Origin: an uncultured Victivallis sp.
GTDB lineage: Bacteria > Verrucomicrobiota > Lentisphaeria > Victivallales > Victivallaceae
NCBI GenBank assembly: GCA_944389815.1
Contig: CALXNS010000086.1
Span: forward strand, 1 to 64,000
DNA length: 64,000 bases
Reading direction: 5' to 3'
Shown here: in pieces, positions 1-64,000 of the stretch
How positions within the stretch are numbered: the stretch's first letter is position 1
How the letters are laid out: every line of letters starts with the position of its first letter
Made by a program: the position numbers and the translations under genes
Notes under the pieces: generated by a model
The model's database searches: none
The model's input: the letters and a program-made list of their open reading frames with translations, nothing else
What the model was told of the DNA's origin: nothing

Positions 1-217
1 ATCCGGCGTCGAAGTTGACGTTGGTCACGGTCGTGAACAATCCATCAGCGAGCAGTTCCGCCGAGGCATCCGGCCGCGTGGCCAGTTCCTTGACCAGTTC
101 GAGCAGAAGATCCTGATACGCTGCGCATTCCGGGGTTTTTCCGCAGACGCCTCCCCGGGTGCATCCGGTGCCGCAAGCGGTTTGTTCACATTGAAAGCAA
201 AACATCTTCTCCTCCAT
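1..217 (-). CDS. hcp: Hybrid-cluster protein (Hcp), N-terminal part only
   Basis: The first 72 codons of a gene that runs off the left edge. The N-terminus reads MEEKMFCFQCEQTACGTGC and continues through GGVCGKT. This gives the C-X2-C-X8-C-X5-C pattern (Cys7, 10, 19, 25) that binds the N-terminal Fe-S cluster of hybrid-cluster proteins, once called hydroxylamine reductases and now linked to NO detoxification. An AGGAGG lies 8 bases before ATG 217; a second ATG at 205 (MFCFQC) also has a GGAGG and is an alternative start. It is last in a run with the ferredoxin and Rrf2 regulator upstream, a common Hcp setting. The family call is firm; the catalytic domain is not visible. Confidence 0.9.
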   Translation of the reverse strand, partial: MEEKMFCFQCEQTACGTGCTRGGVCGKTPECAAYQDLLLELVKELATRPDASAELLADGLFTTVTNVNFDAG

Positions 218-255
218 TTTCAAGCCCTCCTCCTGATTTTTCAGTTCGGAACAAA

Positions 256-951
256 TCAAATCCGCCCGCCTTCGAGCGAAATCTTCACTTCTTCAATCGG
301 CAGCTCTTTCCCGCATGCCGCCACCGCTTCATGCACCAATCTCAGCAATCCTCCGCAACACGGCACTTCCATGTAAGCCACACAGACGCCCGCCACTCGA
401 TTCTCCCGCAGAATTGCCGTTAATTTCTCAAGATATCCATTCCGGTCATCAAGTTTCGGACAGGCGATCACCAGCCGCCGGTTCCGCAACAATTCCCGTT
501 GGAATTCCGGATACGCGGCCATGGTGCAATCCGCCGCCACGAGCAGCTCCGCATCGTCCCAGAACGGCGCCTTCTCCGGCACCAGACGCAATTGAATCGG
601 CCACTGGCGCAATTCTCCTTGCGCCGCGCCTCCGGAAACGCCGTTCTTTCCGGAGTTTCCGATCACGCGCGCCAGTTTCCCGGGACAGACGAAGCCGCCG
701 CCTTCAGCCGAATGCGACGTAGCTTCAGGAACCTCCGGAATGAATTCTTCCGCCTCGCGTTCGACGATCTTCAATGCCCCGCGCGGACACTCGCCGATGC
801 ACGCCCCCAAGCCGTCGCATAAAGACTCTCCGATCAGTTTCGCTTTTCCATCAACCAGAGCCAGCGCATTTTCCCGACAGCCATTGATACAACGGCCGCA
901 GCCGTCGCATTTCGACTCGTCAATTTCAATCATTTTCCGAATTCGTTTCAT
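256..951 (-). CDS. Hcp-associated ferredoxin-like 4Fe-4S protein
   Basis: 231 residues, with a GGAGGGG just before ATG 951. The N-terminal part has two ferredoxin motifs. The first is complete (CDGCGRCINGC). The second reads CDGLGACIGECP, with Leu in place of the second Cys, so it may hold a [3Fe-4S] cluster or need an outside ligand. The rest is a Cys-bearing domain with ADCTMA, IACPKLDD and MEVPCCGGL. Proteins of this layout often sit beside hcp and are thought to be electron donors or maturation partners; that role is inferred here. Its start overlaps the end of the Rrf2 gene by 26 bases and hcp follows after 38 bases, so the three probably form one transcript. Confidence 0.85.
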   Translation of the reverse strand: MKRIRKMIEIDESKCDGCGRCINGCRENALALVDGKAKLIGESLCDGLGACIGECPRGALKIVEREAEEFIPEVPEATSHSAEGGGFVCPGKLARVIGNSGKNGVSGGAAQGELRQWPIQLRLVPEKAPFWDDAELLVAADCTMAAYPEFQRELLRNRRLVIACPKLDDRNGYLEKLTAILRENRVAGVCVAYMEVPCCGGLLRLVHEAVAACGKELPIEEVKISLEGGRI

Positions 952-1360
952 ATTCCCCTCCTGCCAGTTCCGCCAGCGTGGTTTTCGTGAAGCTCTCCCG
1001 AACCTGACGATTGACTGAATCCATCAACCCGCCGAAAAGCGGACACTTCCCGGCACATTTTGCCGTATGAAAGAGGCAGCGCCGATCGGTCAGCGGCCCC
1101 TCCAGCATTTCATAAATTTCCAGAACGCTTATCGTTTCGGGCGATTTCGCCAGCTGAAATCCCCCTTCCGCTCCCCGCACGCTCCGCAGCAGCCCGCCGC
1201 GCTTCAACCGATGCAGCACCCGGACGCAGTGATCGTAGGAAATTTGCAATGTCTCCGCCGTCCGCCGCGCGCTCCACGATCGATCCGGCGTACGCGCCAT
1301 CAGCAATGCGGCATGAATGCCGATTGCCGCAGCCTCGCTGATATGAAAAATGGATGACAT
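926..1360 (-). CDS. Rrf2-family Fe-S regulator, NsrR-like
   Basis: 144 residues with an N-terminal winged helix (SARRTAETLQISYDHCVRVL, then a GAEGGF wing) typical of Rrf2 proteins. Near the end of the DNA-binding part are Cys95, Cys102 and Cys106 in CLFHTAKCAGKC. That Cys triad resembles the Fe-S ligands of NsrR and IscR, although the spacing (X6, X3) is its own. Together with the hcp and ferredoxin genes directly downstream, this suggests a nitrosative or redox sensor controlling its own operon. An AAAAGGAG precedes ATG 1360. A perfect 20-base palindrome overlaps its probable promoter. NsrR function is inferred from context. Confidence 0.85.
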   Translation of the reverse strand: MSSIFHISEAAAIGIHAALLMARTPDRSWSARRTAETLQISYDHCVRVLHRLKRGGLLRSVRGAEGGFQLAKSPETISVLEIYEMLEGPLTDRRCLFHTAKCAGKCPLFGGLMDSVNRQVRESFTKTTLAELAGGEYETNSEND

Positions 1361-1376
1361 GAAAACTCCTTTTTAT

Positions 1377-1396
1377 ATATGTATTATAATACATAT
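1377..1396. promoter_or_regulatory. Perfect 20-base palindrome, probable Rrf2/NsrR operator
   Basis: The sequence ATATGTATTATAATACATAT is its own reverse complement. It lies 17 bases upstream of the Rrf2 start codon and covers the -10 box of the promoter reading into that gene. Overlap with the -10 fits repression by the Rrf2 protein encoded just downstream. Confidence 0.7.
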
Positions 1397-1410
1397 TCAA
1401 TGGAAATCAA
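1383..1410 (-). promoter_or_regulatory. Promoter of the Rrf2-ferredoxin-hcp operon
   Basis: On the minus strand TTGATT (1405-1410) is followed after 16 bases by a consensus TATAAT (1383-1388). Transcription would begin about 15 bases before the start codon. The -10 lies inside the palindrome at 1377-1396. Confidence 0.55.
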
Positions 1411-1458
1411 CCCCCCGTTTCCGAAAAAACGCAAATTATCCAAGAGACGATTTTCCGC

Positions 1459-1494
1459 AAAAAAAAAACGCCGCCGGAGGATGTAACGGCGGCG
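1459..1494 (-). terminator. Rho-independent terminator of the GH130 operon
   Basis: A 7-bp perfect stem (CGCCGCC 1469-1475 with GGCGGCG 1488-1494) with a 12-base loop. It is followed on the minus strand by a run of ten T. It lies 24 bases after the stop of the ADP-ribosylglycohydrolase-like gene. Confidence 0.85.
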
Positions 1495-1518
1495 AAAGCA
1501 ACGATGGTTCAGACGGCC

Positions 1519-2922
1519 TCAGGCGAACTTCAACTCCGCGCAATGCCGGAAGGAGGAATCACAAAACCCGTAATAGGCGTGCGGTTCGACTTCGAGATTG
1601 TGGGTAAAGATGTTCAGTTTCAACTGATGCGGAATTCCTTTGCCCAGGGACACCGGAACCAGCACCCCGCCGGCGGCGCGGTGAAATCCCGGAATCATTT
1701 CGCCATAATTTCCGAACTGCGCAATCTTGCGCCCATCCAGGTAAATGGAATTCAATCCCCGCGCACACAACAGAAAATATGCGTCGATCCCGGAAGTGGA
1801 ACACACCGTGGTCTCCAGCGAAATTTCCTGATACGGGTCACGCGACAATTCCCGCAAATTGAGAATCGTTCCCGGCAATTTTCGGGGAACTCCGTTCAAA
1901 CGCCACGGTATTTCCTCGGAAAGATCCGTTATCGTCTCCGGACGGTAAGGCAGTTCCATGACGGCGGCCTCCCCGGACGGCAGAAGTTCGTGGAGCTCGG
2001 CAATCTCCCGCACAAGATCCGGAAGCGTTTCCGGATATTTCAGATGACGGATGTAATCGCCGACCACGATCCGGTCGCCTACCGGCGCGGCAAGTTCCGG
2101 GTCGATTCCGCCCGCGCCGAGCAGAATGCCCATGATCGCACCCACGGTTGCTCCGGTGCAGTCGGTATCCTGCCCGCAGTTGACCGCATAAAGCACACTT
2201 CGTTTGAAGTTCCCCTCCCCGTAAAGCAATCCCAGCATGATGAAGCTGCCGTTGAGGTTGACGTCGGTGAAGTTGGCGCTGCGGTATTTCCCGGCAAGAA
2301 AGTCGCGCGCGCTTTCGTAACTTCGCCCGGAATCAAAACAGATCACGGCATCCTCGACCATCCGACGGAATTTACACTCCGGCAGATTGCGCCGGGCGAA
2401 ATCAATCGATTCGCGCAGCGAACCGGATTGAAAAAGATGCGACTCCAGCAACGCAAAAAACACCGCCCCCGTCACGCCGTCTCCATAGTGATCGACACTT
2501 GAATCAAGTTCCGCCCACGCCGCCGCCACCGCCGGTTCCCCGGCAGCCACACAGCTCCAGATCTCCGTGCGGATCGCTCCGCCGATGCCGTTGATGAAGA
2601 AATTATTGTGCAACCCGCTGTACGGCGGCTGGATTCCCTTCTTCAAATTGGCGATGGCGACGCCGTATTCGTCGGCGTGGAAATCGATATGTTCGAGCCA
2701 GCCGCGGCTCAATTCCCGATAACCGAATTTCAACCCGGTTTCCTTCAGCATGGCCAGCCAGACCAGCTGCAGATCCAGATCGTCGTTCGGCACGGCGCCG
2801 GAGGGGACGGGATCGTATCCGGTTAAATGCAGATAACCGTTGCGCCCCTCGTAACGGGCACCGAGTGTGCCGCCGATGGTTTTCCCGAGAAAACAACCGA
2901 GTACTTGTTCCCTGTAATCCAT
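1519..2922 (-). CDS. ADP-ribosylglycohydrolase-fold protein
   Basis: 467 residues from ATG 2922, chosen because AGGAG precedes it and the upstream gene stops 7 bases before; the open frame extends further but without family similarity. NDDLDLQ (46-52) and GQDTDCTGATVGAIMG (250-265) match the two Mg-binding motifs of the DraG/ARH family, which cleaves ADP-ribose or related N/O-glycosidic bonds. Residues after about 320 form an extra C-terminal region of unknown type, so the protein is much longer than a bare ARH domain. It has no signal peptide and is the last gene of a unit with a GH130 phosphorylase and a secreted glycosidase. A role on a sugar conjugate rather than ADP-ribosyl protein is therefore plausible, but this is inference. 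Confidence 0.85.
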   Translation of the reverse strand: MDYREQVLGCFLGKTIGGTLGARYEGRNGYLHLTGYDPVPSGAVPNDDLDLQLVWLAMLKETGLKFGYRELSRGWLEHIDFHADEYGVAIANLKKGIQPPYSGLHNNFFINGIGGAIRTEIWSCVAAGEPAVAAAWAELDSSVDHYGDGVTGAVFFALLESHLFQSGSLRESIDFARRNLPECKFRRMVEDAVICFDSGRSYESARDFLAGKYRSANFTDVNLNGSFIMLGLLYGEGNFKRSVLYAVNCGQDTDCTGATVGAIMGILLGAGGIDPELAAPVGDRIVVGDYIRHLKYPETLPDLVREIAELHELLPSGEAAVMELPYRPETITDLSEEIPWRLNGVPRKLPGTILNLRELSRDPYQEISLETTVCSTSGIDAYFLLCARGLNSIYLDGRKIAQFGNYGEMIPGFHRAAGGVLVPVSLGKGIPHQLKLNIFTHNLEVEPHAYYGFCDSSFRHCAELKFA

Positions 2923-2929
2923 GATTCTC

Positions 2930-3883
2930 CTACCTGCTGCAGTTCGGCATGTAGCGATATTCCTCCCGGCAGGCGGCGATGATCCGCGCAAGCGGCATCT
3001 CCGCAAATCCGATGCAGCTGTCGGCCGCTCCATAATAAATCCTGACCGTATCGTCCTCCTCCAGAATGGCGTTACAGGTGAAAACCACGTTGGCGACGCG
3101 CCCGTCCTTCTCGTACGGCATTTCGGGAAACAACAGCGGCGCCTTGCTCCGGGCGAGAATCCGCCACGGCTCCTTCGCGTCCACGATGCAGGCGAACAAC
3201 GCATAAATCGATCCGTCGCAGGAACAGCTTACGCCATGATAAATTTCCAGATATCCTTCCGCAATCCGGATCGGCGGAGCGCCCGCGCCAAGTTTCAACC
3301 CGTCCCAGTGCCCCGGGCGCGCATCCATGAAGGGCCGCCCCTCACCCCAGTAAACCAGATCGCGGGAGAAACTCATCCACATGTCGCATGGCGATTGTTC
3401 GCCGCCGCCGAACGGGCGTTCCAGGCGGCAGTAACGGCCGTCAAAAAGATCCGGAAACAGCGCACCGTTGCGGTTGTTGATTTCCGACGCCGTCGCAACA
3501 TGCTCAAAATGAATAAAATCACGTGTCTTCACAATCCCGATTCTGGTTCCGAGGCGGTTGTTGTGACTGCCGTAAAGAATGATGAAGTCGTCGCCGATCC
3601 GGGTGATGCGCGGATCGTATGCGCCGTTTTCCACCCAGCCGCCGTCGGAACCGTCCGGAGCAGGCCATTTCACCGGTTCCGGATCGAAGGTGAAGTCGAC
3701 CCCGTTCCTGCTCCGCGCAAGCCAGAGCACGATTCCCCCTTCCCGATGGAATACGTCCACAAGCAGAAGATATTCGCCGTTGTATTTCACCGCTCCGGGA
3801 TTGAGAATGTAATATCCGGCCTCCTCCGGAAGATCATGAACGGTCAGGATCGGATTTTTCGCATAACGTTTGAATTGATTCAT
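2930..3883 (-). CDS. GH130 family beta-mannoside phosphorylase-like protein
   Basis: 317 residues, the usual length for the family. A five-bladed beta-propeller pattern is visible: NPILTVHD near residue 10, the YDPRIT motif (89-94), NNRNGALFPD, KLGAGAPPI and the closing IYYGAADSCIG. GH130 enzymes phosphorolyse beta-1,2- or beta-1,4-mannosides in the cytoplasm to mannose-1-phosphate; a few are hydrolases, and the sequence alone does not decide. No signal peptide. A GAGG overlaps the stop of the upstream glycosidase gene and sits 10 bases before ATG 3883. It probably works on oligosaccharides freed by that secreted enzyme. Confidence 0.9.
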   Translation of the reverse strand: MNQFKRYAKNPILTVHDLPEEAGYYILNPGAVKYNGEYLLLVDVFHREGGIVLWLARSRNGVDFTFDPEPVKWPAPDGSDGGWVENGAYDPRITRIGDDFIILYGSHNNRLGTRIGIVKTRDFIHFEHVATASEINNRNGALFPDLFDGRYCRLERPFGGGEQSPCDMWMSFSRDLVYWGEGRPFMDARPGHWDGLKLGAGAPPIRIAEGYLEIYHGVSCSCDGSIYALFACIVDAKEPWRILARSKAPLLFPEMPYEKDGRVANVVFTCNAILEEDDTVRIYYGAADSCIGFAEMPLARIIAACREEYRYMPNCSR

Positions 3884-3894
3884 TTTTAATTACC

Positions 3895-6800
3895 TCAGGG
3901 AATGAGTTTGAGACGATTGAATTCATTCGGGTTTTTCCCGGCACCGATGCCGCCGCCCCATTGCAGATACCCCACCCGGCCGGTGCCGTCGTTGCTGTTG
4001 ATGAGCAGTGAGGCGCCGAAGGTTTTCGGCAGTGAGAGTGAGTCAAGACCGAGTTCATCGATGTCGAGGATCAACCGGTAATGCTGCTGATCTCCGTCGC
4101 GCCGGAATTCGAGACGCGATTTCTTCAACGCTTCCGGCGCCGCATTTCCGCGGCAGGAGGAGTAGCGGAAAATCCCCGGTTTCCCACGCACATCTGCGGC
4201 AACGATTTCTGTGATGGACTCCGTTGCCCGGCCGCCGGGTCCGAGCGGTTGAATGGCAAGCTGCACGCTGTCGCCCTTCCACGCCTCATGCAGTTCGAAC
4301 GGCTGATTGTAGGTGCGATCCGTTACGCGGACATCGAGAATGAGTTCGCCGGGCGGATTGTAGAACCAGCGAAATTCCCCTTCAATCCTATGATTCTGAA
4401 CCGGTTCCCCCCAGTAAAACCAGCCGCCGTCCGGATTGATTCTGCTGTACGGCGCATTTTCGTCGATCCGGCATTTCGCATTGGCGGTCAGCCGTCGCGC
4501 CAGTGTCAGCGGCAGAACGAGCGGCAGAATCGATTCGTCGGTTGACTGCAGTACCAGATCCACATATTTCCCCTCCTCAAGCGCGTCGCTCAAATCCAGC
4601 GTGATGGAAAACTCCTCCGTTTCGCCGCCGTCAAGTTCCAGCACGTCGGGGACGTTTCCTGCGAGCAAACGCGTTCCGGCAGGAAGAACAAGTTCCAGCG
4701 GGACGCGGCAATTTTCGTTTCCGAGATTGTTGACGCGGAAATCAACCCGGAGCCGTTCCGGTTGAATCGGAAAATATCCGTTGACCGTCGAAGTGATGTT
4801 GTCCGGCGCAAAGAACCCCTGCAACACCACCGGTGACGTCGAACGCGGATTCTCCGACGCCTGATACGCTTCCGCCTGGCGCAGGAGCCCCATCGCGGTC
4901 GTCTCCGAATCGATCGCCACCGAATCGGCGTTGAGCACCAAATAGAGCAGAGCGTCTTTTTCCGAAACCGCCTCCGGAGCAATTTCCGAACCGTCCGTCC
5001 GGTAAATCGTCCGGATCGACGACGCTTCCGGCAGCGCCGGTCGAAGATTTTTATCCGGCGAATTGTAGAGAACCAGCAGCCATTCGCCCTCGGAAGAACC
5101 GTTCTCCGCGCGGAACACCCGGGCGCGCTCATTGCCGGAATTCCTCCAGTCGCCGATATATTCTTTATTTGCCAGCATCCGCACGCACTGCCAGTACGCG
5201 GCAATGGAGCGCATCGGCGTGGAGTTGCGGTCGATCATCGCAAAATTATTGACCCCTTCATCATAATATCCCAGAACGAAGGGATGGTAGGCCGCCACCC
5301 CGCAGCAGCGCGCCTCGACCGCCTTCATCGCAATATAAATCGCGCTCTTCCGGTCGGAGGCGGCATCCGCCCGCGCCGAACCGCTCGGCCACGGCCAGCC
5401 GCATTCGGTCAATTCCAGCGGAATGCCGGCGCGCGGCGAATTGCCGAACGCGCGGCGGAATGCGGCAATACGGCTCTCCAACTGTCCGGCAGGATCATAA
5501 TTATGGAAACTTACCGCATCGCTCACTTCGAGCAAACCATTGCGGACGTAGACGCCGATCATCTCAGGAGACGTATTGCCGCCGGAGAATACCCCTCCGA
5601 CCAGTTTCACTCCGGAATTCCCCTCGTGCGCGGCGTATGAGATCGCCTTCTGAAATGCCGTCTGCTGATCGCCGGGCAGAAACCCGTGATCGGGTTCATT
5701 CCACACCTCCAACGCCTGCCAGTAACGCCCCCAGCGGGCGGATATCTCCCGCCATGAACGGCTGGACTGCTGCAGATCAACCGGGTATTTTCCCGTCACA
5801 AAATCTTCATTCAGAACGTATGGCGGCGTGTCGTGAAACAATTCGAGAACGGCGATTCCGTATTCGGAGGCAAGCTGCCGTTTTCGTTCCGCCATTTTCG
5901 CATAGGCGCCGTTCCAGTCGATGCCGGGATTGGGTTCGAGCGCCCACCAGTACATCCGGTCGCGGGCGCTGGAAATTCCGCCGCGCCGGAGAATTTCAAG
6001 ATACCCCCGGTAATGGATTTCGTCCTGATACACCGTGAATCCGGAAAAAACCGCATCCATTCCGAAGAACCGATCCCGTTCGTCCTCAAAATCCGGCAGC
6101 GCCACCGCTCCGAAACGCAATCCGAGATGCGGGAAATCATATTCAAAAAATCCCCGTCCCTCCGGCGCATCGACGCTCAGCACACCATCCCGGAAACGTC
6201 CCACCCCGGAACCGAGCTCTTGACCGTCGAAATCGAGCAGCCGGTATTCGAGTTCTTCAGCTGTGGGCGTGCCCGGGAAATATTGCAGATCGACCGTCAA
6301 TTCCGCCCGGCTTCCCGGCGCGAAAAAGAGCGTCTCCGGGTGGCGCGTATTCAAATTGATGAGCCGTTCGGAGGTGAGGAAACCAACTTCGCGAATTTCA
6401 GTTTCCGAACGTTTCGAACCGGGCACATCCCATTCGCTCACCAGCAATGCGAACGCCTTTATCGGAAGAACGAGCTTCCCGTCTGCCGCACCGCCCCAGA
6501 AAAAGAATTTTTCCTCCGCCGTCCCCGCGAATTTTTCCACGGTAACGGTCTGGAACTCCTCCGGATTTCCCGACAACTCCAGATAATGCTGATGGCTCTG
6601 ACCGCTCGCATCGAACACCCGGAACCCGATCTTCTTCGCCGGCGTCCGGATTTGAAACCGCACCGCCGAAAAATCGAGCGGTTCCTCCAGCAGCCGCTGC
6701 GCTCCGACAAATTGTCCGCCTTTTTCGAAATCGGCCTTCAGCACGAGAATTCCATCGTCGCGTTTTTCAAGCGCCCCTGTCGCACCGGGAAAGTCCCGCC

Positions 6801-6933
6801 CCGGATCGAACGACCAGAGCGGAGCGCCGTTTCGCAGATCATCCATCAGATATTCCGCGCCCGGCAGATTTTCCGGCGTGAAAAACAACACCCCCGCAAC
6901 GATCGCAAAGATCACACTCAGTCTCAGTCGCAT
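3895..6933 (-). CDS. Large secreted clan GH-A glycosidase with CBM9-like C-terminus
   Basis: 1012 residues from ATG 6933, preceded by GAGAGG at 6 bases; an earlier in-frame ATG would add 12 residues before the signal peptide. MRLRLSVIFAIVAGVLFF begins an export signal. Residues 25-250 look like beta-sandwich domains. The middle is a (beta/alpha)8 barrel with WNEPDH (Glu413, likely acid/base) and ELTECGW (Glu510, likely nucleophile), as in GH39 and related clan A families. After about 640 come Ig-like segments (TEEFSITLDLS) and, at the end, a CBM9-like domain with the GDSVQLAIQP signature. The GH130 partner suggests a mannose-containing glycan, but the exact family is not certain. Confidence 0.8.
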   Translation of the reverse strand: MRLRLSVIFAIVAGVLFFTPENLPGAEYLMDDLRNGAPLWSFDPGRDFPGATGALEKRDDGILVLKADFEKGGQFVGAQRLLEEPLDFSAVRFQIRTPAKKIGFRVFDASGQSHQHYLELSGNPEEFQTVTVEKFAGTAEEKFFFWGGAADGKLVLPIKAFALLVSEWDVPGSKRSETEIREVGFLTSERLINLNTRHPETLFFAPGSRAELTVDLQYFPGTPTAEELEYRLLDFDGQELGSGVGRFRDGVLSVDAPEGRGFFEYDFPHLGLRFGAVALPDFEDERDRFFGMDAVFSGFTVYQDEIHYRGYLEILRRGGISSARDRMYWWALEPNPGIDWNGAYAKMAERKRQLASEYGIAVLELFHDTPPYVLNEDFVTGKYPVDLQQSSRSWREISARWGRYWQALEVWNEPDHGFLPGDQQTAFQKAISYAAHEGNSGVKLVGGVFSGGNTSPEMIGVYVRNGLLEVSDAVSFHNYDPAGQLESRIAAFRRAFGNSPRAGIPLELTECGWPWPSGSARADAASDRKSAIYIAMKAVEARCCGVAAYHPFVLGYYDEGVNNFAMIDRNSTPMRSIAAYWQCVRMLANKEYIGDWRNSGNERARVFRAENGSSEGEWLLVLYNSPDKNLRPALPEASSIRTIYRTDGSEIAPEAVSEKDALLYLVLNADSVAIDSETTAMGLLRQAEAYQASENPRSTSPVVLQGFFAPDNITSTVNGYFPIQPERLRVDFRVNNLGNENCRVPLELVLPAGTRLLAGNVPDVLELDGGETEEFSITLDLSDALEEGKYVDLVLQSTDESILPLVLPLTLARRLTANAKCRIDENAPYSRINPDGGWFYWGEPVQNHRIEGEFRWFYNPPGELILDVRVTDRTYNQPFELHEAWKGDSVQLAIQPLGPGGRATESITEIVAADVRGKPGIFRYSSCRGNAAPEALKKSRLEFRRDGDQQHYRLILDIDELGLDSLSLPKTFGASLLINSNDGTGRVGYLQWGGGIGAGKNPNEFNRLKLIP

Positions 6934-6972
6934 ATCGCGCCTCTCCGTCTTCCCTGTCCTTGCTCTCATAGA

Positions 6973-7638
6973 TTAAATCGCTTCCCATGCTTCCACCGAA
7001 TACGGCGTATCGTAATAAACCGCCTGCTGCACGTTGCGGACGCGGCCGTCCGGAAACAACACATTGGCGCTTTCGCCGTGCGGCTTGATGTAATCCCATT
7101 TTCCGTTGCTGCCGGTGGCGATGAAATCCATCAGCAGCCAGTAGCGATTGTTGATCTGTCCAAGTTTTCGTCCGCCGTTGTTGCGCGTGCCGTCGTCCAC
7201 CTGATAGTCACCGAAGGTCATGTCGTAGTCAAAGGCGAATGGCGAAATCACGCCACCGGGACAGCGGAACAACGGACTGCGTTCCGGACCGATCATTTTT
7301 CCGGTCAGATCCCAGCTTCCCTGCTGTGGATACGGCAGATAACCGTTGACCGCAAGTTTCCCATAGGAAACCGCCACACTCCAGTTGCTTACGTTGCGTC
7401 GGTCGCTGTACGCCTCGGTGCCGTGCGCGTATGCCGAAAACGGCGGCAGAGATTCCCGGTTGTCGTTGGCGTAGCTGCTGTACGCCAGCCCCATTTGCTT
7501 CAAATTATTCTGGCAGGAAGACGAACGCGCCCGTTCCCGCGCCTTGCCCAACGCGGGCAGAAGCATGGCAGCCAGAATCGCGATGATCGCAATAACAACC
7601 AGCAATTCGATCAATGTGAATTGAGAAACGCGTTTCAT
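6973..7638 (-). CDS. Type II secretion-like pseudopilin, H-X9-DG type
   Basis: 221 residues starting [19 protein letters not shown], a prepilin N-terminal methylation segment with the conserved Glu at mature position 5. The residue before the cleavage site is Gln, not the usual Gly. After the helix comes [23 protein letters not shown] and a globular part ending in [12 protein letters not shown], the H-X9-DG motif of this large planctomycete/Lentisphaerota family. The start at 7638 is preferred over ATG 7671 because the promoter at 7690-7718 would leave only about a dozen leader bases for the latter. It is the first gene of the operon with the clan-A glycosidase, GH130 and ADP-ribosylglycohydrolase-like genes. 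Its function is unknown; a surface scaffold or export role is a guess. Confidence 0.88.
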
Positions 7639-7689
7639 TTGTGGATGTCCTTTCTTTTTTGTTGCCTGCATGGGAAATTTCCTATTTAA

Positions 7690-7718
7690 AGTATACCGCA
7701 AGTTTTTCTGAATGACAA
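7690..7718 (-). promoter_or_regulatory. Promoter of the pseudopilin-GH130 operon
   Basis: TTGTCA (7713-7718), a 17-base spacer and TATACT (7690-7695) on the minus strand form a near-consensus sigma-70 promoter. It starts a leader of about 45 bases before the pseudopilin ATG at 7638. Confidence 0.65.
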
Positions 7719-7749
7719 GAGTCCCGGGGCGAAAGAGACTGAAACAAAC

Positions 7750-7788
7750 TGCAACCATCTTGCATTTTATTGAAAAGCGTGATATTTT
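7750..7788 (+). promoter_or_regulatory. LacI-gene promoter with overlapping inverted repeat
   Basis: TTGCAT (7760-7765), 17 bases and TATTTT (7783-7788) read towards the LacI-type gene. TGCAA-N5-TTGCA (7750-7764) is a perfect inverted repeat overlapping the -35 and could be an operator. It also lies upstream of the divergent operon promoter. Confidence 0.4.
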
Positions 7789-7819
7789 CCTGTACAGCAT
7801 CATTTAAGGGGGTGTGCAG

Positions 7820-8800
7820 ATGACCCGTAAAATCACGATGGAATATCTGGCGCGCGAAGCGGGCTGTTCCAAGTCGCAGGTCTCCCGCGCGTTGAACGGG
7901 CGCGAAAACGTCGCGCCGGAAATCCGGGCGCGCGTCCGGGAACTTGCGGCGCGCCTCCATTACCGCAATCTGGCGCGCAACCACACTCCGAACATCGCAC
8001 TGGTGCTGCCGATGAAGTTAGATCATTACAACATGTCGCTCGCCGAAGCGTGTCTCGAGGAGGCGGCCCGGCGGAACTGGGGCTGCATGATCATCGACTC
8101 CCGGCAATGTGCGCGGTTGAATGAATATCATTTCGACGGCGCGATATCCGCCTTGTTCGATCAGGCGTGGCCGCGTCACTGGGGGGAACTGCGCAATCTG
8201 CCGCTGGTGACGCTCAATAGTTACGGCTTCCGTCCCGACCACATTCTTTCGATCGACCCGGATCCCTTCGCGGAGGCGATGCTGGTTCTGGAACATTTGA
8301 AGTCCCTTGGACACCGCCGCATCGCCCGCATTCACGTCGAGGCTCCGGAACACGCCTATCATCGCGGTTCGGCGGAATTTCTGGAAGCGGCCCGGCAGCT
8401 GGAACTGCTGCCGGACACGGAGAACATCGACACGCCGGGGCCGCTCACGCCGGAATTTTTCACCGCCCTTTTAACGCGCGGGTTCCGGGCGTTTTACGTG
8501 ATCCATCAATATCTGGCCATACCGGCGACGCGGGCATTGGCGCTGACCGGATGGCGGGTGCCGGAGGAGGTGTCGCTCGTCACCTATGAACTGCCCCGGC
8601 TCTCGGAAAATCTGACGCCGCCGCATACCACGCTCGATTTCGATTATGCCGGCATGGCGGAACGGGCCTTTCAGCAGCTGGCATTGCGATTCAAGGGGGA
8701 AGCGCCGCCGGACAACGCGCCCAAGGTGCCGGTATTGCTCAACGTCCGCGGAACGACGGGGCCGTTCAATCCGTCTTCCCGCTCTCCGGACTGTAATTGA
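7820..8800 (+). CDS. LacI-family transcriptional regulator
   Basis: 326 residues from ATG 7820, which has AAGGGGG 7 bases upstream; the in-frame GTG at 7814 is too close to that site. MEYLAREAGCSKSQVSRALNG is the LacI helix-turn-helix. It is followed by the hinge region and a periplasmic-binding-protein-like sensor (NIALVLPMKLDHYNMSLAE, then LGHRRIARIHVE). The sensor has fewer of the standard LacI features in its N-terminal lobe, so the ligand cannot be named. It is transcribed away from the pseudopilin/GH130 operon across a 181-base region and is the obvious candidate regulator of that operon. Its 3' end overlaps the convergent surface-repeat gene by 35 bases. Confidence 0.85.
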   Translation: MTRKITMEYLAREAGCSKSQVSRALNGRENVAPEIRARVRELAARLHYRNLARNHTPNIALVLPMKLDHYNMSLAEACLEEAARRNWGCMIIDSRQCARLNEYHFDGAISALFDQAWPRHWGELRNLPLVTLNSYGFRPDHILSIDPDPFAEAMLVLEHLKSLGHRRIARIHVEAPEHAYHRGSAEFLEAARQLELLPDTENIDTPGPLTPEFFTALLTRGFRAFYVIHQYLAIPATRALALTGWRVPEEVSLVTYELPRLSENLTPPHTTLDFDYAGMAERAFQQLALRFKGEAPPDNAPKVPVLLNVRGTTGPFNPSSRSPDCN

Positions 8801-9335
8801 AAATGAGCGACCACGGCAGCAGGGCGTCCGGATTGGAATTGATGTTGACCAGCCCGAACTGCCAGCCGCACCCGGCCATATTCACCAGCCCGAACAGCCA
8901 GCCGCGTCGGGCTACATTCACCACCCCGAACTGCCAGCCGCCCGCATCCAATGATGAATTCATATTCCAGAGTCCGAGTTGAACTCCGGCGTAATCATGT
9001 ACAGCCAGATTCACCAGACTCACGGCAACTCCGTAATTCTCCTCATAAATATTACAGAGCAAGGCAAGCGTCACTCCCGCCGTCCATCTTGTTATGGTTG
9101 CCGGCGCGAAATTCAATCCTGCCACCTGATCCTGAACTGCAAAGCTGTACCCGAGAGACACGCCATAAACCGGCGTCCCGGAAGTGAACAGCGCCTTTCC
9201 GGGCCCCAGAGAAAGCTGCAGCGGCGTCCATTTCCATTCATACAATCCATCCAGTTCATCGTAAGGGATGCCACCTGCCGCCGCCTCCAGTGTCAGAAGC
9301 ATGACAAGAATTTTCGTCAACAAGCGTTTTTTCAT
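8766..9335 (-). CDS. Exported surface-repeat protein (LA_2272-like)
   Basis: 189 residues from ATG 9335; ATG 9338 is directly adjacent but closer to the AGGAGGAGGG. MKKRLLTKILVMLLTLEAAAG is an export signal. The second half is a run of about 12-residue repeats of the form GxQxGLVNxA: VQLGLWNMNSS, WQFGVVNVAR, WLFGLVNMAG, WQFGLVNINS. This pattern marks a surface-repeat family first named from Leptospira and also found in fusobacteria and PVC bacteria. The repeats could form an outer-membrane or beta-solenoid structure; the function is unknown. No operon partner is evident. Confidence 0.7.
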   Translation of the reverse strand: MKKRLLTKILVMLLTLEAAAGGIPYDELDGLYEWKWTPLQLSLGPGKALFTSGTPVYGVSLGYSFAVQDQVAGLNFAPATITRWTAGVTLALLCNIYEENYGVAVSLVNLAVHDYAGVQLGLWNMNSSLDAGGWQFGVVNVARRGWLFGLVNMAGCGWQFGLVNINSNPDALLPWSLIFNYSPESGKTD

Positions 9336-9373
9336 CATCCCTCCTCCTGCTGTTTCCGCATCCGGGATATGTT

Positions 9374-9907
9374 TTACAATACATTGACCAGGACAAACAT
9401 CTCGGCAAAATACAAAATGTAGATAACGAAAAGAGTGAATATATCCTTCATCTTCATCCGAAATAAACTTGAAATGATGGCAATTCCCAAAAATCCGCCG
9501 AGAATGCCATACAAGGGCTCACGCGAAGCGATGCTGGTGCAACAGAATCCGGCGATGGTCACGGGGATCACCGCGAACGACATCACCCACGCAGCAAAAA
9601 TATTTCCCTTCCTCGTCTCGCGGTCAAGAATATGAGCATAGAAAAATGATGCACCAATCGGCAGCAGACCGAAGAACGGAATTGCGAACAAGTTTAATAT
9701 CACCAGCACGACAGCCTTGTTGATTGCCGCCCCCTTCTCCGCAACTTCGTATCCGCCGTACAGAATGAGAAAGAGAAGCCACGTAAGGAAGAGCCAGCCA
9801 TAGATGTACAGAGTCTTTTTTATCAGTGACGCGCGTTCACAAATGGTTTCCATTCGTCCCCTGCTCTCCGATGAATTGAGGAAATTTTCTTTCGCCGAAA
9901 CGGTCAC
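9374..9907 (-). CDS. Small integral membrane protein, unknown
   Basis: 177 residues from GTG 9907, whose GTGA overlaps the stop of the upstream gene by 4 bases. ATG 9853 (METICERAS) has AGGGGA nearby and is an equally good start, giving 159 residues. I see four to five membrane helices: YGWLFLTWLLFLILYGG, VVLVILNLFAIPFFGLLPIG, FAAWVMSFAVIPVTIAGFCC, YGILGGFLGIAIISSLF and FTLFVIYILYFAEMFVLVN. No family is recognised. Tight coupling to the two DUF3137-like genes upstream suggests a shared envelope function. Confidence 0.65.
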   Translation of the reverse strand: MTVSAKENFLNSSESRGRMETICERASLIKKTLYIYGWLFLTWLLFLILYGGYEVAEKGAAINKAVVLVILNLFAIPFFGLLPIGASFFYAHILDRETRKGNIFAAWVMSFAVIPVTIAGFCCTSIASREPLYGILGGFLGIAIISSLFRMKMKDIFTLFVIYILYFAEMFVLVNVL

Positions 9908-10884
9908 ATCTGTTCGCCGTTCATTGCGGCGAACTGTTTCTCATAACATTTTGGCATGACGTCATCAAAAACAATTTTTCTCACAAGTTCAATATCAGCT
10001 TTATATTCCGCGACACACGCCTCCAGCTCCTCTTCGGAACGCATCTTCCATTCGAACGGGATGTAAACATACATGTTTTTTCCGGTGAAACTCATCAAGC
10101 TGTAAGGTTTTTCACGCAATGGAGCATAACATTTTTCCGCAAACGCTCCCTCTTCCAGTGTCGCGGCGCCTGCCTCCTGCGCCGAACCTGCGGTAGAGTA
10201 GATCCAGAGCGCATCATTTTCATTCTTGAACAAACTGAAATTCGAAGGCAATGGAGTCTTGGCAAGATCTGCCAGAAAAAATCTCACTGGAGTTATTTTT
10301 TGAAGATGTTTTCCCCACTCTTTAGGTAAAAGCAGCCAACTGTCAGAAAAATAGCACGGAAAATAACAACGAAATAAAAGTCCTGTAGACATAATGTAAA
10401 AGTTTACACTTCTGCCGTGCACCACATAGCGCTTCCCAACTTTTTTAACTTTTGAACTTACTGTCCCGTAACTCACATGACTGCACTGCAAAATCACGCC
10501 TTGTTTTTCCAAGGTGAAAATTTGATGTGGAATATCACGATCCAGATAAAAAGCCTCAACACTCGGCTTAAAGAGCAAAGATGCCTTGCACTGTTTCTCA
10601 TCCCACAATCCGGGATCCTTGCATTGCATTTCAAATTCTTGAGCCACCTGCTTGGCTGTTTCACGAATCACAGCTTGTTTTTTTTCACTGAGATTCAATT
10701 GACATTGCCAGATAATAAATAACAGAACAAATGGCTCAAAAAACAACAGATCATCAATATAATTTCCCCAGGATAAGGGTTTTAATATCAATTTTACCAA
10801 AACAGCTACGATGACAGCCGCAATTATCGCAATAACGTAGGATTTCTTTTTTACAGAAAAATATTTTTCCAGAAGCTCGGCCAT
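9904..10884 (-). CDS. Membrane protein, DUF3137-like (copy 2)
   Basis: 326 residues from ATG 10884, chosen for the strong AGGAAGAGGAA 6-8 bases upstream; an upstream in-frame ATG at 10956 would add 24 residues and overlap the previous gene by 4. Two helices near the N-terminus (SYVIAIIAAVIVAVLVKLI and LLFFEPFVLLFIIWQC) are followed by a soluble domain of about 250 residues. Its layout, including the closing MYVYIPFEWKM strand and charged helix, matches the neighbouring gene 10953-11870, so the two look like tandem paralogues. The DUF3137 label is my best guess. One counted 60-base line here was 38% G+C, well below the flanking genes. Confidence 0.6.
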   Translation of the reverse strand: MAELLEKYFSVKKKSYVIAIIAAVIVAVLVKLILKPLSWGNYIDDLLFFEPFVLLFIIWQCQLNLSEKKQAVIRETAKQVAQEFEMQCKDPGLWDEKQCKASLLFKPSVEAFYLDRDIPHQIFTLEKQGVILQCSHVSYGTVSSKVKKVGKRYVVHGRSVNFYIMSTGLLFRCYFPCYFSDSWLLLPKEWGKHLQKITPVRFFLADLAKTPLPSNFSLFKNENDALWIYSTAGSAQEAGAATLEEGAFAEKCYAPLREKPYSLMSFTGKNMYVYIPFEWKMRSEEELEACVAEYKADIELVRKIVFDDVMPKCYEKQFAAMNGEQM

Positions 10885-10952
10885 TGATTGTTCCTCTTCC
10901 TGTTTCGGTTGCTTGGCCGGACCATGCTGAAAGAATATGCCCCCCGGGGAAA

Positions 10953-11870
10953 TCATACGTCCTGAGGAGTGAAATTCAGGGTGTTGACTTTCAGTTTATT
11001 TTCCAGTTGTTCAAGTTCATCGAGAACAATATTTATTTTTGAAAGGTAATTTTTCAATTCCTTTACATTGTGAGTGGAACTGCAAATGGAAATCTTCAAT
11101 CTGATCGGCAGAACCGCATAAAACGTTTCCGAATCGAATGCAACGCATATATCGCGCAGCAGCGCGGCATTTTTCCCGTTGATGAACTCCGAAACCGATG
11201 TAAAAACGTCGCTGTTTTCATCCGTAATCGCCGAAGAGAGTGCAGCCCCCTTCTTCTGATAAACATACCGCGATTTCAGGACAGGAACAGCGAGAGGCCG
11301 CAACTCCGATTCCGGCCAGTACCCCATGGAAAGCAACGCCTTTTTCCAGCCGAACTGCCTCTTCCAGCGCGCGGGCAGAATGACGATCGTGCCGGAAACG
11401 CCCTTGATATCCACTGACGTTTTGAAAAAAATATAATCCCCGAGACGGATATAAGTTGGAACGCCGCGCGTCGCACTCCCCCCGACCGCACAGGAAATCT
11501 GAGAGAAGACGATGTTCTTTTTCGTCGCAAGATAGGTGGTCTCCTGCGAATCACAATAGGCCATGTTGATTTCCGGAAAAATCCCCGAAGAAGTCACATC
11601 CTTTAACTGAAAACGCTCCCCGAAATGATATTCGACATCCGAATTCAGAACCAAATCCTTCAAAATCAACTGTTTCAGTTGACTGCGGCGCTGGTCGGAT
11701 CTCGCCAACGTCAGCACCAGGCAAACCGGAAAGAAAATATAGAGCGTCAAGAACCCCCACCGCTCCTGCCCCGATGAATAAAACAACAGGGCAACCACGA
11801 CGGGCAATAACATTACGCCCCAGCTGAGAATCAATTCACTACGGCTTAATCGGTACTTTTCCGTGTCCAT
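10953..11870 (-). CDS. Membrane protein, DUF3137-like (copy 1)
   Basis: 305 residues from ATG 11870 (MDTEKYRLSRSEL), with GGAGCAGGAT just upstream; the frame stays open further but the added residues look uncoded. Two helices (LILSWGVMLLPVVVALLFY, WGFLTLYIFFPVCLVLTLA) precede a soluble region. That region has a paired-strand core (IRLGDYIFFKTSVDIKGVSGTIVILPARWKRQF) and an ending FYAVLPIRLKIS plus a long helix, as in DUF3137 proteins. Its TGA overlaps an upstream ATG of copy 2. The function is unknown; no enzyme motif was found. Confidence 0.6.
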   Translation of the reverse strand: MDTEKYRLSRSELILSWGVMLLPVVVALLFYSSGQERWGFLTLYIFFPVCLVLTLARSDQRRSQLKQLILKDLVLNSDVEYHFGERFQLKDVTSSGIFPEINMAYCDSQETTYLATKKNIVFSQISCAVGGSATRGVPTYIRLGDYIFFKTSVDIKGVSGTIVILPARWKRQFGWKKALLSMGYWPESELRPLAVPVLKSRYVYQKKGAALSSAITDENSDVFTSVSEFINGKNAALLRDICVAFDSETFYAVLPIRLKISICSSTHNVKELKNYLSKINIVLDELEQLENKLKVNTLNFTPQDV

Positions 11871-12230
11871 ATCCTGCTCCGTCCTGAGTTGAGGTGAAAC
11901 ACACATCCTTTCCCGTTCTCCATTTGAACTTCCGACCGAAGCGCTTTCCTTCACTGAGCCCCCCTGAAAATTCCGACATCCTCCCACAAAATTCCGATTC
12001 GTCGCCCGACCATGTACATGATTGTACGATAAAAAAATATTATAAATTTTTCGTTTTACAAGTCTCGACGTCCGGAATGTATGTTTTTTTGACGTTTTTT
12101 TATGATGGGAGCCTCAACTTGCCGGCTGAAGTTTTTCAGAAGTTTCCCTTCGGCGGCCGCTTGAAGGAACTCGTGGCTTTACGATTTCCCGGCTCTTCAC
12201 TGTTTTGCCGCCGAAAAAACAATTTCCGTC
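11871..12230. other. Gene-free A+T-rich region
   Basis: No supportable gene. The stretch is rich in A and T runs (12030-12110). It holds one short inverted repeat, GTACA-TGAT-TGTAC (12014-12027), that could be an operator but has no clear partner. Confidence 0.5.
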
Positions 12231-12258
12231 TTGAAAATCGTGGAAAGCAGGATATAGT
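12231..12258 (+). promoter_or_regulatory. Promoter candidate for the clan-A glycosidase gene
   Basis: TTGAAA (12231-12236), a 16-base spacer and TATAGT (12253-12258) point to the gene at 12424. This leaves a leader of about 160 bases that contains a small open frame. Confidence 0.45.
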
Positions 12259-12320
12259 CATAACAATATTTTGATGCGCCGCGATTACCTTTGAACGCAG
12301 ACAAAGTATAAGGATTTCAC

Positions 12321-12404
12321 ATGAAAATACATCCGTATCATCTTCGTTGCGCCGGTAATCTCGGCATCCTGGAATGGACAATATGCCAATCTTATTTGAT
12401 ATGA
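12321..12404 (+). CDS. Possible 27-residue leader ORF
   Basis: ATG 12321 has AAGGA 6 bases upstream and opens 27 codons (MKIHPYHLRCAGNLGILEWT and seven more) ending at TGA 12404, 19 bases before the glycosidase start. It could be a translated leader or the stub of a lost gene. The LRC...NLGI stretch faintly recalls the N-terminus of GH78 enzymes, but this is weak. Confidence 0.25.
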   Translation: MKIHPYHLRCAGNLGILEWTICQSYLI

Positions 12405-12423
12405 CGGAATAATAATCATCATT

Positions 12424-13791
12424 ATGGACACACGTTATCTGCATCCCTCGCCGCGTCATCGTCGTTATTTTGAGAATGCCGATGGAAAAAGTTTTCTGCC
12501 GATCGGCTTGAATCTTTGTTTCTTCCGCAATTCCGAAGGAGTTTCGGAAGCGAAAGTATTGGAAAAATACCGGTTCTGGCTGGAGAAATTCGCCGCGAAC
12601 GGCGGCAATTTCATCCGGCTCTGGCTCGGCGTGCCGTTTTTCAACGTCATGCCGGAAAAGGTAGGTCAATATGATGCAACCGCGTTAAATCATATCCGGA
12701 CCATCGTTTCATGGTGCGAAGAACTCGACATCAAGATCAAGTTCACCCTCGAACATTTCCGCACCATCCACCGGCAGCAGCATCAGGAAAGCTTTCCCGG
12801 CGTCGTCGACTTCAACAATTCGATTTACTCCCGCGCCGCCGGCGGCCCCTGTGATACCATTGAAGAATTCTGCACCCTGCCGGAAGCGCGCCGGGCGTTT
12901 CTCGGCAAACTGCATTATCTTGCCGCATCCGGCCTGGGAGATTCCCCCGCCGTCGTCGCGTGGGAGCTCTGGAACGAAATCAACTGTCTGGGTCCGGTTT
13001 CACTCTACGAACCGTGGAGCCGGGAGATGCTTGCAGAGCTGCGGCGTCTTTTTCCCCGTCAAATGACGGTGCAAAATCTCGGAAGTTTTTCCGAAGCGGG
13101 CAGCGCAATCGATTACGACGCTCTGGCACAGACCGAGCCGAATGACTTTCTCCAGATTCACCGTTATCTCGACCCCGGCGCCGCTCTCGACGTCTGTCGC
13201 GGCCCGATGGATCTCCTCTGCGCCGACGCCGTCCGCGAACTGCGTGATCGAAGCGCAGGAAAGCCGGTGATTCTGGCGGAATCCGGCGCAGTGGAAGCGC
13301 ACCATCGCCGCTATTCGCATTTGTACGCCTTTGACGGCGAAGGAATTTTGTTGCACGACATTTTGTTTGCCCCGTTTTTCGCGGGCAGCGCCGGATGCGG
13401 TCAGCCGTGGCACTGGGATCAATTGTATATTGAAGCGCACGATCTCTACTGGCATTTCGCCAGATTCGCCGAAGCGGTGAAGGGAGTTGATCCGATTGCG
13501 GAGGAGCTGGTTCCGTTCCACACCGAAACGCATGAACTTCGCATTTACGGTTTGAGAGGGAAAAGCCTCCTGCTCCTCTGGTGCCGCGACAAACACTCCA
13601 ATTGGGCAACCGAACTCGATCAGGCCCGCCCTGCTCCGACGCTTCACGGTTGTCGGATTCCGGCGTTCGGCGCCAAAGAGGCGGAAAGTTATTCTCCCTG
13701 GACGGAAGAAACCGCGCGGATTACGACTGTTGATTCGGAACTGATTCTGCCGGATTTCCGGCGGTCTCTGGTCATCCGGAGCCGGATTTGA
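12424..13791 (+). CDS. Cytoplasmic clan GH-A glycosidase (GH5-like)
   Basis: 455 residues with no signal peptide. The N-terminus (NADGKSFLPIGLNLCFF) and GGNFIRLWLG are typical of a GH5-type barrel. WELWNEIN places the likely acid/base at Glu185 and LAESGA the likely nucleophile at Glu286; these have the expected order and spacing of about 100 residues. The last 80 residues look like a small beta domain (ELRIYGLRGKSLLLLWCRD). No strong ribosome site precedes ATG 12424. It stands alone, convergent with rpsA, so its substrate cannot be inferred from neighbours. A retaining hydrolase of beta-linked glycans is the reasonable reading. Confidence 0.8.
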   Translation: MDTRYLHPSPRHRRYFENADGKSFLPIGLNLCFFRNSEGVSEAKVLEKYRFWLEKFAANGGNFIRLWLGVPFFNVMPEKVGQYDATALNHIRTIVSWCEELDIKIKFTLEHFRTIHRQQHQESFPGVVDFNNSIYSRAAGGPCDTIEEFCTLPEARRAFLGKLHYLAASGLGDSPAVVAWELWNEINCLGPVSLYEPWSREMLAELRRLFPRQMTVQNLGSFSEAGSAIDYDALAQTEPNDFLQIHRYLDPGAALDVCRGPMDLLCADAVRELRDRSAGKPVILAESGAVEAHHRRYSHLYAFDGEGILLHDILFAPFFAGSAGCGQPWHWDQLYIEAHDLYWHFARFAEAVKGVDPIAEELVPFHTETHELRIYGLRGKSLLLLWCRDKHSNWATELDQARPAPTLHGCRIPAFGAKEAESYSPWTEETARITTVDSELILPDFRRSLVIRSRI

Positions 13792-13835
13792 GCGGGAACG
13801 GCCTCAGGCTCTCGACAATATGATATGAAAATATG

Positions 13836-13877
13836 AAAAAAGGACGCGAACCATTCCGGTTCGCGCCCTCTTTTTTT
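13836..13877. terminator. Bidirectional terminator between the glycosidase gene and rpsA
   Basis: A stem GCGAACC / GGTTCGC (13846-13852, 13858-13864), extended by further pairs, with a 5-base loop. A run of A on the left and seven T on the right let it work for both convergent genes. Confidence 0.85.
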
Positions 13878-13894
13878 GAGTATCAGAACGAAAC

Positions 13895-15634
13895 TCAGTC
13901 CAGCTTGAGGCCGGCCAGCGATTCGTTGCTGAAGACCTCGCCCATGTCGACCATCGCTTCGCCCGGCTTGAGCGCCGCAGTGTACTCTTCTTCCGCCGCC
14001 TTGAGATCTTCCGGCGAGAAGTTTTCGCCGACCGCCTTGATCGAAAGACCGATCCGGCGTTCGTCGTTGTCCACCTTGATGACCCGCGCTTCGACTTCGT
14101 CGCCGACGTTCAACACGTCCTTGACCTTGTCCACATGATCGCGGCTGAGCTGCGAAATGTGAATCAAACCGTCGATCTTGTTCGAGAGTTCGACGAAGGC
14201 GCCGAACGCCGCGATCTTCGTGACCTTGCCCTTCACCACATCGCCGACCTTGTAGAGTTCGTCGATGTTCGCCCACGGATCGGATTCGGCCTGCTTCAAG
14301 CCCAGCGAAATGCGCTGCTGTTCCGGATTGATGTCCAGAATGACCGCTTCCACTTCCATGCCCGGCTTCAGAACTTCGTTCGGGTTGTTGATCTTGCGCG
14401 TCCAGCTCATGTCGGAGACGTGGATCATGCCGTCGATGTCGTTCTCGATTTCGACAAACGCACCGTAACTGGTCATGTTGCGCACCTTGCCCTTGATCCG
14501 GCGGCCGACCGGATATTTCTCGGCCAGCACTTCCCACGGATTGCGCTCCTTCTGACGCAGTCCGAGCGAAATCTTCCGGCTGTCACGGTCGATGTCGAGC
14601 ACCACCGCTTCGACTTCCTCGCCGATCGAGAGCACGTCGCTCGCCTTGCTGACACGCTTGGTCCAGCTCATTTCGGAGACGTGGATCAAACCCTCCACGC
14701 CGGTCTCGATCTCGACAAACGCTCCGTAAGGCATGATGTTGACCACCTTGCCCTTGACTTTGCTGCCCTTCGGATACTTGGCGACCACATCGTCCCACGG
14801 ATTGCGGGTCTTCTGCTTGAGTCCGAGCGACACACGCTCTTTTTCCTTGTCGATGCCGATGATGACCACTTCGATCTCCTGACCGACCTGAAGCACTTCC
14901 GACGGATGCGAAATCCGGCCCCAGGAGATATCCGTGATGTGCAGCAGTCCGTCGACGCCGCCCAGATCGATGAACGCTCCGAAGTCGGTGATGTTCTTGA
15001 CCACGCCCTTGCGCAGTTCGTCGACCTTCATTTCGCTCAGCAGTTTGCCGCGCTGGTCGCGGAGCGATTCCTCCAGGAGTTCGCGGCGGGAAACCACGAT
15101 GTTCCGACGATCCTGATTGATCTTGATGATCTTGACGTCGAACTCCTTGCCGATGTAGTCATCCATATTGCGCACCGGACCGACGTCGAGCTGCGAACCC
15201 GGCAGGAAGGCCGGGAAGCCCTCAACATCCACCATGATGCCGCCCTTGACGCGGTGACGCATGAATCCTTTGACAACATGGCCTTCGCCGTACTCGGTGG
15301 TGATCCGGTTCCACGCCTTGATGGAATTGGCTTTCTCCAGACTGAGTTCCGGCATGTTGTTGCGGTTTTCGATCTCTTCGAGGTAAACATCGATCTTGTC
15401 GCCGACGTTCGCCTCATCGAACTTCAGAAATTCCGACGCCGGGACGAAGCCCTCGGCCTTGTAGCCGATGTCCACCAGCGCACCGTCCGGACGCTTGGCG
15501 ACGATCGTGCCTTCAACGATTTTTCCCTTGTTGAAAGCATTGGTGCTTTCGGCGGACTGGAGCAGTTCCTCCATCGAGCTCGGAATGTTGGAAAAGTCCA
15601 GGAAACTGTCCGCGAATTTGTTTTCTTCTGCCAT
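13895..15634 (-). CDS. rpsA: Ribosomal protein S1
   Basis: 579 residues with six S1 RNA-binding repeats, each with the FGAFVE/DGLIHIS signature (for example DFGAFIDLGGVDGLLHITD, YGAFVEIETGVEGLIHVS, FGAFVELSNKIDGLIHISQ). S1 helps mRNA onto the 30S subunit. Length and repeat number match the full bacterial form. The start ATG 15634 is fixed by homology, yet the 15 bases before it (AACACAAACAAC) contain no Shine-Dalgarno motif and are A-rich. That recalls the E. coli rpsA leader, which also lacks a standard site and is autoregulated. Its own promoter and terminator make it a single-gene unit. Confidence 0.97.
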   Translation of the reverse strand: MAEENKFADSFLDFSNIPSSMEELLQSAESTNAFNKGKIVEGTIVAKRPDGALVDIGYKAEGFVPASEFLKFDEANVGDKIDVYLEEIENRNNMPELSLEKANSIKAWNRITTEYGEGHVVKGFMRHRVKGGIMVDVEGFPAFLPGSQLDVGPVRNMDDYIGKEFDVKIIKINQDRRNIVVSRRELLEESLRDQRGKLLSEMKVDELRKGVVKNITDFGAFIDLGGVDGLLHITDISWGRISHPSEVLQVGQEIEVVIIGIDKEKERVSLGLKQKTRNPWDDVVAKYPKGSKVKGKVVNIMPYGAFVEIETGVEGLIHVSEMSWTKRVSKASDVLSIGEEVEAVVLDIDRDSRKISLGLRQKERNPWEVLAEKYPVGRRIKGKVRNMTSYGAFVEIENDIDGMIHVSDMSWTRKINNPNEVLKPGMEVEAVILDINPEQQRISLGLKQAESDPWANIDELYKVGDVVKGKVTKIAAFGAFVELSNKIDGLIHISQLSRDHVDKVKDVLNVGDEVEARVIKVDNDERRIGLSIKAVGENFSPEDLKAAEEEYTAALKPGEAMVDMGEVFSNESLAGLKLD

Positions 15635-15724
15635 GTTGTTTGTGTTCTTGTTTTGGTTGTATGGTTTAAACTCTTCTCCGGGTCGGACGCGAATCGCCCG
15701 TTTCTCCGGACCTGCATTTTATTG

Positions 15725-15752
15725 AATATATCTCTATTATGATATTTTACAA
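15725..15752 (-). promoter_or_regulatory. rpsA promoter candidate
   Basis: TTGTAA (15747-15752), 16 bases and TATATT (15725-15730) on the minus strand lie about 90 bases before the rpsA start, leaving an A-rich leader. Confidence 0.5.
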
Positions 15753-15773
15753 GTCGTTATAATGTTTTTTCAC

Positions 15774-15807
15774 AAAAAAAAACGGCCCCGAAAAACGTCC
15801 GGAGCCG
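15774..15807 (-). terminator. Terminator of the glutaminase-A-like gene
   Basis: On the minus strand an 8-bp stem (CGGCTCCG with CGGGGCCG, one G-U pair; 15783-15790 and 15800-15807) is followed by nine T (15774-15782). It lies 18 bases after the stop of the gene at 15826. Confidence 0.85.
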
Positions 15808-15825
15808 CCGATGAAAACGATTCTT

Positions 15826-17847
15826 TTATTTTTTCGCGCATTTCGCCGCATATTTCGCGCACAGCGCCGCATCATTCAACATCGGAAGGAACACCCCGCC
15901 CACCACCGAGCGCGCCTGGAAGCCGGATTGACGGCCGTCGATCGTATCGTACCAGTCGGTCAGCGGCACCCGGGTCGGAGTTTCGCAGACCCAGCGGTAA
16001 ATCGGTTCGGTCAGCGTGGCGAAATCGTCGGCGTCGCCGGTCAACGTCGCCGTCCAGAATTCCCAATCCAGTTTGGTGTAACTGCGGCGGTTGTCGAGCG
16101 GCAGGCCGTATTTCTCCAGTTTCGTCCGGTAGAAGGCGACTTCGCGCGTCGCGATTTCCGGCGAAAAGAGATGGAGTCCGAGGAGACGATCCCAGACCAG
16201 ATTGTATTTCTGACTCCAGCTCCCCGCGCGGTCGAATGCAAGTTTGTAATGGTCGCCGTCAAGCGCGTCGACACTCCAGCGGTCCGCAGCACTCTGCGCC
16301 GCCGCGCGGAATTTCTCCGCTTCCGCCGCATCGCCCAGCGCCGCGGCGATCTGCGAATACGCTCCCAGCGCCAGAATCGCCTTCAAAGAGAGGTTGGCGT
16401 TGTGTGCGAAATGACCGGCAAAGTCATCGGTGCAGAGCTGATTTTCCGGATCGTATCCCTTGTCGAGCAGATATTCCGCCCAGGTTCGCAGTGTGCCGCG
16501 ATACTTCTCCACGAACGCCAGATCCTCGTGGAACTTCAGCAGCGCCCCGGCCAGAATGAGCATGTTGCCACACTCTTCGACCGGCATCTGATCCTTCTCG
16601 AACCGTTCACCACCGCCGTAGACCTGACCGTTGGCCAGAGGATAGGTCCCCAGATCGTGCGGTGCGAAGGGAAACTTCCAGCGACGGCTTCCCGCGTAGT
16701 CGAGAATCGGAATGAGCATCCCCTTCAAGAGTTCCGGCTGCGCAAAAAGAAACAGCGGAGCCGAGGGATAGGTGACATCGACGGTCGCGATGCAGCCGTT
16801 CGAGAAGTTCTCCTTCGAGAAGAAGAGTGCGGTTCCGTCGAGGTTCGTCACCACTTTGTGCGCCCCGATCGCCTGGCGGAACGCCAGAGCGCCGATCCGG
16901 GCGAATTTCTCCCCGCCCGCCGCACTCATATCCCGCATCCATTCGGTGTCATACGCTTCGCATTCTGCGCGCAACGCGGCATATTCACGGTACGCGGCAG
17001 AAAGAAGCGAGCTGAAATCCGGAATCGTATTCCGCCAGTAGGCAGGCAATTTCCGATAGAGATATTCGATCGACCAGACGTCGTCATAGCCGACGGCAAA
17101 CCAGCTCGACGCGGTTTTCCCGTCCGCAGGCACCTCGAGATCGACGACTCCTGCCATGCTGACCCAGTCAAAACGAACCGGTTGCGGCATCTCCAGACAA
17201 TCGGCATCCGGAAGCGTCCCCGAGGCGATGAAGTTGCAGCGCATCTCATAATTCGGCGCAACGGCCTGACGGAATTGCCCGCGCGGCAGCGCCAGATACA
17301 GCCGTCCCCAGTCGATCCGCAGATTGTCGCCGCATTTCCCGAGCGGCAGCTGATTGGCCGCGGCCATGCTCAGAAGATCGAATTCCGGATGCAGGAAACG
17401 ACTCCAGACAATCGGGTCGCTGGTCTGATCGACGCACGATTCGCCGCCGAAATCGAAATAAATTTCCACCTCATGCGCCCGGCCGTCCGTCGAAACGAGG
17501 TCGTAGCAGATATACGTGACCGGCCGGGAAAGAATTTCCAGCTTATGCAGCAGCGCCGGAGTCAGGAATGTCAGGGTGAATTTCACCCCGCCGCCGGCAA
17601 AACAGTAAATCGTCCGCGTCGGCAACACCTCCACCGAGAGCTGTTCCAGCTGAGGTGCCTCTCTGACCGCGCCGCAGAAACAATACCCTTTCCCATCAAT
17701 TCGGATCAATCCTGCCAGACCGATCGAACTTCCCGTCCAGTGATGCGCCCAGTTCTCACTCAACTTGTCGTCGAACGACCAGATGCTGAAGTAAGGATCG
17801 TGCACGATCAAAGGAATTGCCGGATAGCGCATGGCTTGCATACTCAT
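15826..17847 (-). CDS. Glutaminase-A-like protein (DUF5127/DUF4965/DUF1793 type)
   Basis: 673 residues from ATG 17847, which has GGGAG 7 bases upstream; the longer open frame lacks support. The start RYPAIPLIVHDPYFSIWSF and the block FPFAPHDLGTYPLANGQVYG...MPVEECGNMLI are hallmarks of the fungal GtaA-like family. It has an N-terminal beta domain (to about 290) and a C-terminal alpha/alpha toroid (WDRLLGLHLF, SYTKLDWEFWTA). Family members are annotated as glutaminases, but the toroid is glycosidase-like and true activity in bacteria is unproven. There is no signal peptide, so this copy appears cytoplasmic, unlike many relatives. Single-gene unit with its own terminator. Confidence 0.82.
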   Translation of the reverse strand: MSMQAMRYPAIPLIVHDPYFSIWSFDDKLSENWAHHWTGSSIGLAGLIRIDGKGYCFCGAVREAPQLEQLSVEVLPTRTIYCFAGGGVKFTLTFLTPALLHKLEILSRPVTYICYDLVSTDGRAHEVEIYFDFGGESCVDQTSDPIVWSRFLHPEFDLLSMAAANQLPLGKCGDNLRIDWGRLYLALPRGQFRQAVAPNYEMRCNFIASGTLPDADCLEMPQPVRFDWVSMAGVVDLEVPADGKTASSWFAVGYDDVWSIEYLYRKLPAYWRNTIPDFSSLLSAAYREYAALRAECEAYDTEWMRDMSAAGGEKFARIGALAFRQAIGAHKVVTNLDGTALFFSKENFSNGCIATVDVTYPSAPLFLFAQPELLKGMLIPILDYAGSRRWKFPFAPHDLGTYPLANGQVYGGGERFEKDQMPVEECGNMLILAGALLKFHEDLAFVEKYRGTLRTWAEYLLDKGYDPENQLCTDDFAGHFAHNANLSLKAILALGAYSQIAAALGDAAEAEKFRAAAQSAADRWSVDALDGDHYKLAFDRAGSWSQKYNLVWDRLLGLHLFSPEIATREVAFYRTKLEKYGLPLDNRRSYTKLDWEFWTATLTGDADDFATLTEPIYRWVCETPTRVPLTDWYDTIDGRQSGFQARSVVGGVFLPMLNDAALCAKYAAKCAKK

Positions 17848-18000
17848 GAAAAATCTCCCTGTTTGGACTATGACGATCACTCAATGCGACAAATATAATA
17901 TACTTGCGCCCGAAAACTTTCCAATGTGTATTTTACGCATTCGCATATAATAAATTATCATTTTGCGCCATCATCCGCCGGAGCGCCGGCTTGAAATTCC

Positions 18001-18603
18001 TCAGCTGCGGAGGATATTGCGGATGCCCTCAAAGACAATCTGAGACGCCAACGCGGCCAGAAAGAGTCCGGTCAATTTACTTAGAATATTCAACCCCTTC
18101 TTTTTCAGTATTTTCTCCAATGACGCGGAAAAGTACAACATCCCGCCCAGCAGCAGAACCGCGACCACGATTCCGACAATTTCCGTTACACGCGTCGCCG
18201 TATCTGCGGTGCCGGCGCCCATCACCAGCAAAGTGCCGACCGTTCCCGGTCCGACTGTGTACGGAATGGCCAGCGGCACGACGGCGATGTCGCCGTCTTC
18301 GTCACATTGCCGCAGACCGGTACATCCTCCTGAGTTGCGCACCACTTCGATGCCGGTCAGGAGCAGGATGATTCCGGAACCGATCCGGAACGCGTCCAGC
18401 GTGATCCCGAGACAGGAAAATATCTGACGTCCGAAGAGGTAAACGATCAAACAGATCACCAGGCACGCCCGGGTCGCCCGCAGCGCCAGACGATGACGTT
18501 CCTCTGTGGTGGTTCCGCGCGTGAGCGAGATGAAAAGCGACAGCACGAAAAACGGAGTCAACAGAAAAAACACTTTTATGAAAATACCGATTGTCGCATT
18601 CAA
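18001..18603 (-). CDS. MarC-family integral membrane protein
   Basis: 200 residues with six predicted helices, the family's usual size. IFIKVFFLLTPFFVLSLFISLTRG at the start, DAFRIGSGIILLLTGIEVV in the middle and VVPLAIPYTVGPGTVGTLLV (the conserved P-L-x-x-P-x-x-x-G-P-G loop) mark the MarC/UPF0056 family. The biochemical role is unknown; the original link to antibiotic resistance was withdrawn. The loop between helices 3 and 4 carries an unusual Cys- and acid-rich insert (GGCTGLRQCDEDGD). No operon partner: a broken AraC gene lies upstream. Confidence 0.9.
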   Translation of the reverse strand: MNATIGIFIKVFFLLTPFFVLSLFISLTRGTTTEERHRLALRATRACLVICLIVYLFGRQIFSCLGITLDAFRIGSGIILLLTGIEVVRNSGGCTGLRQCDEDGDIAVVPLAIPYTVGPGTVGTLLVMGAGTADTATRVTEIVGIVVAVLLLGGMLYFSASLEKILKKKGLNILSKLTGLFLAALASQIVFEGIRNILRS

Positions 18604-18779
18604 TTTTTCACCTTTCTTCCACTGCGCGGTTCATATCGTTCCGGCGCTGCCGGATTTCGTCTGCCACAATATTGTAGATAATATATCCCGCCAGCTGGAG
18701 AACGCAAATAAAAAAAATTTTCGAAAGCAGCGCTGTTCCGACGCTTTCCAGAAGGTTCCTCCAACAATCGGAAACGTCC

Positions 18780-19128
18780 GTCCGGTCAGATCGCTGTATT
18801 TCTGCGGAGACATTCAGTTGAATTGGTGGAACTGATGACGATTGAAGTTCGACAATTTGCCGAAGCTGCAGCGGCAGGCGGTTTCGCAGACCGACATCTC
18901 CCGCTCCTGCTGAAGCAACCGCATCGCCTTGCCGATTTCCAACGCCGAAAGAGATTCTATGAAGTACTTGTACGGCGTCTGCCGCAAATACCGGCTGAAC
19001 GCTTCCGAAGACAAACAGGCGAAGGCCGAAACTTCTTCCGGCGACGGCCTGGTTCCGCGAAATCGGGGCGAAAATACAGTAGTCGCGAGTTTTCGGGCGT
19101 GTTCAAAATCCGGCGAAAAAAAAATCAC
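18780..19128 (-). pseudogene. Broken AraC-family regulator (C-terminal remnant)
   Basis: The reading frame keeps the second half of an AraC DNA-binding domain (LSSEAFSRYLRQTPYKYFI, ALEIGKAMRLLQQEREMSV, CSFGKLSNFNRHQF). A TGA (18814-18816) then interrupts it, and the expected next residues MSPQKYSDLTG follow in the same frame. In intact relatives a Gly stands at the TGA position (…KGMSPQ), so a GGA to TGA change is likely. The sensor domain and first helix-turn-helix helices are missing. Both truncation and stop argue for a dead gene. Confidence 0.7.
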
Positions 19129-19155
19129 TCAGAGTTGTTGTAGCCAAGTCTGTTC

Positions 19156-19776
19156 TCAGGTGCAGTCAACAAGAAGTCCGCCGTCCTTGATTTTCCAGAG
19201 ATAAAGCGACGCGAGCGTCCCGTATGGCGAATACCTGCACCGGAAGGTTTCGAACTCTTTTTCATTCAGGGAATCAAGATGATGAAGCATCATGATGCCG
19301 CGGCGGATTCCAAGATCGCGGAAGCTCAAGACATCCGGGCGACCGAGAGCGAAAATCAGCAGCATCTCCGCCGTCCAGACGCCGACACCGCGGAGTTTGA
19401 CCAGTTCGGCGATGATCGCGGCATCGCTCATCTGCGGCAGCGCTGCGAAATCGATCGCGCCGGAAAGTTTCGCCGCGGCGATGGCGCGCAGATATTCAAT
19501 TTTGCGCCCGGAAAGTCCGCACGCGCGCAGCTCCTCTATGGACGCATCCGACAAGTGTTCGGCGGTCACCTCCCCCAGACTCGCTTCAAGACGGCGGAAA
19601 ATCGCATCCGCCGCCCGAACCGCAAGCTGTTGGGAAACGATGCTTTGAATCAACGCGTAAAACAAGTCGCCGCAACACTCGAAGGAGTGCAGTTCGGTGC
19701 GGGCGGCAATGTCGGAAAATTCCGGCGCCCGCCGGCACAAAGCGGCAATCATTTCCGGTGTGATCTCAAATCTCAT
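19156..19776 (-). CDS. DNA-3-methyladenine glycosylase, AlkA-like (HhH-GPD)
   Basis: 206 residues from ATG 19776, with GAGG 9 bases upstream; an alternative TTG at 19791 is less likely. Base-excision repair enzyme that removes alkylated purines. FYALIQSIVSQQLAVRAADAIF is the family's substrate-pocket helix, LRGVGVWTAEMLLIF (128-142) the helix-hairpin-helix, and Asp154 in SFRDLGIRRG the catalytic Asp. It lacks the N-terminal domain of E. coli AlkA, as do the short AlkA2-type enzymes. It follows the HIRAN gene by 66 bases on the same strand, possibly one transcript. Confidence 0.9.
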   Translation of the reverse strand: MRFEITPEMIAALCRRAPEFSDIAARTELHSFECCGDLFYALIQSIVSQQLAVRAADAIFRRLEASLGEVTAEHLSDASIEELRACGLSGRKIEYLRAIAAAKLSGAIDFAALPQMSDAAIIAELVKLRGVGVWTAEMLLIFALGRPDVLSFRDLGIRRGIMMLHHLDSLNEKEFETFRCRYSPYGTLASLYLWKIKDGGLLVDCT

Positions 19777-19842
19777 GACCCATAACCTCAAGGAGTTGAT
19801 CGAGTTTACCGCCTCATCCGCTTCCGCTGCCGGACACGAATC

Positions 19843-20250
19843 CTACAAGTCGCGCATGAAGACTTTCACTGAGATGTTGATCCAGTCTCCCAGGGTTGTT
19901 TTCGCCTCAACTCGACCGAAAAGAAGTTTTCCGGCATCCATCAAACGAGCCAGAACCTCGTTCTTCGCACGCGGCACATATCCGATCTTTTCGCCATGGC
20001 CATTCAAAATCAGGATGGCAAGGGCATCGAACGGATTCTCCGGCTCCCGCCGGAATGCCAGCAACGTTCCCGGAATCAATTCCGCTGTCTTTTCTTCAAT
20101 CTTTTCGACATGGGTGGTTCCCGCAATGGTACACTGGATCAGAAAAATCTCCTGCACAAAAGGCAACGGTGCTCCGCCCGGCCCGAAAGAGTCGAGAATC
20201 GCTTTCCATTCGGACAGCGGAATAAGCGCAGCGGACGATTCATCCCTCAT
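19843..20250 (-). CDS. HIRAN-domain protein
   Basis: 135 residues. From about residue 35 the chain fits a HIRAN domain: FLIQCTIAGTTHV, LAFRREPENPFDALAILIL (the conserved N-x-x-D-x-x-A motif) and GEKIGYVPRAKNEVLARLMDAGK. HIRAN domains bind DNA 3' ends in eukaryotic remodellers such as HLTF. In bacteria they occur as small stand-alone proteins of unproven role, presumably in damage or replication-fork response. Its ATG overlaps the stop of the J-like coiled-coil gene by 11 bases, so the two are translationally coupled. The alkyl-base glycosylase gene follows. Confidence 0.85.
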   Translation of the reverse strand: MRDESSAALIPLSEWKAILDSFGPGGAPLPFVQEIFLIQCTIAGTTHVEKIEEKTAELIPGTLLAFRREPENPFDALAILILNGHGEKIGYVPRAKNEVLARLMDAGKLLFGRVEAKTTLGDWINISVKVFMRDL

Positions 20251-21085
20251 GACAACTGCCTCCTTCTTTCAACTCATCAAGAATTTTCCGGAGTTCCGCA
20301 AGTTGCCGTCTCGTCTGCAAAATCTGCCGGGCAAGTTCGCGGCGGCGTTGCAGCACCCGCTCCGAATCCTCAAGTTCCCGTTTATAACTGTAGGGCGGTT
20401 TTTCCCACAATCCGGCGATGGTCGACTTCAATTGCATGTATTTGGCATTTAATTTCTCAATTTCCGCAACGAGCTCAGCCATGGAAGAAGGCGTCTGTTC
20501 GACAACCGCTTCCTTGTTTTCAAGAAGCTCATCGACCATATCCGCCAGCAGACAGAGCTCCGTCCAGGCACTGTTCTTATGTGCCTCTACAATCCGATTC
20601 CACAAAACGGCAGCCAGCGGCGGCAGCGACGGATTCAAATCCGGATGCAGTTTGCGTACCAGATTGCGATAAAGCACTTTGATTTTTCCGGACTCTTCCT
20701 TCGAGAGTTTGGGGGCGATGAAATGCGCTTCCGCAGCTTTGATTTTCTTTTTCTGTTCTTCCAGCTCAAGCAGCCAGGCGGCCAATTCCCGCTCCAGAAT
20801 CGCCTGCACCGCCTGTTCGGTAATCTTTTCTCCGCGATTGCGGGCGCCCTGATACAGCGCGATCTCCCGTTTCAGGCGGCGCAGCTGAATCTGCAGCGAA
20901 AAAAGCTGATGCTCCCGACGACCGATCCGAAGCATGTACAAAGACTCCAACTGGGGGCGGATGATGTCCGTCAACTCGGTATACTGCTCGATCAACAGAG
21001 AATACTCGTCGCGCAACTTGTTCAGTTCGCACTTGCGCTTCTCGTATTCTTCATTGAATCCGGGCAACGTATTGAGCATAATCAT
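20240..21085 (-). CDS. Coiled-coil protein with a J-like HPD segment
   Basis: 281 residues from ATG 21085 (AAGGGG 8 bases upstream). Long coiled coils (residues 10-115 and 180-275, heptad-rich with many E, K, L, R) flank a short segment LYRNLVRKLHPDLNP that matches helix II and the HPD loop of DnaJ proteins. A degenerate J domain recruiting an Hsp70 is therefore likely; no zinc finger or C-terminal substrate domain is present. It is coupled to the HIRAN gene by an 11-base overlap. The pair looks like a small DNA-maintenance module, but the function is unknown. Confidence 0.75.
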   Translation of the reverse strand: MIMLNTLPGFNEEYEKRKCELNKLRDEYSLLIEQYTELTDIIRPQLESLYMLRIGRREHQLFSLQIQLRRLKREIALYQGARNRGEKITEQAVQAILERELAAWLLELEEQKKKIKAAEAHFIAPKLSKEESGKIKVLYRNLVRKLHPDLNPSLPPLAAVLWNRIVEAHKNSAWTELCLLADMVDELLENKEAVVEQTPSSMAELVAEIEKLNAKYMQLKSTIAGLWEKPPYSYKRELEDSERVLQRRRELARQILQTRRQLAELRKILDELKEGGSCHEG

Positions 21086-21153
21086 GACAATGCCCCTTCC
21101 ATTCTCCTCTCTCTGTACTTCCACCCCTCCTGCCGGGAATCATCATCTCCCAT

Positions 21154-22386
21154 TCAGAAGTTGTGGCAGACCAACCCGTCACGCAGCTTCGGTTCGAACC
21201 ACGTCGATTTCGGCGGCATGATCGCTCCCGCGTCGGCAATGTCCATCAACTGCTCCACCGTGGTCGGATACATCGAAAACGCCACCGCGTATTCCCCCGA
21301 ATCAACCCGCTTCACCAGTTCGCCGGTCCCACGAATGCCGCCGACGAAATCGATCCGGTCGCTCGTGCGCGGATCGTCAATCCCAAGAAACGGCGCAAGC
21401 ACATTGTCCTGCAGAATGCTCACATCAAGCCGTTCGATCACCCCAAGCCTGGAAATGTCGAACTTCGGCCGCGCCAGATACCAGGCGTGCGCCAGATAGA
21501 ACTTGAACTCACCGGGACGGGTCGCCTCGCCGTCCTTCGCCGGAGAAATGAAGAATTTCTCATTCATGTGCATCAGGAAGTCCGCCGGCGTCATCCCGTT
21601 GAGCGACTTCACGATCCGGTTGTACGGCAGAATCGCCAGCTGGCCGGCCGGAAATGCCGCCGCAAGAAAATAATTATATTCCTCTTTCCCGGTGTGATCC
21701 GGATTCTTCGGCGCGCATTCCGCCGCAGTTCGCGCCGCAGCCGCACTGCGGTGGTGCCCGTCGGCAATGTAAAATACCGGCACCTCGCGGCGGAACAATT
21801 CCGAAAGCTCTTCACTCACCCTCTCATCCAGACGCCACAACGTATGACGAATGCCGTCCGGCGCAACAAAATTGAAGAGCGGCTTCTTCTGAAGTTCCTT
21901 CGCAATCAACGCGTCGATCGAGGCATTGTCACGGTAGGTGAAAAACGCCGGCCCGGTGTGCGAACGCAGCTCCATGACGTGCCGCGTGCGGTCATCCTCC
22001 TTATCCTGACGCGTCTTCTCGTGTTTCCGGATCACGCCGGAACGATATTCCGCCGCCGAAGCCACACCAAACACCCCAGTCTGCGTGCGCCCGTTCATTT
22101 CCAGTTGATACAAATACAAATGCCGCCCCTGATCCATCACCAGCGGCGCTTCTTCACACAATTTCCGGAACGCCGCCGCCGCCTGATGATAAACACGTTC
22201 ATCGTGCAGATCGATTCCCGGTTCGAGATCGATCTCCGGACGCGACACATGCAGAAAAGAGTACGGATTCCCTGCCGCAAGTTCCGCCGCCTCGCGGGAA
22301 TTAACCACATCGTAAGGCACCGCAGCCACCTGCGCAACCCGCTCCACCGTCGGCAAAACACCATGAAAAGGAAGCAATTCAGCCAT
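21154..22386 (-). CDS. DUF1015 family protein
   Basis: 410 residues, the standard length. AAVPYDVVNSREAAELAAGNPYSFLHVSRPE near the start, IRKHEKTR, and FYIADGHHRSAAA in the middle are the conserved motifs of DUF1015. The family resembles ParB/SerK-like folds and has been proposed to be kinase-related. In many genomes it neighbours serA (D-3-phosphoglycerate dehydrogenase); here it follows a methylenetetrahydrofolate reductase gene by 58 bases, which again suggests serine/one-carbon metabolism. The reaction is unknown. Cytoplasmic. Confidence 0.9.
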   Translation of the reverse strand: MAELLPFHGVLPTVERVAQVAAVPYDVVNSREAAELAAGNPYSFLHVSRPEIDLEPGIDLHDERVYHQAAAAFRKLCEEAPLVMDQGRHLYLYQLEMNGRTQTGVFGVASAAEYRSGVIRKHEKTRQDKEDDRTRHVMELRSHTGPAFFTYRDNASIDALIAKELQKKPLFNFVAPDGIRHTLWRLDERVSEELSELFRREVPVFYIADGHHRSAAAARTAAECAPKNPDHTGKEEYNYFLAAAFPAGQLAILPYNRIVKSLNGMTPADFLMHMNEKFFISPAKDGEATRPGEFKFYLAHAWYLARPKFDISRLGVIERLDVSILQDNVLAPFLGIDDPRTSDRIDFVGGIRGTGELVKRVDSGEYAVAFSMYPTTVEQLMDIADAGAIMPPKSTWFEPKLRDGLVCHNF

Positions 22387-22444
22387 AATTCATTTCCTCC
22401 TGTGCTGAAACATCATTCAAAACATTCCTGCGTTTTCTACTGCA

Positions 22445-23869
22445 TCATTTCCCCGAATCGAGCAATTCATCCTCCAGTGTGGACAATTCCCCGCGCCAGT
22501 GCGCCAGCCGCACCATCCGGCTGAAAATGCACTCCCCGGAAGAAACTTCACACTGACCGTTCGGCTTCACCCCGCCGCAGGGACCGTTGGCCAACTGCTT
22601 GGGACAATTCGCCGGACAAATATAAAAACTCTTCGGCAGCCGGCAAACCCGGCAGGTGCGACAGCCGGCGGTCAACTTCTTGAGCAGACGCCCCGCAGAC
22701 GCCGGCTGTCGGTCGGCGCGCGGAAACAGAAAACTGCGCACTTCATAACCGAATTTTTCAAAGCCGGAAACTCGCGGCTCTCCCAATTCATTCGCCGACG
22801 GGATCTCCTCCTTCGGATACGGCCGGCGCAACGTCCGGTCATAAAGATAAAAACTGCTCGAAAACGGCGCCATCTCCGTCCGGGCCAGATAGGAGTTGTA
22901 CTCCTCCAGCCACTGATCGAAACTGGTGAATTCCCGCAATGCTCCGGCAATTCGTTCCGCAGCAATCTTCGCTCGCGACGGAATTTCCGCACCGGCAAGC
23001 TGAATGCCGCTGAAGCCGAGCAGACGGCAGCCCGCGGCCTGCAATTCGAGACGACGATATTGCGCCGCTTCGAACTGCGTAACCGAATAATGCAGCTCCT
23101 TGTTCAGAATCTTCTGGAAATCCGGCGAAATATTCACTCCAGGATACTCTCCGGCAAGAATCCGTTCCACCTTGTCCGGCGTCAATAAAATCAGCCGCGC
23201 TATCATCGGATAATACAACCCGCGCCCGGAAAAATACCAGCGCAGCGATTGAAGCTTCAGCATATCCCAGCCCGCCTGCGTCACGACGAACGACGCCCCC
23301 GCATTGAATTTTTTCACCAGCTTGAAATACTGTCCCATCAACGTATAAGGCGTATATTGAAACGGATTGACCGTCGCTCCGGCAAAAATCCCCTCCTCCT
23401 TCCGCAGCATCCGCAACGTTTCGATGCTCTCGGTAAACGGACGACGACGGCATTCACGCAGCGTGTCGCCGGGAATCGCATTCCCGCTGGCGGGCACCAG
23501 ATTGCACATTCCACCGTTCACCGCGATCCGGATCAGATCGGCAACCTCATCCCGGGTGCTGTCGCGACCCGACAGATAAACCACATGCCGGTCACGATTT
23601 TCCTTGGAAAGCGCGCTCACCGCGTATTCCGCTCCGCGCCAGGAGTCGACATTGAAACTCCGGTCGGTGATCGCCAGCGACGCATGAATGTTCTCCAGCC
23701 CGAGCACGGCATTCTCCAGCGCAGCCAGCCGTTCGCCGGCGGCGGCGGGATCGTTGTCGCGTCCCGGCGACGAATTTTCGATCAGCAACACGAATTCGCC
23801 CTGCCCGAGGAGTTCGCGGAACCGGTTCTGCCGTTCCGAAAAATTGATTTCAAGTTGAAGATCATTCAT
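22445..23869 (-). CDS. Methylenetetrahydrofolate reductase with Cys-rich C-terminal domain
   Basis: 474 residues. The first 300 form a MTHFR TIM barrel (FVLLIENSSPGRDNDP, GATVNPFQYTPYTLMGQYFKL, FSGIQLAG). The C-terminal 90 residues are a cysteine-rich MTHFR_C domain (CRTCRVCRLPKSFYICPANCPKQ, then NGPCGG and CEV) that probably binds Fe-S clusters or zinc, as in anaerobes where MTHFR pairs with other electron-transfer proteins instead of using NADH directly. It reduces methylene-THF to methyl-THF. Its ATG overlaps the end of the YbhN-like gene by 8 bases. Confidence 0.9.
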   Translation of the reverse strand: MNDLQLEINFSERQNRFRELLGQGEFVLLIENSSPGRDNDPAAAGERLAALENAVLGLENIHASLAITDRSFNVDSWRGAEYAVSALSKENRDRHVVYLSGRDSTRDEVADLIRIAVNGGMCNLVPASGNAIPGDTLRECRRRPFTESIETLRMLRKEEGIFAGATVNPFQYTPYTLMGQYFKLVKKFNAGASFVVTQAGWDMLKLQSLRWYFSGRGLYYPMIARLILLTPDKVERILAGEYPGVNISPDFQKILNKELHYSVTQFEAAQYRRLELQAAGCRLLGFSGIQLAGAEIPSRAKIAAERIAGALREFTSFDQWLEEYNSYLARTEMAPFSSSFYLYDRTLRRPYPKEEIPSANELGEPRVSGFEKFGYEVRSFLFPRADRQPASAGRLLKKLTAGCRTCRVCRLPKSFYICPANCPKQLANGPCGGVKPNGQCEVSSGECIFSRMVRLAHWRGELSTLEDELLDSGK

Positions 23870-24956
23870 TGTGCTTCTCTCTTCCGCATTCCGGCGTCTC
23901 CGTCTCCGTATCCGTATCCGTCTCCGCCGCAGTCACGCCTCCAGCCATCCGCCGGCCGGAATCAAATATGAAAAACAATCCGCCGAACAAATTGAACAAC
24001 AGCAAAATCGCCGTATACAGCAACTGCGCGGCCTTCGCGTCCGCCGCGGCCACGCCGCCGGCAGCCAGAATCGTCACCGTCGCCGCGTCTCGCCCGCCGA
24101 CTCCGCCGGGAAACAGCGGCACCAGACCAATGATGTTTCCGACCGTCACCGCCACCACCAGATCGAAAACAGAAAAACCGGGGACGTCCAAACCCTCCAT
24201 CAAACACCAGTAGGCCGCCACCGTCATCAAATGCACCCCGAAAACGCTCACGACCGTCAAAAACGTCAATTCATGCCAGCTGCGTACGTAACAATCCGTC
24301 GCCGCGGTCAGGCGCGAAACCATTCCATGCGTCACCCGGTCGCCCCAGTGCATCAGGCTGCCGCAAAGCGGCAGTTTCTCAATCAGCCGGTGAAAAAAAA
24401 TCACGCACGACGACGCCAACCCCGCTACGCAGAGCCCCCCGAGCCCCAGGATGAAGAGCCAGTGCATCTCTGGCGACAACGGCACCTCGGGCACGGAAAT
24501 ATTCAACAAGAGCGGCGTCGCCGGCCCCAGCAGCACCAGTGCCAGCGCAAAAAGCGCGATCATTCCGACGATCCGATCCATCAGAATTGAAAACGCCCCC
24601 TCCACGCGGCTTCCCGCCGGAGTTCGTTTTGCGAGCACGCCCATTTTCACCACATCCCCCCCGATGGTTCCCCCGGGCGCCAGTGAAAAAAAATATCCCT
24701 GCATCGTCAGGGAAAACGCCTCGAACGCTGAAAGATTCATCCCTAGAATTCCAAGCAGACGCCGCCACCGCCAGAAACAGATCACCATGTGCATGAAATA
24801 AATCCCCAGCGCCGGAATCAACCATTCATAACGGAACGTCCGGAAACATTGCAGTATCTCCCGCGGATCACGCACCAGCCACAACACAATGCCGAGCGCG
24901 ATGGCAATCTTGCAGCAGAACCAGAAAAGTTGCTTCAACTTCGTTTTCGATGACAT
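23862..24956 (-). CDS. YbhN/UPF0104-type membrane protein (LPG synthase TM-like)
   Basis: 364 residues from ATG 24956, with GAGAGG about 10 bases upstream. Eight or so helices fit the flippase-like membrane half of lysylphosphatidylglycerol synthases: LFWFCCKIAIALGIVLWLV, QGYFFSLAPGGTIGGDVVKM (the conserved P-x-G-x-x-G-D), and IGLVPLFPGGVGGRDAA. There is no aminoacyl-transferase half. The role is presumably lipid or glycolipid handling, unproven. The last 16 residues include five ET/DT pairs encoded by a hexanucleotide repeat at 23895-23924. It heads the run leading to MTHFR and DUF1015. Confidence 0.85.
   Translation of the reverse strand: MSSKTKLKQLFWFCCKIAIALGIVLWLVRDPREILQCFRTFRYEWLIPALGIYFMHMVICFWRWRRLLGILGMNLSAFEAFSLTMQGYFFSLAPGGTIGGDVVKMGVLAKRTPAGSRVEGAFSILMDRIVGMIALFALALVLLGPATPLLLNISVPEVPLSPEMHWLFILGLGGLCVAGLASSCVIFFHRLIEKLPLCGSLMHWGDRVTHGMVSRLTAATDCYVRSWHELTFLTVVSVFGVHLMTVAAYWCLMEGLDVPGFSVFDLVVAVTVGNIIGLVPLFPGGVGGRDAATVTILAAGGVAAADAKAAQLLYTAILLLFNLFGGLFFIFDSGRRMAGGVTAAETDTDTETETPECGREKHNE
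23895..23924. repeat. Five tandem hexanucleotide units CGT[C/A]TC
   Basis: Five copies in a row within the C-terminal codons of the YbhN-like gene, coding (on the minus strand) Glu/Asp-Thr pairs. Six-base units keep the frame whatever the copy number. Confidence 0.8.
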
Positions 24957-24991
24957 TCGTTCCGAACCTCTCGTTGTTTTATTATCCTGAT

Positions 24992-28298
<3,307 letters not shown>

Positions 28299-28316
28299 GC
28301 ACACGGCGGAAAAGAT

Positions 28317-28367
28317 AAACGGGTAGATCAATGGCCGTTTTCAAGACCTTGATCTTCCCGTTTTTTT
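28317..28367. terminator. Terminator after the GH2 gene
   Basis: A long stem (28317-28331 with 28349-28363, one mismatch) followed by seven T on the plus strand. It lies between convergent genes and is T-rich on the other side too (CCCGTTTATCTTTT), so it may serve both. Confidence 0.85.
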
Positions 28368-30429
28368 ATTCTTCGTCCAGCGTCATACCGAGATCGGAAA
28401 AATCCACGGAGAAACGGTAGAGAACGCCGTTGCCCGCGCGATAGTCGACGCTCCGCTTCAAACCGTCGCGGTCGAACTTCACAAGTTCACCGCAGCAATC
28501 GCCGCAGACGACTGCCGCGCCGCAGTCGAGCAGTACCTCGCCGGGACGCGGCCGTCCAGGTTCGGCGCGGAAACCGAGGCAGATTTCATCGACCGCGAGG
28601 GAGTGGAGAGTCGGGGCGTGTTCGATGCGAATTGCCGGAATCGCACGTCGGACGAGACTGAGTTCGCCGCCGTAGAGTCGGAGGACTGCGAGTTTTCCAT
28701 CGACCGCAACCCGGCCATCGGGCAATGCGATATGCTCCTCCCGATCGGGCGACGGCAGTTTCAGAGACATTTCGCCGGCGCGGTAAATCCGGGAACTGCC
28801 GTTGAAAATATCGTTGGGAATCTTCAATCCGAGTCCGTGGATTTCACGAAGCGTGACCTCCTGCCGAACCGAGGCATATTCCAAAATCAGCATACTTTCC
28901 CCGTCCGGCAGCGCGGCACAGCCGATCCAGTGCCGCGCATAAATTGACGGTGTTTCGCCTTCACCGCATGGCGAACGTTCACTCCAATCGCAGCAGCCGA
29001 CGGTGAGGAAGCCGCCCGGGAAACGGCGTTCCCGGTGTTCGACCACCCGAGCGCCGGGGTTGTTGAAGGAAACGAGCGAGCCATGCAAATTGCCCTGCCA
29101 TTCGGCCAGATTGCTGCACGCCGCCGGAACGCACAGACCGGTCGGCCCCTGAGCGCCGCGCCAGACGAAGGAACGGATACTCGCGCCGGCACGAACGATT
29201 TCCGCACCGTGAAACGCATCGCTCCAGACGAAGGTTGGATTTTCTTCGCGCGTCTCCACAACGTCCGGCACGGCGAAACGTCGCCGCCAATACGCACCGT
29301 AAGAGAGACAGAGAAACGGATCCGACTCCAGCCGCGTGTAATAATAATAACTCTCACGCTCCATTTGCGCCAGCCGTCGGGAGTAATAAGTGCCGTCGCC
29401 GTTGTGTTCGGTTTCGAGCCGGACGGTTTCGAGCCACCGTTTTTCAAACGCGACCGCGTCGGCGTCGTTCCAGAGATCGGCGGCCGCCAGCCACGCCGGA
29501 ATCGCGTAACATTGACAATAGGTGTAACGCGCCCGGGTGTCGCCGCCGATCCGCAACAGTCGCCCGTCGGCGAAGGTGAAATGTTTGACCACTTCCCAGA
29601 GTTCGCGCATGTGATGGTAGAGGAACGGCGGCGGTTCGACACCGCGCTCCTTATATTGAAAATGAAGCATCGCCAGATTCGAAAGACAGATCACCATGTA
29701 ACCGATGTTCAAATATGCGTGATGGTCGAGCGCAAAATTCGCGCCGAAGTTGCAGCCGCGGTGCCGGAGCCGGAGCACTTTCCCGCCGAAATCGACTTCG
29801 GAAACCGCGTCCAGCGCGTGGGAAATGCCGTTGGCGAAGAATTCCGCGGCCTTCTCCAGATACTCGGCGCGCCGGGGCGCGTCCGGATAATCGAGGGCAC
29901 AGCGCAACATCACGCCGCCGTTCCAGATATTGGATTCCGGTTTGTTTTTACCGGAATACCCGTCCAGTCCGGCTTCGACCGGATAATGATCGAGCAGCCA
30001 GTCGGATTCCGAAAGCAGCACCCGTCGCAACGCGTCTTCGTCCTCCGGCGCGAGAAACGGCCGGATCGCGTCGACGCCGTGCGCCATGCGCTCCAACCCG
30101 AGCACGCTGATCCAGTGGTGTCCCCACGGTTTCCCGTCGGTGGCGCATCCGCCGCCGGTAATGTGGGAATCGAGCGCAAAACGCAGCAGCGCAAGTGAGG
30201 TGGCAATCACTTCATCGCGGCTCATCGAGCACGAGAGCGCGTCGAACTCCGGTGCGGTGCCGAGAACCGCCAGACCGGCGAACACGTTGCAGTTGCTCTG
30301 AATCGGCCAGTGCGCGCTTGTACCCGGGCCGTACCAGAGTTTCGCTCCGGCAGAACGGAGAAACGCCGGGAGTTTCCGCAAAAACGGCGCCATGCGGGCA
30401 AGGTAATCGGAAGCGGTGATTTTTGCCAT
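28366..30429 (-). CDS. Large cytoplasmic toroid-like protein, polysaccharide-lyase/DUF2264-like
   Basis: 687 residues, no signal peptide. The first 400 residues are helix-rich with repeated aromatic pairs (KPWGHHWISVLGLERMAHG, NKPESNIWNGGVMLRCALD, FALDHHAYLNIGYMVICLSN, RARYTYCQCYAIPAWLAAADLW, ESYYYYTRLESDPFLCLSYG), as in alpha/alpha-toroid enzymes. The remainder is beta-rich (MLILEYASVRQEVTLREIHG). That order is shared by DUF2264 proteins and heparinase/alginate-lyase-type enzymes, but I cannot place it in a named family. A role in breaking down acidic or methylated sugars is plausible from the surrounding glycosidases only. Confidence 0.55.
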   Translation of the reverse strand: MAKITASDYLARMAPFLRKLPAFLRSAGAKLWYGPGTSAHWPIQSNCNVFAGLAVLGTAPEFDALSCSMSRDEVIATSLALLRFALDSHITGGGCATDGKPWGHHWISVLGLERMAHGVDAIRPFLAPEDEDALRRVLLSESDWLLDHYPVEAGLDGYSGKNKPESNIWNGGVMLRCALDYPDAPRRAEYLEKAAEFFANGISHALDAVSEVDFGGKVLRLRHRGCNFGANFALDHHAYLNIGYMVICLSNLAMLHFQYKERGVEPPPFLYHHMRELWEVVKHFTFADGRLLRIGGDTRARYTYCQCYAIPAWLAAADLWNDADAVAFEKRWLETVRLETEHNGDGTYYSRRLAQMERESYYYYTRLESDPFLCLSYGAYWRRRFAVPDVVETREENPTFVWSDAFHGAEIVRAGASIRSFVWRGAQGPTGLCVPAACSNLAEWQGNLHGSLVSFNNPGARVVEHRERRFPGGFLTVGCCDWSERSPCGEGETPSIYARHWIGCAALPDGESMLILEYASVRQEVTLREIHGLGLKIPNDIFNGSSRIYRAGEMSLKLPSPDREEHIALPDGRVAVDGKLAVLRLYGGELSLVRRAIPAIRIEHAPTLHSLAVDEICLGFRAEPGRPRPGEVLLDCGAAVVCGDCCGELVKFDRDGLKRSVDYRAGNGVLYRFSVDFSDLGMTLDEE

Positions 30430-30507
30430 GATGAAAACTGCTCCTTGTAATTGGTTGCGTTTCCATACATTACACCGGCATCGCGCGTTTCGACATGGCG
30501 AAACACG

Positions 30508-31290
30508 TCAAGTTTTTGGCTGATTGCGCCGGTACGCTCCGGGCGAAATTCCGACATATTGCTTGAAAATGCGACCGAGATGGAATTCGTCGCGAAAACC
30601 GCAGCGGGCGGCGATTTCGCCCAGGGACAATGTGGTTGCGCTCAAGTGCAATCTGGCGCGCTCCACCCGCTCCCGCAACAGCAACTCGGTGAATCCGGCG
30701 CCGAAAAGTTCCCGGATTACATGTCCGGCGCGCGATGGAGAAAGCCCGATCTCCCGCGCCAGTTCCGGCAGTGTCACCGGTTCGGCGGCGTGTTCCCGGA
30801 AAAACGCGGCGATCCGCGCCCCGCGGCACTCCGGCGGGGCATCGATCTTGTGTTCGCGCCGCAACTGGGCAACGATCCCCTCCGCCGCCAGCGCCAGAAG
30901 CGGCGCGATTTCCGGCAGCACCGCCTCCTCCCACATCGGAAGTTCCGGCGGAGCGGCCACGCCCGGCGAGCGCCACAGTCCGACGTAGAGCATCCCGTAG
31001 CCGACGCCCCCGTCCCGAAGCGGCGCCACGATCTGCGTCAACCCCTTCCAGCAACCGCAGGCGAACGGCGTCTCCTCGCGAAGACACCGGAGATTCATTG
31101 CGTAACGGCAGTGTTGGATGCAGCGCTCATCGAAACCGGCGTCACACGCCGGATGTTTGCGGTGACTCCGCCGCGACGCCGTGAAACACGGCCCCCCGGG
31201 CCGGAGGTCGAAAACATGCGCGTTGTCGACCACCGTTACCGGCTGTTGGAGCAAACGTTCCAGCGCCGCCAGCGAGGACTCCAGCTCCAC
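30508..31290 (-). CDS. AraC-family regulator with PocR-type sensor
   Basis: 260 residues from GTG 31290, five bases after the stop of the GH106-like gene; the frame is open further upstream but that part lies inside the other gene. The first 120 residues match a PocR ligand-binding domain (LAALERLLQQPVTVVDNAHVF, a series of Cys including C-x3-C before the last block, CGCWKGLTQIVAPLRDGGVG). The C-terminal 100 residues are an AraC domain (LPELAREIGLSPSRAGHVI, SLGEIAARCGFRDEFHLGRI, GISPGAYRR). PocR domains sense small hydrocarbon-like ligands or sugars. Gene order suggests it controls the GH106-like gene and itself. Confidence 0.8.
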   Translation of the reverse strand: MELESSLAALERLLQQPVTVVDNAHVFDLRPGGPCFTASRRSHRKHPACDAGFDERCIQHCRYAMNLRCLREETPFACGCWKGLTQIVAPLRDGGVGYGMLYVGLWRSPGVAAPPELPMWEEAVLPEIAPLLALAAEGIVAQLRREHKIDAPPECRGARIAAFFREHAAEPVTLPELAREIGLSPSRAGHVIRELFGAGFTELLLRERVERARLHLSATTLSLGEIAARCGFRDEFHLGRIFKQYVGISPGAYRRNQPKT

Positions 31291-31294
31291 TCCA

Positions 31295-34200
31295 TTACAC
31301 CAGTTCGACCCGGTCGAGACCAAGCCGGACGAAACAGTACCCCGCATCGTAAGGCGGAGCATTCCAACCGACCGCATTGGCTTCGCGGTTGAACGACAAC
31401 GTGTGGACAGCATAGGACTCCCCTTCGGCAAGATGGTGAGGTCCAAGCATATTACGCAGCGAAGTGGTCAATTCGAATTCGACCACATTCGTGCCGCTCT
31501 TCAGGAATTCCGCAACCGGCAGCGCGAACTTCCCGGCATAGAGGAATCCCGCTTCCTCGCCGTTCACCCGGACTCGGTAGGAATTCGCTCCGAACGGAGT
31601 AAACCGCAGATACCGGATTTTTTCCATTTCGTCGGCGGTCAATTCAAATGCCTGACGCAGCGTGAGCTGTCCCGCAAAGAACGGAAATCCCGATCGCACC
31701 AGGTCGCGACCGTCTACGATTTTCCCCGTCACGGGCGCACCGAGCGAAAATTTCCCATGGAACCGCTCCGCCGCACGAATCAACGATTCGGTTCTTCCGG
31801 CGTGATCGACGGAAAAATCCCCCAGAAGATACACGCTTTCGATTTCGGAATCGAAGGTGAGTTTATTGTATTCGGTTTCGAATTTCCGCGCCCGCTCCAA
31901 TGCGGCGTACACCTCGGGATCCTGATGGTAGCGTGTTTTCATTCCGATCACGTTCCGGCCGGCTCGCACCCCTCCGGCCGGCAGCGCGATCTTCCGGAAC
32001 GCCTGATCGAAAAGCGAGCCGGAGTCGACGGCATCAAACGTCTTGCCGTTGAGCGTGTAAACAAATTTTTCCGGCGTCTCCGTCACCAGCGTCAACGCTG
32101 TTGCCGGAGCAAATTCCGATCCGGTTTCAAATTCGAACTCCATTTCCAGATCACAATCATGCTTGAGATTAAGCAGCCGACCGTGAATGACGCTCACATC
32201 GTCACTGATCCACTCCCCTCCGTCGACGCGATAACGGCAACGGTCAAGCGTCAATAAATTTCCGGAGTGAGCGGCAACTTCGTATTCACAGTTCAGCGTC
32301 TTGCGCACCGGAAATGCGAAAACATCCTCCACCGCAACCTTGCGTTCGTGTTTTGCCGGATGGCCCGACACGAAGAACATCGCCGCCTCGCCCGCCGCAA
32401 ACGGATATTCGAATACCAGATGATCCCCGGAACGGCTCACGCCGCGCAACAGCGAAAACGTTCCGTTCTCAGGATTGATCAACTCCACCTGCCGCCCGGT
32501 GCGCGGCAATGCGATCTTCACGGTGCAACTTTGATTGTACTGCGTGTTCGCGATCAGATAAAACCGCCCCGAACGCCCATCCATCAGACTGTCGATCTCA
32601 CGGAATGTGCTGACCAGACGCTCGCAGGGCACCCCGTGCTCGGTGATCCGCACCCGGTCCGGAAACATTTCCGCCATCGCCTCGGCCGCCGCGCGCTCGC
32701 TGTCGTACCCGGGCTGCGAGCGGAACCAGGTACGAACCTCTTCCGATACGGGTTCGCCGTCCACGGTCAATTTTTCCGGTTCCATCTGGTTGCGCACCAC
32801 GAGAATCGTTCCGCCCGCGGCGGAAAACTCACGCAGCAACTCCAGCATCCGCGAGGAAAAATTGGTGATCTGCGGCACGATCACATGTGAATAACTGCAC
32901 GCGCCGATCCGGATTCTTCCCTCTTCAAACGAACCGTGCGAGGCGACAATCTGTTCGTCCGCATAATGATGGCCGACCTGCAGCGCATCCAGCGCCCGGG
33001 TCAGACGCTCCAGACTCCGGCTGTAGAAATCGATCCGGCTGTCAAGGTCGTATCCGGTATAAAATCCCCACGTCGACGACAGCGGATGCATCACCAGTAC
33101 ATCCACCCGCGCATGACCTTCCGCAAGCATCATGCCCGCCCGGCTGAAGGCGTCATTGACCAGATGGTAATCGTTCCACCACGGCTGGTGCACGAAATTC
33201 GATCCGGGATAATCGCGCTTACGCAAACCGCGCAACGAATAACTCTCCAGATGCTGGCAGAGCAGATTGATCCCGTGCGCAAGCTGCTGCTGGAACATCC
33301 AGCACATGCCGGAAAAATTGAAATTCCAGCCGCACAACGCGAAACTCTCACTGAGAATCTGCTTGTGATTGAACTGCATCGCCGCCGAAACCAGCTGCAC
33401 CATCGCCACCGGATTCGGTTCCGTCCGACCAAGATGATCCATTCCCGGAATGTGATAATATTGATACTGGGTCATGACCGAGCCGTTGCTCGAAATCTGG
33501 CTCTGGCAGGTCTCTTCAAGCACATGATGTCCGGTCAGCATCCAGCCGTGTTCGTCACACCATTCGGAAATCTGCTTCATGAAGTTTTCGTTGAAGAGAC
33601 GTGCCGCCAGACTCCAGAACCGAATCCGCACTCCCTCGCTCTCCTCGCTGCCGAGGAACAACAGCGGCAACTCTTCGAGCAGCTCCCGCCGGTACGCCTT
33701 CCAATACTCCTCCTCCAGCACGAACGACCAGAGCAAACCGTTCCGGGAGAGCTGCGGTTCGTCCGTGAAAATTCCCTTGAGATACTTCAGCAGCGACTGC
33801 GGAATCGTTTCGTAATAATGCTGATGCGTCACACGCAGGAATTCCGCCACCACCTTCGGGTCGAGGTTGTCCACATAATAGGGATTCACTTCATAATAGC
33901 AGCGGATCACCCGGCCGGAATACCCCTTCGGCAGTTCCCGGCCGATAAGTTCACCGTCGGTCGTGTAATATGCGATCGTATTTTCCGTGCCGCACGCCGC
34001 GGCATCCGCCGTCTCGTGACGCAGATATTTCTGTTGATATTCGACGCCGAGTCCGTTGACCAGACCGCCGCCGAAACCGCTCGGCCAGCCGTTTTCATCG
34101 TAGAGCCAGCCGCCCATCCCGAGTTTACCCGCTTCGTCGAGGCAGGCGTTGACGCACTCCATCCACTCATCGGACAAATATGCGGTCTGCAAACCGCCGC

Positions 34201-34351
34201 GGGCGTGCATGAACAATCCGCCGAGACCGGCGTCGTGCATGGCGCGCACCTGGCGACGAAGTTCTTCCGGGTCGAGTTTTTCGTTCCAGCTCCAGAATGG
34301 GATCGGCCGGTATTCCATGGCCGGATTGTCGAGATTGAGTTTCATTGCCAT
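31295..34351 (-). CDS. GH106-like glycoside hydrolase (alpha-L-rhamnosidase-type)
   Basis: 1018 residues from ATG 34351 (AAGGA 6 bases upstream). The opening RPIPFWSWNEKLDPEELRRQ, FMHARGGLQTAYLSDEWMECV and LYDENGWPSGFGGG are seen in large PVC/Bacteroides proteins annotated as GH106-related. A C-terminal beta-sandwich (residues 870-1000) ends in LRNMLGPHH and closely matches the partial gene at the right edge of the window. There is no signal peptide, which is unusual if the substrate is polymeric. Rhamnosidase activity is inferred from family only. The AraC/PocR gene follows directly. Confidence 0.65.
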   Translation of the reverse strand: MAMKLNLDNPAMEYRPIPFWSWNEKLDPEELRRQVRAMHDAGLGGLFMHARGGLQTAYLSDEWMECVNACLDEAGKLGMGGWLYDENGWPSGFGGGLVNGLGVEYQQKYLRHETADAAACGTENTIAYYTTDGELIGRELPKGYSGRVIRCYYEVNPYYVDNLDPKVVAEFLRVTHQHYYETIPQSLLKYLKGIFTDEPQLSRNGLLWSFVLEEEYWKAYRRELLEELPLLFLGSEESEGVRIRFWSLAARLFNENFMKQISEWCDEHGWMLTGHHVLEETCQSQISSNGSVMTQYQYYHIPGMDHLGRTEPNPVAMVQLVSAAMQFNHKQILSESFALCGWNFNFSGMCWMFQQQLAHGINLLCQHLESYSLRGLRKRDYPGSNFVHQPWWNDYHLVNDAFSRAGMMLAEGHARVDVLVMHPLSSTWGFYTGYDLDSRIDFYSRSLERLTRALDALQVGHHYADEQIVASHGSFEEGRIRIGACSYSHVIVPQITNFSSRMLELLREFSAAGGTILVVRNQMEPEKLTVDGEPVSEEVRTWFRSQPGYDSERAAAEAMAEMFPDRVRITEHGVPCERLVSTFREIDSLMDGRSGRFYLIANTQYNQSCTVKIALPRTGRQVELINPENGTFSLLRGVSRSGDHLVFEYPFAAGEAAMFFVSGHPAKHERKVAVEDVFAFPVRKTLNCEYEVAAHSGNLLTLDRCRYRVDGGEWISDDVSVIHGRLLNLKHDCDLEMEFEFETGSEFAPATALTLVTETPEKFVYTLNGKTFDAVDSGSLFDQAFRKIALPAGGVRAGRNVIGMKTRYHQDPEVYAALERARKFETEYNKLTFDSEIESVYLLGDFSVDHAGRTESLIRAAERFHGKFSLGAPVTGKIVDGRDLVRSGFPFFAGQLTLRQAFELTADEMEKIRYLRFTPFGANSYRVRVNGEEAGFLYAGKFALPVAEFLKSGTNVVEFELTTSLRNMLGPHHLAEGESYAVHTLSFNREANAVGWNAPPYDAGYCFVRLGLDRVELV

Positions 34352-34400
34352 AACTGTTCCTTGTTCAATAAAGTGATATCCACCGTTCTCTCTTCAAATC

Positions 34401-34470
34401 ATAAAAAATAAACTTCCCGGAAACAACCCAGCTTCCCCCACCGCCGGAGGGACGTATCCGGGGTTTCCGA
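34401..34470 (-). terminator. Probable terminator of the Fbp-type ABC operon
   Basis: On the minus strand a 7-bp stem CGGAAAC/GTTTCCG (34464-34470, 34419-34425) encloses a second CCGGA/TCCGG hairpin. A TTTATTTTTTATG stretch follows within a few bases. It sits 12 bases after the permease stop. Confidence 0.45.
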
Positions 34471-34481
34471 ACCTCTCGTCA

Positions 34482-36149
34482 TCATATTTTGAAGACCGCA
34501 CCGATCTTCCGCCCCAGCAGCGTTCCCGCCGCCGCCAGCGTCGCCGCCAGAAACAACATCGCCCAGACGCCGAATGCACACGCCGTGAACGGCCCCGATC
34601 CGAGGATCTGCGACAATTCATAAATCGCCCGCGTGATCGGATAAAACTCCGCCTTCTGCGCCAGAATCAAGGAATCCGACACCTCCAGCATCGAGAAACT
34701 GAAGGCGAACAGCGCCCCCACCACCAGATTCGCCGCGATCAAAGGCATCGTAATGCGGGAGAGCACCCGCCACGAACCCGCACCGAAATTCCTCGCCGCG
34801 TTCTCCAGTTCCTCCGGCGTCTGTTCCAGCCCGGCGCTCACCGAACGCACCACGTAGGGCAATCGCCGCACCGCGTAGGCGACCGCCAGAAGCCAGAGCG
34901 GATTCTCCACCGGATTGAAACACGCCGATGCCCAGGCATATTTGACCGACATTCCGAGATATCCGAACGCCACCACGATTCCCGGCACCGCCAGCGGCAG
35001 CATCGCCAGCAGATCCGCCGCGAAACTCCCGCGCAGTTTCCACCGCACCGCCGCCAGCGCCACCAGAATCCCCGCCGCCACGGCGACGATCATCGCAAGC
35101 AGACTGTAATGCAGACTGTTGACGATGCTCGGAAGAACGATTTTATTCGAAAGGGCGTTCTCGAAATGCACCAGCGAAAAATGTTCCGGCAGCAGCGTTC
35201 CGTACCACCGCAGCGAAAACGAGCTCAAAAGCAGCGCCGCATGCGGCAGCGCTGCAAACAGCGTGAGCGCAAAGAAAAATCCCGTCGGCAGAAACCGCCT
35301 CCAGCCCGACAATTTCCGTGCCGCGCTCCCGGCGATCCCCTTGACCGTGGTATTCAGCGCCGATTTCCCCAGAATGCATTTCGCCGCCAGATACAGCAGC
35401 GCCGAAAAGAACAGCATGATCACCACCAGCGCATACGGCACCGGATTGGTTTCCAGTTCGGTGATCCCGTTGAAGATCTGCACCGGCGTCACCCGGTTGT
35501 AACCGAACATCAACGGCGTGCCCAGTTCCGTGAAACTCCACACCAATACCAGACTGCCGCCGGCCAGAATGCCCGGTTTCAACAGCGGCAGCGTGATCCG
35601 CCGGAAGCGCTCCCATTTCCCGGCGCCGAGGTTCTCGGCCGCCTCCTCCAGCGCCGGGTCGAGATTCCCCAGCGCCGTCACCAAATTCAAGTAACAAATC
35701 GGATACAAATGCAGCGCTTCGATCAGACACACCGACCAGAAACGGCCGCGTCCTCCCAGAAAATCGACCGGCGCAAACCCGAGATGTTCCAGAACGGTAT
35801 TCACCACTCCGTAGTGCCCGAGAATCTGCTGGAATCCCAGCGCCCCGACGAACGGCGGCAGAATCATCGGCAGCATCACCAGCAGATGGCTCGCCCCCTT
35901 CCCCGGGAAATCGAACCGGTCGTAGATGAGCGCCAGAGGAAACGAAATCAGAAACACCAGCGCCGTCGTCACCAGCGCAATGGCGAAACTGTTGCACAAC
36001 CCCTCCCGGTAAACGTAGTTGCGAAACACCTCCGCGAGCAATCCCCAGTGCAGCCCCGCACCGATCACCGTCAACACCGGCAGCACCAGAAACACCAGCA
36101 AAAACAGCACCACCACCAGCAGCGCCCCATATTGATAAATTCGCCTCAT
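34482..36149 (-). CDS. Fused two-domain ABC permease, FbpB type
   Basis: 555 residues with about 12 helices and two BPD_transp_1 domains in one chain, the FbpB/SfuB arrangement. The coupling loops carry EAA motifs: LEEAAENLGAGKWERFRRITLPLL in the first half and LENAARNFGAGSWRVLSRITMPLI in the second. It forms the channel of an importer with the binding protein and ATPase encoded upstream. Its ATG overlaps the binding-protein stop by 4 bases. Fbp-type systems move ferric iron, but close relatives import thiamine, phosphonates or small organic anions, so the substrate is open. Confidence 0.9.
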   Translation of the reverse strand: MRRIYQYGALLVVVLFLLVFLVLPVLTVIGAGLHWGLLAEVFRNYVYREGLCNSFAIALVTTALVFLISFPLALIYDRFDFPGKGASHLLVMLPMILPPFVGALGFQQILGHYGVVNTVLEHLGFAPVDFLGGRGRFWSVCLIEALHLYPICYLNLVTALGNLDPALEEAAENLGAGKWERFRRITLPLLKPGILAGGSLVLVWSFTELGTPLMFGYNRVTPVQIFNGITELETNPVPYALVVIMLFFSALLYLAAKCILGKSALNTTVKGIAGSAARKLSGWRRFLPTGFFFALTLFAALPHAALLLSSFSLRWYGTLLPEHFSLVHFENALSNKIVLPSIVNSLHYSLLAMIVAVAAGILVALAAVRWKLRGSFAADLLAMLPLAVPGIVVAFGYLGMSVKYAWASACFNPVENPLWLLAVAYAVRRLPYVVRSVSAGLEQTPEELENAARNFGAGSWRVLSRITMPLIAANLVVGALFAFSFSMLEVSDSLILAQKAEFYPITRAIYELSQILGSGPFTACAFGVWAMLFLAATLAAAGTLLGRKIGAVFKI

Positions 36150-37756
36150 CGCCGCTCGCCCCCTTCCCCGGCCCGGGCCAGCGCCTCAGCCTCGAGATAA
36201 TTGCGTCTTGCCTCGTCACTCCAGGCGCGGCAGAGCGCCGCGACGTCCACCGCCGTCCACTCCGCGCCGGGCTGGATCTTCCGTGCCGCCTCCGCCGCCT
36301 CCTGATAACTGAACGGCAACCGGTTGAAGGCCGCCATCGCCTGCGGCACCTTCTCCGGTCCGCCGGCGTCGAGAATGGCGCGCCAGGCGCGCTGAAGTTC
36401 GGGTTGCGGTTCAAGCATGATGCACTTCAACAACGTCCGCAGCAGATTGTAATACGGCCCGGTCCATTCGGCATGATAGACGAACGACGCCCCGGATTTG
36501 TAGGGATCGTAGTCGGGATCGGATTTATACTGCCGGAACTCCTCCCGGTAAAGATCCCGCCGGATCGCCGGGCGCCGCAGCGCCGAATGTTCCGGTCCAT
36601 CCGGCGTCCCGGTGCGGAAGCAGTGCAGTTTCTGCCCCTCCTCCGACAGCAGAAAATCGAGAAACACCTCAGCAACCTCCCGGTGCGGCGCACCGCGCAG
36701 CAGTTGAACCGGATCGGCGGACACCGCCGTCCCTCCTTCGGGCGCAACGTAGAAAAATCGCGGCGGCCCTTCGAACTGAAACTCGTTCCACTCCTGTTCA
36801 GTGAAACCGTAGGTGTCGATCGCCATCCCCGCGGCGGCGTTGCCGGCGGCCACTTCGCGCACCACGCGCCCGGCGCTGTCGGAGAGCGTCCGCGCGTTGG
36901 CAAAGATCCGTTTAAGCAAATTGAGGCCGTCCACCCAGCCTGCATCGGGCCCCCCGGATTCGGCCATCGCCTGCTGAATGACGATTTCGAAACATTTATT
37001 GGCCGAACCCGATTTCGTCGGATCGGCCAGAATGAGCGTATTGAAAAAGCGTCCATCTCCGAGGTCGCGCCACGCGCGCGGCGGTTCCGGCGGCGAAAGT
37101 TCCGCAATCCGGTCGGCGTTGTAACAGATTCCGAACGTCGAAAGAACCACCCCGTAAAACCGTCCCCTCTCGTCGTAAAGACGGTCGCCGCCGAAGGAAC
37201 CGGGTATGATCTCCTCTTTGAAATATTCCGGATGGCGCTGCTGCAATCCGCCGTCCACGGCGTAACCGCGCGAGGCATTGCGCGCCTGATCGAAGGTGCC
37301 TCCTCCGGCCATCAGGTCGATGCCGATTCCAACATCCGATTTCAGAAAAAGCTCCCGCGCGCGCCGCACCTCCGCCGGGGTCGACGGGTCGCTGTCGCTG
37401 CGGGGATCGGCAAAGCCGGCGGCAATTGCGGACGTCCACTCGCCGTTGGCGGGATCCGATTCAAAGGCGTGGCGGAATTCCGCCGTATAACGGTCGGCGA
37501 TGTAACGCATGATGTCGGAGGTGCCGCCCGGCGCGCGGAAATCCAGTTCGACGTCGCGCCCGGTCCGTTCCCGGTAATAACGCTTGAACGCCTGTTCATA
37601 CTCATGGCGGATCGACTCGTTGTGCGCAGTGATGATCACCAGTTTGTCCGCTCCCGCGGGCGCCGGGCCCTTCACCTCCTCGCGCGGCCGCAGCCAGAAG
37701 GGAATCGCTATCAAAAGCAACAGCGGCAGAAATGCCGCCAGCAATTTCCGCACCAT
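36146..37756 (-). CDS. ABC transporter substrate-binding protein, Fbp-like
   Basis: 536 residues, long for the family (usually 330-360). An N-terminal hydrophobic segment (VRKLLAAFLPLLLLIAIPFWL) without a lipobox Cys suggests a membrane anchor or a signal peptide. LVIITAHNESIRHEYEQAFKRYYRE opens the binding-protein fold, and LSTFGICYNADRIAELSPPEPPRAWRDLGDGRF is a familiar core block of ferric/organic-anion binding proteins. An insertion around 120-190 and a C-terminal extension with SFVYHAEWTGPYYNLLRT explain the length. It lies 5 bases after the ATPase gene. Confidence 0.85.
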   Translation of the reverse strand: MVRKLLAAFLPLLLLIAIPFWLRPREEVKGPAPAGADKLVIITAHNESIRHEYEQAFKRYYRERTGRDVELDFRAPGGTSDIMRYIADRYTAEFRHAFESDPANGEWTSAIAAGFADPRSDSDPSTPAEVRRARELFLKSDVGIGIDLMAGGGTFDQARNASRGYAVDGGLQQRHPEYFKEEIIPGSFGGDRLYDERGRFYGVVLSTFGICYNADRIAELSPPEPPRAWRDLGDGRFFNTLILADPTKSGSANKCFEIVIQQAMAESGGPDAGWVDGLNLLKRIFANARTLSDSAGRVVREVAAGNAAAGMAIDTYGFTEQEWNEFQFEGPPRFFYVAPEGGTAVSADPVQLLRGAPHREVAEVFLDFLLSEEGQKLHCFRTGTPDGPEHSALRRPAIRRDLYREEFRQYKSDPDYDPYKSGASFVYHAEWTGPYYNLLRTLLKCIMLEPQPELQRAWRAILDAGGPEKVPQAMAAFNRLPFSYQEAAEAARKIQPGAEWTAVDVAALCRAWSDEARRNYLEAEALARAGEGGERR

Positions 37757-37761
37757 CTCCC

Positions 37762-38808
37762 CTACCCCCGCAGCAGCACCACGCCATCCGGCGGCAATTC
37801 GAGCAGAAATTCATCCCCGATCCGGCGTTCCGGCGGCGCGAATTCCAACACGTCAACCGTTCCGCCCGCTGCTTCAAATTGCCATTCGCAGCTTTCGCCG
37901 AGAAACGTCCGCCCCGTCAGTCGGGCGGGAATCCGGTTCATACCGGCCGCGTCCGGCGGCAGGATCCGGATTCGTTCGGGACGGATCGCCGCAGCAATCG
38001 TGGTTCCGTCCGGCAGGTCGCACGCAGGCACATTCAGTTCGCCGAATGGAGACCGAATCTTACCGTTCCCCGCCGCTTCTCCGGAAATGAAGTTCGTATC
38101 GCCGAGAAATCCGGCCACAAAACGGTTGCACGGATGATTGTACACCTGCTCCGGCGTTCCGCACTGCTGAAGGATGCCGCCATTCATAACCGCGATCCGG
38201 TCGGCCATGCTGAGCGCCTCCTGCCGGTCGTGTGTCACATACAACGCCGTCAGATGTCGCTCCTTGCAGATGCGGCGAATTTCGTGCCGCATCGCATCCC
38301 GGAGCCGGGCGTCGAGATTGGAGAGCGGTTCATCCAGGAGCAACAGCGCCGGATTGACCGCCAGCGCCCGCGCCAGCGCCACGCGCTGCTGCTGTCCTCC
38401 CGAAAGCGACGGAATCCGCCGCGCGGCGCAATCGGCCAGCTGCACCATTTCAAGCGCGGCGGTCACCTCGCGACGGATCGTCTCCTTTCCGGCGCCCGCG
38501 GTGCGCAATCCGAAGGCGACATTTTCAAACACCGAAAGATGCGGCCACAATGCGTAATTCTGAAACACCATCGCCGCGCGCCGCTTCTCCGGCGCCAGAC
38601 GTGTAATATCCTCTCCATTGAAACGAATCACACCGCTGTCAGGTTCGACCAGTCCGGCAAGAATCCGCAGCAGCGTAGACTTGCCGCACCCGGACGGCCC
38701 CAGCAGAAAAAAAAGTTCGCCGGCCTCAATCGTCAAATCAAACGGCTTGAGAACCGGAACTCCGGGCTGATAGGATTTCGCAATTCCCTGAATTTCAACA
38801 GTCGTCAT
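37762..38808 (-). CDS. ABC transporter ATPase, FbpC/PotA type
   Basis: 348 residues. Walker A LLGPSGCGKST, Q-loop VFQNYALWPHLSV, signature SLSGGQQQRVALARALA, Walker B LLLLDEPLSNLD and the switch His in LYVTHDRQEAL are all intact. The C-terminal 100 residues form a TOBE-like regulatory domain (IAAAIRPERIRIL, GRTFLGESCEWQFE). It drives the importer with the permease and binding protein downstream. It starts 7 bases after the stop of the sigma-factor gene, an unusual partner, and shows no strong ribosome site, so coupling to sigma translation is possible. Confidence 0.92.
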   Translation of the reverse strand: MTTVEIQGIAKSYQPGVPVLKPFDLTIEAGELFFLLGPSGCGKSTLLRILAGLVEPDSGVIRFNGEDITRLAPEKRRAAMVFQNYALWPHLSVFENVAFGLRTAGAGKETIRREVTAALEMVQLADCAARRIPSLSGGQQQRVALARALAVNPALLLLDEPLSNLDARLRDAMRHEIRRICKERHLTALYVTHDRQEALSMADRIAVMNGGILQQCGTPEQVYNHPCNRFVAGFLGDTNFISGEAAGNGKIRSPFGELNVPACDLPDGTTIAAAIRPERIRILPPDAAGMNRIPARLTGRTFLGESCEWQFEAAGGTVDVLEFAPPERRIGDEFLLELPPDGVVLLRG

Positions 38809-38815
38809 TTCGTGA

Positions 38816-40246
38816 TCATTCCGAATCGGTCTGGACGACGTCGTCCAGATATTTCAATTTTGCCGGCGACCGGAGGTTCTCGATGATCTTGGCCTCAAGC
38901 TGCCGGATGCGTTCACGGGTCAGATTGAAACGCTTGCTGATCTCCACCAGCGGCAGACACGTCTGCCCGAACAATCCGAACCGCATGATGATGATCTGCT
39001 GATCGCGTTCAGGCAAGGTGCGGAGCATTTCATAAATTTTCTCATACAATATCTTCCGGGCGAAATCGCGCACCGGATCGGCCGTGCTGTCGTCGGCGAT
39101 CAGATCCTCAAGCATCGAACCGTCTTCGCCGTTGGCGATCGGCGCCTGAAGCGAAATGGTCTGGCAGGCCATCTTGCGAATGGCGCTGACCCGGGCGACC
39201 GGCATCTCCAGAATGGCGGCGAGTTCATCGATTTCCGGCTCGCGACCGTGAGTCTGGATGAATCGCTGCTCCGCCCAGGTCATCGAGTTGATCGCATGAA
39301 CCATGTGGGCGGGAATCCGGATCACGCGCGACTGCTCGGCGATCGACCGGGAGATGTTGTGCTTGATCCACCAGCTTGCGTACGTGCTGAATTTGTTTCC
39401 GAGCCGGAAATCGAACTTCTCCAATGCGCGGAGGAGTCCGAGATTCCCCTCCTGAATGAGATCGTTGAACGGCAACCCCCGGTTGCGATATTTCTGTGCG
39501 ATGCTGATGACGAGTCGAAGATTCGCCTCGATCATTTTCTGGCGCAGTTCCTGAAGTTCTTCGTGAATTTCGATCAGGGTGCGGATGTGGTCGGTCAATT
39601 CCGAATAACTCATCAAAAAACGTTCTTCAAGCAAACGGCGGCGCTGATCGTCGACCGGTCCGGGATTGAAGACCATGTGCTGGGAATAACCGATGCCGGG
39701 AGCGACGAGCCGGGCGTAATCGATCACGATCTGGAAATATTCGGAAAGCTGATCGCCGGAAACGTCGAATTTTGCCAGAGTATCCGTCAACGCCTTGCGA
39801 CGTTCGGGATAATCGCTTCGCCCGGCCCGGAACGCGGCAGCCAGCTCGGCGTGGCGACTTTTGAGTTCACGCCGCCATTCAGTGAGCTGTTTCAGGAGTT
39901 CTCCGGTGGATATCTCCTCTTTTTTCAGCGACGAAGGCAAAAAATAATCGGCAGGATCGGAATTGGAGTTGATGCATTCGTCGAGCAACCGGAGATGTTC
40001 CAGCGCGACGAACCCGAACTGGTGTATCTGTGCTCTCAATTTACGGGTAACCAGATCGATCTGGTCGCCGAGTGCCTGCTGCTGCTCCGGGGGGAGCGGA
40101 GGGAGTTTCCCGATCTGGCGCAGATAACTGGCCAGGGAATCGGCGAAATCGTCTCCGCCGCCATCGGGCGCAAGCGGCGGTGGAACAGAAGGAATATTCT
40201 GTCTATCCGCCTTATTCGAGGATTTCTCGTCTTTGACCGTCTTCAT
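38816..40246 (-). CDS. RNA polymerase sigma-70 family factor
   Basis: 476 residues from ATG 40246 (GGGAG 10 bases upstream). An earlier ATG at 40339 lies 6 bases after a TATTGT box and could be a leaderless start adding 31 residues. Regions 1.2 ([16 protein letters not shown]), 2 ([19 protein letters not shown], then [21 protein letters not shown]), 3 and 4 ([34 protein letters not shown]) are complete. Region 2.4 ([24 protein letters not shown]) departs from the RpoD norm (WWIRQAITRSIA), so this may be a second, RpoD-like factor. Housekeeping versus alternative role cannot be settled here. Confidence 0.88.
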
Positions 40247-40486
40247 AGCGTACCCACTCCCGGATTCCTGACATCGCTTGAAAACTCCCACCGTAGAGAC
40301 ATCAAGCGTCGGAACCTCCGGGACTGTTTGTTTCGTCATCACTATACAATAGCGCAAAAAAACGACTCTGCGAGTGGAAAAAGCAATTTTTTTGAATATT
40401 TTTTTGAACTTGAACTTGCAATTTGAAAATAAATTGTTATTTTATGAGATGTCAGCCGGGAAAACTCCCGAATGGCAAAAAAGAAT

Positions 40487-40563
40487 GGGGCTGTAGCTCA
40501 GTTGGCTAGAGCGATACGTTCGCATCGTATAGGTCATGGGTTCGACTCCCACCAGCTCCACCA
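40487..40563 (+). tRNA. tRNA-Ala(CGC)
   Basis: Full cloverleaf: acceptor GGGGCTG / CAGCTCC with the G3-U70 pair that identifies tRNA-Ala, D-arm GCTC/GAGC, anticodon stem ATACG/CGTAT around TTCGCAT (anticodon CGC, reading GCG), T-loop TTCGACT and encoded CCA end. Confidence 0.95.
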
Positions 40564-40577
40564 TTTTTGATTCTCCG

Positions 40578-40603
40578 CCGATCGGTTTTCCGGTCGGTTT
40601 TTT
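40578..40603 (+). terminator. Terminator of the tRNA-Ala gene
   Basis: CCGATCGG, a TTTT loop, CCGGTCGG (one G-T pair), then six T, 15 bases after the tRNA. Confidence 0.85.
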
Positions 40604-40803
40604 CGTTTTTGGGGCTGATTTTGAGGTGGATTTGGTCCATTTGCAGCGCCAGAGAGAATCCTCTGTTGGCCTCTTCTCCGTTTTGAGCCATAAATCATAG
40701 CTCTTTCAGAGGTTGAATTGAGGGTAGCTTTTCTCTATAAAAAATCAGAAAACAGGCCTTTTTTCAAGTGCCTTCTCTCAAAATGTGCGCAATTTTCCGT
40801 ACG

Positions 40804-42204
40804 TTATCTACGTAGACGGTAAAAACAACCGACAATTCCATTCCCTGTAATATCCACGGTGAAATCATTGTTCATTGGAGGGATTGCCTCGGAAAAACAT
40901 AGTCTGCCATCCTCAAAAAACAGTTCTATCACCGAAACGTCCGCAAGTAAGCGTAATTTTGAAAGCGGTTTCGCGAATGGAATGCGAATTCCATTACACA
41001 CCACTTTTTGTATGTCAATTTGTATTAAAAAAGCATTGTGCCCATTGATCACCACCTCACCGTCAAAGGTCATTTCCAGGTCAAACAGTGGACCGGTACA
41101 CAAGCGTGACTCACCAGTGAATGTTTCCTCCTCCGGGGCACGCAATGTCGCTACTGCCGGGGTTGGCATCATGCACAGCGTTCCGTCGTTCGCGATTGAG
41201 AGTGTGCGCGGAAACGAAATACAACCGTCCCATCCCTCTGGAGATCGAAATCCGCTCATCCAACCGATGATCACCGGCATGCCGTCTCGATCATAAAATG
41301 CACTGGTCGCATAAAAGCCCCTGGACATCGGGATATTGGCATCGCCTTGCCAGCGATATCCATAACTCAGAATACCAGACTTTTCCGAGGTAAAGCGGCA
41401 ATTGTCCGGATCAAATGAACCAACATGCCAAACCGGTTTTTCATACGGACAATAAATAAGTACCCATTTTTCTTCAATTTGAATGAAATTGAGAACTTCT
41501 CCGTTGTCTTCAAAAAATACACCTCGATATTTCCAATTCAAACAACTTGCGTCCTCCGCCTCATAAACTGGAATTTGAGCTTTGCCATCCAAAGTCACGC
41601 ATTTACTAATAATCATAAAGTTCCGACCAGCTGCTTCAAAGAAAAAAACATCGCTCCAACCGCCTTGATAATGCGGCCCTCCGTGATTTTCAAGCGTAAT
41701 CGCTTTGTCTTCGAGCCGGGTCCAATGCAGCATATCGGAAGAGCCAAGTACAGGGACGTGCTCCCTCGGCAAGCTTTCATCGAAAAAGACTGAAGTATAA
41801 TACATCAACGGTGTCCCATCTTGGCGAATCAACACACAGCCGTCATTGAGACGGAGTTCTCCTCGTTCTGCGGATGGCATCAGCGAAACCGGTAACTGTC
41901 GCCAATGGATCAAATCATCGGATTCCAATTGCATAAAGCTACCGCCCATGCGTTTTTCTGGTAAAAGGTTAAGATCGTAAAAAAGCCGATGCGTACCATT
42001 AAAACACATTCCTCCCCAAACGTCAAGCATTGCTTGTGCTGGCGGTGCAAAATGACAACGCGGACGCCCCGGATCCCGCAATGCTATGGGAATCCGTGAA
42101 CGGACGTATTCTGTGGCCAACGCCATTGCACGATCGGTGCCTTTATACTTCGGCCATATGTCGGTGAAAGGTACATTCCCACTCTTCCCGATACCATGAT
42201 CCAT
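40804..42204 (-). CDS. GH32-like protein with altered active-site motifs
   Basis: 466 residues. Clan GH-J propeller followed by a beta-sandwich that ends with LRLLADVSVIELFFEDGR, the usual GH32 module end. The start RPRCHFAPPAQAMLDVWGGM replaces the classic WMNDPNG, keeping only the Asp; the RDP motif reads GWSDVFFF; and the WECPD motif reads NGEVLNF, keeping the Glu. All three acid residues are thus arguably present but in an unusual setting, so fructan hydrolysis is uncertain. There is no signal peptide. Three lines counted by eye gave 30-43% G+C and one 45%, against well over 50% nearby, which suggests recent gain. No regulator or transporter neighbours it. Confidence 0.7.
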   Translation of the reverse strand: MDHGIGKSGNVPFTDIWPKYKGTDRAMALATEYVRSRIPIALRDPGRPRCHFAPPAQAMLDVWGGMCFNGTHRLFYDLNLLPEKRMGGSFMQLESDDLIHWRQLPVSLMPSAERGELRLNDGCVLIRQDGTPLMYYTSVFFDESLPREHVPVLGSSDMLHWTRLEDKAITLENHGGPHYQGGWSDVFFFEAAGRNFMIISKCVTLDGKAQIPVYEAEDASCLNWKYRGVFFEDNGEVLNFIQIEEKWVLIYCPYEKPVWHVGSFDPDNCRFTSEKSGILSYGYRWQGDANIPMSRGFYATSAFYDRDGMPVIIGWMSGFRSPEGWDGCISFPRTLSIANDGTLCMMPTPAVATLRAPEEETFTGESRLCTGPLFDLEMTFDGEVVINGHNAFLIQIDIQKVVCNGIRIPFAKPLSKLRLLADVSVIELFFEDGRLCFSEAIPPMNNDFTVDITGNGIVGCFYRLRR

Positions 42205-42781
42205 GTCAACAAATCTCCCAGCATCCCTTTTCTATTTTTATTGTCCCCGGGGCAATGCCCGGAGTTTTGCGTACCCTTGCTTCCGACTGATTACAGAAAT
42301 CAAACATGACTTGGCACAACTTTGGCAATCTGCCCTTATCATTGACCTGTTTTTGAGTTACTATATTCCTTATGTTTTCCGATTACAAGTTCCGAAATAG
42401 ACTTCGTCCGGCAGGGGATCTCCTCGTCTGCCGCAACCTTAAAGGGCATGACGGCTTCGTCGTATCGATCGACAGTCAATTTGTGAATCGATTTCGAAAA
42501 CAAACATCGCGTTCTCCCCGGTGCCGGTGGAACCGACGATCAACCATTGAACCGGTGAGTGGACACATTGTAAAAGCGGACACTGGATGGAACGCAATCA
42601 ACCGCGCGGCAGCAGCCAGGGCGATGAGCTGAATGTAATCTTTGCAGCTCCGGATTCAATATCCGGAAACCAATGCGGACATTCGCCCGGTTTTTATACC
42701 GATTTTTCAAAATTGCAAGGTTTTCCTTCCTGCGTCCGGTATCTGCATAATCAACTGCATAGTAAATAGTTGAGTTCTTCT
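42205..42781. other. Gene-poor region with possible transposon debris
   Basis: No gene I can support. On the minus strand PDEVYFG (codons 42391-42411) resembles the end of IS3-type transposases, and a Walker-A-like VGSTGTGE occurs near 42520-42550 in another frame. Both are too short to prove an element. The stretch separates the low-G+C GH32-like gene from the nickel operon. Confidence 0.3.
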
Positions 42782-43483
42782 TTATTCATATTCCGGCTCA
42801 TGATATTGAAAGACCGTGTGAAGGTTTTCCTGAGAAATCACTTCTGTCGGACTCCCGCCTGCGAAAATTGTCCCCTCCTTCAGCAGCAGCGCCTCGTCCA
42901 GATAGTGTGGCGCGATGAAGAGATCGTGCGAAATCATGACGATGCATTTCCCCTTGTGCGCAAAGCCGCGGAGAAAGCGGTAGAATTCATGCTTAAATCC
43001 GATATCAAGCGAACTCGCCGGTTCGTCCAGAAGCAGAATCGGCGTGTTCTGGGCAACGGCCCGGGCGAGCATTGTGCGCTGCCGTTCCCCTCCGCTCAGG
43101 TGCGAGTATGGTTTCTCCGCGAGCGGGGCGAGCTGAAGTTCGTTCAAAATCACCTCAATGTCAGATGACATTTTTCCCCGTTTCACCCAGGGATAGCAAC
43201 CGAGCGCGACAACTTCCCGGACGGTCAGCGGAATGCGTCCGGGAATTTCCTGTTCGACCATTGCCAGACGGCAGGCCCGTTCCAAAGGATCGTTCCAGCG
43301 CGGCGAAATGCTGCCGGAATCAGGAACGAGTTCGCCGGTCATCAACTTGAACAAAGTGCTTTTCCCACAGCCATTCGGGCCGAATATCCCGTAAAAAGCT
43401 CCGCCGTTGAAACGGGCCGAAATCCCTTTCAGAACAGGATTTCCCGGCGAATAGGAGAAGGAGACGTTCTTCAGTTCAATCAT
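42782..43483 (-). CDS. Metal/metallophore ABC transporter ATPase (FecE-like)
   Basis: 233 residues with Walker A IFGPNGCGKST, signature HLSGGERQRTMLARAVA, Walker B ILLLDEPASSLDI and the switch His in CIVMISHDLFI. The layout and size fit the ATPase of FecCDE/BtuCD-type importers. Its start overlaps the permease gene by 8 bases. It is the last gene of the operon with pseudopilin, binding lipoprotein, radical SAM protein and permease. The NikR gene and NikR-like site upstream point to nickel, or a nickel chelate, as the cargo (inference). Confidence 0.92.
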   Translation of the reverse strand: MIELKNVSFSYSPGNPVLKGISARFNGGAFYGIFGPNGCGKSTLFKLMTGELVPDSGSISPRWNDPLERACRLAMVEQEIPGRIPLTVREVVALGCYPWVKRGKMSSDIEVILNELQLAPLAEKPYSHLSGGERQRTMLARAVAQNTPILLLDEPASSLDIGFKHEFYRFLRGFAHKGKCIVMISHDLFIAPHYLDEALLLKEGTIFAGGSPTEVISQENLHTVFQYHEPEYE

Positions 43484-44432
43484 GACTCGCCCTCCTGCGC
43501 AGCAAAAGATAAAAGAAGAACGGTCCTCCCGCGAGTGATGTCAGAATTCCGACCGGAATCTCCTGTGGTGCGGCAACCGTCCGCGCGGCAAGATCGGCCA
43601 GCACCAACAGGAAGCCGCCGGCCAAAATACTCCCCGGCAGAACTCTGCGGAATGTGCCGCCGCAGAGCATCCGAACCATGTGCGGAACCGCCAGTCCCAC
43701 AAACCCGATCACTCCGCAGCAGCTGACCACGCTTGCGCTCAATGCCGCCACGGTCAGCATCAGCAATGGTTTGAGCCGCTTCATCCGCACCCCCGCAAGC
43801 TCCGCCGAACGGTCTCCGAGAAGCAGCATGTCCAGCTCCGGGGCGAGACGGAACAAAATGCCGCACCCCGCCAGCCCCACTGCTGCAAGCAGGATCACAT
43901 CGCTCCAGGTGATCCGCCAGAATCCCCCAAGCAGCCAGAACACCAGTGCCGAGAGCCGTTCATCGGCAAGATAAAGCGCTCCGGAAGTCAAGGCGGAAGT
44001 AAAGGCATTGACCGCAATCCCCGCAAGAATCAAGGTCGCGCCGTCCCAACTCCGCCGCCTGCCGATCAGGAGGAGAATTCCGAGGAAGAGCGCGGCGAAC
44101 ACCATCGCCGGAACGGTCAGCCCGATTCCCGGAAGAAACAATCCGATCACGGCGCCCAGCGCCGCAGTGTTGACCACACCCAGCACATGCGGCGAGGCAA
44201 GGTCGTTGCGGAAAAGATTCTGTGTCGCGCATCCCGCCGCCCCCAGCATTCCGCCCGCCAGAAAAGCGGCAAGCAGTCGGGGCAGCCGGAGTTCCAGCAG
44301 AATCGTCCGGGCGGAATCGGATACCTCACCTCCGGAAACGAGACGCAGAAGATCCGCCCACGAAGCGTTTCCCGCCCCGATTCCCCAGGAGAGAAGAAAC
44401 AACACGACAAATGCGGAAACCAGCAGTTTCAT
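43476..44432 (-). CDS. FecCD-family permease
   Basis: 318 residues from ATG 44432 (AGGA 7 bases upstream). A TTG at 44447 would overlap the radical SAM gene and is less likely. About ten helices; LRLPRLLAAFLAGGMLGAAGCATQNLFRN and VVSCCGVIGFVGLAVPHMVRMLCG are the signature blocks of the FecCD/BtuC family. The coupling loop is the latter segment. It pairs with the ATPase gene that overlaps its end and the lipoprotein two genes upstream to form a type II importer for metal chelates or corrinoids. Confidence 0.92.
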   Translation of the reverse strand: MKLLVSAFVVLFLLSWGIGAGNASWADLLRLVSGGEVSDSARTILLELRLPRLLAAFLAGGMLGAAGCATQNLFRNDLASPHVLGVVNTAALGAVIGLFLPGIGLTVPAMVFAALFLGILLLIGRRRSWDGATLILAGIAVNAFTSALTSGALYLADERLSALVFWLLGGFWRITWSDVILLAAVGLAGCGILFRLAPELDMLLLGDRSAELAGVRMKRLKPLLMLTVAALSASVVSCCGVIGFVGLAVPHMVRMLCGGTFRRVLPGSILAGGFLLVLADLAARTVAAPQEIPVGILTSLAGGPFFFYLLLRRRASHD

Positions 44433-44436
44433 CTCA

Positions 44437-45177
44437 TTATCCTGCAATGGTTTTCACTTTGAACCGATCGTCCCGCGCGGCGAGATTGAGCGCTTCTTCC
44501 GTCGTCAGATGGGAGCTTTTCACATGCGCAAGATAACTTTCCGCCAGTTTTTCGGCGGCCTTCATCTCTTCGTCGGTCGGTCGTTTCCACGGCAGGCCGG
44601 GGATCGGAATATAACCGTCGATGTGAAAGGGAATATTCCGGTCGAGTCCGGCGAGGAAACTTACCACGCCTTCCATTTCGTCGAGACCGACCAGCCCCGG
44701 GATGAACACCAGATTGGCCGCCATCTTCATGCCGGAGTCGAACGCGGCGCGGAAGTTGTCATAGATCAGCGACTTCGGTTTCCCGGTAATCTCAAGATGA
44801 AGCTCTTCGCTCCACGCCTTGAGTCCGACGTTGGCTCCGTCCAGACCGGGAAGCGGCAGACGGCTGCCATTGGTATGGCCGAGCCGGGTCTCCGCTCCAA
44901 GTTCATGCTTTGCAAAGGAGATCATCTCCTTAAGCTCTTTCGCCACGGTCGGTTCGCCGCCCATGAAATAGACTTTTCCGGGAGAGACACTGCGCAGCGC
45001 CTCCTTCATTTCATCGACGGAAAGAAAGCGTTCCGGCTTCGGCTCGGCGAATCCGGGACGGCCGTTTTCTCCGCTTCGCAGTTTGTAGCTGCAAAAGGGG
45101 CAGCGGAAGGTGCAGCCCCAGTTGTGAAGGGTTGCAAAATCATACTTTTCATTCCATGTGATCCGGTAAAATGCCAT
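44437..45177 (-). CDS. Radical SAM protein in the metal-uptake operon
   Basis: 246 residues. WGCTFRCPFC holds the radical SAM cluster ligands Cys22, Cys26 and Cys29 (C-X3-C-X2-C); VYFMGGEPT is the GGE SAM-binding motif, and LGHTNGSRLPL and VFIPGLVGLDEM complete a PflA-like barrel. No extra Fe-S domain is present, so it resembles small activases or pyruvate-formate-lyase-activating-type enzymes. Its place between a metal-binding lipoprotein gene (5 bases upstream) and a FecCD permease gene (4 bases downstream) suggests it modifies a metallophore or a nickel-enzyme cofactor; the substrate is unknown. Confidence 0.88.
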   Translation of the reverse strand: MAFYRITWNEKYDFATLHNWGCTFRCPFCSYKLRSGENGRPGFAEPKPERFLSVDEMKEALRSVSPGKVYFMGGEPTVAKELKEMISFAKHELGAETRLGHTNGSRLPLPGLDGANVGLKAWSEELHLEITGKPKSLIYDNFRAAFDSGMKMAANLVFIPGLVGLDEMEGVVSFLAGLDRNIPFHIDGYIPIPGLPWKRPTDEEMKAAEKLAESYLAHVKSSHLTTEEALNLAARDDRFKVKTIAG

Positions 45178-45182
45178 TTTCG

Positions 45183-45974
45183 TTACCTCATATATTGCTT
45201 CAGAAAATTGATTGTCTCCAATGGAGCGATGCCTTCGACGGTCAGGCGGCGGGGAACGGCGTGGATTCGGCCGTTGCGAACGGCAGGCGTTCCGGAGTAA
45301 GCGCTTCGCGCGGCAATTTCCGCAGCGCTTCCGAAGCCTTCGATGTAGAAGATCACGTCGGGCGCAGCCTCGATCACGGCTTCCGCCGAAATCAAACCTG
45401 TTTTCGACACGATGCTTTTTCCGCCCGCCGCCCGGATAAGATCGCCGAGATACGATGCGTCTCCGGCGATTTTTCCGGGGCTGTACAATTCAAAACAGAC
45501 CCGGCGCGCCGGAACTTCCGCCGGAACGGAAATCTGTTCGAGCCGACGGCGGAAGGATTCGGCAAGTTCCTGTGCCCGCTCCCTCTTTCCCGTCACTTCA
45601 CCGAGGCGCAGAATCAGATCCGGATATTCCGCGAGGCGCACGGCGGGGATAACCGTCACCGAAAGCCCCTCGGCTCGGAAACGTTCCGCAGCTTCCTCCT
45701 GATAATACCAGAGAATCACTCCGTCGATCCCGAGTTCGGCGATCCTCTCGCGCGAAACGGCGGCGCCCTTGCCGATCACGGCCGGTGGCGGAGAACCTGC
45801 CGCGATCCATCCGTATTCATCGATGGCGCACGGCGGAACTTCTAGTTCCGTAAGAATATGCGTCGCCGCCGTCGAGAGTGAGAGCATCCGCTGCGGTGTT
45901 TTCGCTTTCCGTTCAGGTGCGCAACCCGCAAGCAGACAGAGTGTCAGAATAAGAAAGACAGGTTTAAAAACCAT
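45183..45974 (-). CDS. Metal/metallophore-binding lipoprotein (FecB/BtuF-like)
   Basis: 263 residues. MVFKPVFLILTLCLLAGC is a lipoprotein signal with Cys18. RMLSLSTAATHILTELEVP and a later IPAVRLAEYPDLILRLGEVTGKRERAQEL are typical of the periplasmic-binding fold with a rigid helix used by FecCD importers. DASYLGDLIRAAGGKSI and AAPDVIFYIEGFG complete it. Its start overlaps the end of the pseudopilin gene by 11 bases and the radical SAM gene follows 5 bases on. Nickel or cobalt chelates are likely from the NikR context. Confidence 0.88.
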   Translation of the reverse strand: MVFKPVFLILTLCLLAGCAPERKAKTPQRMLSLSTAATHILTELEVPPCAIDEYGWIAAGSPPPAVIGKGAAVSRERIAELGIDGVILWYYQEEAAERFRAEGLSVTVIPAVRLAEYPDLILRLGEVTGKRERAQELAESFRRRLEQISVPAEVPARRVCFELYSPGKIAGDASYLGDLIRAAGGKSIVSKTGLISAEAVIEAAPDVIFYIEGFGSAAEIAARSAYSGTPAVRNGRIHAVPRRLTVEGIAPLETINFLKQYMR

Positions 45975-46656
45975 ATCCGACGCTCCTGTAATCCCAGTAA
46001 CGGTCCGGCGTCGCGTCGAACTTCAGAGATGCAGCGTGACCGTCGGCAAAGGCGGCGTTGAAATCCCGCGTTCTCCCGCCATGGCGGAATGACAGATATT
46101 TGCAATATCCGCCATCCACATAGGGTTCTCCGTTCAACGTGCCGAAGAACGGCGCGGCGACCGTGGTGCCGATATAGTAGCTTCCCGCGTCCGCAATCGT
46201 GATGAATTCGGAAGGCTTCCGGATCTGGTTCGCCCCGATTCCATTCCAGAGAATGGGGGTTTCGCTCTCCCGATTCGACGGATAGCACTGGTTGATGCCG
46301 TAACTGAGTTTGTTGACGTCGCTGGTGCCGTAAACGACCTTTTTGTCATCCGGCCTCCGGTCGGCGGGGCAGACGAACACATTGCCCGAACTTCGTTCGC
46401 TCTTTTCCGCAAGATAAGGCACCAGACAGTCGATCCAGCGGACGCCGGATTTGCTGACCGCCGGCGTCATATTCCAGTCGGAAACATAACTGAAATACGC
46501 CTGGCCGATCTGTTTAACACTCCCCATGCAGCTGATGGTGTGCGCCCGGTTCCGCGCCGCATTCAATGCGGGCAGCAGCAAGCCGGACAAAATGCCGATG
46601 ACCGCAATCACCACCAGGAGCTCCACCAGAGAAAAATATCTTCTTTGAAATTTCAT
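45964..46656 (-). CDS. Pseudopilin at the head of the metal-uptake operon
   Basis: 230 residues starting MKFQRRYFSLVELLVVIAVI, a prepilin segment with Glu at mature position 5 and Tyr instead of Gly before the cleavage site. LLPALNAARNRAHTISCMGSVKQIG and, near the end, RHGGRTRDFNAAFADGHA are the usual family blocks. It is the first gene of the operon: it overlaps the metal-binding lipoprotein gene by 11 bases, and a NikR-type inverted repeat lies 40 bases upstream of its start. It is therefore likely expressed with the importer. How a pseudopilin would help metal uptake is unknown; a surface capture role is one idea. Confidence 0.88.
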   Translation of the reverse strand: MKFQRRYFSLVELLVVIAVIGILSGLLLPALNAARNRAHTISCMGSVKQIGQAYFSYVSDWNMTPAVSKSGVRWIDCLVPYLAEKSERSSGNVFVCPADRRPDDKKVVYGTSDVNKLSYGINQCYPSNRESETPILWNGIGANQIRKPSEFITIADAGSYYIGTTVAAPFFGTLNGEPYVDGGYCKYLSFRHGGRTRDFNAAFADGHAASLKFDATPDRYWDYRSVGYGF

Positions 46657-46695
46657 CTGAATCGTCTTTTTCTTTCAAGTTTCATCTGTTATGAA

Positions 46696-46720
46696 TATTA
46701 CGTTTTTTATTTTCGTAATA
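46696..46720. promoter_or_regulatory. NikR-type operator of the metal-uptake operon
   Basis: Perfect inverted repeat TATTACG-N11-CGTAATA, equivalent to TATTAC-N13-GTAATA. Predicted NikR sites in other phyla have the form GTGTTAC-N13/14-GTAACAC. It lies 40 bases upstream of the pseudopilin start and 48 bases after the nikR stop. Confidence 0.65.
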
Positions 46721-46767
46721 CTCGAACATTCTTTTCCCCTCTGTTTCCTGCGGAGGAATCTTCTGTT

Positions 46768-47184
46768 TTACCGGAGCGTTTTCCCCATGCTTCCGGCCGT
46801 CAATTCGGCCTTCAGAACTCCCTTGAGGCGTTTCAGGGACGCGGCGAGCTTTTCGATTTCGCATCCGCGCCCCCGGATCATGATCATCTCCGCGCAGATT
46901 TCGTGGCTCAGATGAACATGTGTCGAAGCTAGAACATGAACGGAAGAATGATGCTGCAGATCAATCAGTTTCTCGGCGAGTCCCCGCTGATGGTGGTTGT
47001 AGATCAGCGAAAGCGTACCGATGACTTCCTCGCCGGAAATCCACTCCCGGCAGGCGATCCGGCTGCGGATCAGATCCCGGATGTATTCCGAACGGTTTTC
47101 GTAGCCGTCCTTCTCCTGCATGGATGCAAGCTCTTCCAGCAGAGACGACTCCAGAGAGAGGCTGATGCGAACCAGTTTTGTCAT
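46768..47184 (-). CDS. nikR: Nickel-responsive repressor NikR
   Basis: 138 residues from ATG 47184; a longer frame starts at 47253 but lacks family similarity. The N-terminal ribbon-helix-helix (KLVRISLSLESSLLEELASM, YENRSEYIRDLIRSR) binds DNA. The ACT-like domain keeps all four high-affinity nickel ligands: His78, His89, His91 and Cys97 (in HHSSVHVLASTHVHLSHEIC), matching His76, 87, 89 and Cys95 of E. coli NikR. It should repress the downstream importer operon when nickel is plentiful. Length is normal for the family. Confidence 0.93.
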   Translation of the reverse strand: MTKLVRISLSLESSLLEELASMQEKDGYENRSEYIRDLIRSRIACREWISGEEVIGTLSLIYNHHQRGLAEKLIDLQHHSSVHVLASTHVHLSHEICAEMIMIRGRGCEIEKLAASLKRLKGVLKAELTAGSMGKTLR

Positions 47185-47225
47185 TCGTCCTGTTCCCGTG
47201 TATTGAAACGATCTGCAAATTCCGT

Positions 47226-47253
47226 ACTTTACCACGTCTTCATTTTTTGTCAA
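47226..47253 (-). promoter_or_regulatory. nikR promoter
   Basis: Consensus TTGACA (47248-47253), 16 bases and TAAAGT (47226-47231) on the minus strand, about 40 bases before ATG 47184. Confidence 0.6.
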
Positions 47254-47336
47254 ATTCCGAACAATCCGGCCGCCTGTTTCATTTTTGCCCGGACCGGCGC
47301 CGCCAGCGTCAGAGTATTTCAGAAAATCTCATCGGT

Positions 47337-48569
47337 TCATCTGAACTCTTCTGTGATTTCCGCCATGAATTGCGGGATGTTGATCTGTTGCGGGCATTTT
47401 TTTCTGCACACTCCGCAGTGGACGCAGTTTGATGCGCGTTCCTCTTCGCCCATCGCATCGTAAACCAGCTTCGCGTGGAAGAGCGGAACTCCTCCTTTGA
47501 CTTGATTGTGCAGCGCAAGATTGCGCGGAATGTCCACCCCGGCCGGACAGGGCGAACAATATTTGCAGCCCGTACAGGGAACCGCGCCCGATTTGCGATA
47601 AGCCATCAGCGCTTCCGCAACAGTCTGCCGTTCGGCATCGGTCAGCGGTTTGAAGGGAGAAAACGTCTTGAGATTGTCCTCCAACTGATCCGGAGCAGAC
47701 ATGCCGGAGAGCACGACTTGCACATTCGGAAGACTGGCGGCGTAACGCAATCCCCATGATGCAATGCTGACATCCGGATTCGCCTGTTCAAAAACTTTTT
47801 TCGCTTCCGGCGTCAAGCTGACCAGCGTACCGCCTTTCAATGGTTCCATGATCGAAACAGGAATGCCGAGTTCTGTCAGCACTCCATATTGTTCTCCGGA
47901 ACGGCAGAGTTCCCAGTCCAGATAATTCAGCTGGATCTGGACCAGATCCCAGGGATATGCCTCCGCGATTTTCTTCAAAATTTCCGGCTCTCCATGAAAG
48001 GAGAAGCCCAGTCGGCGGATTTTCCCTTCCGACTGCATTTTTTTCATGAATTCCAGCGTCTTGATCCTCTGAGCTTTCTCCCAGTGCGCCGCGTTCAGCC
48101 AGTGCAGGAAGTAGAAGTCGAAGTGCCCTGCCCGCATCCGGGCGAGCTGCTCGTTGAAGATCCGGGCATTGTCCGCTTCGGAATTCATCATGACAATCGG
48201 CATCTTGCTGACGAGAAAATAACTGTCACGCGGATATTTTGAAAGTGCCTGACCAACGAATTTTTCGCTTTCGCCATTGTGATACATGTAAGCGGTATCG
48301 AAATAGTTGCATCCGGCTTTCATGGCCTTCGCCACCATTGCTTCGGCGGTCGGATAATCGACTTTTCCGTTCTTCTGAGGCAGACGCATCAACCCGAATC
48401 CCAGCAGCGGCAGTGTCATTTCCGTGTCTTTATAACGCCGTCGTGCAATCTGCCGGTCTCCCTCTTCCGAAAAATGGTCACCGTTCGACCCCTCCTGTGC
48501 AACGATGCGCGTAACGGATCCGGGAACGGCAACCGTCAGGGCACTTTTCAAAAATTCCCGTCTATTCAT
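47337..48569 (-). CDS. Tat-exported aldo/keto reductase with 4Fe-4S ferredoxin tail
   Basis: 410 residues. MNRREFLKSALTVAVPGSV is a twin-arginine signal. The aldo/keto reductase barrel runs from about 45 to 310 (LGFGLMRLPQKNG, CNYFDTAYMYHNGESE, YFLVSKMPI, HFDFYFLHW), with Asp, Tyr, Lys and His in the usual places. The last 80 residues carry two ferredoxin-like clusters (CTGCKYCSPCPAGVDIP and CVHCGVCRKKCP). Tat export fits a cofactor-loaded redox enzyme. It ends the redox operon that starts at 53276; the natural substrate is unknown. Confidence 0.9.
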   Translation of the reverse strand: MNRREFLKSALTVAVPGSVTRIVAQEGSNGDHFSEEGDRQIARRRYKDTEMTLPLLGFGLMRLPQKNGKVDYPTAEAMVAKAMKAGCNYFDTAYMYHNGESEKFVGQALSKYPRDSYFLVSKMPIVMMNSEADNARIFNEQLARMRAGHFDFYFLHWLNAAHWEKAQRIKTLEFMKKMQSEGKIRRLGFSFHGEPEILKKIAEAYPWDLVQIQLNYLDWELCRSGEQYGVLTELGIPVSIMEPLKGGTLVSLTPEAKKVFEQANPDVSIASWGLRYAASLPNVQVVLSGMSAPDQLEDNLKTFSPFKPLTDAERQTVAEALMAYRKSGAVPCTGCKYCSPCPAGVDIPRNLALHNQVKGGVPLFHAKLVYDAMGEEERASNCVHCGVCRKKCPQQINIPQFMAEITEEFR

Positions 48570-48602
48570 TCTTATCTACCTTCCGCTTTTCCTGAGGTTT
48601 CT

Positions 48603-49586
48603 TCAGGCATCAACCTCAATGAGTTCATACTGTTTCATTCCGACTCCTCTTGCCGCCGCCGTGTCGATGCCCCTGGTTCCCTTCCGGGAAGTGACCCGCT
48701 CCAGGAAGTGATCCCGTCCGGGATCCTTCGAGCGCCGGATCTGATCCATGCACGCCTGGTCGAGTGCAACGGGATCGGTCGAGGAAAGGATCCCGATATC
48801 CTTCATACAGGGATCTTCGGCTACGGCGCAGCAGTCGCAGTCAACCGACAGATTGCACATCATGTTGACGAACGCGATTTTCCCTTTGAAGTAATCGACA
48901 ATCGTTCCGGCCGTCTCCGCCATGGCGTCTCCGAACACCTCCGGCGAAGCCATGTATTTCCAACATTCGACCTGGTCGTCGGAAACGCCGCCGGAGTGGA
49001 TCAGCGCCTTTCCCCTGGTTGACGCGCAGCCGATCGAAAGCTGTTTCAGCGCCCCGCCGTATCCGGCCACCGGATGGCCCTTGAAATGGGAGAGAATCAG
49101 CATGGAATCATAGTTTGCCATGTTCTTTCCCATGCAGTTCCGTTTCAACACCCTCCCCCCGGGAATCGGCAGAACCATATCGGGCCCTTCGGCATCCATC
49201 AGGTCGACGGTGAAGAGTTTCGTCCAGCCATGTTCCGCGATGAGCTGCCGATGTTCCGCCGTGGAATTCCGCGCGCCCTCGTAAGCGGTATTGCATTCGA
49301 CCACCGTCCCGCTGACCGCTTCGACCATGGGACGCAGAAACTCCGGACGCAGAAAATTCTGATTGCCCTTCTCGCCGGAATGCACCTTCACCGCAACCTT
49401 TCCGGGCAGTGAAATTCCGAGCGCCCGGTACATGCGGATCACCGATTCCGGCGAGAGATTTCGTGTAAAGTACACTTTCGGAACAGCGCCGGCTTTTCCT
49501 GTTTCAGCCGCTTTGGTCAGAATGCCGGCAAGCGGGGTGAATGCGGCAAGCGTCAGAGCACTCTTCAAGAAATCACGTCTGTTCAT
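48603..49586 (-). CDS. Tat-exported DUF362 protein
   Basis: 327 residues from ATG 49586, chosen because MNRRDFLKSALTLAAFTPLAG is a Tat signal and AAAGAG lies upstream; the longer open frame adds unrelated residues. KVYFTRNLSPESVIRMYRALG, VAVKVHSGEKGNQNFLRP and HFKGHPVAGYGGALKQLSIGCAS are DUF362 motifs. CDCCAVAEDPCMKDIG provides a Cys cluster that may hold an Fe-S centre. DUF362 proteins are redox-associated but uncharacterised. It follows the tatC remnant by a 14-base overlap and precedes the aldo/keto reductase gene by 33 bases. Confidence 0.88.
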   Translation of the reverse strand: MNRRDFLKSALTLAAFTPLAGILTKAAETGKAGAVPKVYFTRNLSPESVIRMYRALGISLPGKVAVKVHSGEKGNQNFLRPEFLRPMVEAVSGTVVECNTAYEGARNSTAEHRQLIAEHGWTKLFTVDLMDAEGPDMVLPIPGGRVLKRNCMGKNMANYDSMLILSHFKGHPVAGYGGALKQLSIGCASTRGKALIHSGGVSDDQVECWKYMASPEVFGDAMAETAGTIVDYFKGKIAFVNMMCNLSVDCDCCAVAEDPCMKDIGILSSTDPVALDQACMDQIRRSKDPGRDHFLERVTSRKGTRGIDTAAARGVGMKQYELIEVDA

Positions 49587-50061
49587 AAGGGGGCTCTTTC
49601 TGTTTGAATTCAATTTTTGCTGCGAGAAATAATCCAAGTTCGAATAACAGCCAGATGGGGACGGCAAGCATGACCTGACTGACGATGTCCGGCGGGGTCA
49701 GAATGGCGGCGACAATCAGAATCGCTGTCTGATGTACGCCCGCTTCTTCCGCTCGGCTGAAGTTCCGGTGCGGCGAACCCGTCGGACAAGTTCCATCGGC
49801 ATCGGAAGAATCCCCTCCGCCGCAAAACACGACTCCGCCGAAAAACAGGCTGGACGCGAATAGAATCCACCATCCGAACACTCTGCGCTCCTCCCGGTAA
49901 AGTGCGGGAAACAGAATCGGACAATGCGGCATCTGTGAATTGAAGTTCAAAACCGGCCCTTTCGGGTTCGCGGCATGTACCAGAATTCCGCCGAGACTGG
50001 CGCTTCCGGAGAGAATTGCTGTTGCCGTCAATGATGTTTTCAAAAATTCGCGTCTGTTCAT
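49573..50061 (-). pseudogene. Chimeric remnant: Tat signal peptide joined to a broken tatC
   Basis: 162-codon open frame. Residues 1-48 (MNRREFLKTSLTATAILSG…) are a Tat signal peptide of an exported protein. The rest is the translocase component TatC in pieces: ILFPALYREERRVFGWWILF and LFFGGVVFC match its third helix region, and TAILIVAAILTPPDIVSQVM with WLLFELGLFLAAKI matches its last two helices. The part between is deleted. GTSAERKKRAYIRQ, the expected loop before helix 5, appears only in another frame, so there is a frameshift too. The frame is open but cannot make a working TatC. Confidence 0.75.
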
Positions 50062-50065
50062 GATG

Positions 50066-51367
50066 TCACTTCATCCTCATTTCCGGGACGAGCGGATTCT
50101 GATCGAGCAGATCCAGCTGTTTGACCATTTTCAGCGTGTTCTGCTTATACTTTTGAAAATGCGGCGTTTGAATATGATGCTCGTAGGCGGCGCGATCCGC
50201 GTAGATTTCCAGAATTGTGATCCGTTCCGGATGTGCCTTCTCCTGCATCGAATACATCATGTAGACGCCCGGCTCTTTCGCCATGGATTCGCGTCCGCAT
50301 TCGGTCACCAGCGCCAGATATTCCGGAAGCTGTGCGGGATCGACTTCGATCCGCGAAAGCCGCACGATGCTCTCCGGCGTAATGTGTTTTTCCATCCGCT
50401 CCTCCTTACGTTCCAGAAACTCCGTCGCGAGGCGCAGCCCTTCCTGGTACGCCCCTTCCATGCCCGGATAAGTCATGAAAGCATGAAGCGTTCCGGGAAG
50501 CGTTCGATGCGTCATCGGAACGCCGTTCTTTTTCAGAAGTTCCGCAAACGCCCTGCCCTGATCGTGCAAAACGTCGCACTCCGCCGCGACGATCAGCGTT
50601 TCGGGATAGTCTGCGAACTCTTCTGCCAGCAGGGGAGAGACCGCAGGATCATCCGCGAGAGCGCCCGGCGCATACGATTCGTTGAACGCCTCCATCAAGG
50701 CTCCGTCCAGTCCGAACCCTTTTCCGTATTTCCGCCACGATTCCGAACGGTCGTTCTTCGCAAACACGACCGGATAGTAGAGGATCACACCTGCGATTCC
50801 GGAACGCTCCTTTCCTGCGGCGGAGGCGGCGAGATTGCCGCCCGCGCTGTCGCCGGCAAGATAAATCCGCCGGTATCCGCGCTCCCGAAGCATCCGGACT
50901 GCTGCAAACACATCCTCCAGCGCTTCCGGCGCGCGATGCTCCGGCGCCAGGCGATAGTCGAGCGTCGCCACGTCCAGCCCGGAAACCTTCGCGAGATCGC
51001 CGCAGAAACGGGCGCTCCCCTCCAGTCCTCCGAGCGTCCACCCGCCGCCGTGGAGATAAAGCACGACCGCCTTCCCCGACACCGCTCCGGGATAATAGAA
51101 GCGGATTCTCCGATCCCCGACCCGGGTGTTTTCCACCCGGACTCCGGCGGGCGGAGCCGCATCCTGAAGCATGCCCGCCCGAACTTTCTTCAGTGCCTCA
51201 ACGTTGCCGTTGAGAGCATCGCGAACCGCCTGCGCAGTCTCTTCCTGCGCTCCGGCCGGACGTTTGGAAAGGAAGTCCATCGATTCCTTTGAAAAATCCT
51301 CCGCAGCAAGGAGAAACGTACCAAGAAACGCCACCAGGAGCAGAGGAACTTTCTCGGCGACTCTCAT
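50066..51367 (-). CDS. Exported esterase fused to a monooxygenase-like (ABM) domain
   Basis: 433 residues from ATG 51367 (AAGGA 8 bases upstream). MRVAEKVPLLLVAFLGTFLLAA is an export signal. Residues 80-320 are a hormone-sensitive-lipase-type alpha/beta hydrolase with HGGGW (oxyanion), GDSAGG (Ser174), Asp265 and His295. From about 334 to the end is an ABM (YgiN-like) domain (SIVRLSRIEVDPAQLPEYLALV, EIYADRAAYEHHIQTPHF) usually a separate quinol monooxygenase-like protein. The fusion suggests the two activities act on one aromatic ester or quinone-linked substrate. Confidence 0.88.
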   Translation of the reverse strand: MRVAEKVPLLLVAFLGTFLLAAEDFSKESMDFLSKRPAGAQEETAQAVRDALNGNVEALKKVRAGMLQDAAPPAGVRVENTRVGDRRIRFYYPGAVSGKAVVLYLHGGGWTLGGLEGSARFCGDLAKVSGLDVATLDYRLAPEHRAPEALEDVFAAVRMLRERGYRRIYLAGDSAGGNLAASAAGKERSGIAGVILYYPVVFAKNDRSESWRKYGKGFGLDGALMEAFNESYAPGALADDPAVSPLLAEEFADYPETLIVAAECDVLHDQGRAFAELLKKNGVPMTHRTLPGTLHAFMTYPGMEGAYQEGLRLATEFLERKEERMEKHITPESIVRLSRIEVDPAQLPEYLALVTECGRESMAKEPGVYMMYSMQEKAHPERITILEIYADRAAYEHHIQTPHFQKYKQNTLKMVKQLDLLDQNPLVPEMRMK

Positions 51368-51378
51368 AATGGATTCCT

Positions 51379-51963
51379 TCATTTCCGGATGGTTGTGACC
51401 TCGTTGACCCAGTTGGACAACGCGTCAGCTGCATTCCGGATGCTTCCGCCGGAAAACGCGCCGCCCTTTCCAAACGTGGCCTTCGGGCAGACTTTCCGCA
51501 TATCCCGTTCACAGTGCGCCATTCCGCCGCCGCCATGCGTGACGAAGGGAATCACCGTTTTGCCGCTGAAATCGTAGCCGGCGAGAAAACTCCTTACCGG
51601 CGGCGCCATCGTGCTCCACCAGTTCGGTGTGCCGACGAAGACGACGTCGTATTTTGAAAAATCATCTACTTTCGTCGCCAGTTCGGGTTTGAATTCGTCG
51701 CGACACTCCTTTTTCGCCTGATCGACGCACGCGCCGTAATCGGACGGATACGCCTTCGCGGGTTTGATTTCAAAGAGCGTTCCTCCGGTCAGTTTCTGAA
51801 TCTCTTCCGCTGCGAAACGGGTGTTTCCGCTCCACGAGTAATAGGCGATCAGGATTTTGCCCGGTTCGGTCTCCACCTTCTGCGCCGCAACGTTCTCCGC
51901 AGAACATCCACTCGCTCCGAAGAAGGAAGCAGCCATCATCAATGCCATCGTTCTTTTTTTCAT
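51379..51963 (-). CDS. Flavodoxin-like lipoprotein
   Basis: 194 residues. MALMMAASFFGASGC gives a lipobox with Cys20. The flavodoxin fold follows: ILIAYYSWSGNTRFAAEEI is the FMN phosphate loop, YDVVFVGTPNWWSTMAPPVRSFLAG the second loop, and VIPFVTHGGGGMAH the third. It resembles the flavodoxin_4 group found beside carboxymuconolactone decarboxylase genes. It probably carries electrons or reduces small quinones outside the cytoplasmic membrane. Its end nearly abuts the esterase gene; the small protein gene lies 3 bases upstream. Confidence 0.9.
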   Translation of the reverse strand: MKKRTMALMMAASFFGASGCSAENVAAQKVETEPGKILIAYYSWSGNTRFAAEEIQKLTGGTLFEIKPAKAYPSDYGACVDQAKKECRDEFKPELATKVDDFSKYDVVFVGTPNWWSTMAPPVRSFLAGYDFSGKTVIPFVTHGGGGMAHCERDMRKVCPKATFGKGGAFSGGSIRNAADALSNWVNEVTTIRK

Positions 51964-51966
51964 GAT

Positions 51967-52230
51967 TTACCTCCCGCAATTGGTTGTGTTTTCCTGTTTC
52001 AAGCTGAATATGAGATAATCCAGACAATCGACTTTTTTCTGGGTTGCGTGAACTTTCTCCAGCAACCCGCAACGTTGCCGCGCCAACAGACGCAACTCTT
52101 CGCTGAGCTTGCCGCTTTCATGCAGAACGAGGATTTTCTCGATCAGCGACGCGCCGCATCCGGCGTCCCTGAGATTGCGGATCAGAGAGAAGGCTTTCTC
52201 TCCTTGCATACGTTCCGAATCCAGCTTCAT
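51967..52230 (-). CDS. Small helical protein, MerR C-terminus-like
   Basis: 87 residues, helix-rich. The tail EKVHATQKKVDCLDYLIFSLKQ is like the dimerisation helix of MerR-type regulators, but the DNA-binding half is absent. The start ATG 52230 overlaps the stop of the decarboxylase-cupin gene (ATGA), which supports translation. Similar small proteins sit in redox clusters of this type. It may be a dimer that modulates a regulator or a degraded gene; I cannot tell. Confidence 0.6.
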   Translation of the reverse strand: MKLDSERMQGEKAFSLIRNLRDAGCGASLIEKILVLHESGKLSEELRLLARQRCGLLEKVHATQKKVDCLDYLIFSLKQENTTNCGR

Positions 52231-53276
52231 TTTTTTTCCGAGGTCGCCCTGGCGTAATCCGCATCGGAGACCGGTTCGAGCCAGGTATTTTTGTTATTTT
52301 CCGGATTGCATTCGACCGCAAGATGTGAAAACCAGCTCTCGGGAGCCGCACCGTGCCAGTGATCGACGTCCGGCGGAATCTCCACCACATCGCCGGGCAG
52401 GAGTTTCCGGGCCTCTTTTCCGCGTTCCTGATAGAAACCGACGCCGCCCACCGCGATCAGCAGTTGTCCGCCCGTATGCCGGTGCCAGTTGTTGCGGCAG
52501 CCGGGTTCGAAAGTGACGTTGGAAACCGGAACATTGAGTCGCTTATCTTTCGTAAGCGGCGCGAGATAGGATTTCCCGATGAAATATTTCGCATAGGCGG
52601 TATTCTCCTCGCCGCGCGGGAAATGGCTCAGCGTGTTGCTTTTCACGTTTTCAAGAATCCAGTCAATCTGCGCATCGGTCACACCGTTGTGTCGGCCGAT
52701 GGCGATGTGGCTGGCAAGCTGACTGTCGACCCCCTCCGTCGCGGCGAGCGCGGCGATGGTGGCAAGTTCCCGTGTCCGCCAGTCGAGATTGTCCCGGCTG
52801 AAGATGTCGCCGAAAAGATGCGCTTTCAAATACTCGTCGATCGCCGGCGCAAAGTCGAAGAGCGCCCCTTTGACCGGCGCGCCGCAGAGCTTCGTCTGAT
52901 TTTCCGTTCCGAAATCGATGCTCTTTCCCTCCGGCTGCGGACCCGGGAGTTTTCCCGCGACATCCTTGATCCCCTTCGCTTCGCGCTCGTTCAGCAGCGC
53001 CATGAAGCTTCCAAGCGCATTCAGACTGCGCGGGAATCCGCAGTAGGCGTAAAGCTGAACGAGAACTTCTTTGATCTCATTCACGGTCAATCCGGCATCC
53101 AGTCCGGCAGCCAGAGCCTGCTTGAGCTCCGGCATTTTTCCACGCGCCGTGTACATGGAAATCTCAACGATTTTTTCTTCTTTTGCATTCAATGGTTTCA
53201 TATTCTCATTCGCCTCCAGTTGATTGACCGAACAAAACAGGGCAAAGATCATTCCGGCTAAAAACAGCTTACACAT
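52227..53276 (-). CDS. Exported carboxymuconolactone decarboxylase-cupin fusion
   Basis: 349 residues. MCKLFLAGMIFALFCSVNQL is an export signal. Two carboxymuconolactone decarboxylase/AhpD-like domains follow (residues 30-105 with VLVQLYAYCGFPRSLNALG, and 145-220 with WRTRELATIAALAATEGVDSQ). A cupin domain (250-330) has metal ligands in WHRHTGGQL (His265, 267) and DHWHG. The first domain keeps one Cys where AhpD uses a CXXC pair. It is the first gene of the redox operon, divergent from the LysR gene. Exact reaction unknown. Confidence 0.9.
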   Translation of the reverse strand: MCKLFLAGMIFALFCSVNQLEANENMKPLNAKEEKIVEISMYTARGKMPELKQALAAGLDAGLTVNEIKEVLVQLYAYCGFPRSLNALGSFMALLNEREAKGIKDVAGKLPGPQPEGKSIDFGTENQTKLCGAPVKGALFDFAPAIDEYLKAHLFGDIFSRDNLDWRTRELATIAALAATEGVDSQLASHIAIGRHNGVTDAQIDWILENVKSNTLSHFPRGEENTAYAKYFIGKSYLAPLTKDKRLNVPVSNVTFEPGCRNNWHRHTGGQLLIAVGGVGFYQERGKEARKLLPGDVVEIPPDVDHWHGAAPESWFSHLAVECNPENNKNTWLEPVSDADYARATSEKK

Positions 53277-53377
53277 CCCTCATCTCTCCTTTCCGTTTGT
53301 TTTTCGACTTGAATCACCGACGGGAATTCGCAATCCGGTTGGTTCCGCCCATTCTCCGTTTTGGTTTTTCATTATTT

Positions 53378-53405
53378 AGTATATCGTTTTTTTTATAAAT
53401 AACAA
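53378..53405 (-). promoter_or_regulatory. Promoter of the redox operon
   Basis: TTGTTA (53400-53405), 16 bases and TATACT (53378-53383) on the minus strand. The LysR-type palindrome at 53425-53447 is centred about 65 bases upstream of the predicted start of transcription. Confidence 0.55.
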
Positions 53406-53424
53406 ATACTTATTTTTTATACAT

Positions 53425-53461
53425 ATCCATGCTTGACAGGCATGGATTACCGTGTTATGTT
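53425..53461 (+). promoter_or_regulatory. LysR gene promoter with LysR-type palindrome
   Basis: ATCCATGC-N7-GCATGGAT (53425-53447) is a perfect inverted repeat and contains a T-N11-A core. The consensus -35 TTGACA (53433-53438) lies inside it; the -10 TATGTT is at 53456-53461 after 17 bases. Binding there would repress the LysR gene and could activate the divergent operon. Confidence 0.7.
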
Positions 53462-53489
53462 GGAACAGGAAAATATATGGAGGTGTATT

Positions 53490-54392
53490 TTGGAAATCAG
53501 AGTGTTGCGTTATTTTCTCGCGGTAGCCAGAGAGGGAACGATCGTCGGTGCGGCGAAATTCCTGCACGTGACGCAGCCGACTTTGTCGCGGCAGCTTCAG
53601 GATCTGGAAGAGGAACTCGGCCAGCAGCTTTTCATCCGCAGCAACCGCACCATCACCCTGACTCCGGAAGGACGTTTCCTGCGGAAACGCGCGGAAGAAA
53701 TTCTGGAGATCGTCAACCGGACCGAAGGCGATTTCAATGCAATGGGCGAAAACATCGGCGGCAGTGTCCATATCGGCGGCGGAGAATCCCAAGCCATGCG
53801 CCTGATTACCGAGACAATCGGGGAACTGCGGGAAGAACACCCCGATATCCGTTACAACCTTTACAGCGGCAACGCCGAAGACGTCATGGAACGGCTCGAC
53901 AAGGGCATTCTTGATTTCGGCATTCTGATTCAGCCGGTGGATATTTCCAAGTACGATTCCGTTGCGCTGCCCATTCGTGATACCTGGGGCCTTGTCATGC
54001 GGAAGGATTCGCCGCTTGCGGAAAAAACGACAATCACGCTTCGGGATCTTCGGAACCTCCCGCTGATCTGCTCGCGGATCAACATCCGGCAGAGCACGGT
54101 AAAAAATGCTTATGCCGAGTGGTTCGGGAAAAGTTTTGAAAGACTCAATATCGTTGCGACCTACAACCTCATTTACAATGCCGCGTTGCTGGTTGAAGCG
54201 GGGATCGGTTACGCGCTGGGGCTCGACGGGCTGATCGATGCCGTCGGCAATCGCGAACTCTGCTTTCGCCCGCTGGAACCGAAACTGGAGTCCGGATTGA
54301 ACATCGTCTGGAAAAAGTATCAGGTCTTTTCCAAGGCGGCGGAACTCTTCCGGGAACGGCTTCTGGAACGTTTCTCCGATCCGGAAGAGTGA
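53490..54392 (+). CDS. LysR-family regulator of the redox operon
   Basis: 300 residues from TTG 53490, chosen because GGAGG sits 6 bases upstream and the family N-terminus (EIRVLRYFLAVAREGTIVGAA) begins there; the longer frame from 53433 would run through the promoter. The helix-turn-helix reads KFLHVTQPTLSRQLQDLEEELG. The effector domain (SVHIGGGESQAMRLI, LDFGILIQPVDIS) is standard. It lies divergent from the decarboxylase-cupin gene with the shared palindrome between. Relatives in gut anaerobes accompany the same redox genes. Ligand unknown. Confidence 0.9.
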   Translation: MEIRVLRYFLAVAREGTIVGAAKFLHVTQPTLSRQLQDLEEELGQQLFIRSNRTITLTPEGRFLRKRAEEILEIVNRTEGDFNAMGENIGGSVHIGGGESQAMRLITETIGELREEHPDIRYNLYSGNAEDVMERLDKGILDFGILIQPVDISKYDSVALPIRDTWGLVMRKDSPLAEKTTITLRDLRNLPLICSRINIRQSTVKNAYAEWFGKSFERLNIVATYNLIYNAALLVEAGIGYALGLDGLIDAVGNRELCFRPLEPKLESGLNIVWKKYQVFSKAAELFRERLLERFSDPEE

Positions 54393-54712
54393 CAATCCAC
54401 GGTTCGAGCCGATTGTCGATTTCTGGAAATCCTGCTTTGTATTAAAGTTACTTTACTTTACTCCAACACGAAAAGCGGGACCGGATCGTGAAAACCATCT
54501 TGCGTTTTTCATGTTCTTCGAGGCGGAGCAGCTCCCCGGTGACCGGCGAAAGCTGATCCGCGGCCTGCGCTGCGGGATTGTCCGCAGTGGGCGGGCGTCT
54601 GCCGCTTCGGCCTGCCGGAGTCTGTAATATCATCGCATTGAAAACTGTCAGGATAACGCAAAAACACAACTGCGGTCAGAAAATTTTATCGCGTATAATT
54701 TCAGTTTTCATA
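54393..54712. other. Intergenic region without a gene
   Basis: The only open frames are short and lack a ribosome site or family likeness. I see no RNA structure or repeat. Confidence 0.5.
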
Positions 54713-54741
54713 TTGACGACGATCTATATTTATGATATATT
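54713..54741 (+). promoter_or_regulatory. Promoter of the ArsR-permease-thioredoxin operon
   Basis: TTGACG (54713-54718), 17 bases and TATATT (54736-54741), 35 bases before the ArsR start. Confidence 0.6.
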
Positions 54742-54775
54742 ACTTACATTGACAATCATCGATATGAGGATCATA

Positions 54776-55078
54776 ATGAATTCAATGGACATCGCTTTGA
54801 TATGTAAAGCTCTCAGTGACAGCAACCGGCTGCAAATTGTACAAATGCTGTCCGCCGGAGAGAGATGCGCCTGCAAACTATTGGAGGCTTTTGAGATTAC
54901 CCAGCCGACACTTTCGCATCACATGAAGATTTTATGTGAATGTGGACTCGTCAGGGATCGGCAGGTGGGAAAATGGCGGTATTATTCTCTCTGCGGAGAA
55001 ACGTTGCGCGGGTTTAAAGAATTTATTGAAAATCTGTCATATGACGACCAGAAAGAAAGCGGAGCTAATTGCAAATGA
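54776..55078 (+). CDS. ArsR-family metal(loid)-type repressor
   Basis: 100 residues from ATG 54776 (GAGGA 6 bases upstream). Winged helix: ALICKALSDSNRLQIVQML, then ERCACKLLEAFEITQPTLSHHMKIL, where CAC in the recognition region matches the ELCVCDL metal site of ArsR. Cys also appear in the ILCECGL turn and near the C-terminus. It should repress the downstream permease and thioredoxin genes until a metalloid or thiol-reactive signal binds. Its TGA overlaps the permease ATG. Confidence 0.92.
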   Translation: MNSMDIALICKALSDSNRLQIVQMLSAGERCACKLLEAFEITQPTLSHHMKILCECGLVRDRQVGKWRYYSLCGETLRGFKEFIENLSYDDQKESGANCK

Positions 55079-56073
55079 TATGGGATTTTATACAAAATCA
55101 GCTGCTGGGAATGCAATGGCTGAATGATGCGATCGGCAATGTTCTGCAGAACGCAGGCATAGACATCACCCAGAAACTTGGCGGAAGCATCCATTTTTTC
55201 ATCTATGATGTGACAAAAATAACGATACTGCTATGCGTGTTGATTTATCTGATTTCATACATTCAAAGTTACTTTCCGCCGGAACGAAGCCGGAAGATTC
55301 TGGGACGCTTTCGCGGTATCGGCGCAAACTGCGCGGCGGCGCTGCTGGGGACGGTTACACCATTTTGTTCCTGTTCCTCAATTCCGCTGTTTATCGGTTT
55401 TTCCAGCGCCGGGTTGCCGCTGGGGGTAACGTTTTCCTTTTTGATTTCATCCCCGATGGTAGACCTGGGAAGTCTGGTATTGCTCACGAGTATCTTCGGA
55501 GCAAAGATTGCGTTGCTGTATGTTCTGGTGGGCCTTGTCATTGCGGTCGCGGGGGGGAGTATCATTGAAAAACTGCGGCTGGAAAAGTATGTTGCGGAAT
55601 TTATCCGCGACGCCGCGGGCGTGGATATCGAAAGTCCCTCCCTCAGCCAGAAGGAACGCCTGCAGTATGCTTTTGAACAGATTGTTTCCACATTTAAAAA
55701 AGTATTTCCCTATATTTTAATCGGAGTTCTGATCGGCGCTATAATTCATAACTGGATTCCTGCCGAATGGGTGGCGAAAACAGTGGGAACGGATAATCCT
55801 TTCGGAGTGATTCTGGCGACATTGATTGGGATTCCGATGTATGCCGATATATTCGGCACAATCCCGATTGCAGAGGCATTGTTGTCCAAAGGTGGGCAGC
55901 TTGGCACAGTTCTGAGTTTCATGATGGCGGTTACGACTTTGAGTTTACCATCCCTGATCATGCTGAAAAAGGCGGTGGAAATGAAACTGCTTCTGGTTTT
56001 CATCGGCGTCTGCACTGCTGGAATCACCATAGTCGGCTATTTGTTTAATATTTTTCAAAAATTCATCATGTGA
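55075..56073 (+). CDS. Permease of the UPF0718/ArsP-like family
   Basis: 332 residues from ATG 55075 (ATGA overlap with arsR). Eight to ten helices in two related halves; GTVTPFCSCSSIPLFIGFSSAG contains Cys98 and Cys100 in the family's CSC motif, and the second half has GVILATLIGIPMYADIFGTIPI. ArsP members export trivalent organoarsenicals, while others are linked to thioredoxin-like partners with unknown cargo. The ArsR gene before it and the CAKC thioredoxin gene after it fit metalloid or sulfur compound handling. Confidence 0.88.
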   Translation: MIWDFIQNQLLGMQWLNDAIGNVLQNAGIDITQKLGGSIHFFIYDVTKITILLCVLIYLISYIQSYFPPERSRKILGRFRGIGANCAAALLGTVTPFCSCSSIPLFIGFSSAGLPLGVTFSFLISSPMVDLGSLVLLTSIFGAKIALLYVLVGLVIAVAGGSIIEKLRLEKYVAEFIRDAAGVDIESPSLSQKERLQYAFEQIVSTFKKVFPYILIGVLIGAIIHNWIPAEWVAKTVGTDNPFGVILATLIGIPMYADIFGTIPIAEALLSKGGQLGTVLSFMMAVTTLSLPSLIMLKKAVEMKLLLVFIGVCTAGITIVGYLFNIFQKFIM

Positions 56074-56086
56074 GGAGAAAATCAAA

Positions 56087-56428
56087 ATGTCATGGTTTGG
56101 ATTCGGAAAGAAAAAATGCTGTTGTGGAAGTGGTTGCAACGCTGAAAGCATGAAACGGGCGGAGACGTTGAAAAACTCCGCAGGAATTAAAATCCTCGGC
56201 AGCGGATGTGCAAAATGCAATCAGCTGGAACAAGCGACGAAAGAAGCTCTGGCTGAACTGGGTATTCAAGCGGAAATTGAACATGTTACCGATTTTGCAC
56301 AAATTGCTGCCTATGGCGTTATGACCACTCCGGCTCTGGTCGTCGGCGGGAAAGTCGTTGCCTATGGAAAAGTTCTGAAAAAGGAGGAAATCATTCCATT
56401 GCTGCAAGCAGCGAAATCCGCCCGTTGA
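56087..56428 (+). CDS. Small thioredoxin-like protein with Cys-rich N-terminus
   Basis: 113 residues. Residues 33-110 form a minimal thioredoxin fold with a redox site CAKC (Cys41, Cys44), the cis-Pro in TTPALVVGG and a closing helix, like the TM0996/MJ0307 group. The first 20 residues (SWFGFGKKKCCCGSGC) hold four more Cys, so the protein can form extra disulfides or bind a thiophilic metal. A ribosome site GAGGAG precedes ATG 56087, 13 bases after the permease stop. It probably reduces or delivers the permease's cargo. Confidence 0.9.
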   Translation: MSWFGFGKKKCCCGSGCNAESMKRAETLKNSAGIKILGSGCAKCNQLEQATKEALAELGIQAEIEHVTDFAQIAAYGVMTTPALVVGGKVVAYGKVLKKEEIIPLLQAAKSAR

Positions 56429-56476
56429 CGTCGTGTGGTCGGCTCCGGGAAACCGCATCACCATCACCAGGTTCGA

Positions 56477-57367
56477 TCATGTCGCAGAAACGGTCGATTT
56501 TTTCCCGTTCGCATGTTCGCGACGCCACCTGCCCGGCGTCACCCCGGTGAGCCGGCCGAATACCGTCGCGAAATACTGACTCGACGAGAACCCGCATCGA
56601 TAGGCGATTTCCGTCACCGCCGCCCCCGTAGTGCACAAAAGCTCCCGAGCCAGTTCGACTTTCAGCTGCATCCGATATTCGTGGGGAGAAAATCCGGTTT
56701 CATGCCGAAAACGTTCATAAAGCGCACTCGAAGCCAATCCCGTTTCCGCAACCAGCTCCCTCAACGGCCGCCGCCCAGAGGGATCTGCGCGGAAAGCACG
56801 AATCAGACTCGCGACCGGTGGAGAAAAATACCGGACGCACGTTTCCGAATGTTTTCCTGTTCGCGCAACTTCCAGCAACATCAATCCCAGCCGCCACTGA
56901 ATTTCCGCATCTCGTTCGGCGGAAGGCGGTCTCCCGCACGTTTCCAGCAACGCCTCGAACCGGTCGCGCAGCCGGCCGGGAACCGGTCCGGGCAGTTTTC
57001 CGGAAGCGGCGCGCTGAAAAAACTCGAGCCCGGGTCCCGCCGGCAACAGCGCAACAGGATCGAATTCACACCAGTAGAGCAGACACGGATCAAGCAGATT
57101 ATTGACGCCCGCGTGTACAACTCCGGGACGGCATAAATGCACTTCATCCGCACCGATATCCACTTCGTGCCCCTCATAAGAGTAACGCATCACACCGCGC
57201 GCAACCAGACAGAGTTCGAACACCCCCGCGTGCGCGTGTCGCGGAAGCTGCGTTACGCCGCGGCAACGGAAGCGCCCCACCAGATTCACGCCGGGCGGCA
57301 GAGTGTACTCCGGACGCTCGTAACAGAGTCGTTCGGGCAGATTGCGTTCTATCGGTAATCGTTCCAT
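56477..57367 (-). CDS. AraC-family regulator divergent from the URO-D gene
   Basis: 296 residues from ATG 57367. An N-terminal cupin sensor (LPRHAHAGVFELCLVARGVMRY, EVHLCRPGVVHAGVN) is followed by a C-terminal AraC domain (LRELVAETGLASSALYERFR, AVTEIAYRCGFSSSQYFATVF, GVTPGRWRREH). No ribosome site precedes the ATG, and a TATATT box ends 6 bases before it (57374-57379), so the mRNA may be leaderless. It is divergent from the URO-D-type methyltransferase gene over 130 bases with an inverted repeat between, and likely controls both. Confidence 0.85.
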   Translation of the reverse strand: MERLPIERNLPERLCYERPEYTLPPGVNLVGRFRCRGVTQLPRHAHAGVFELCLVARGVMRYSYEGHEVDIGADEVHLCRPGVVHAGVNNLLDPCLLYWCEFDPVALLPAGPGLEFFQRAASGKLPGPVPGRLRDRFEALLETCGRPPSAERDAEIQWRLGLMLLEVARTGKHSETCVRYFSPPVASLIRAFRADPSGRRPLRELVAETGLASSALYERFRHETGFSPHEYRMQLKVELARELLCTTGAAVTEIAYRCGFSSSQYFATVFGRLTGVTPGRWRREHANGKKSTVSAT

Positions 57368-57378
57368 ACGGACAATAT

Positions 57379-57395
57379 AAATCGATTTTCGATTT
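57379..57395. promoter_or_regulatory. Inverted repeat AAATCGA-TTT-TCGATTT
   Basis: Perfect 7-bp arms around 3 bases, just upstream of the AraC start and within the divergent region shared with the URO-D gene. Possible AraC operator. Confidence 0.45.
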
Positions 57396-57497
57396 TTACC
57401 AGATTTGTTTGAAAAATTCCGGTGAAGAAATCCGGACGCAAAAAATTTTCCAGCAATTATATTATCGAAGAACTTAAACCATAATGGAGAAACGATC

Positions 57498-58520
57498 ATG
57501 AGCCAGACCTCCCGCGAAATCGTCCGCCGCTGCCTGACATTCGACCATCCCGAACGAGTGCCGATCGACCTCTGGGTGCTGCCCTGGGCTCAACTGCATC
57601 ATCCAGAGGAGACCGCACAGCTTTTGGCGGATTATCCGTCCGACATTGCCGGAGCTCCGGCAATCTTTCAATCACCGCGCATCCGCGGGGACATGTATGC
57701 GGCGGGAACGTACATCGACGAATGGGGTTGCGAATTCCTCAATGTGCAGCCCGGCGTCATCGGAGAAGTAAAAAATCCTCCGGTTGCCGATCTCGCCGAA
57801 TGGGAAGAAATCCGCCCCCCGGAAGAACTCGTCCCGACCGGCGCAGCCCGCCAGGCGGCGATCGATACGATCAACTCCTTCTGCCGTACCACCGACAAAT
57901 TCGTGCTCGCCGGAGCCTGTCCGCGCCCGTGGGAACGGTATCAGTTTCTGCGCGGGACGGAAAATGCCATGGTCGATGTGATGCTGCGCGAACCCGGCGT
58001 CGACGAACTGCTCGCCCGGGTGAACGATTTCTTCACCCGCCAGATGGAGTTCTGGGCGGAGACCGAGGTCGACGCATTGAGTTTCATGGATGACTGGGGA
58101 TCCCAGCAGGCTCTGCTGATTCCGCCGACAGTCTGGCGGGAAATCTTCAAGCCGGTCTACCGGCGTTTCTGCGAAATCGCCCGCGATGCGGGAAAATTCA
58201 TCTTCATGCACTCCGACGGATTCATCGAGGAGATCTATCCGGATTTAATCGAGATCGGCGTTTCCGCCATCAATTCGCAGCTCTTCTGCATGAATCTCGA
58301 CCACATCGCCGAAATGGCCCGGGGAAAAATCACCTTCTGGGGTGAAATCGATCGCCAGCACATTCTCGTCGATCCCGATCCCGCGGCCGGACGGAGGGCC
58401 GTCCGGCTGCTCCGGGAAAAACTGCAGCTTGCCGATGGCGGCATCTTCTGTCAGATGGAGGTCGGTGCGGGCGCCTGTCTGCAAACCGTGCGCGCGGCCT
58501 GCGAGGAGTGGATGAAATAA
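57498..58520 (+). CDS. Uroporphyrinogen decarboxylase-fold methyltransferase-like protein
   Basis: 340 residues, start preceded by GGAGAAACGATC. The URO-D barrel is visible (REIVRRCLTFDHPERVPID, LSFMDDWGSQQALLIPP, KFIFMHSDGFIEEIYPDLIEIGVSAINSQ). It lacks the arginine-rich propionate-binding N-terminus of HemE and resembles MtaA/CmuA-type corrinoid methyltransferases that act on small methylated substrates. In Lentisphaerota such genes are abundant and often stand beside sugar or methyl-compound genes. No corrinoid protein is adjacent. It is regulated, by context, by the divergent AraC protein. Confidence 0.88.
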   Translation: MSQTSREIVRRCLTFDHPERVPIDLWVLPWAQLHHPEETAQLLADYPSDIAGAPAIFQSPRIRGDMYAAGTYIDEWGCEFLNVQPGVIGEVKNPPVADLAEWEEIRPPEELVPTGAARQAAIDTINSFCRTTDKFVLAGACPRPWERYQFLRGTENAMVDVMLREPGVDELLARVNDFFTRQMEFWAETEVDALSFMDDWGSQQALLIPPTVWREIFKPVYRRFCEIARDAGKFIFMHSDGFIEEIYPDLIEIGVSAINSQLFCMNLDHIAEMARGKITFWGEIDRQHILVDPDPAAGRRAVRLLREKLQLADGGIFCQMEVGAGACLQTVRAACEEWMK

Positions 58521-58736
58521 CGTTCAATTCCCCCTCCCCCCGCCCCGACTCGCACCTTCCGATACAACTGCCGCAGGAGGGAGGGTGGGAGCCGATTTCT
58601 GACGGCAATGACGGCGGAGGGAGGTTCGGCGTCCGAAGGGGCTTTCCCGCCCGCTTCTCTCGCGCTTTCCGGATGGATGGATTGGAGCGAACCATCAATA
58701 AGTCATCGACCGGACATGAATTTGCAACTGTTTGGC

Positions 58737-58765
58737 TTGCAAAAATCATATTGGTGTGATATGAT
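58737..58765 (+). promoter_or_regulatory. Promoter with palindromic operator for the membrane pair
   Basis: TTGCAA (58737-58742), 17 bases and TATGAT (58760-58765). ATCATAT-N7-ATATGAT (58745-58765) is a perfect inverted repeat filling the spacer and the -10, a repressor-type position. Confidence 0.65.
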
Positions 58766-58814
58766 ATTGTAAGGAAGGAGTTGAGCCGTCAACGATACGC
58801 CGGAGGGAAGAATC

Positions 58815-59333
58815 GTGGATTTATTCATCCAGCACAAACTGCTCAGCCAACCGGAAATCGCCGCGTTGTCGGAAGTGATCTTCAACGCCCCCGATTCCGG
58901 CCGGAGAATCGGCTTCCTCTTCGAGGGCGTTTTCGTCGTTCTGCTTCTCGGCGGAATTTTTCATGCGGGGGCGAGCTTTCTGATCCCTGCAGTTGTGATC
59001 GGAGGGATCTATTGTCTGGTCTTCCGGAAATTGTTCCGGCCGTCGCGCTTGCAGAGGATTGCCGTCACTGGAGAACTTCTCCGCCGGCGCCCCGGCATCG
59101 CGCAGGAATCTTTGATTCACTGTACGGAGGAAGGCATAAGTGCGACGCTTCCTGAGTGTTCCAGTTTCATTTGTTATGAAGGGATTCCCCTCGCGTATCT
59201 CGTTCCCGTCCCGGAAACGGGCGACATGCTGCTCTATTTGCCGACCGGTTGCCTTCTGCGGCGCAGCGCCTTTCCGGATGAGGAAAGTTTCAACTCGTTC
59301 CTGACCCGGTTCCGGAAACTGGAAAGAATCTGA
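58815..59333 (+). CDS. Membrane protein, YcxB-like (first of a pair)
   Basis: 172 residues from GTG 58815 (GGAGGG 7 bases upstream). Two helices at FLFEGVFVVLLLGGIFHAG and FLIPAVVIGGIYCLVF follow an N-terminal cytoplasmic stretch. The C-terminal 100 residues (LRRRPGIAQESLIHCTEEGISA, then FICYEGIPLAYLVPVPETGDMLLYLPTGCLLRR) resemble the YcxB/DUF4131-type soluble domain. The next gene has the same layout and is probably a paralogue. Function unknown. Confidence 0.65.
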   Translation: MDLFIQHKLLSQPEIAALSEVIFNAPDSGRRIGFLFEGVFVVLLLGGIFHAGASFLIPAVVIGGIYCLVFRKLFRPSRLQRIAVTGELLRRRPGIAQESLIHCTEEGISATLPECSSFICYEGIPLAYLVPVPETGDMLLYLPTGCLLRRSAFPDEESFNSFLTRFRKLERI

Positions 59334-59342
59334 GACGGTAAA

Positions 59343-60077
59343 ATGCATGATTCGTTCGAATTCCGTTCTTCTCTGACGCGCCGGGAAATAATATCGGCGT
59401 TTTTATCCTGCAGCTTATTGCATTCAATGCGTCCTCTGCTGGATCGCCTTGCCGTGATGAATGCGCTGTTCTACATGGTTCTATTTCTGATCGGCTGGGA
59501 AATGCCGTTAGGCTGGGCGTGCATCCTCGGCATCCTCTCCGGGTTTCTCGTCACAATTGTGATCCTTCTCGTGCATCTCTTCGAAAGCCTCCGGCCATAC
59601 ATCGACGTTCTGCCGCTCGACATGAAGTTCGCCTTCGACCCGGAAAATGAAACGTTTGAACTGAATACGAAGTTCAGCCGACAGAAATTCCCCCTGCGCT
59701 GCATCACCGAAATACACCGGAGCAGACGCATTTTATTTCTGATGCGCGGCAGTTCGCAAATCATCCTGCTGGGGTGCCGGGATTTCCCTTCCGGCGAAGT
59801 GCTGGAACACTTCTCCGCTCTGGTGCAAAAGAAAATCGCGGAAACCGCCCCCGCCTCCGCCGAAGCCGCCGCAGTTCCTTTGCCTCCGGAACGCCAGGGT
59901 CGCACGATTTCCCTGAAACATCTGTTCTGGATCCTCATTCTGCTCGGGCTGGTCGTTTTCTTCTGGAGAGAATACGCTTCCTGGCGGAAAATGTCACAGC
60001 AATGGGAAGAGACGACCCTGCAGACGCCCGCATCGCCTCCATCCTCCTCCCCTCCCCTTCCCCTCAATTCGCACTGA
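59343..60077 (+). CDS. Membrane protein, YcxB-like (second of a pair)
   Basis: 244 residues, 9 bases after the first member. Helices LAVMNALFYMVLFLIGW and GWACILGILSGFLVTIVILLVHLF precede a soluble part (DVLPLDMKFAFDPENETFELNT, CITEIHRSRRILFLMRGSSQIILLG). A third helix (ISLKHLFWILILLGLVVFFW) follows and is absent from its neighbour, ending in a Pro/Ser-rich tail. Same transcript as the first member; a shared envelope role is likely but undefined. Confidence 0.65.
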   Translation: MHDSFEFRSSLTRREIISAFLSCSLLHSMRPLLDRLAVMNALFYMVLFLIGWEMPLGWACILGILSGFLVTIVILLVHLFESLRPYIDVLPLDMKFAFDPENETFELNTKFSRQKFPLRCITEIHRSRRILFLMRGSSQIILLGCRDFPSGEVLEHFSALVQKKIAETAPASAEAAAVPLPPERQGRTISLKHLFWILILLGLVVFFWREYASWRKMSQQWEETTLQTPASPPSSSPPLPLNSH

Positions 60078-60360
60078 TTTTCCTGATCGCGCCGCCCGCT
60101 TCCACGGCAAAGACACCTTTCTGTAATTGCATCCAGATGTTTTGTTTTGATAAATAAAAATTCAAAACAGCCATTTTATTTCCGCTCAAATTACGCTATA
60201 ATATAAATAAATGACAAAAATCCCAGACGAAACGGTTCTTCTGCCGTGTCGGAAAAGAGATGCTGGAAAAAATTTTCCGCCGCTCCGCCCACCGCTCCGG
60301 CAGCACAGCAGCAAGCCCCGTTCGTTCGCATTCAGCAGCGTCAGGAAATCGGGAAATGAA

Positions 60361-61446
60361 ATGATGAAGCAAAAACTCGGGTTTGGAATCATCGGCGCCG
60401 GCGCGATTGCCGCCGTGCACGCAGAAGCGATCAACGCAGCCGGGAATACCGTTCTGAAAGCAGTTTACGATTGCGACCCCACCAAAAGCACTGCATTTGG
60501 AAGACGGTTCGGCATAAAATCCTGCACTCATCTGGCCGAATTCCTCGCGGATCCGGCGGTCGAAGCGGTTTCGATCGCAACCCCGAGCGGACTTCATCGA
60601 GAAGTCGTTCTGCCGGCGGCCCGGGCACACAAACATATTCTGTGCGAGAAACCGCTGGAAATCAACGTGACCAGATGCGACGAAATCATCGCCGCCTGTG
60701 AAGCAAACGGCGTAATGCTTTCCTCGATCTTCCAGACCCGTTTCTCTCGGGCGGTGGAAGCGGTCAAACAGGCGGTGGACGCCGGCCGCTTCGGCATTCC
60801 GGTCTACGCCGGAGCCGAGGTATGCTGGTATCGCACACCGGCGTATTATCTGAGCGCGCCATGGCGCGGCACTCTGGCGCTCGACGGCGGCGGCGCGTTG
60901 ATGAATCAGGCCATTCACACCCTCGACCTTTTGCTCTATTTCAATGGAGATGTGGAGGAAATTTACGGTCGAACCGCCAATCGACTCCATACCGGAATTG
61001 AAGTGGAAGACACCGCCGCCGCGATGGTGCGATTCCGCAACGGTTCACTCGGCACGATCGTCGCGAGCACCGCCTGTGCGCCGGGCTTTCCCCGCCGACT
61101 CGAACTCAATGGAACCCGCGGCAGCGCCGTAATCGAAGGCGACCGGATCGTCCGCTGGATCTTTGATGAAGAATTTCCCGGAGACGCCGATATCCGCCGA
61201 ACCTGCGCGGAACCCGAAGGTCTGCAGGGCGGCGCGGAAAATATGAACATCGACTTTGAAGGTCATCGACGGCAGTTTGTCGCATTCGCCGACGCGGTGC
61301 TGTGCGGCCGCCCCCTCCGGCTCTCCGGGAGCGACGGGCGGCGGGCGGTGGCGCTGATCTGCGACGTCTACCGTGCCGCTCTTTCCGGCAGGCCGATTTC
61401 CCTCTCCCGGCAGGAGAAGACCGAAGTTCCGGAGCGGATGCGATGA
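60361..61446 (+). CDS. Gfo/Idh/MocA-family oxidoreductase
   Basis: 361 residues from ATG 60361 (or 60364), close behind AGGAAATCGGG. GFGIIGAGAIAAVHAEAINAAG is the NAD(P)-binding Rossmann motif and HILCEKPLEINVTRCDEI carries the EKP motif. DGGGALMNQAIHTLDLLLYF contains the H-x-x-D catalytic pair of this family. It oxidises or isomerises a sugar or inositol derivative with a nicotinamide cofactor. Its stop overlaps the ATG of the AraC gene that follows, so the sensor and enzyme share a transcript, a layout used for substrate-inducible sugar genes. Confidence 0.92.
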   Translation: MMKQKLGFGIIGAGAIAAVHAEAINAAGNTVLKAVYDCDPTKSTAFGRRFGIKSCTHLAEFLADPAVEAVSIATPSGLHREVVLPAARAHKHILCEKPLEINVTRCDEIIAACEANGVMLSSIFQTRFSRAVEAVKQAVDAGRFGIPVYAGAEVCWYRTPAYYLSAPWRGTLALDGGGALMNQAIHTLDLLLYFNGDVEEIYGRTANRLHTGIEVEDTAAAMVRFRNGSLGTIVASTACAPGFPRRLELNGTRGSAVIEGDRIVRWIFDEEFPGDADIRRTCAEPEGLQGGAENMNIDFEGHRRQFVAFADAVLCGRPLRLSGSDGRRAVALICDVYRAALSGRPISLSRQEKTEVPERMR

Positions 61447-62240
61447 AAAACAATCCCATGCCGTTTCCATCGCGGGTGCTGCTGCTTTATTATTCATTTG
61501 CCGAACCGCGCGGTCAATTCGGCACTTCGCCGTCGCACATCCACGGCGACCACTGGCAGCTCGAAATCGCGATCCGCGGAAACTTTTTTCTGAAACTGGC
61601 ACACGAAACACTGCAGCTCGAACCGGGCATGATGGTGCTGATTCCGCCCGGAATGCGGCATGAATTCCATTATCCGGCGGAATGCCGGGCATTCGTCTCG
61701 GTGAAGTTTCAACTGGATGAACTTTTCAACTCACTGCCGTTCGGAGTGGTACGGGAAAGTCCTGCGGCGAATTACTTCCGGGAGGAAATCGTGCGCCTGA
61801 CCCGCTGCGCGGCGACGCGGGAAAACAACACGATTCTGGAATATCTGCTGGCGGATCTCTTCGAACTGCATTTCCGCAGTTATGAAAACACCGGCCCGGA
61901 GCTGCTGCGGCGGATCGACGAACTGATTTTCTCCGCGCCGGGGGAACGCGCCTCGGTCAAAACGATTGCCGCCCGGCTCGGATACTCCACCGTCCACCTG
62001 AGCCGGGTTACGCAACGTTATTGTCATGTCTCGCTCAAACAATATATCGATCGCAAAATATTCGTTCTGGCCTGCCGGCATCTGATCTATTCCGAACGCA
62101 CGATATCCGAGGTGGCCGCTGAACTTGGTTTTACCGACATCTTCTCGTTTTCGCGCTTCTTCTCCCGGATGAACAACGGCGAACCGCCATCGCTCTTCCG
62201 GCTGAATCCGAATCGGCCGCGGAAAAATTCTCTCCGTTGA
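61443..62240 (+). CDS. AraC-family regulator coupled to the Gfo/Idh gene
   Basis: 265 residues from ATG 61443 (ATGA overlap with the oxidoreductase gene). The N-terminal cupin sensor has HIHGDHWQLEIAIRGNFFLKL and MMVLIPPGMRHEFHYPAE. The C-terminal AraC domain has VKTIAARLGYSTVHLSRVTQRY and ISEVAAELGFTDIFSFSRFFSRM. It probably senses the oxidoreductase's sugar and activates the pair. The usual G-x-S-P before the end is replaced by NNGEPPSLFR. Confidence 0.9.
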   Translation: MKNNPMPFPSRVLLLYYSFAEPRGQFGTSPSHIHGDHWQLEIAIRGNFFLKLAHETLQLEPGMMVLIPPGMRHEFHYPAECRAFVSVKFQLDELFNSLPFGVVRESPAANYFREEIVRLTRCAATRENNTILEYLLADLFELHFRSYENTGPELLRRIDELIFSAPGERASVKTIAARLGYSTVHLSRVTQRYCHVSLKQYIDRKIFVLACRHLIYSERTISEVAAELGFTDIFSFSRFFSRMNNGEPPSLFRLNPNRPRKNSLR

Positions 62241-62433
62241 AACAGAAAACCGGAATGGAATTTGAACCGGATTATCATTGCCGACAACCGTTATTGGCGA
62301 TTTTTCGTTTCAATTGCTTTCCGACAGAGATAAATTCAGCCACATTTTCATCTGATTTTTCATCATATCCCCTAAGATTCGCTCTTCCCTGCCGCATTAG
62401 AAGAAAACGTCAAACAGAGGAGCGGAACTCATC

Positions 62434-63033
62434 ATGAGCAACGAACAAAATCAGTCCACAAAAATTTTGACCAACTTGAGCATTGCAAGCATCGCCGCGT
62501 GTATCGCCGCCTTCTTTTTCGGTTTCAGCGGAATTCTCTATCCGCTTGCAATCCTCCTCGGAATCTTCGCGTTGAGAAAAGGAGATCCTATCGGATGCAT
62601 CGGCATTATTCTGGGAGCATTCGGCTCCTTCTGGCTGTTCGATCTTCTGTACGGAGAATTTGATATTGCAGTTGCCGTGACGAAGAGCCTGAAAAGCATG
62701 GGCGAATTCTTACAGCCGATTCTAGCCATGTTGAAAATTGTTGGAACGGTTCTGCTGGTGGGCGGGGCACTGCTCGTTTCCGGTCTGATTTTGTTCTGGC
62801 TCTACCTGCTGCTCAAATCGTCTTTTTCGGAAGGCTTCTTCGGGAGGCCCTCCTTTCTGCAGGAATTGATCCGGGGAGTATGTTCGCTGGGCGCTCTCGC
62901 CGGAGCAATCGTGATCACCGCATATCTGGCGGATGGAAAGAATGTAAGCATCTTCTCCTTACTTCCGGGATTCATGTTGTTTCCACTTCCGTTCTTCTTA
63001 TATTTTCTCCTGGGGCCGGATAAAAAACAATGA
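62434..63033 (+). CDS. Membrane protein, DUF4190-like
   Basis: 199 residues, GAGGAG 11 bases upstream. Five to six helices: ILTNLSIASIAACIAAFFFG, YPLAILLGIFALRKGDPIGCIGIILGAFGSFWLF (the DUF4190 turn G-x-x-A-L-R-K-G), ILAMLKIVGTVLLVGGALLVSGLILFWLY, GVCSLGALAGAIVITAYLA and SLLPGFMLFPLPFFLYFLLG. No catalytic motif. Function unknown; the N-terminal third matches small membrane proteins often fused to other domains. Confidence 0.6.
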   Translation: MSNEQNQSTKILTNLSIASIAACIAAFFFGFSGILYPLAILLGIFALRKGDPIGCIGIILGAFGSFWLFDLLYGEFDIAVAVTKSLKSMGEFLQPILAMLKIVGTVLLVGGALLVSGLILFWLYLLLKSSFSEGFFGRPSFLQELIRGVCSLGALAGAIVITAYLADGKNVSIFSLLPGFMLFPLPFFLYFLLGPDKKQ

Positions 63034-63090
63034 ATAATGCATCCTGACGCGGACGAACTTCCCGGTAAATGAAATTCTCCTGATTCGATC

Positions 63091-63135
63091 GCGGCCCGGC
63101 GGCGGTTCTCTTCTCCATTCCATCCGCCGGGCCGC
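63091..63135. other. Strong hairpin without a T-run
   Basis: A perfect 12-bp inverted repeat (GCGGCCCGGCGG 63091-63102, CCGCCGGGCCGC 63124-63135) with a 21-base loop between convergent genes. The lack of a T-run on either side makes a standard terminator doubtful. Confidence 0.7.
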
Positions 63136-63157
63136 CTGGCTCAATTGCAATCAGGGA

Positions 63158-64000
63158 TTATCGAAATTCCAACCGGGCCGAATGAATTCCGAACGGCAGC
63201 TGCATGTACTCCTCCGTCCACGCCGAAGTATCCGGTACGCGATGATCGTACCAGTCGGGGATCATCGCGCCGGTCTCCTCGTCGGCCGCGCCGAGCCAGC
63301 CGAGGTTCGGCAGCTCGTACCCGCCCCAGCATTCGCCGTATTCTCCCTTCGGGCGGTGCCACGGGCCGAGATAGTTGCGCAGCGTATTGGTCAATTCGAC
63401 GGACAATACATTCACCCCTGCACGCAGATTTCCAACCGGCAGGGAATACGGATACCACGCGCACCGCCCCTGTTCGACGCCGTTGAGGGAGACTTTCGCC
63501 ATGCAGGCGTTGAAGCCCTCGAAACAAAGCTGCGCGGGACGATCCGCCAGAACCGCGGGCAATTCGAATTCGCGCGTCAACATGACGCTCCCCGCAAAGA
63601 AGACGTAACCGGAATTCACCAGTTCCCCATGAACCTGGTGCGGTTCGCTTCCCAGAACGAAGTTGTGATTCATCCGCAACGCGCTCCCGCAGAAAGTCCG
63701 CTCCTCCCGCGAGAACACCCCGAAGTCGCCGATCAGGGCAATCGGTTCAAGTTCGACGCCGCGCTGGTTCTCGAAGAGCGAAGTGATCGCCGAACGCGCC
63801 TTCGACAACGGACGAAATTCGCGATGCAGTTCCAGCACGTTCCGTCCCGCCGCAACTTCCGGCAGGGGCAGCGTTTCGAATTCCCGGGCGAGGAAGTAAC
63901 CGTCCGGATGAACCGGAACGCTTTTCCCATTGAGCACAAGTTTTTGTTCCAACGGAGCTTCCAGTGCAAGGCGCACACCGGACAACGCGATTCGGGACGA
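63158..64000 (-). CDS. C-terminal part of a second GH106-like gene
   Basis: The frame is open to the right edge, giving 280 residues; the N-terminal part lies outside. GYVFFAGSVMLTREFELP and GVNVLSVELTNTLRNYLGPWHRPKGE align with the end of the GH106-like gene at 31295-34351 (TNVVEFELTTSLRNMLGPHH), so this is a paralogous beta-sandwich tail. The catalytic barrel is not in view, so enzyme activity cannot be assigned. Confidence 0.7.
   Translation of the reverse strand, partial: SSRIALSGVRLALEAPLEQKLVLNGKSVPVHPDGYFLAREFETLPLPEVAAGRNVLELHREFRPLSKARSAITSLFENQRGVELEPIALIGDFGVFSREERTFCGSALRMNHNFVLGSEPHQVHGELVNSGYVFFAGSVMLTREFELPAVLADRPAQLCFEGFNACMAKVSLNGVEQGRCAWYPYSLPVGNLRAGVNVLSVELTNTLRNYLGPWHRPKGEYGECWGGYELPNLGWLGAADEETGAMIPDWYDHRVPDTSAWTEEYMQLPFGIHSARLEFR

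Follow-up and report, generated by a model that had tools for sequence, protein, structure and literature searches.

A radical SAM enzyme of an unnamed family encoded within a putatively NikR-controlled BtuCDF-type importer operon in bacteria and archaea

The window analysed here, a 64-kb stretch (64,000 nucleotides) from the genome of an uncultured Victivallis sp., carries on its minus strand, in the order of transcription, nikR, a prepilin-like gene, a gene for a Peripla_BP_2 lipoprotein, a radical SAM gene, a FecCD permease gene and an ABC ATPase gene. The radical SAM protein (44437–45177, minus strand; ATG start) has 246 residues, with the CX3CX2C motif at Cys22, Cys26 and Cys29, GGEP at positions 73–76, and His101, Lys120 and His185; this bears out the complete reading frame with three cysteines and a GGE motif reported in the preliminary description. 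The placement of the gene between the binding lipoprotein and the permease, with gaps of 5 and 4 bases, was likewise confirmed. The stop of the binding-protein gene (45183–45974, minus strand; BtuF/ShuT-like, lipobox LLAGC) lies 5 bases upstream of the radical SAM start, and the permease gene (43476–44447, minus strand) begins 4 bases downstream of the radical SAM gene when translation is taken to begin at its likely ATG, 44432; the mechanically called frame, from a TTG at 44447, overlaps the radical SAM gene by 11 bases. The ATPase (ABC_tran; 42782–43483, minus strand) follows. The operon's first gene (45964–46656, minus strand) encodes the prepilin-like protein, recognizable by its N-terminal methylation motif, and a NikR-type operator, ATATTAC-N13-GTAATAC (46695–46721), is situated between this gene and nikR (46768–47253, minus strand; likely start 47184). 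The preliminary description made no mention of the prepilin-like gene, which heads the operon and is conserved with it.

All three importer components, Peripla_BP_2, FecCD and ABC_tran, score above their Pfam cut-offs and correspond to the parts of BtuCDF/FecBCD-type importers. Among family models, those of BtuC and FecD match the permease, and those of HmuV, BtuD and other FecE-type proteins match the ATPase best, all below the respective cut-offs; no similarity was found between the permease and Escherichia coli NikB. These matches place the importer with the heme/B12/siderophore (BtuCDF) systems, and not with NikABCDE. The earlier label of a nickel-type importer does not fit the FecCD/BtuC-like permease, and what stands of it is the link to nickel through the adjoining NikR and operator. 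The AlphaFold2 model of the binding protein (pLDDT 94.0) retrieved heme binders (2r7a, BhuT, HmuT-type), BtuF, and CeuE with and without nickel in a fold search, and the best solved relatives in a profile search were 4m7o (iron-binding), 2r7a (periplasmic heme-binding) and the B12 binder BtuF. Because the protein is thus nearest to the heme (ShuT, HmuT, BhuT), B12 (BtuF) and CeuE binders, its relatives speak for a bulky metal complex as the cargo rather than a bare ion. Helicobacter pylori CeuE, a nickel-binding Peripla_BP_2 protein with a nickel ligand in the solved structures 4inp and 4ls3, shares the binding-protein fold (TM 0.73–0.74), but its identity to the window protein is only ~14–16%, and heme- and B12-binding proteins score better. 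We know of no radical SAM gene described with Helicobacter pylori CeuE.

The prepilin-like protein belongs to a set of 126 matches across the genome of the window. The copy in the operon is the best match in genomes G043, G006, G258, G170 and G221 and, in Phycisphaerae, in G291 and G292, which marks the protein, by sequence comparison, as specific to the operon in two bacterial phyla; no prepilin-like gene occurs in the archaeal operons. For a metal importer operon to include a pseudopilin as a component of its own is unusual, and the protein might serve passage across the outer layers of the cell.

NikR of the window scores above the cut-offs of four NCBIfam models and conserves all four nickel ligands of E. 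coli NikR, His76, His87, His89 and Cys95. The operator core TATTAC-N13-GTAATA is perfect at 46696–46720 and is the sole match with at most one mismatch in the window, where 0.01 would be expected by chance. A perfect core also precedes the operon at 12 further loci (13 with the window), and elsewhere it was found just twice in ~348 kb, one of the two again directly upstream of an operon (L033). As an inverted repeat with a 13-base spacer, the site fits the type of the published NikR consensus, GTGTTAC-[N13/14]-GTAACAC, which is delta-proteobacterial (PMC545781). NikR is matched strongly (E below 1e-20) in 8/18 enzyme-positive versus 0/18 enzyme-negative genomes of the phylum (one-sided Fisher ~0.0015, calculated by hand; the negatives are the listed near relatives and not a random draw). 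Weak matches (E 3e-8 to 3e-5), which still pass the Pfam cut-off, are present in four enzyme-negative genomes, and several operon-carrying genomes among the 18 enzyme-positive ones searched gave no NikR match. NikR adjoins the operon in a Phycisphaerae locus too; its presence in the archaea is uninformative, since nearly every member of the class sampled has it. Through the NikR gene and its operator the operon is linked to nickel, and the importer looks nickel-controlled. In the Phycisphaerae operon with the adjoining NikR (L040, 5955–7076), an additional DUF3344 protein with a PEP-CTERM signal is encoded between the prepilin-like and binding proteins, and a LarA-like (PF09861) match adjoins NikR in one Lentisphaerota genome (G200:C151:2707-3913; the NikR match is covered by L098).

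The radical SAM enzyme matches the Pfam Radical_SAM model above cut-off (E 3.4e-14), and 16 positions are invariant in the 47 enzyme sequences compared, including Cys22, Cys26, Cys29, GGEP, His101, Thr131, Gly132 and His185. Its AlphaFold2 model (pLDDT 95.5) finds its best solved fold match in the pyruvate formate-lyase activating enzyme, PFL-AE (3c8f, TM 0.70); MoaA and viperin come next, and NifB and QueE rank further down. The 50 best PDB entries listed all belong to the radical SAM enzymes, and the fold neighbours include SuiB, SkfB and PFL-AE with bound peptide. The likeness to PflA and the other glycyl-radical activases thus comprises the best fold match, CX3CX2C, GGE and, in an alignment of the family with E. 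coli PflA (n=47), counterparts of Lys131 (K120, 43 of 47 sequences) and His202 (H185, all 47). It does not extend to Asp104 and Asp129 of PflA, which, by numbering and role, we take to be cation-site residues: the former is replaced by His101 throughout (47/47), and the latter corresponds to position 118, occupied by Gly in 39 sequences, Ser in 7 and Thr in 1. A monovalent cation has been reported to be essential in PFL-AE (PMC9326890). The activase models were also missed by a wide margin (PFLA, 19.0 bits versus a cut-off of 231.75; YjjW, 24.1 versus 250.2; NrdG2, 29.8 versus 131.15). With the two aspartates replaced and no activase model at cut-off, the enzyme is PFL-AE-like in fold and lies outside the glycyl-radical activases; the earlier description of the protein as PflA-like is accurate for the fold, but not as an activase identity. 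No glycyl radical enzyme was recognized among the neighbouring genes that were read and classified. No NCBIfam model reached its cut-off for the window enzyme or for five relatives tested, which ruled out membership in a named radical SAM family; for this reason the enzyme is assigned, on sequence grounds, to an unnamed and uncharacterised family. HemN and ChuW models are absent among its matches, its 246 residues amount to a core-sized protein, and no SPASM or RiPP-recognition domain was seen in them.

In the phylum survey the enzyme was detected in 18/288 genomes. Phycisphaerae and Methanomassiliicoccales copies came from a scan of genome contigs, and further genomes of the Thermoplasmata class contributed copies that are 35–61% identical. 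Across the 49 loci examined (neighbours counted within 5 kb of the enzyme; some loci near-duplicates, and most named records MAGs), BtuF, FecCD and ATPase genes lie near the enzyme at 33/49, from Lentisphaerota, Planctomycetota and Thermoplasmata archaea, among them archaeal versions that are 36–41% identical. The survey for the same gene block that the preliminary description had proposed therefore finds it in three phyla and two domains, and the enzyme and binding protein co-occur genome by genome. At a threshold of E below 1e-35, the binding-protein orthologue occurs only in enzyme-positive genomes (17/17, same 288 genomes); the best match in an enzyme-negative genome reaches 1.5e-14, and the eighteenth enzyme-positive genome, G226, has a weaker match of 2e-14. 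The pairing is more than linkage, because in G011 the two genes reside on different contigs. Archaeal and bacterial rows are mixed in the tree of the 47 enzyme sequences, where the archaeal label has to change three times or more, and transfer between domains is therefore likely. Mirror-tree correlations between the enzyme and the importer parts (0.64–0.79, all loci) carry little weight, as they are uncorrected for species relatedness.

Homologues of the enzyme confined to the neighbourhood of an unrelated pathway, the outcome that would have refuted the preliminary description, were not what the survey showed, although this importer does not adjoin the enzyme at some eight loci of archaea and at one of bacteria. 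The enzyme occurs without the importer in the archaeal, Methanomassiliicoccales-like loci L042, L043, L048 and L077–L080, and in archaeal L076 it is preceded by a NitT/TauT-type importer. At L038, L039, L046 and L092–L094 the binding protein is present with no permease after it (L046 is cut by the contig end), and at L091 the prepilin-like gene is the sole adjoining part of the operon. A methyltransferase and a CobW/HypB/UreG-type GTPase follow the archaeal stand-alone enzyme at L043 (6614–7946) and L076 (3884–5201). NikR-half-site-like GTAACAC/GTAATAC motifs, with no palindrome, precede such enzymes at L043 (5692–5740), L076 (2965–3035) and L077–L080; these archaeal half-sites (GTAACAC/GTGTTAC) are a lead only as NikR-type sites, because they differ in orientation and spacing and a number of them form direct repeats (spacing partly 13–15 bases). 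An HDAC-fold amidohydrolase and a DUF6951 protein adjoin the archaeal importer set at L085 (10252–11784), L086 (8238–9717) and L089 (5228–6826), a pair compatible with the processing of an organic ligand.

The search for nickel-dependent enzymes in the genome of the window, which is ~95% complete, covered [NiFe]-hydrogenase, Ni-CODH and LarA and detected none of the three. Among the relatives, the distribution of CODH and LarA does not follow that of the operon. All six genomes with a hydrogenase also have the enzyme, but twelve other enzyme-positive genomes have no hydrogenase. A plain role in nickel-enzyme maturation was rejected on the lack of hydrogenase, CODH and LarA matches in the window's genome and on these distributions among the relatives. 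A B12 role read from a riboswitch was also set aside, as the cobalamin riboswitch fell below threshold near the operon in the window and at 17 related loci.

Taken together, block conservation, co-occurrence, and NikR with its operator support a dedicated role alongside the importer, and with it part of the interpretation in the preliminary description; the operon and the fold classes, like these features, are read from sequence. Because the radical enzyme is locked into the importer's operon in Lentisphaerota from the gut, in some planctomycetes and in certain archaea related to methanogens, the arrangement suggests that the cell chemically processes the importer's cargo. We infer that nickel is the metal carried, that it travels with an organic ligand, and that the enzyme acts upon this ligand after import rather than upon a protein or a biosynthetic cofactor. 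Our leading reading, held tentatively and at somewhat less than an even chance, is a NikR-controlled importer of a nickel complex whose radical enzyme would act on the ligand after import, modifying or opening it, as ChuW/HmuW do in heme-uptake operons. With nickel plentiful, NikR would repress the operon. Upon nickel shortage, the lipoprotein would capture nickel complexed with an organic ligand, and the FecCD permease and ATPase would carry the complex into the cytoplasm; there, the radical SAM enzyme would abstract a hydrogen from the ligand, or add a radical to it, and the modified or opened ligand would make nickel available to the cell.

Heme-uptake operons with ChuW/HmuW furnish the established precedent for a radical SAM enzyme that frees the metal of an imported chelate, the HmuW/ChuW operon releasing iron from imported heme under anoxia (PMC10404700). 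The systems of the ChuW/HutW/HmuW anaerobilin synthases and the window operon both encode, in anoxic cells, a radical SAM enzyme along with the periplasmic binding protein, permease and ATPase of a metal-complex importer, and the same role is proposed for both, with the imported chelate processed and its metal freed. ChuW and HmuW, however, belong to the class C (HemN-like) methyltransferases and have heme as their substrate, whereas the window enzyme is a PFL-AE-like core with no such match; the window operon further differs in its NikR control and prepilin-like gene, and no heme-trafficking genes were recognized. With NikABCDE and the Nik/CbiMNQO importers it shares a NikR-linked control of nickel uptake, but its permease is not NikB-similar and it has no ECF-type parts.

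Several observations run against the nickel-complex reading: the enzyme is core-sized and not of the HemN/ChuW type, it stands alone in some archaea and behind a NitT/TauT-type importer at L076, and there are the negative searches for nickel enzymes in the window's genome and for NikR in several operon genomes. The stand-alone archaeal enzymes, together with the methyltransferase and GTPase genes at L043 and L076 and the small-molecule enzymes MoaA, viperin, QueE and NifB among the fold neighbours, would suit an enzyme that makes or finishes a nickel ligand or cofactor (an exported and re-imported nickelophore, or an organic cofactor), with the importer supplying the metal or recovering the complex. 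We consider such a biosynthetic role unlikely, though it deserves serious weight. The bacterial operons hold no further conserved biosynthetic or export gene, the binding-protein orthologue was never found without the enzyme in the survey, and a single enzyme rarely makes a metallophore; the version in which the enzyme builds a cofactor, as the preliminary description had offered besides chelate modification, is weakened by the absence of a detected hydrogenase, Ni-CODH or LarA, and the genome of the window has no known cofactor user.

The enzyme could alternatively alter a peptide of the importer or of the prepilin-like protein, for instance by a crosslink or a C-methylation that forms a metal site. 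The peptide-bound PFL-AE, SuiB and SkfB structures among its neighbours and the operon-specific prepilin-like orthologue of the bacteria point this way, but we judge it improbable, given that the archaeal operons have no such gene and the enzyme no visible SPASM or RiPP-recognition domain; nor does a conserved target motif stand out in the binding proteins, because across the family these share only a handful of invariant residues. We give equally little credence to the import and degradation of heme, a corrinoid or an iron siderophore, with NikR as a neighbour of other role or metal. Such cargo would agree with the best scores of binding protein, permease and ATPase, which fall to heme, B12 and iron systems, and with a gene judged Fur-like from its sequence beside the set in G226. 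Against it are the conserved NikR ligands, the operator before the operon at 13 loci, the confinement of strong NikR matches to enzyme-positive genomes in the sample, the NikR gene adjoining the Phycisphaerae operon, and the lack of a nearby cobalamin riboswitch.

The nickel-complex reading can be drawn further, as a long shot: gut bacteria and methanogen-related archaea would share a dedicated system that takes up nickel in an organic complex, which might be a nickel tetrapyrrole (F430, for example, or what it breaks down to), under NikR control and, in the bacteria, with a prepilin-like outer component, and that releases the metal through a radical reaction at the ligand, in a nickel parallel to anaerobic heme degradation. 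Each part by itself is of a known kind. No description of their combination, in which a PFL-AE-like enzyme accompanies a BtuCDF-type importer under NikR control in two domains, came to light in the literature searched, nor did one of a radical SAM enzyme acting in nickel acquisition; the search covered few subscription journals and is weak evidence of absence. The pairing of the enzyme with a NikR-controlled importer at the genome level presents a concrete, testable candidate for nickel acquisition. If true, the principle known from heme, importing a complex and opening it with a radical enzyme, would extend to a second metal, and a function would be named for an uncharacterised enzyme family of Lentisphaerota, Planctomycetota and Thermoplasmata.
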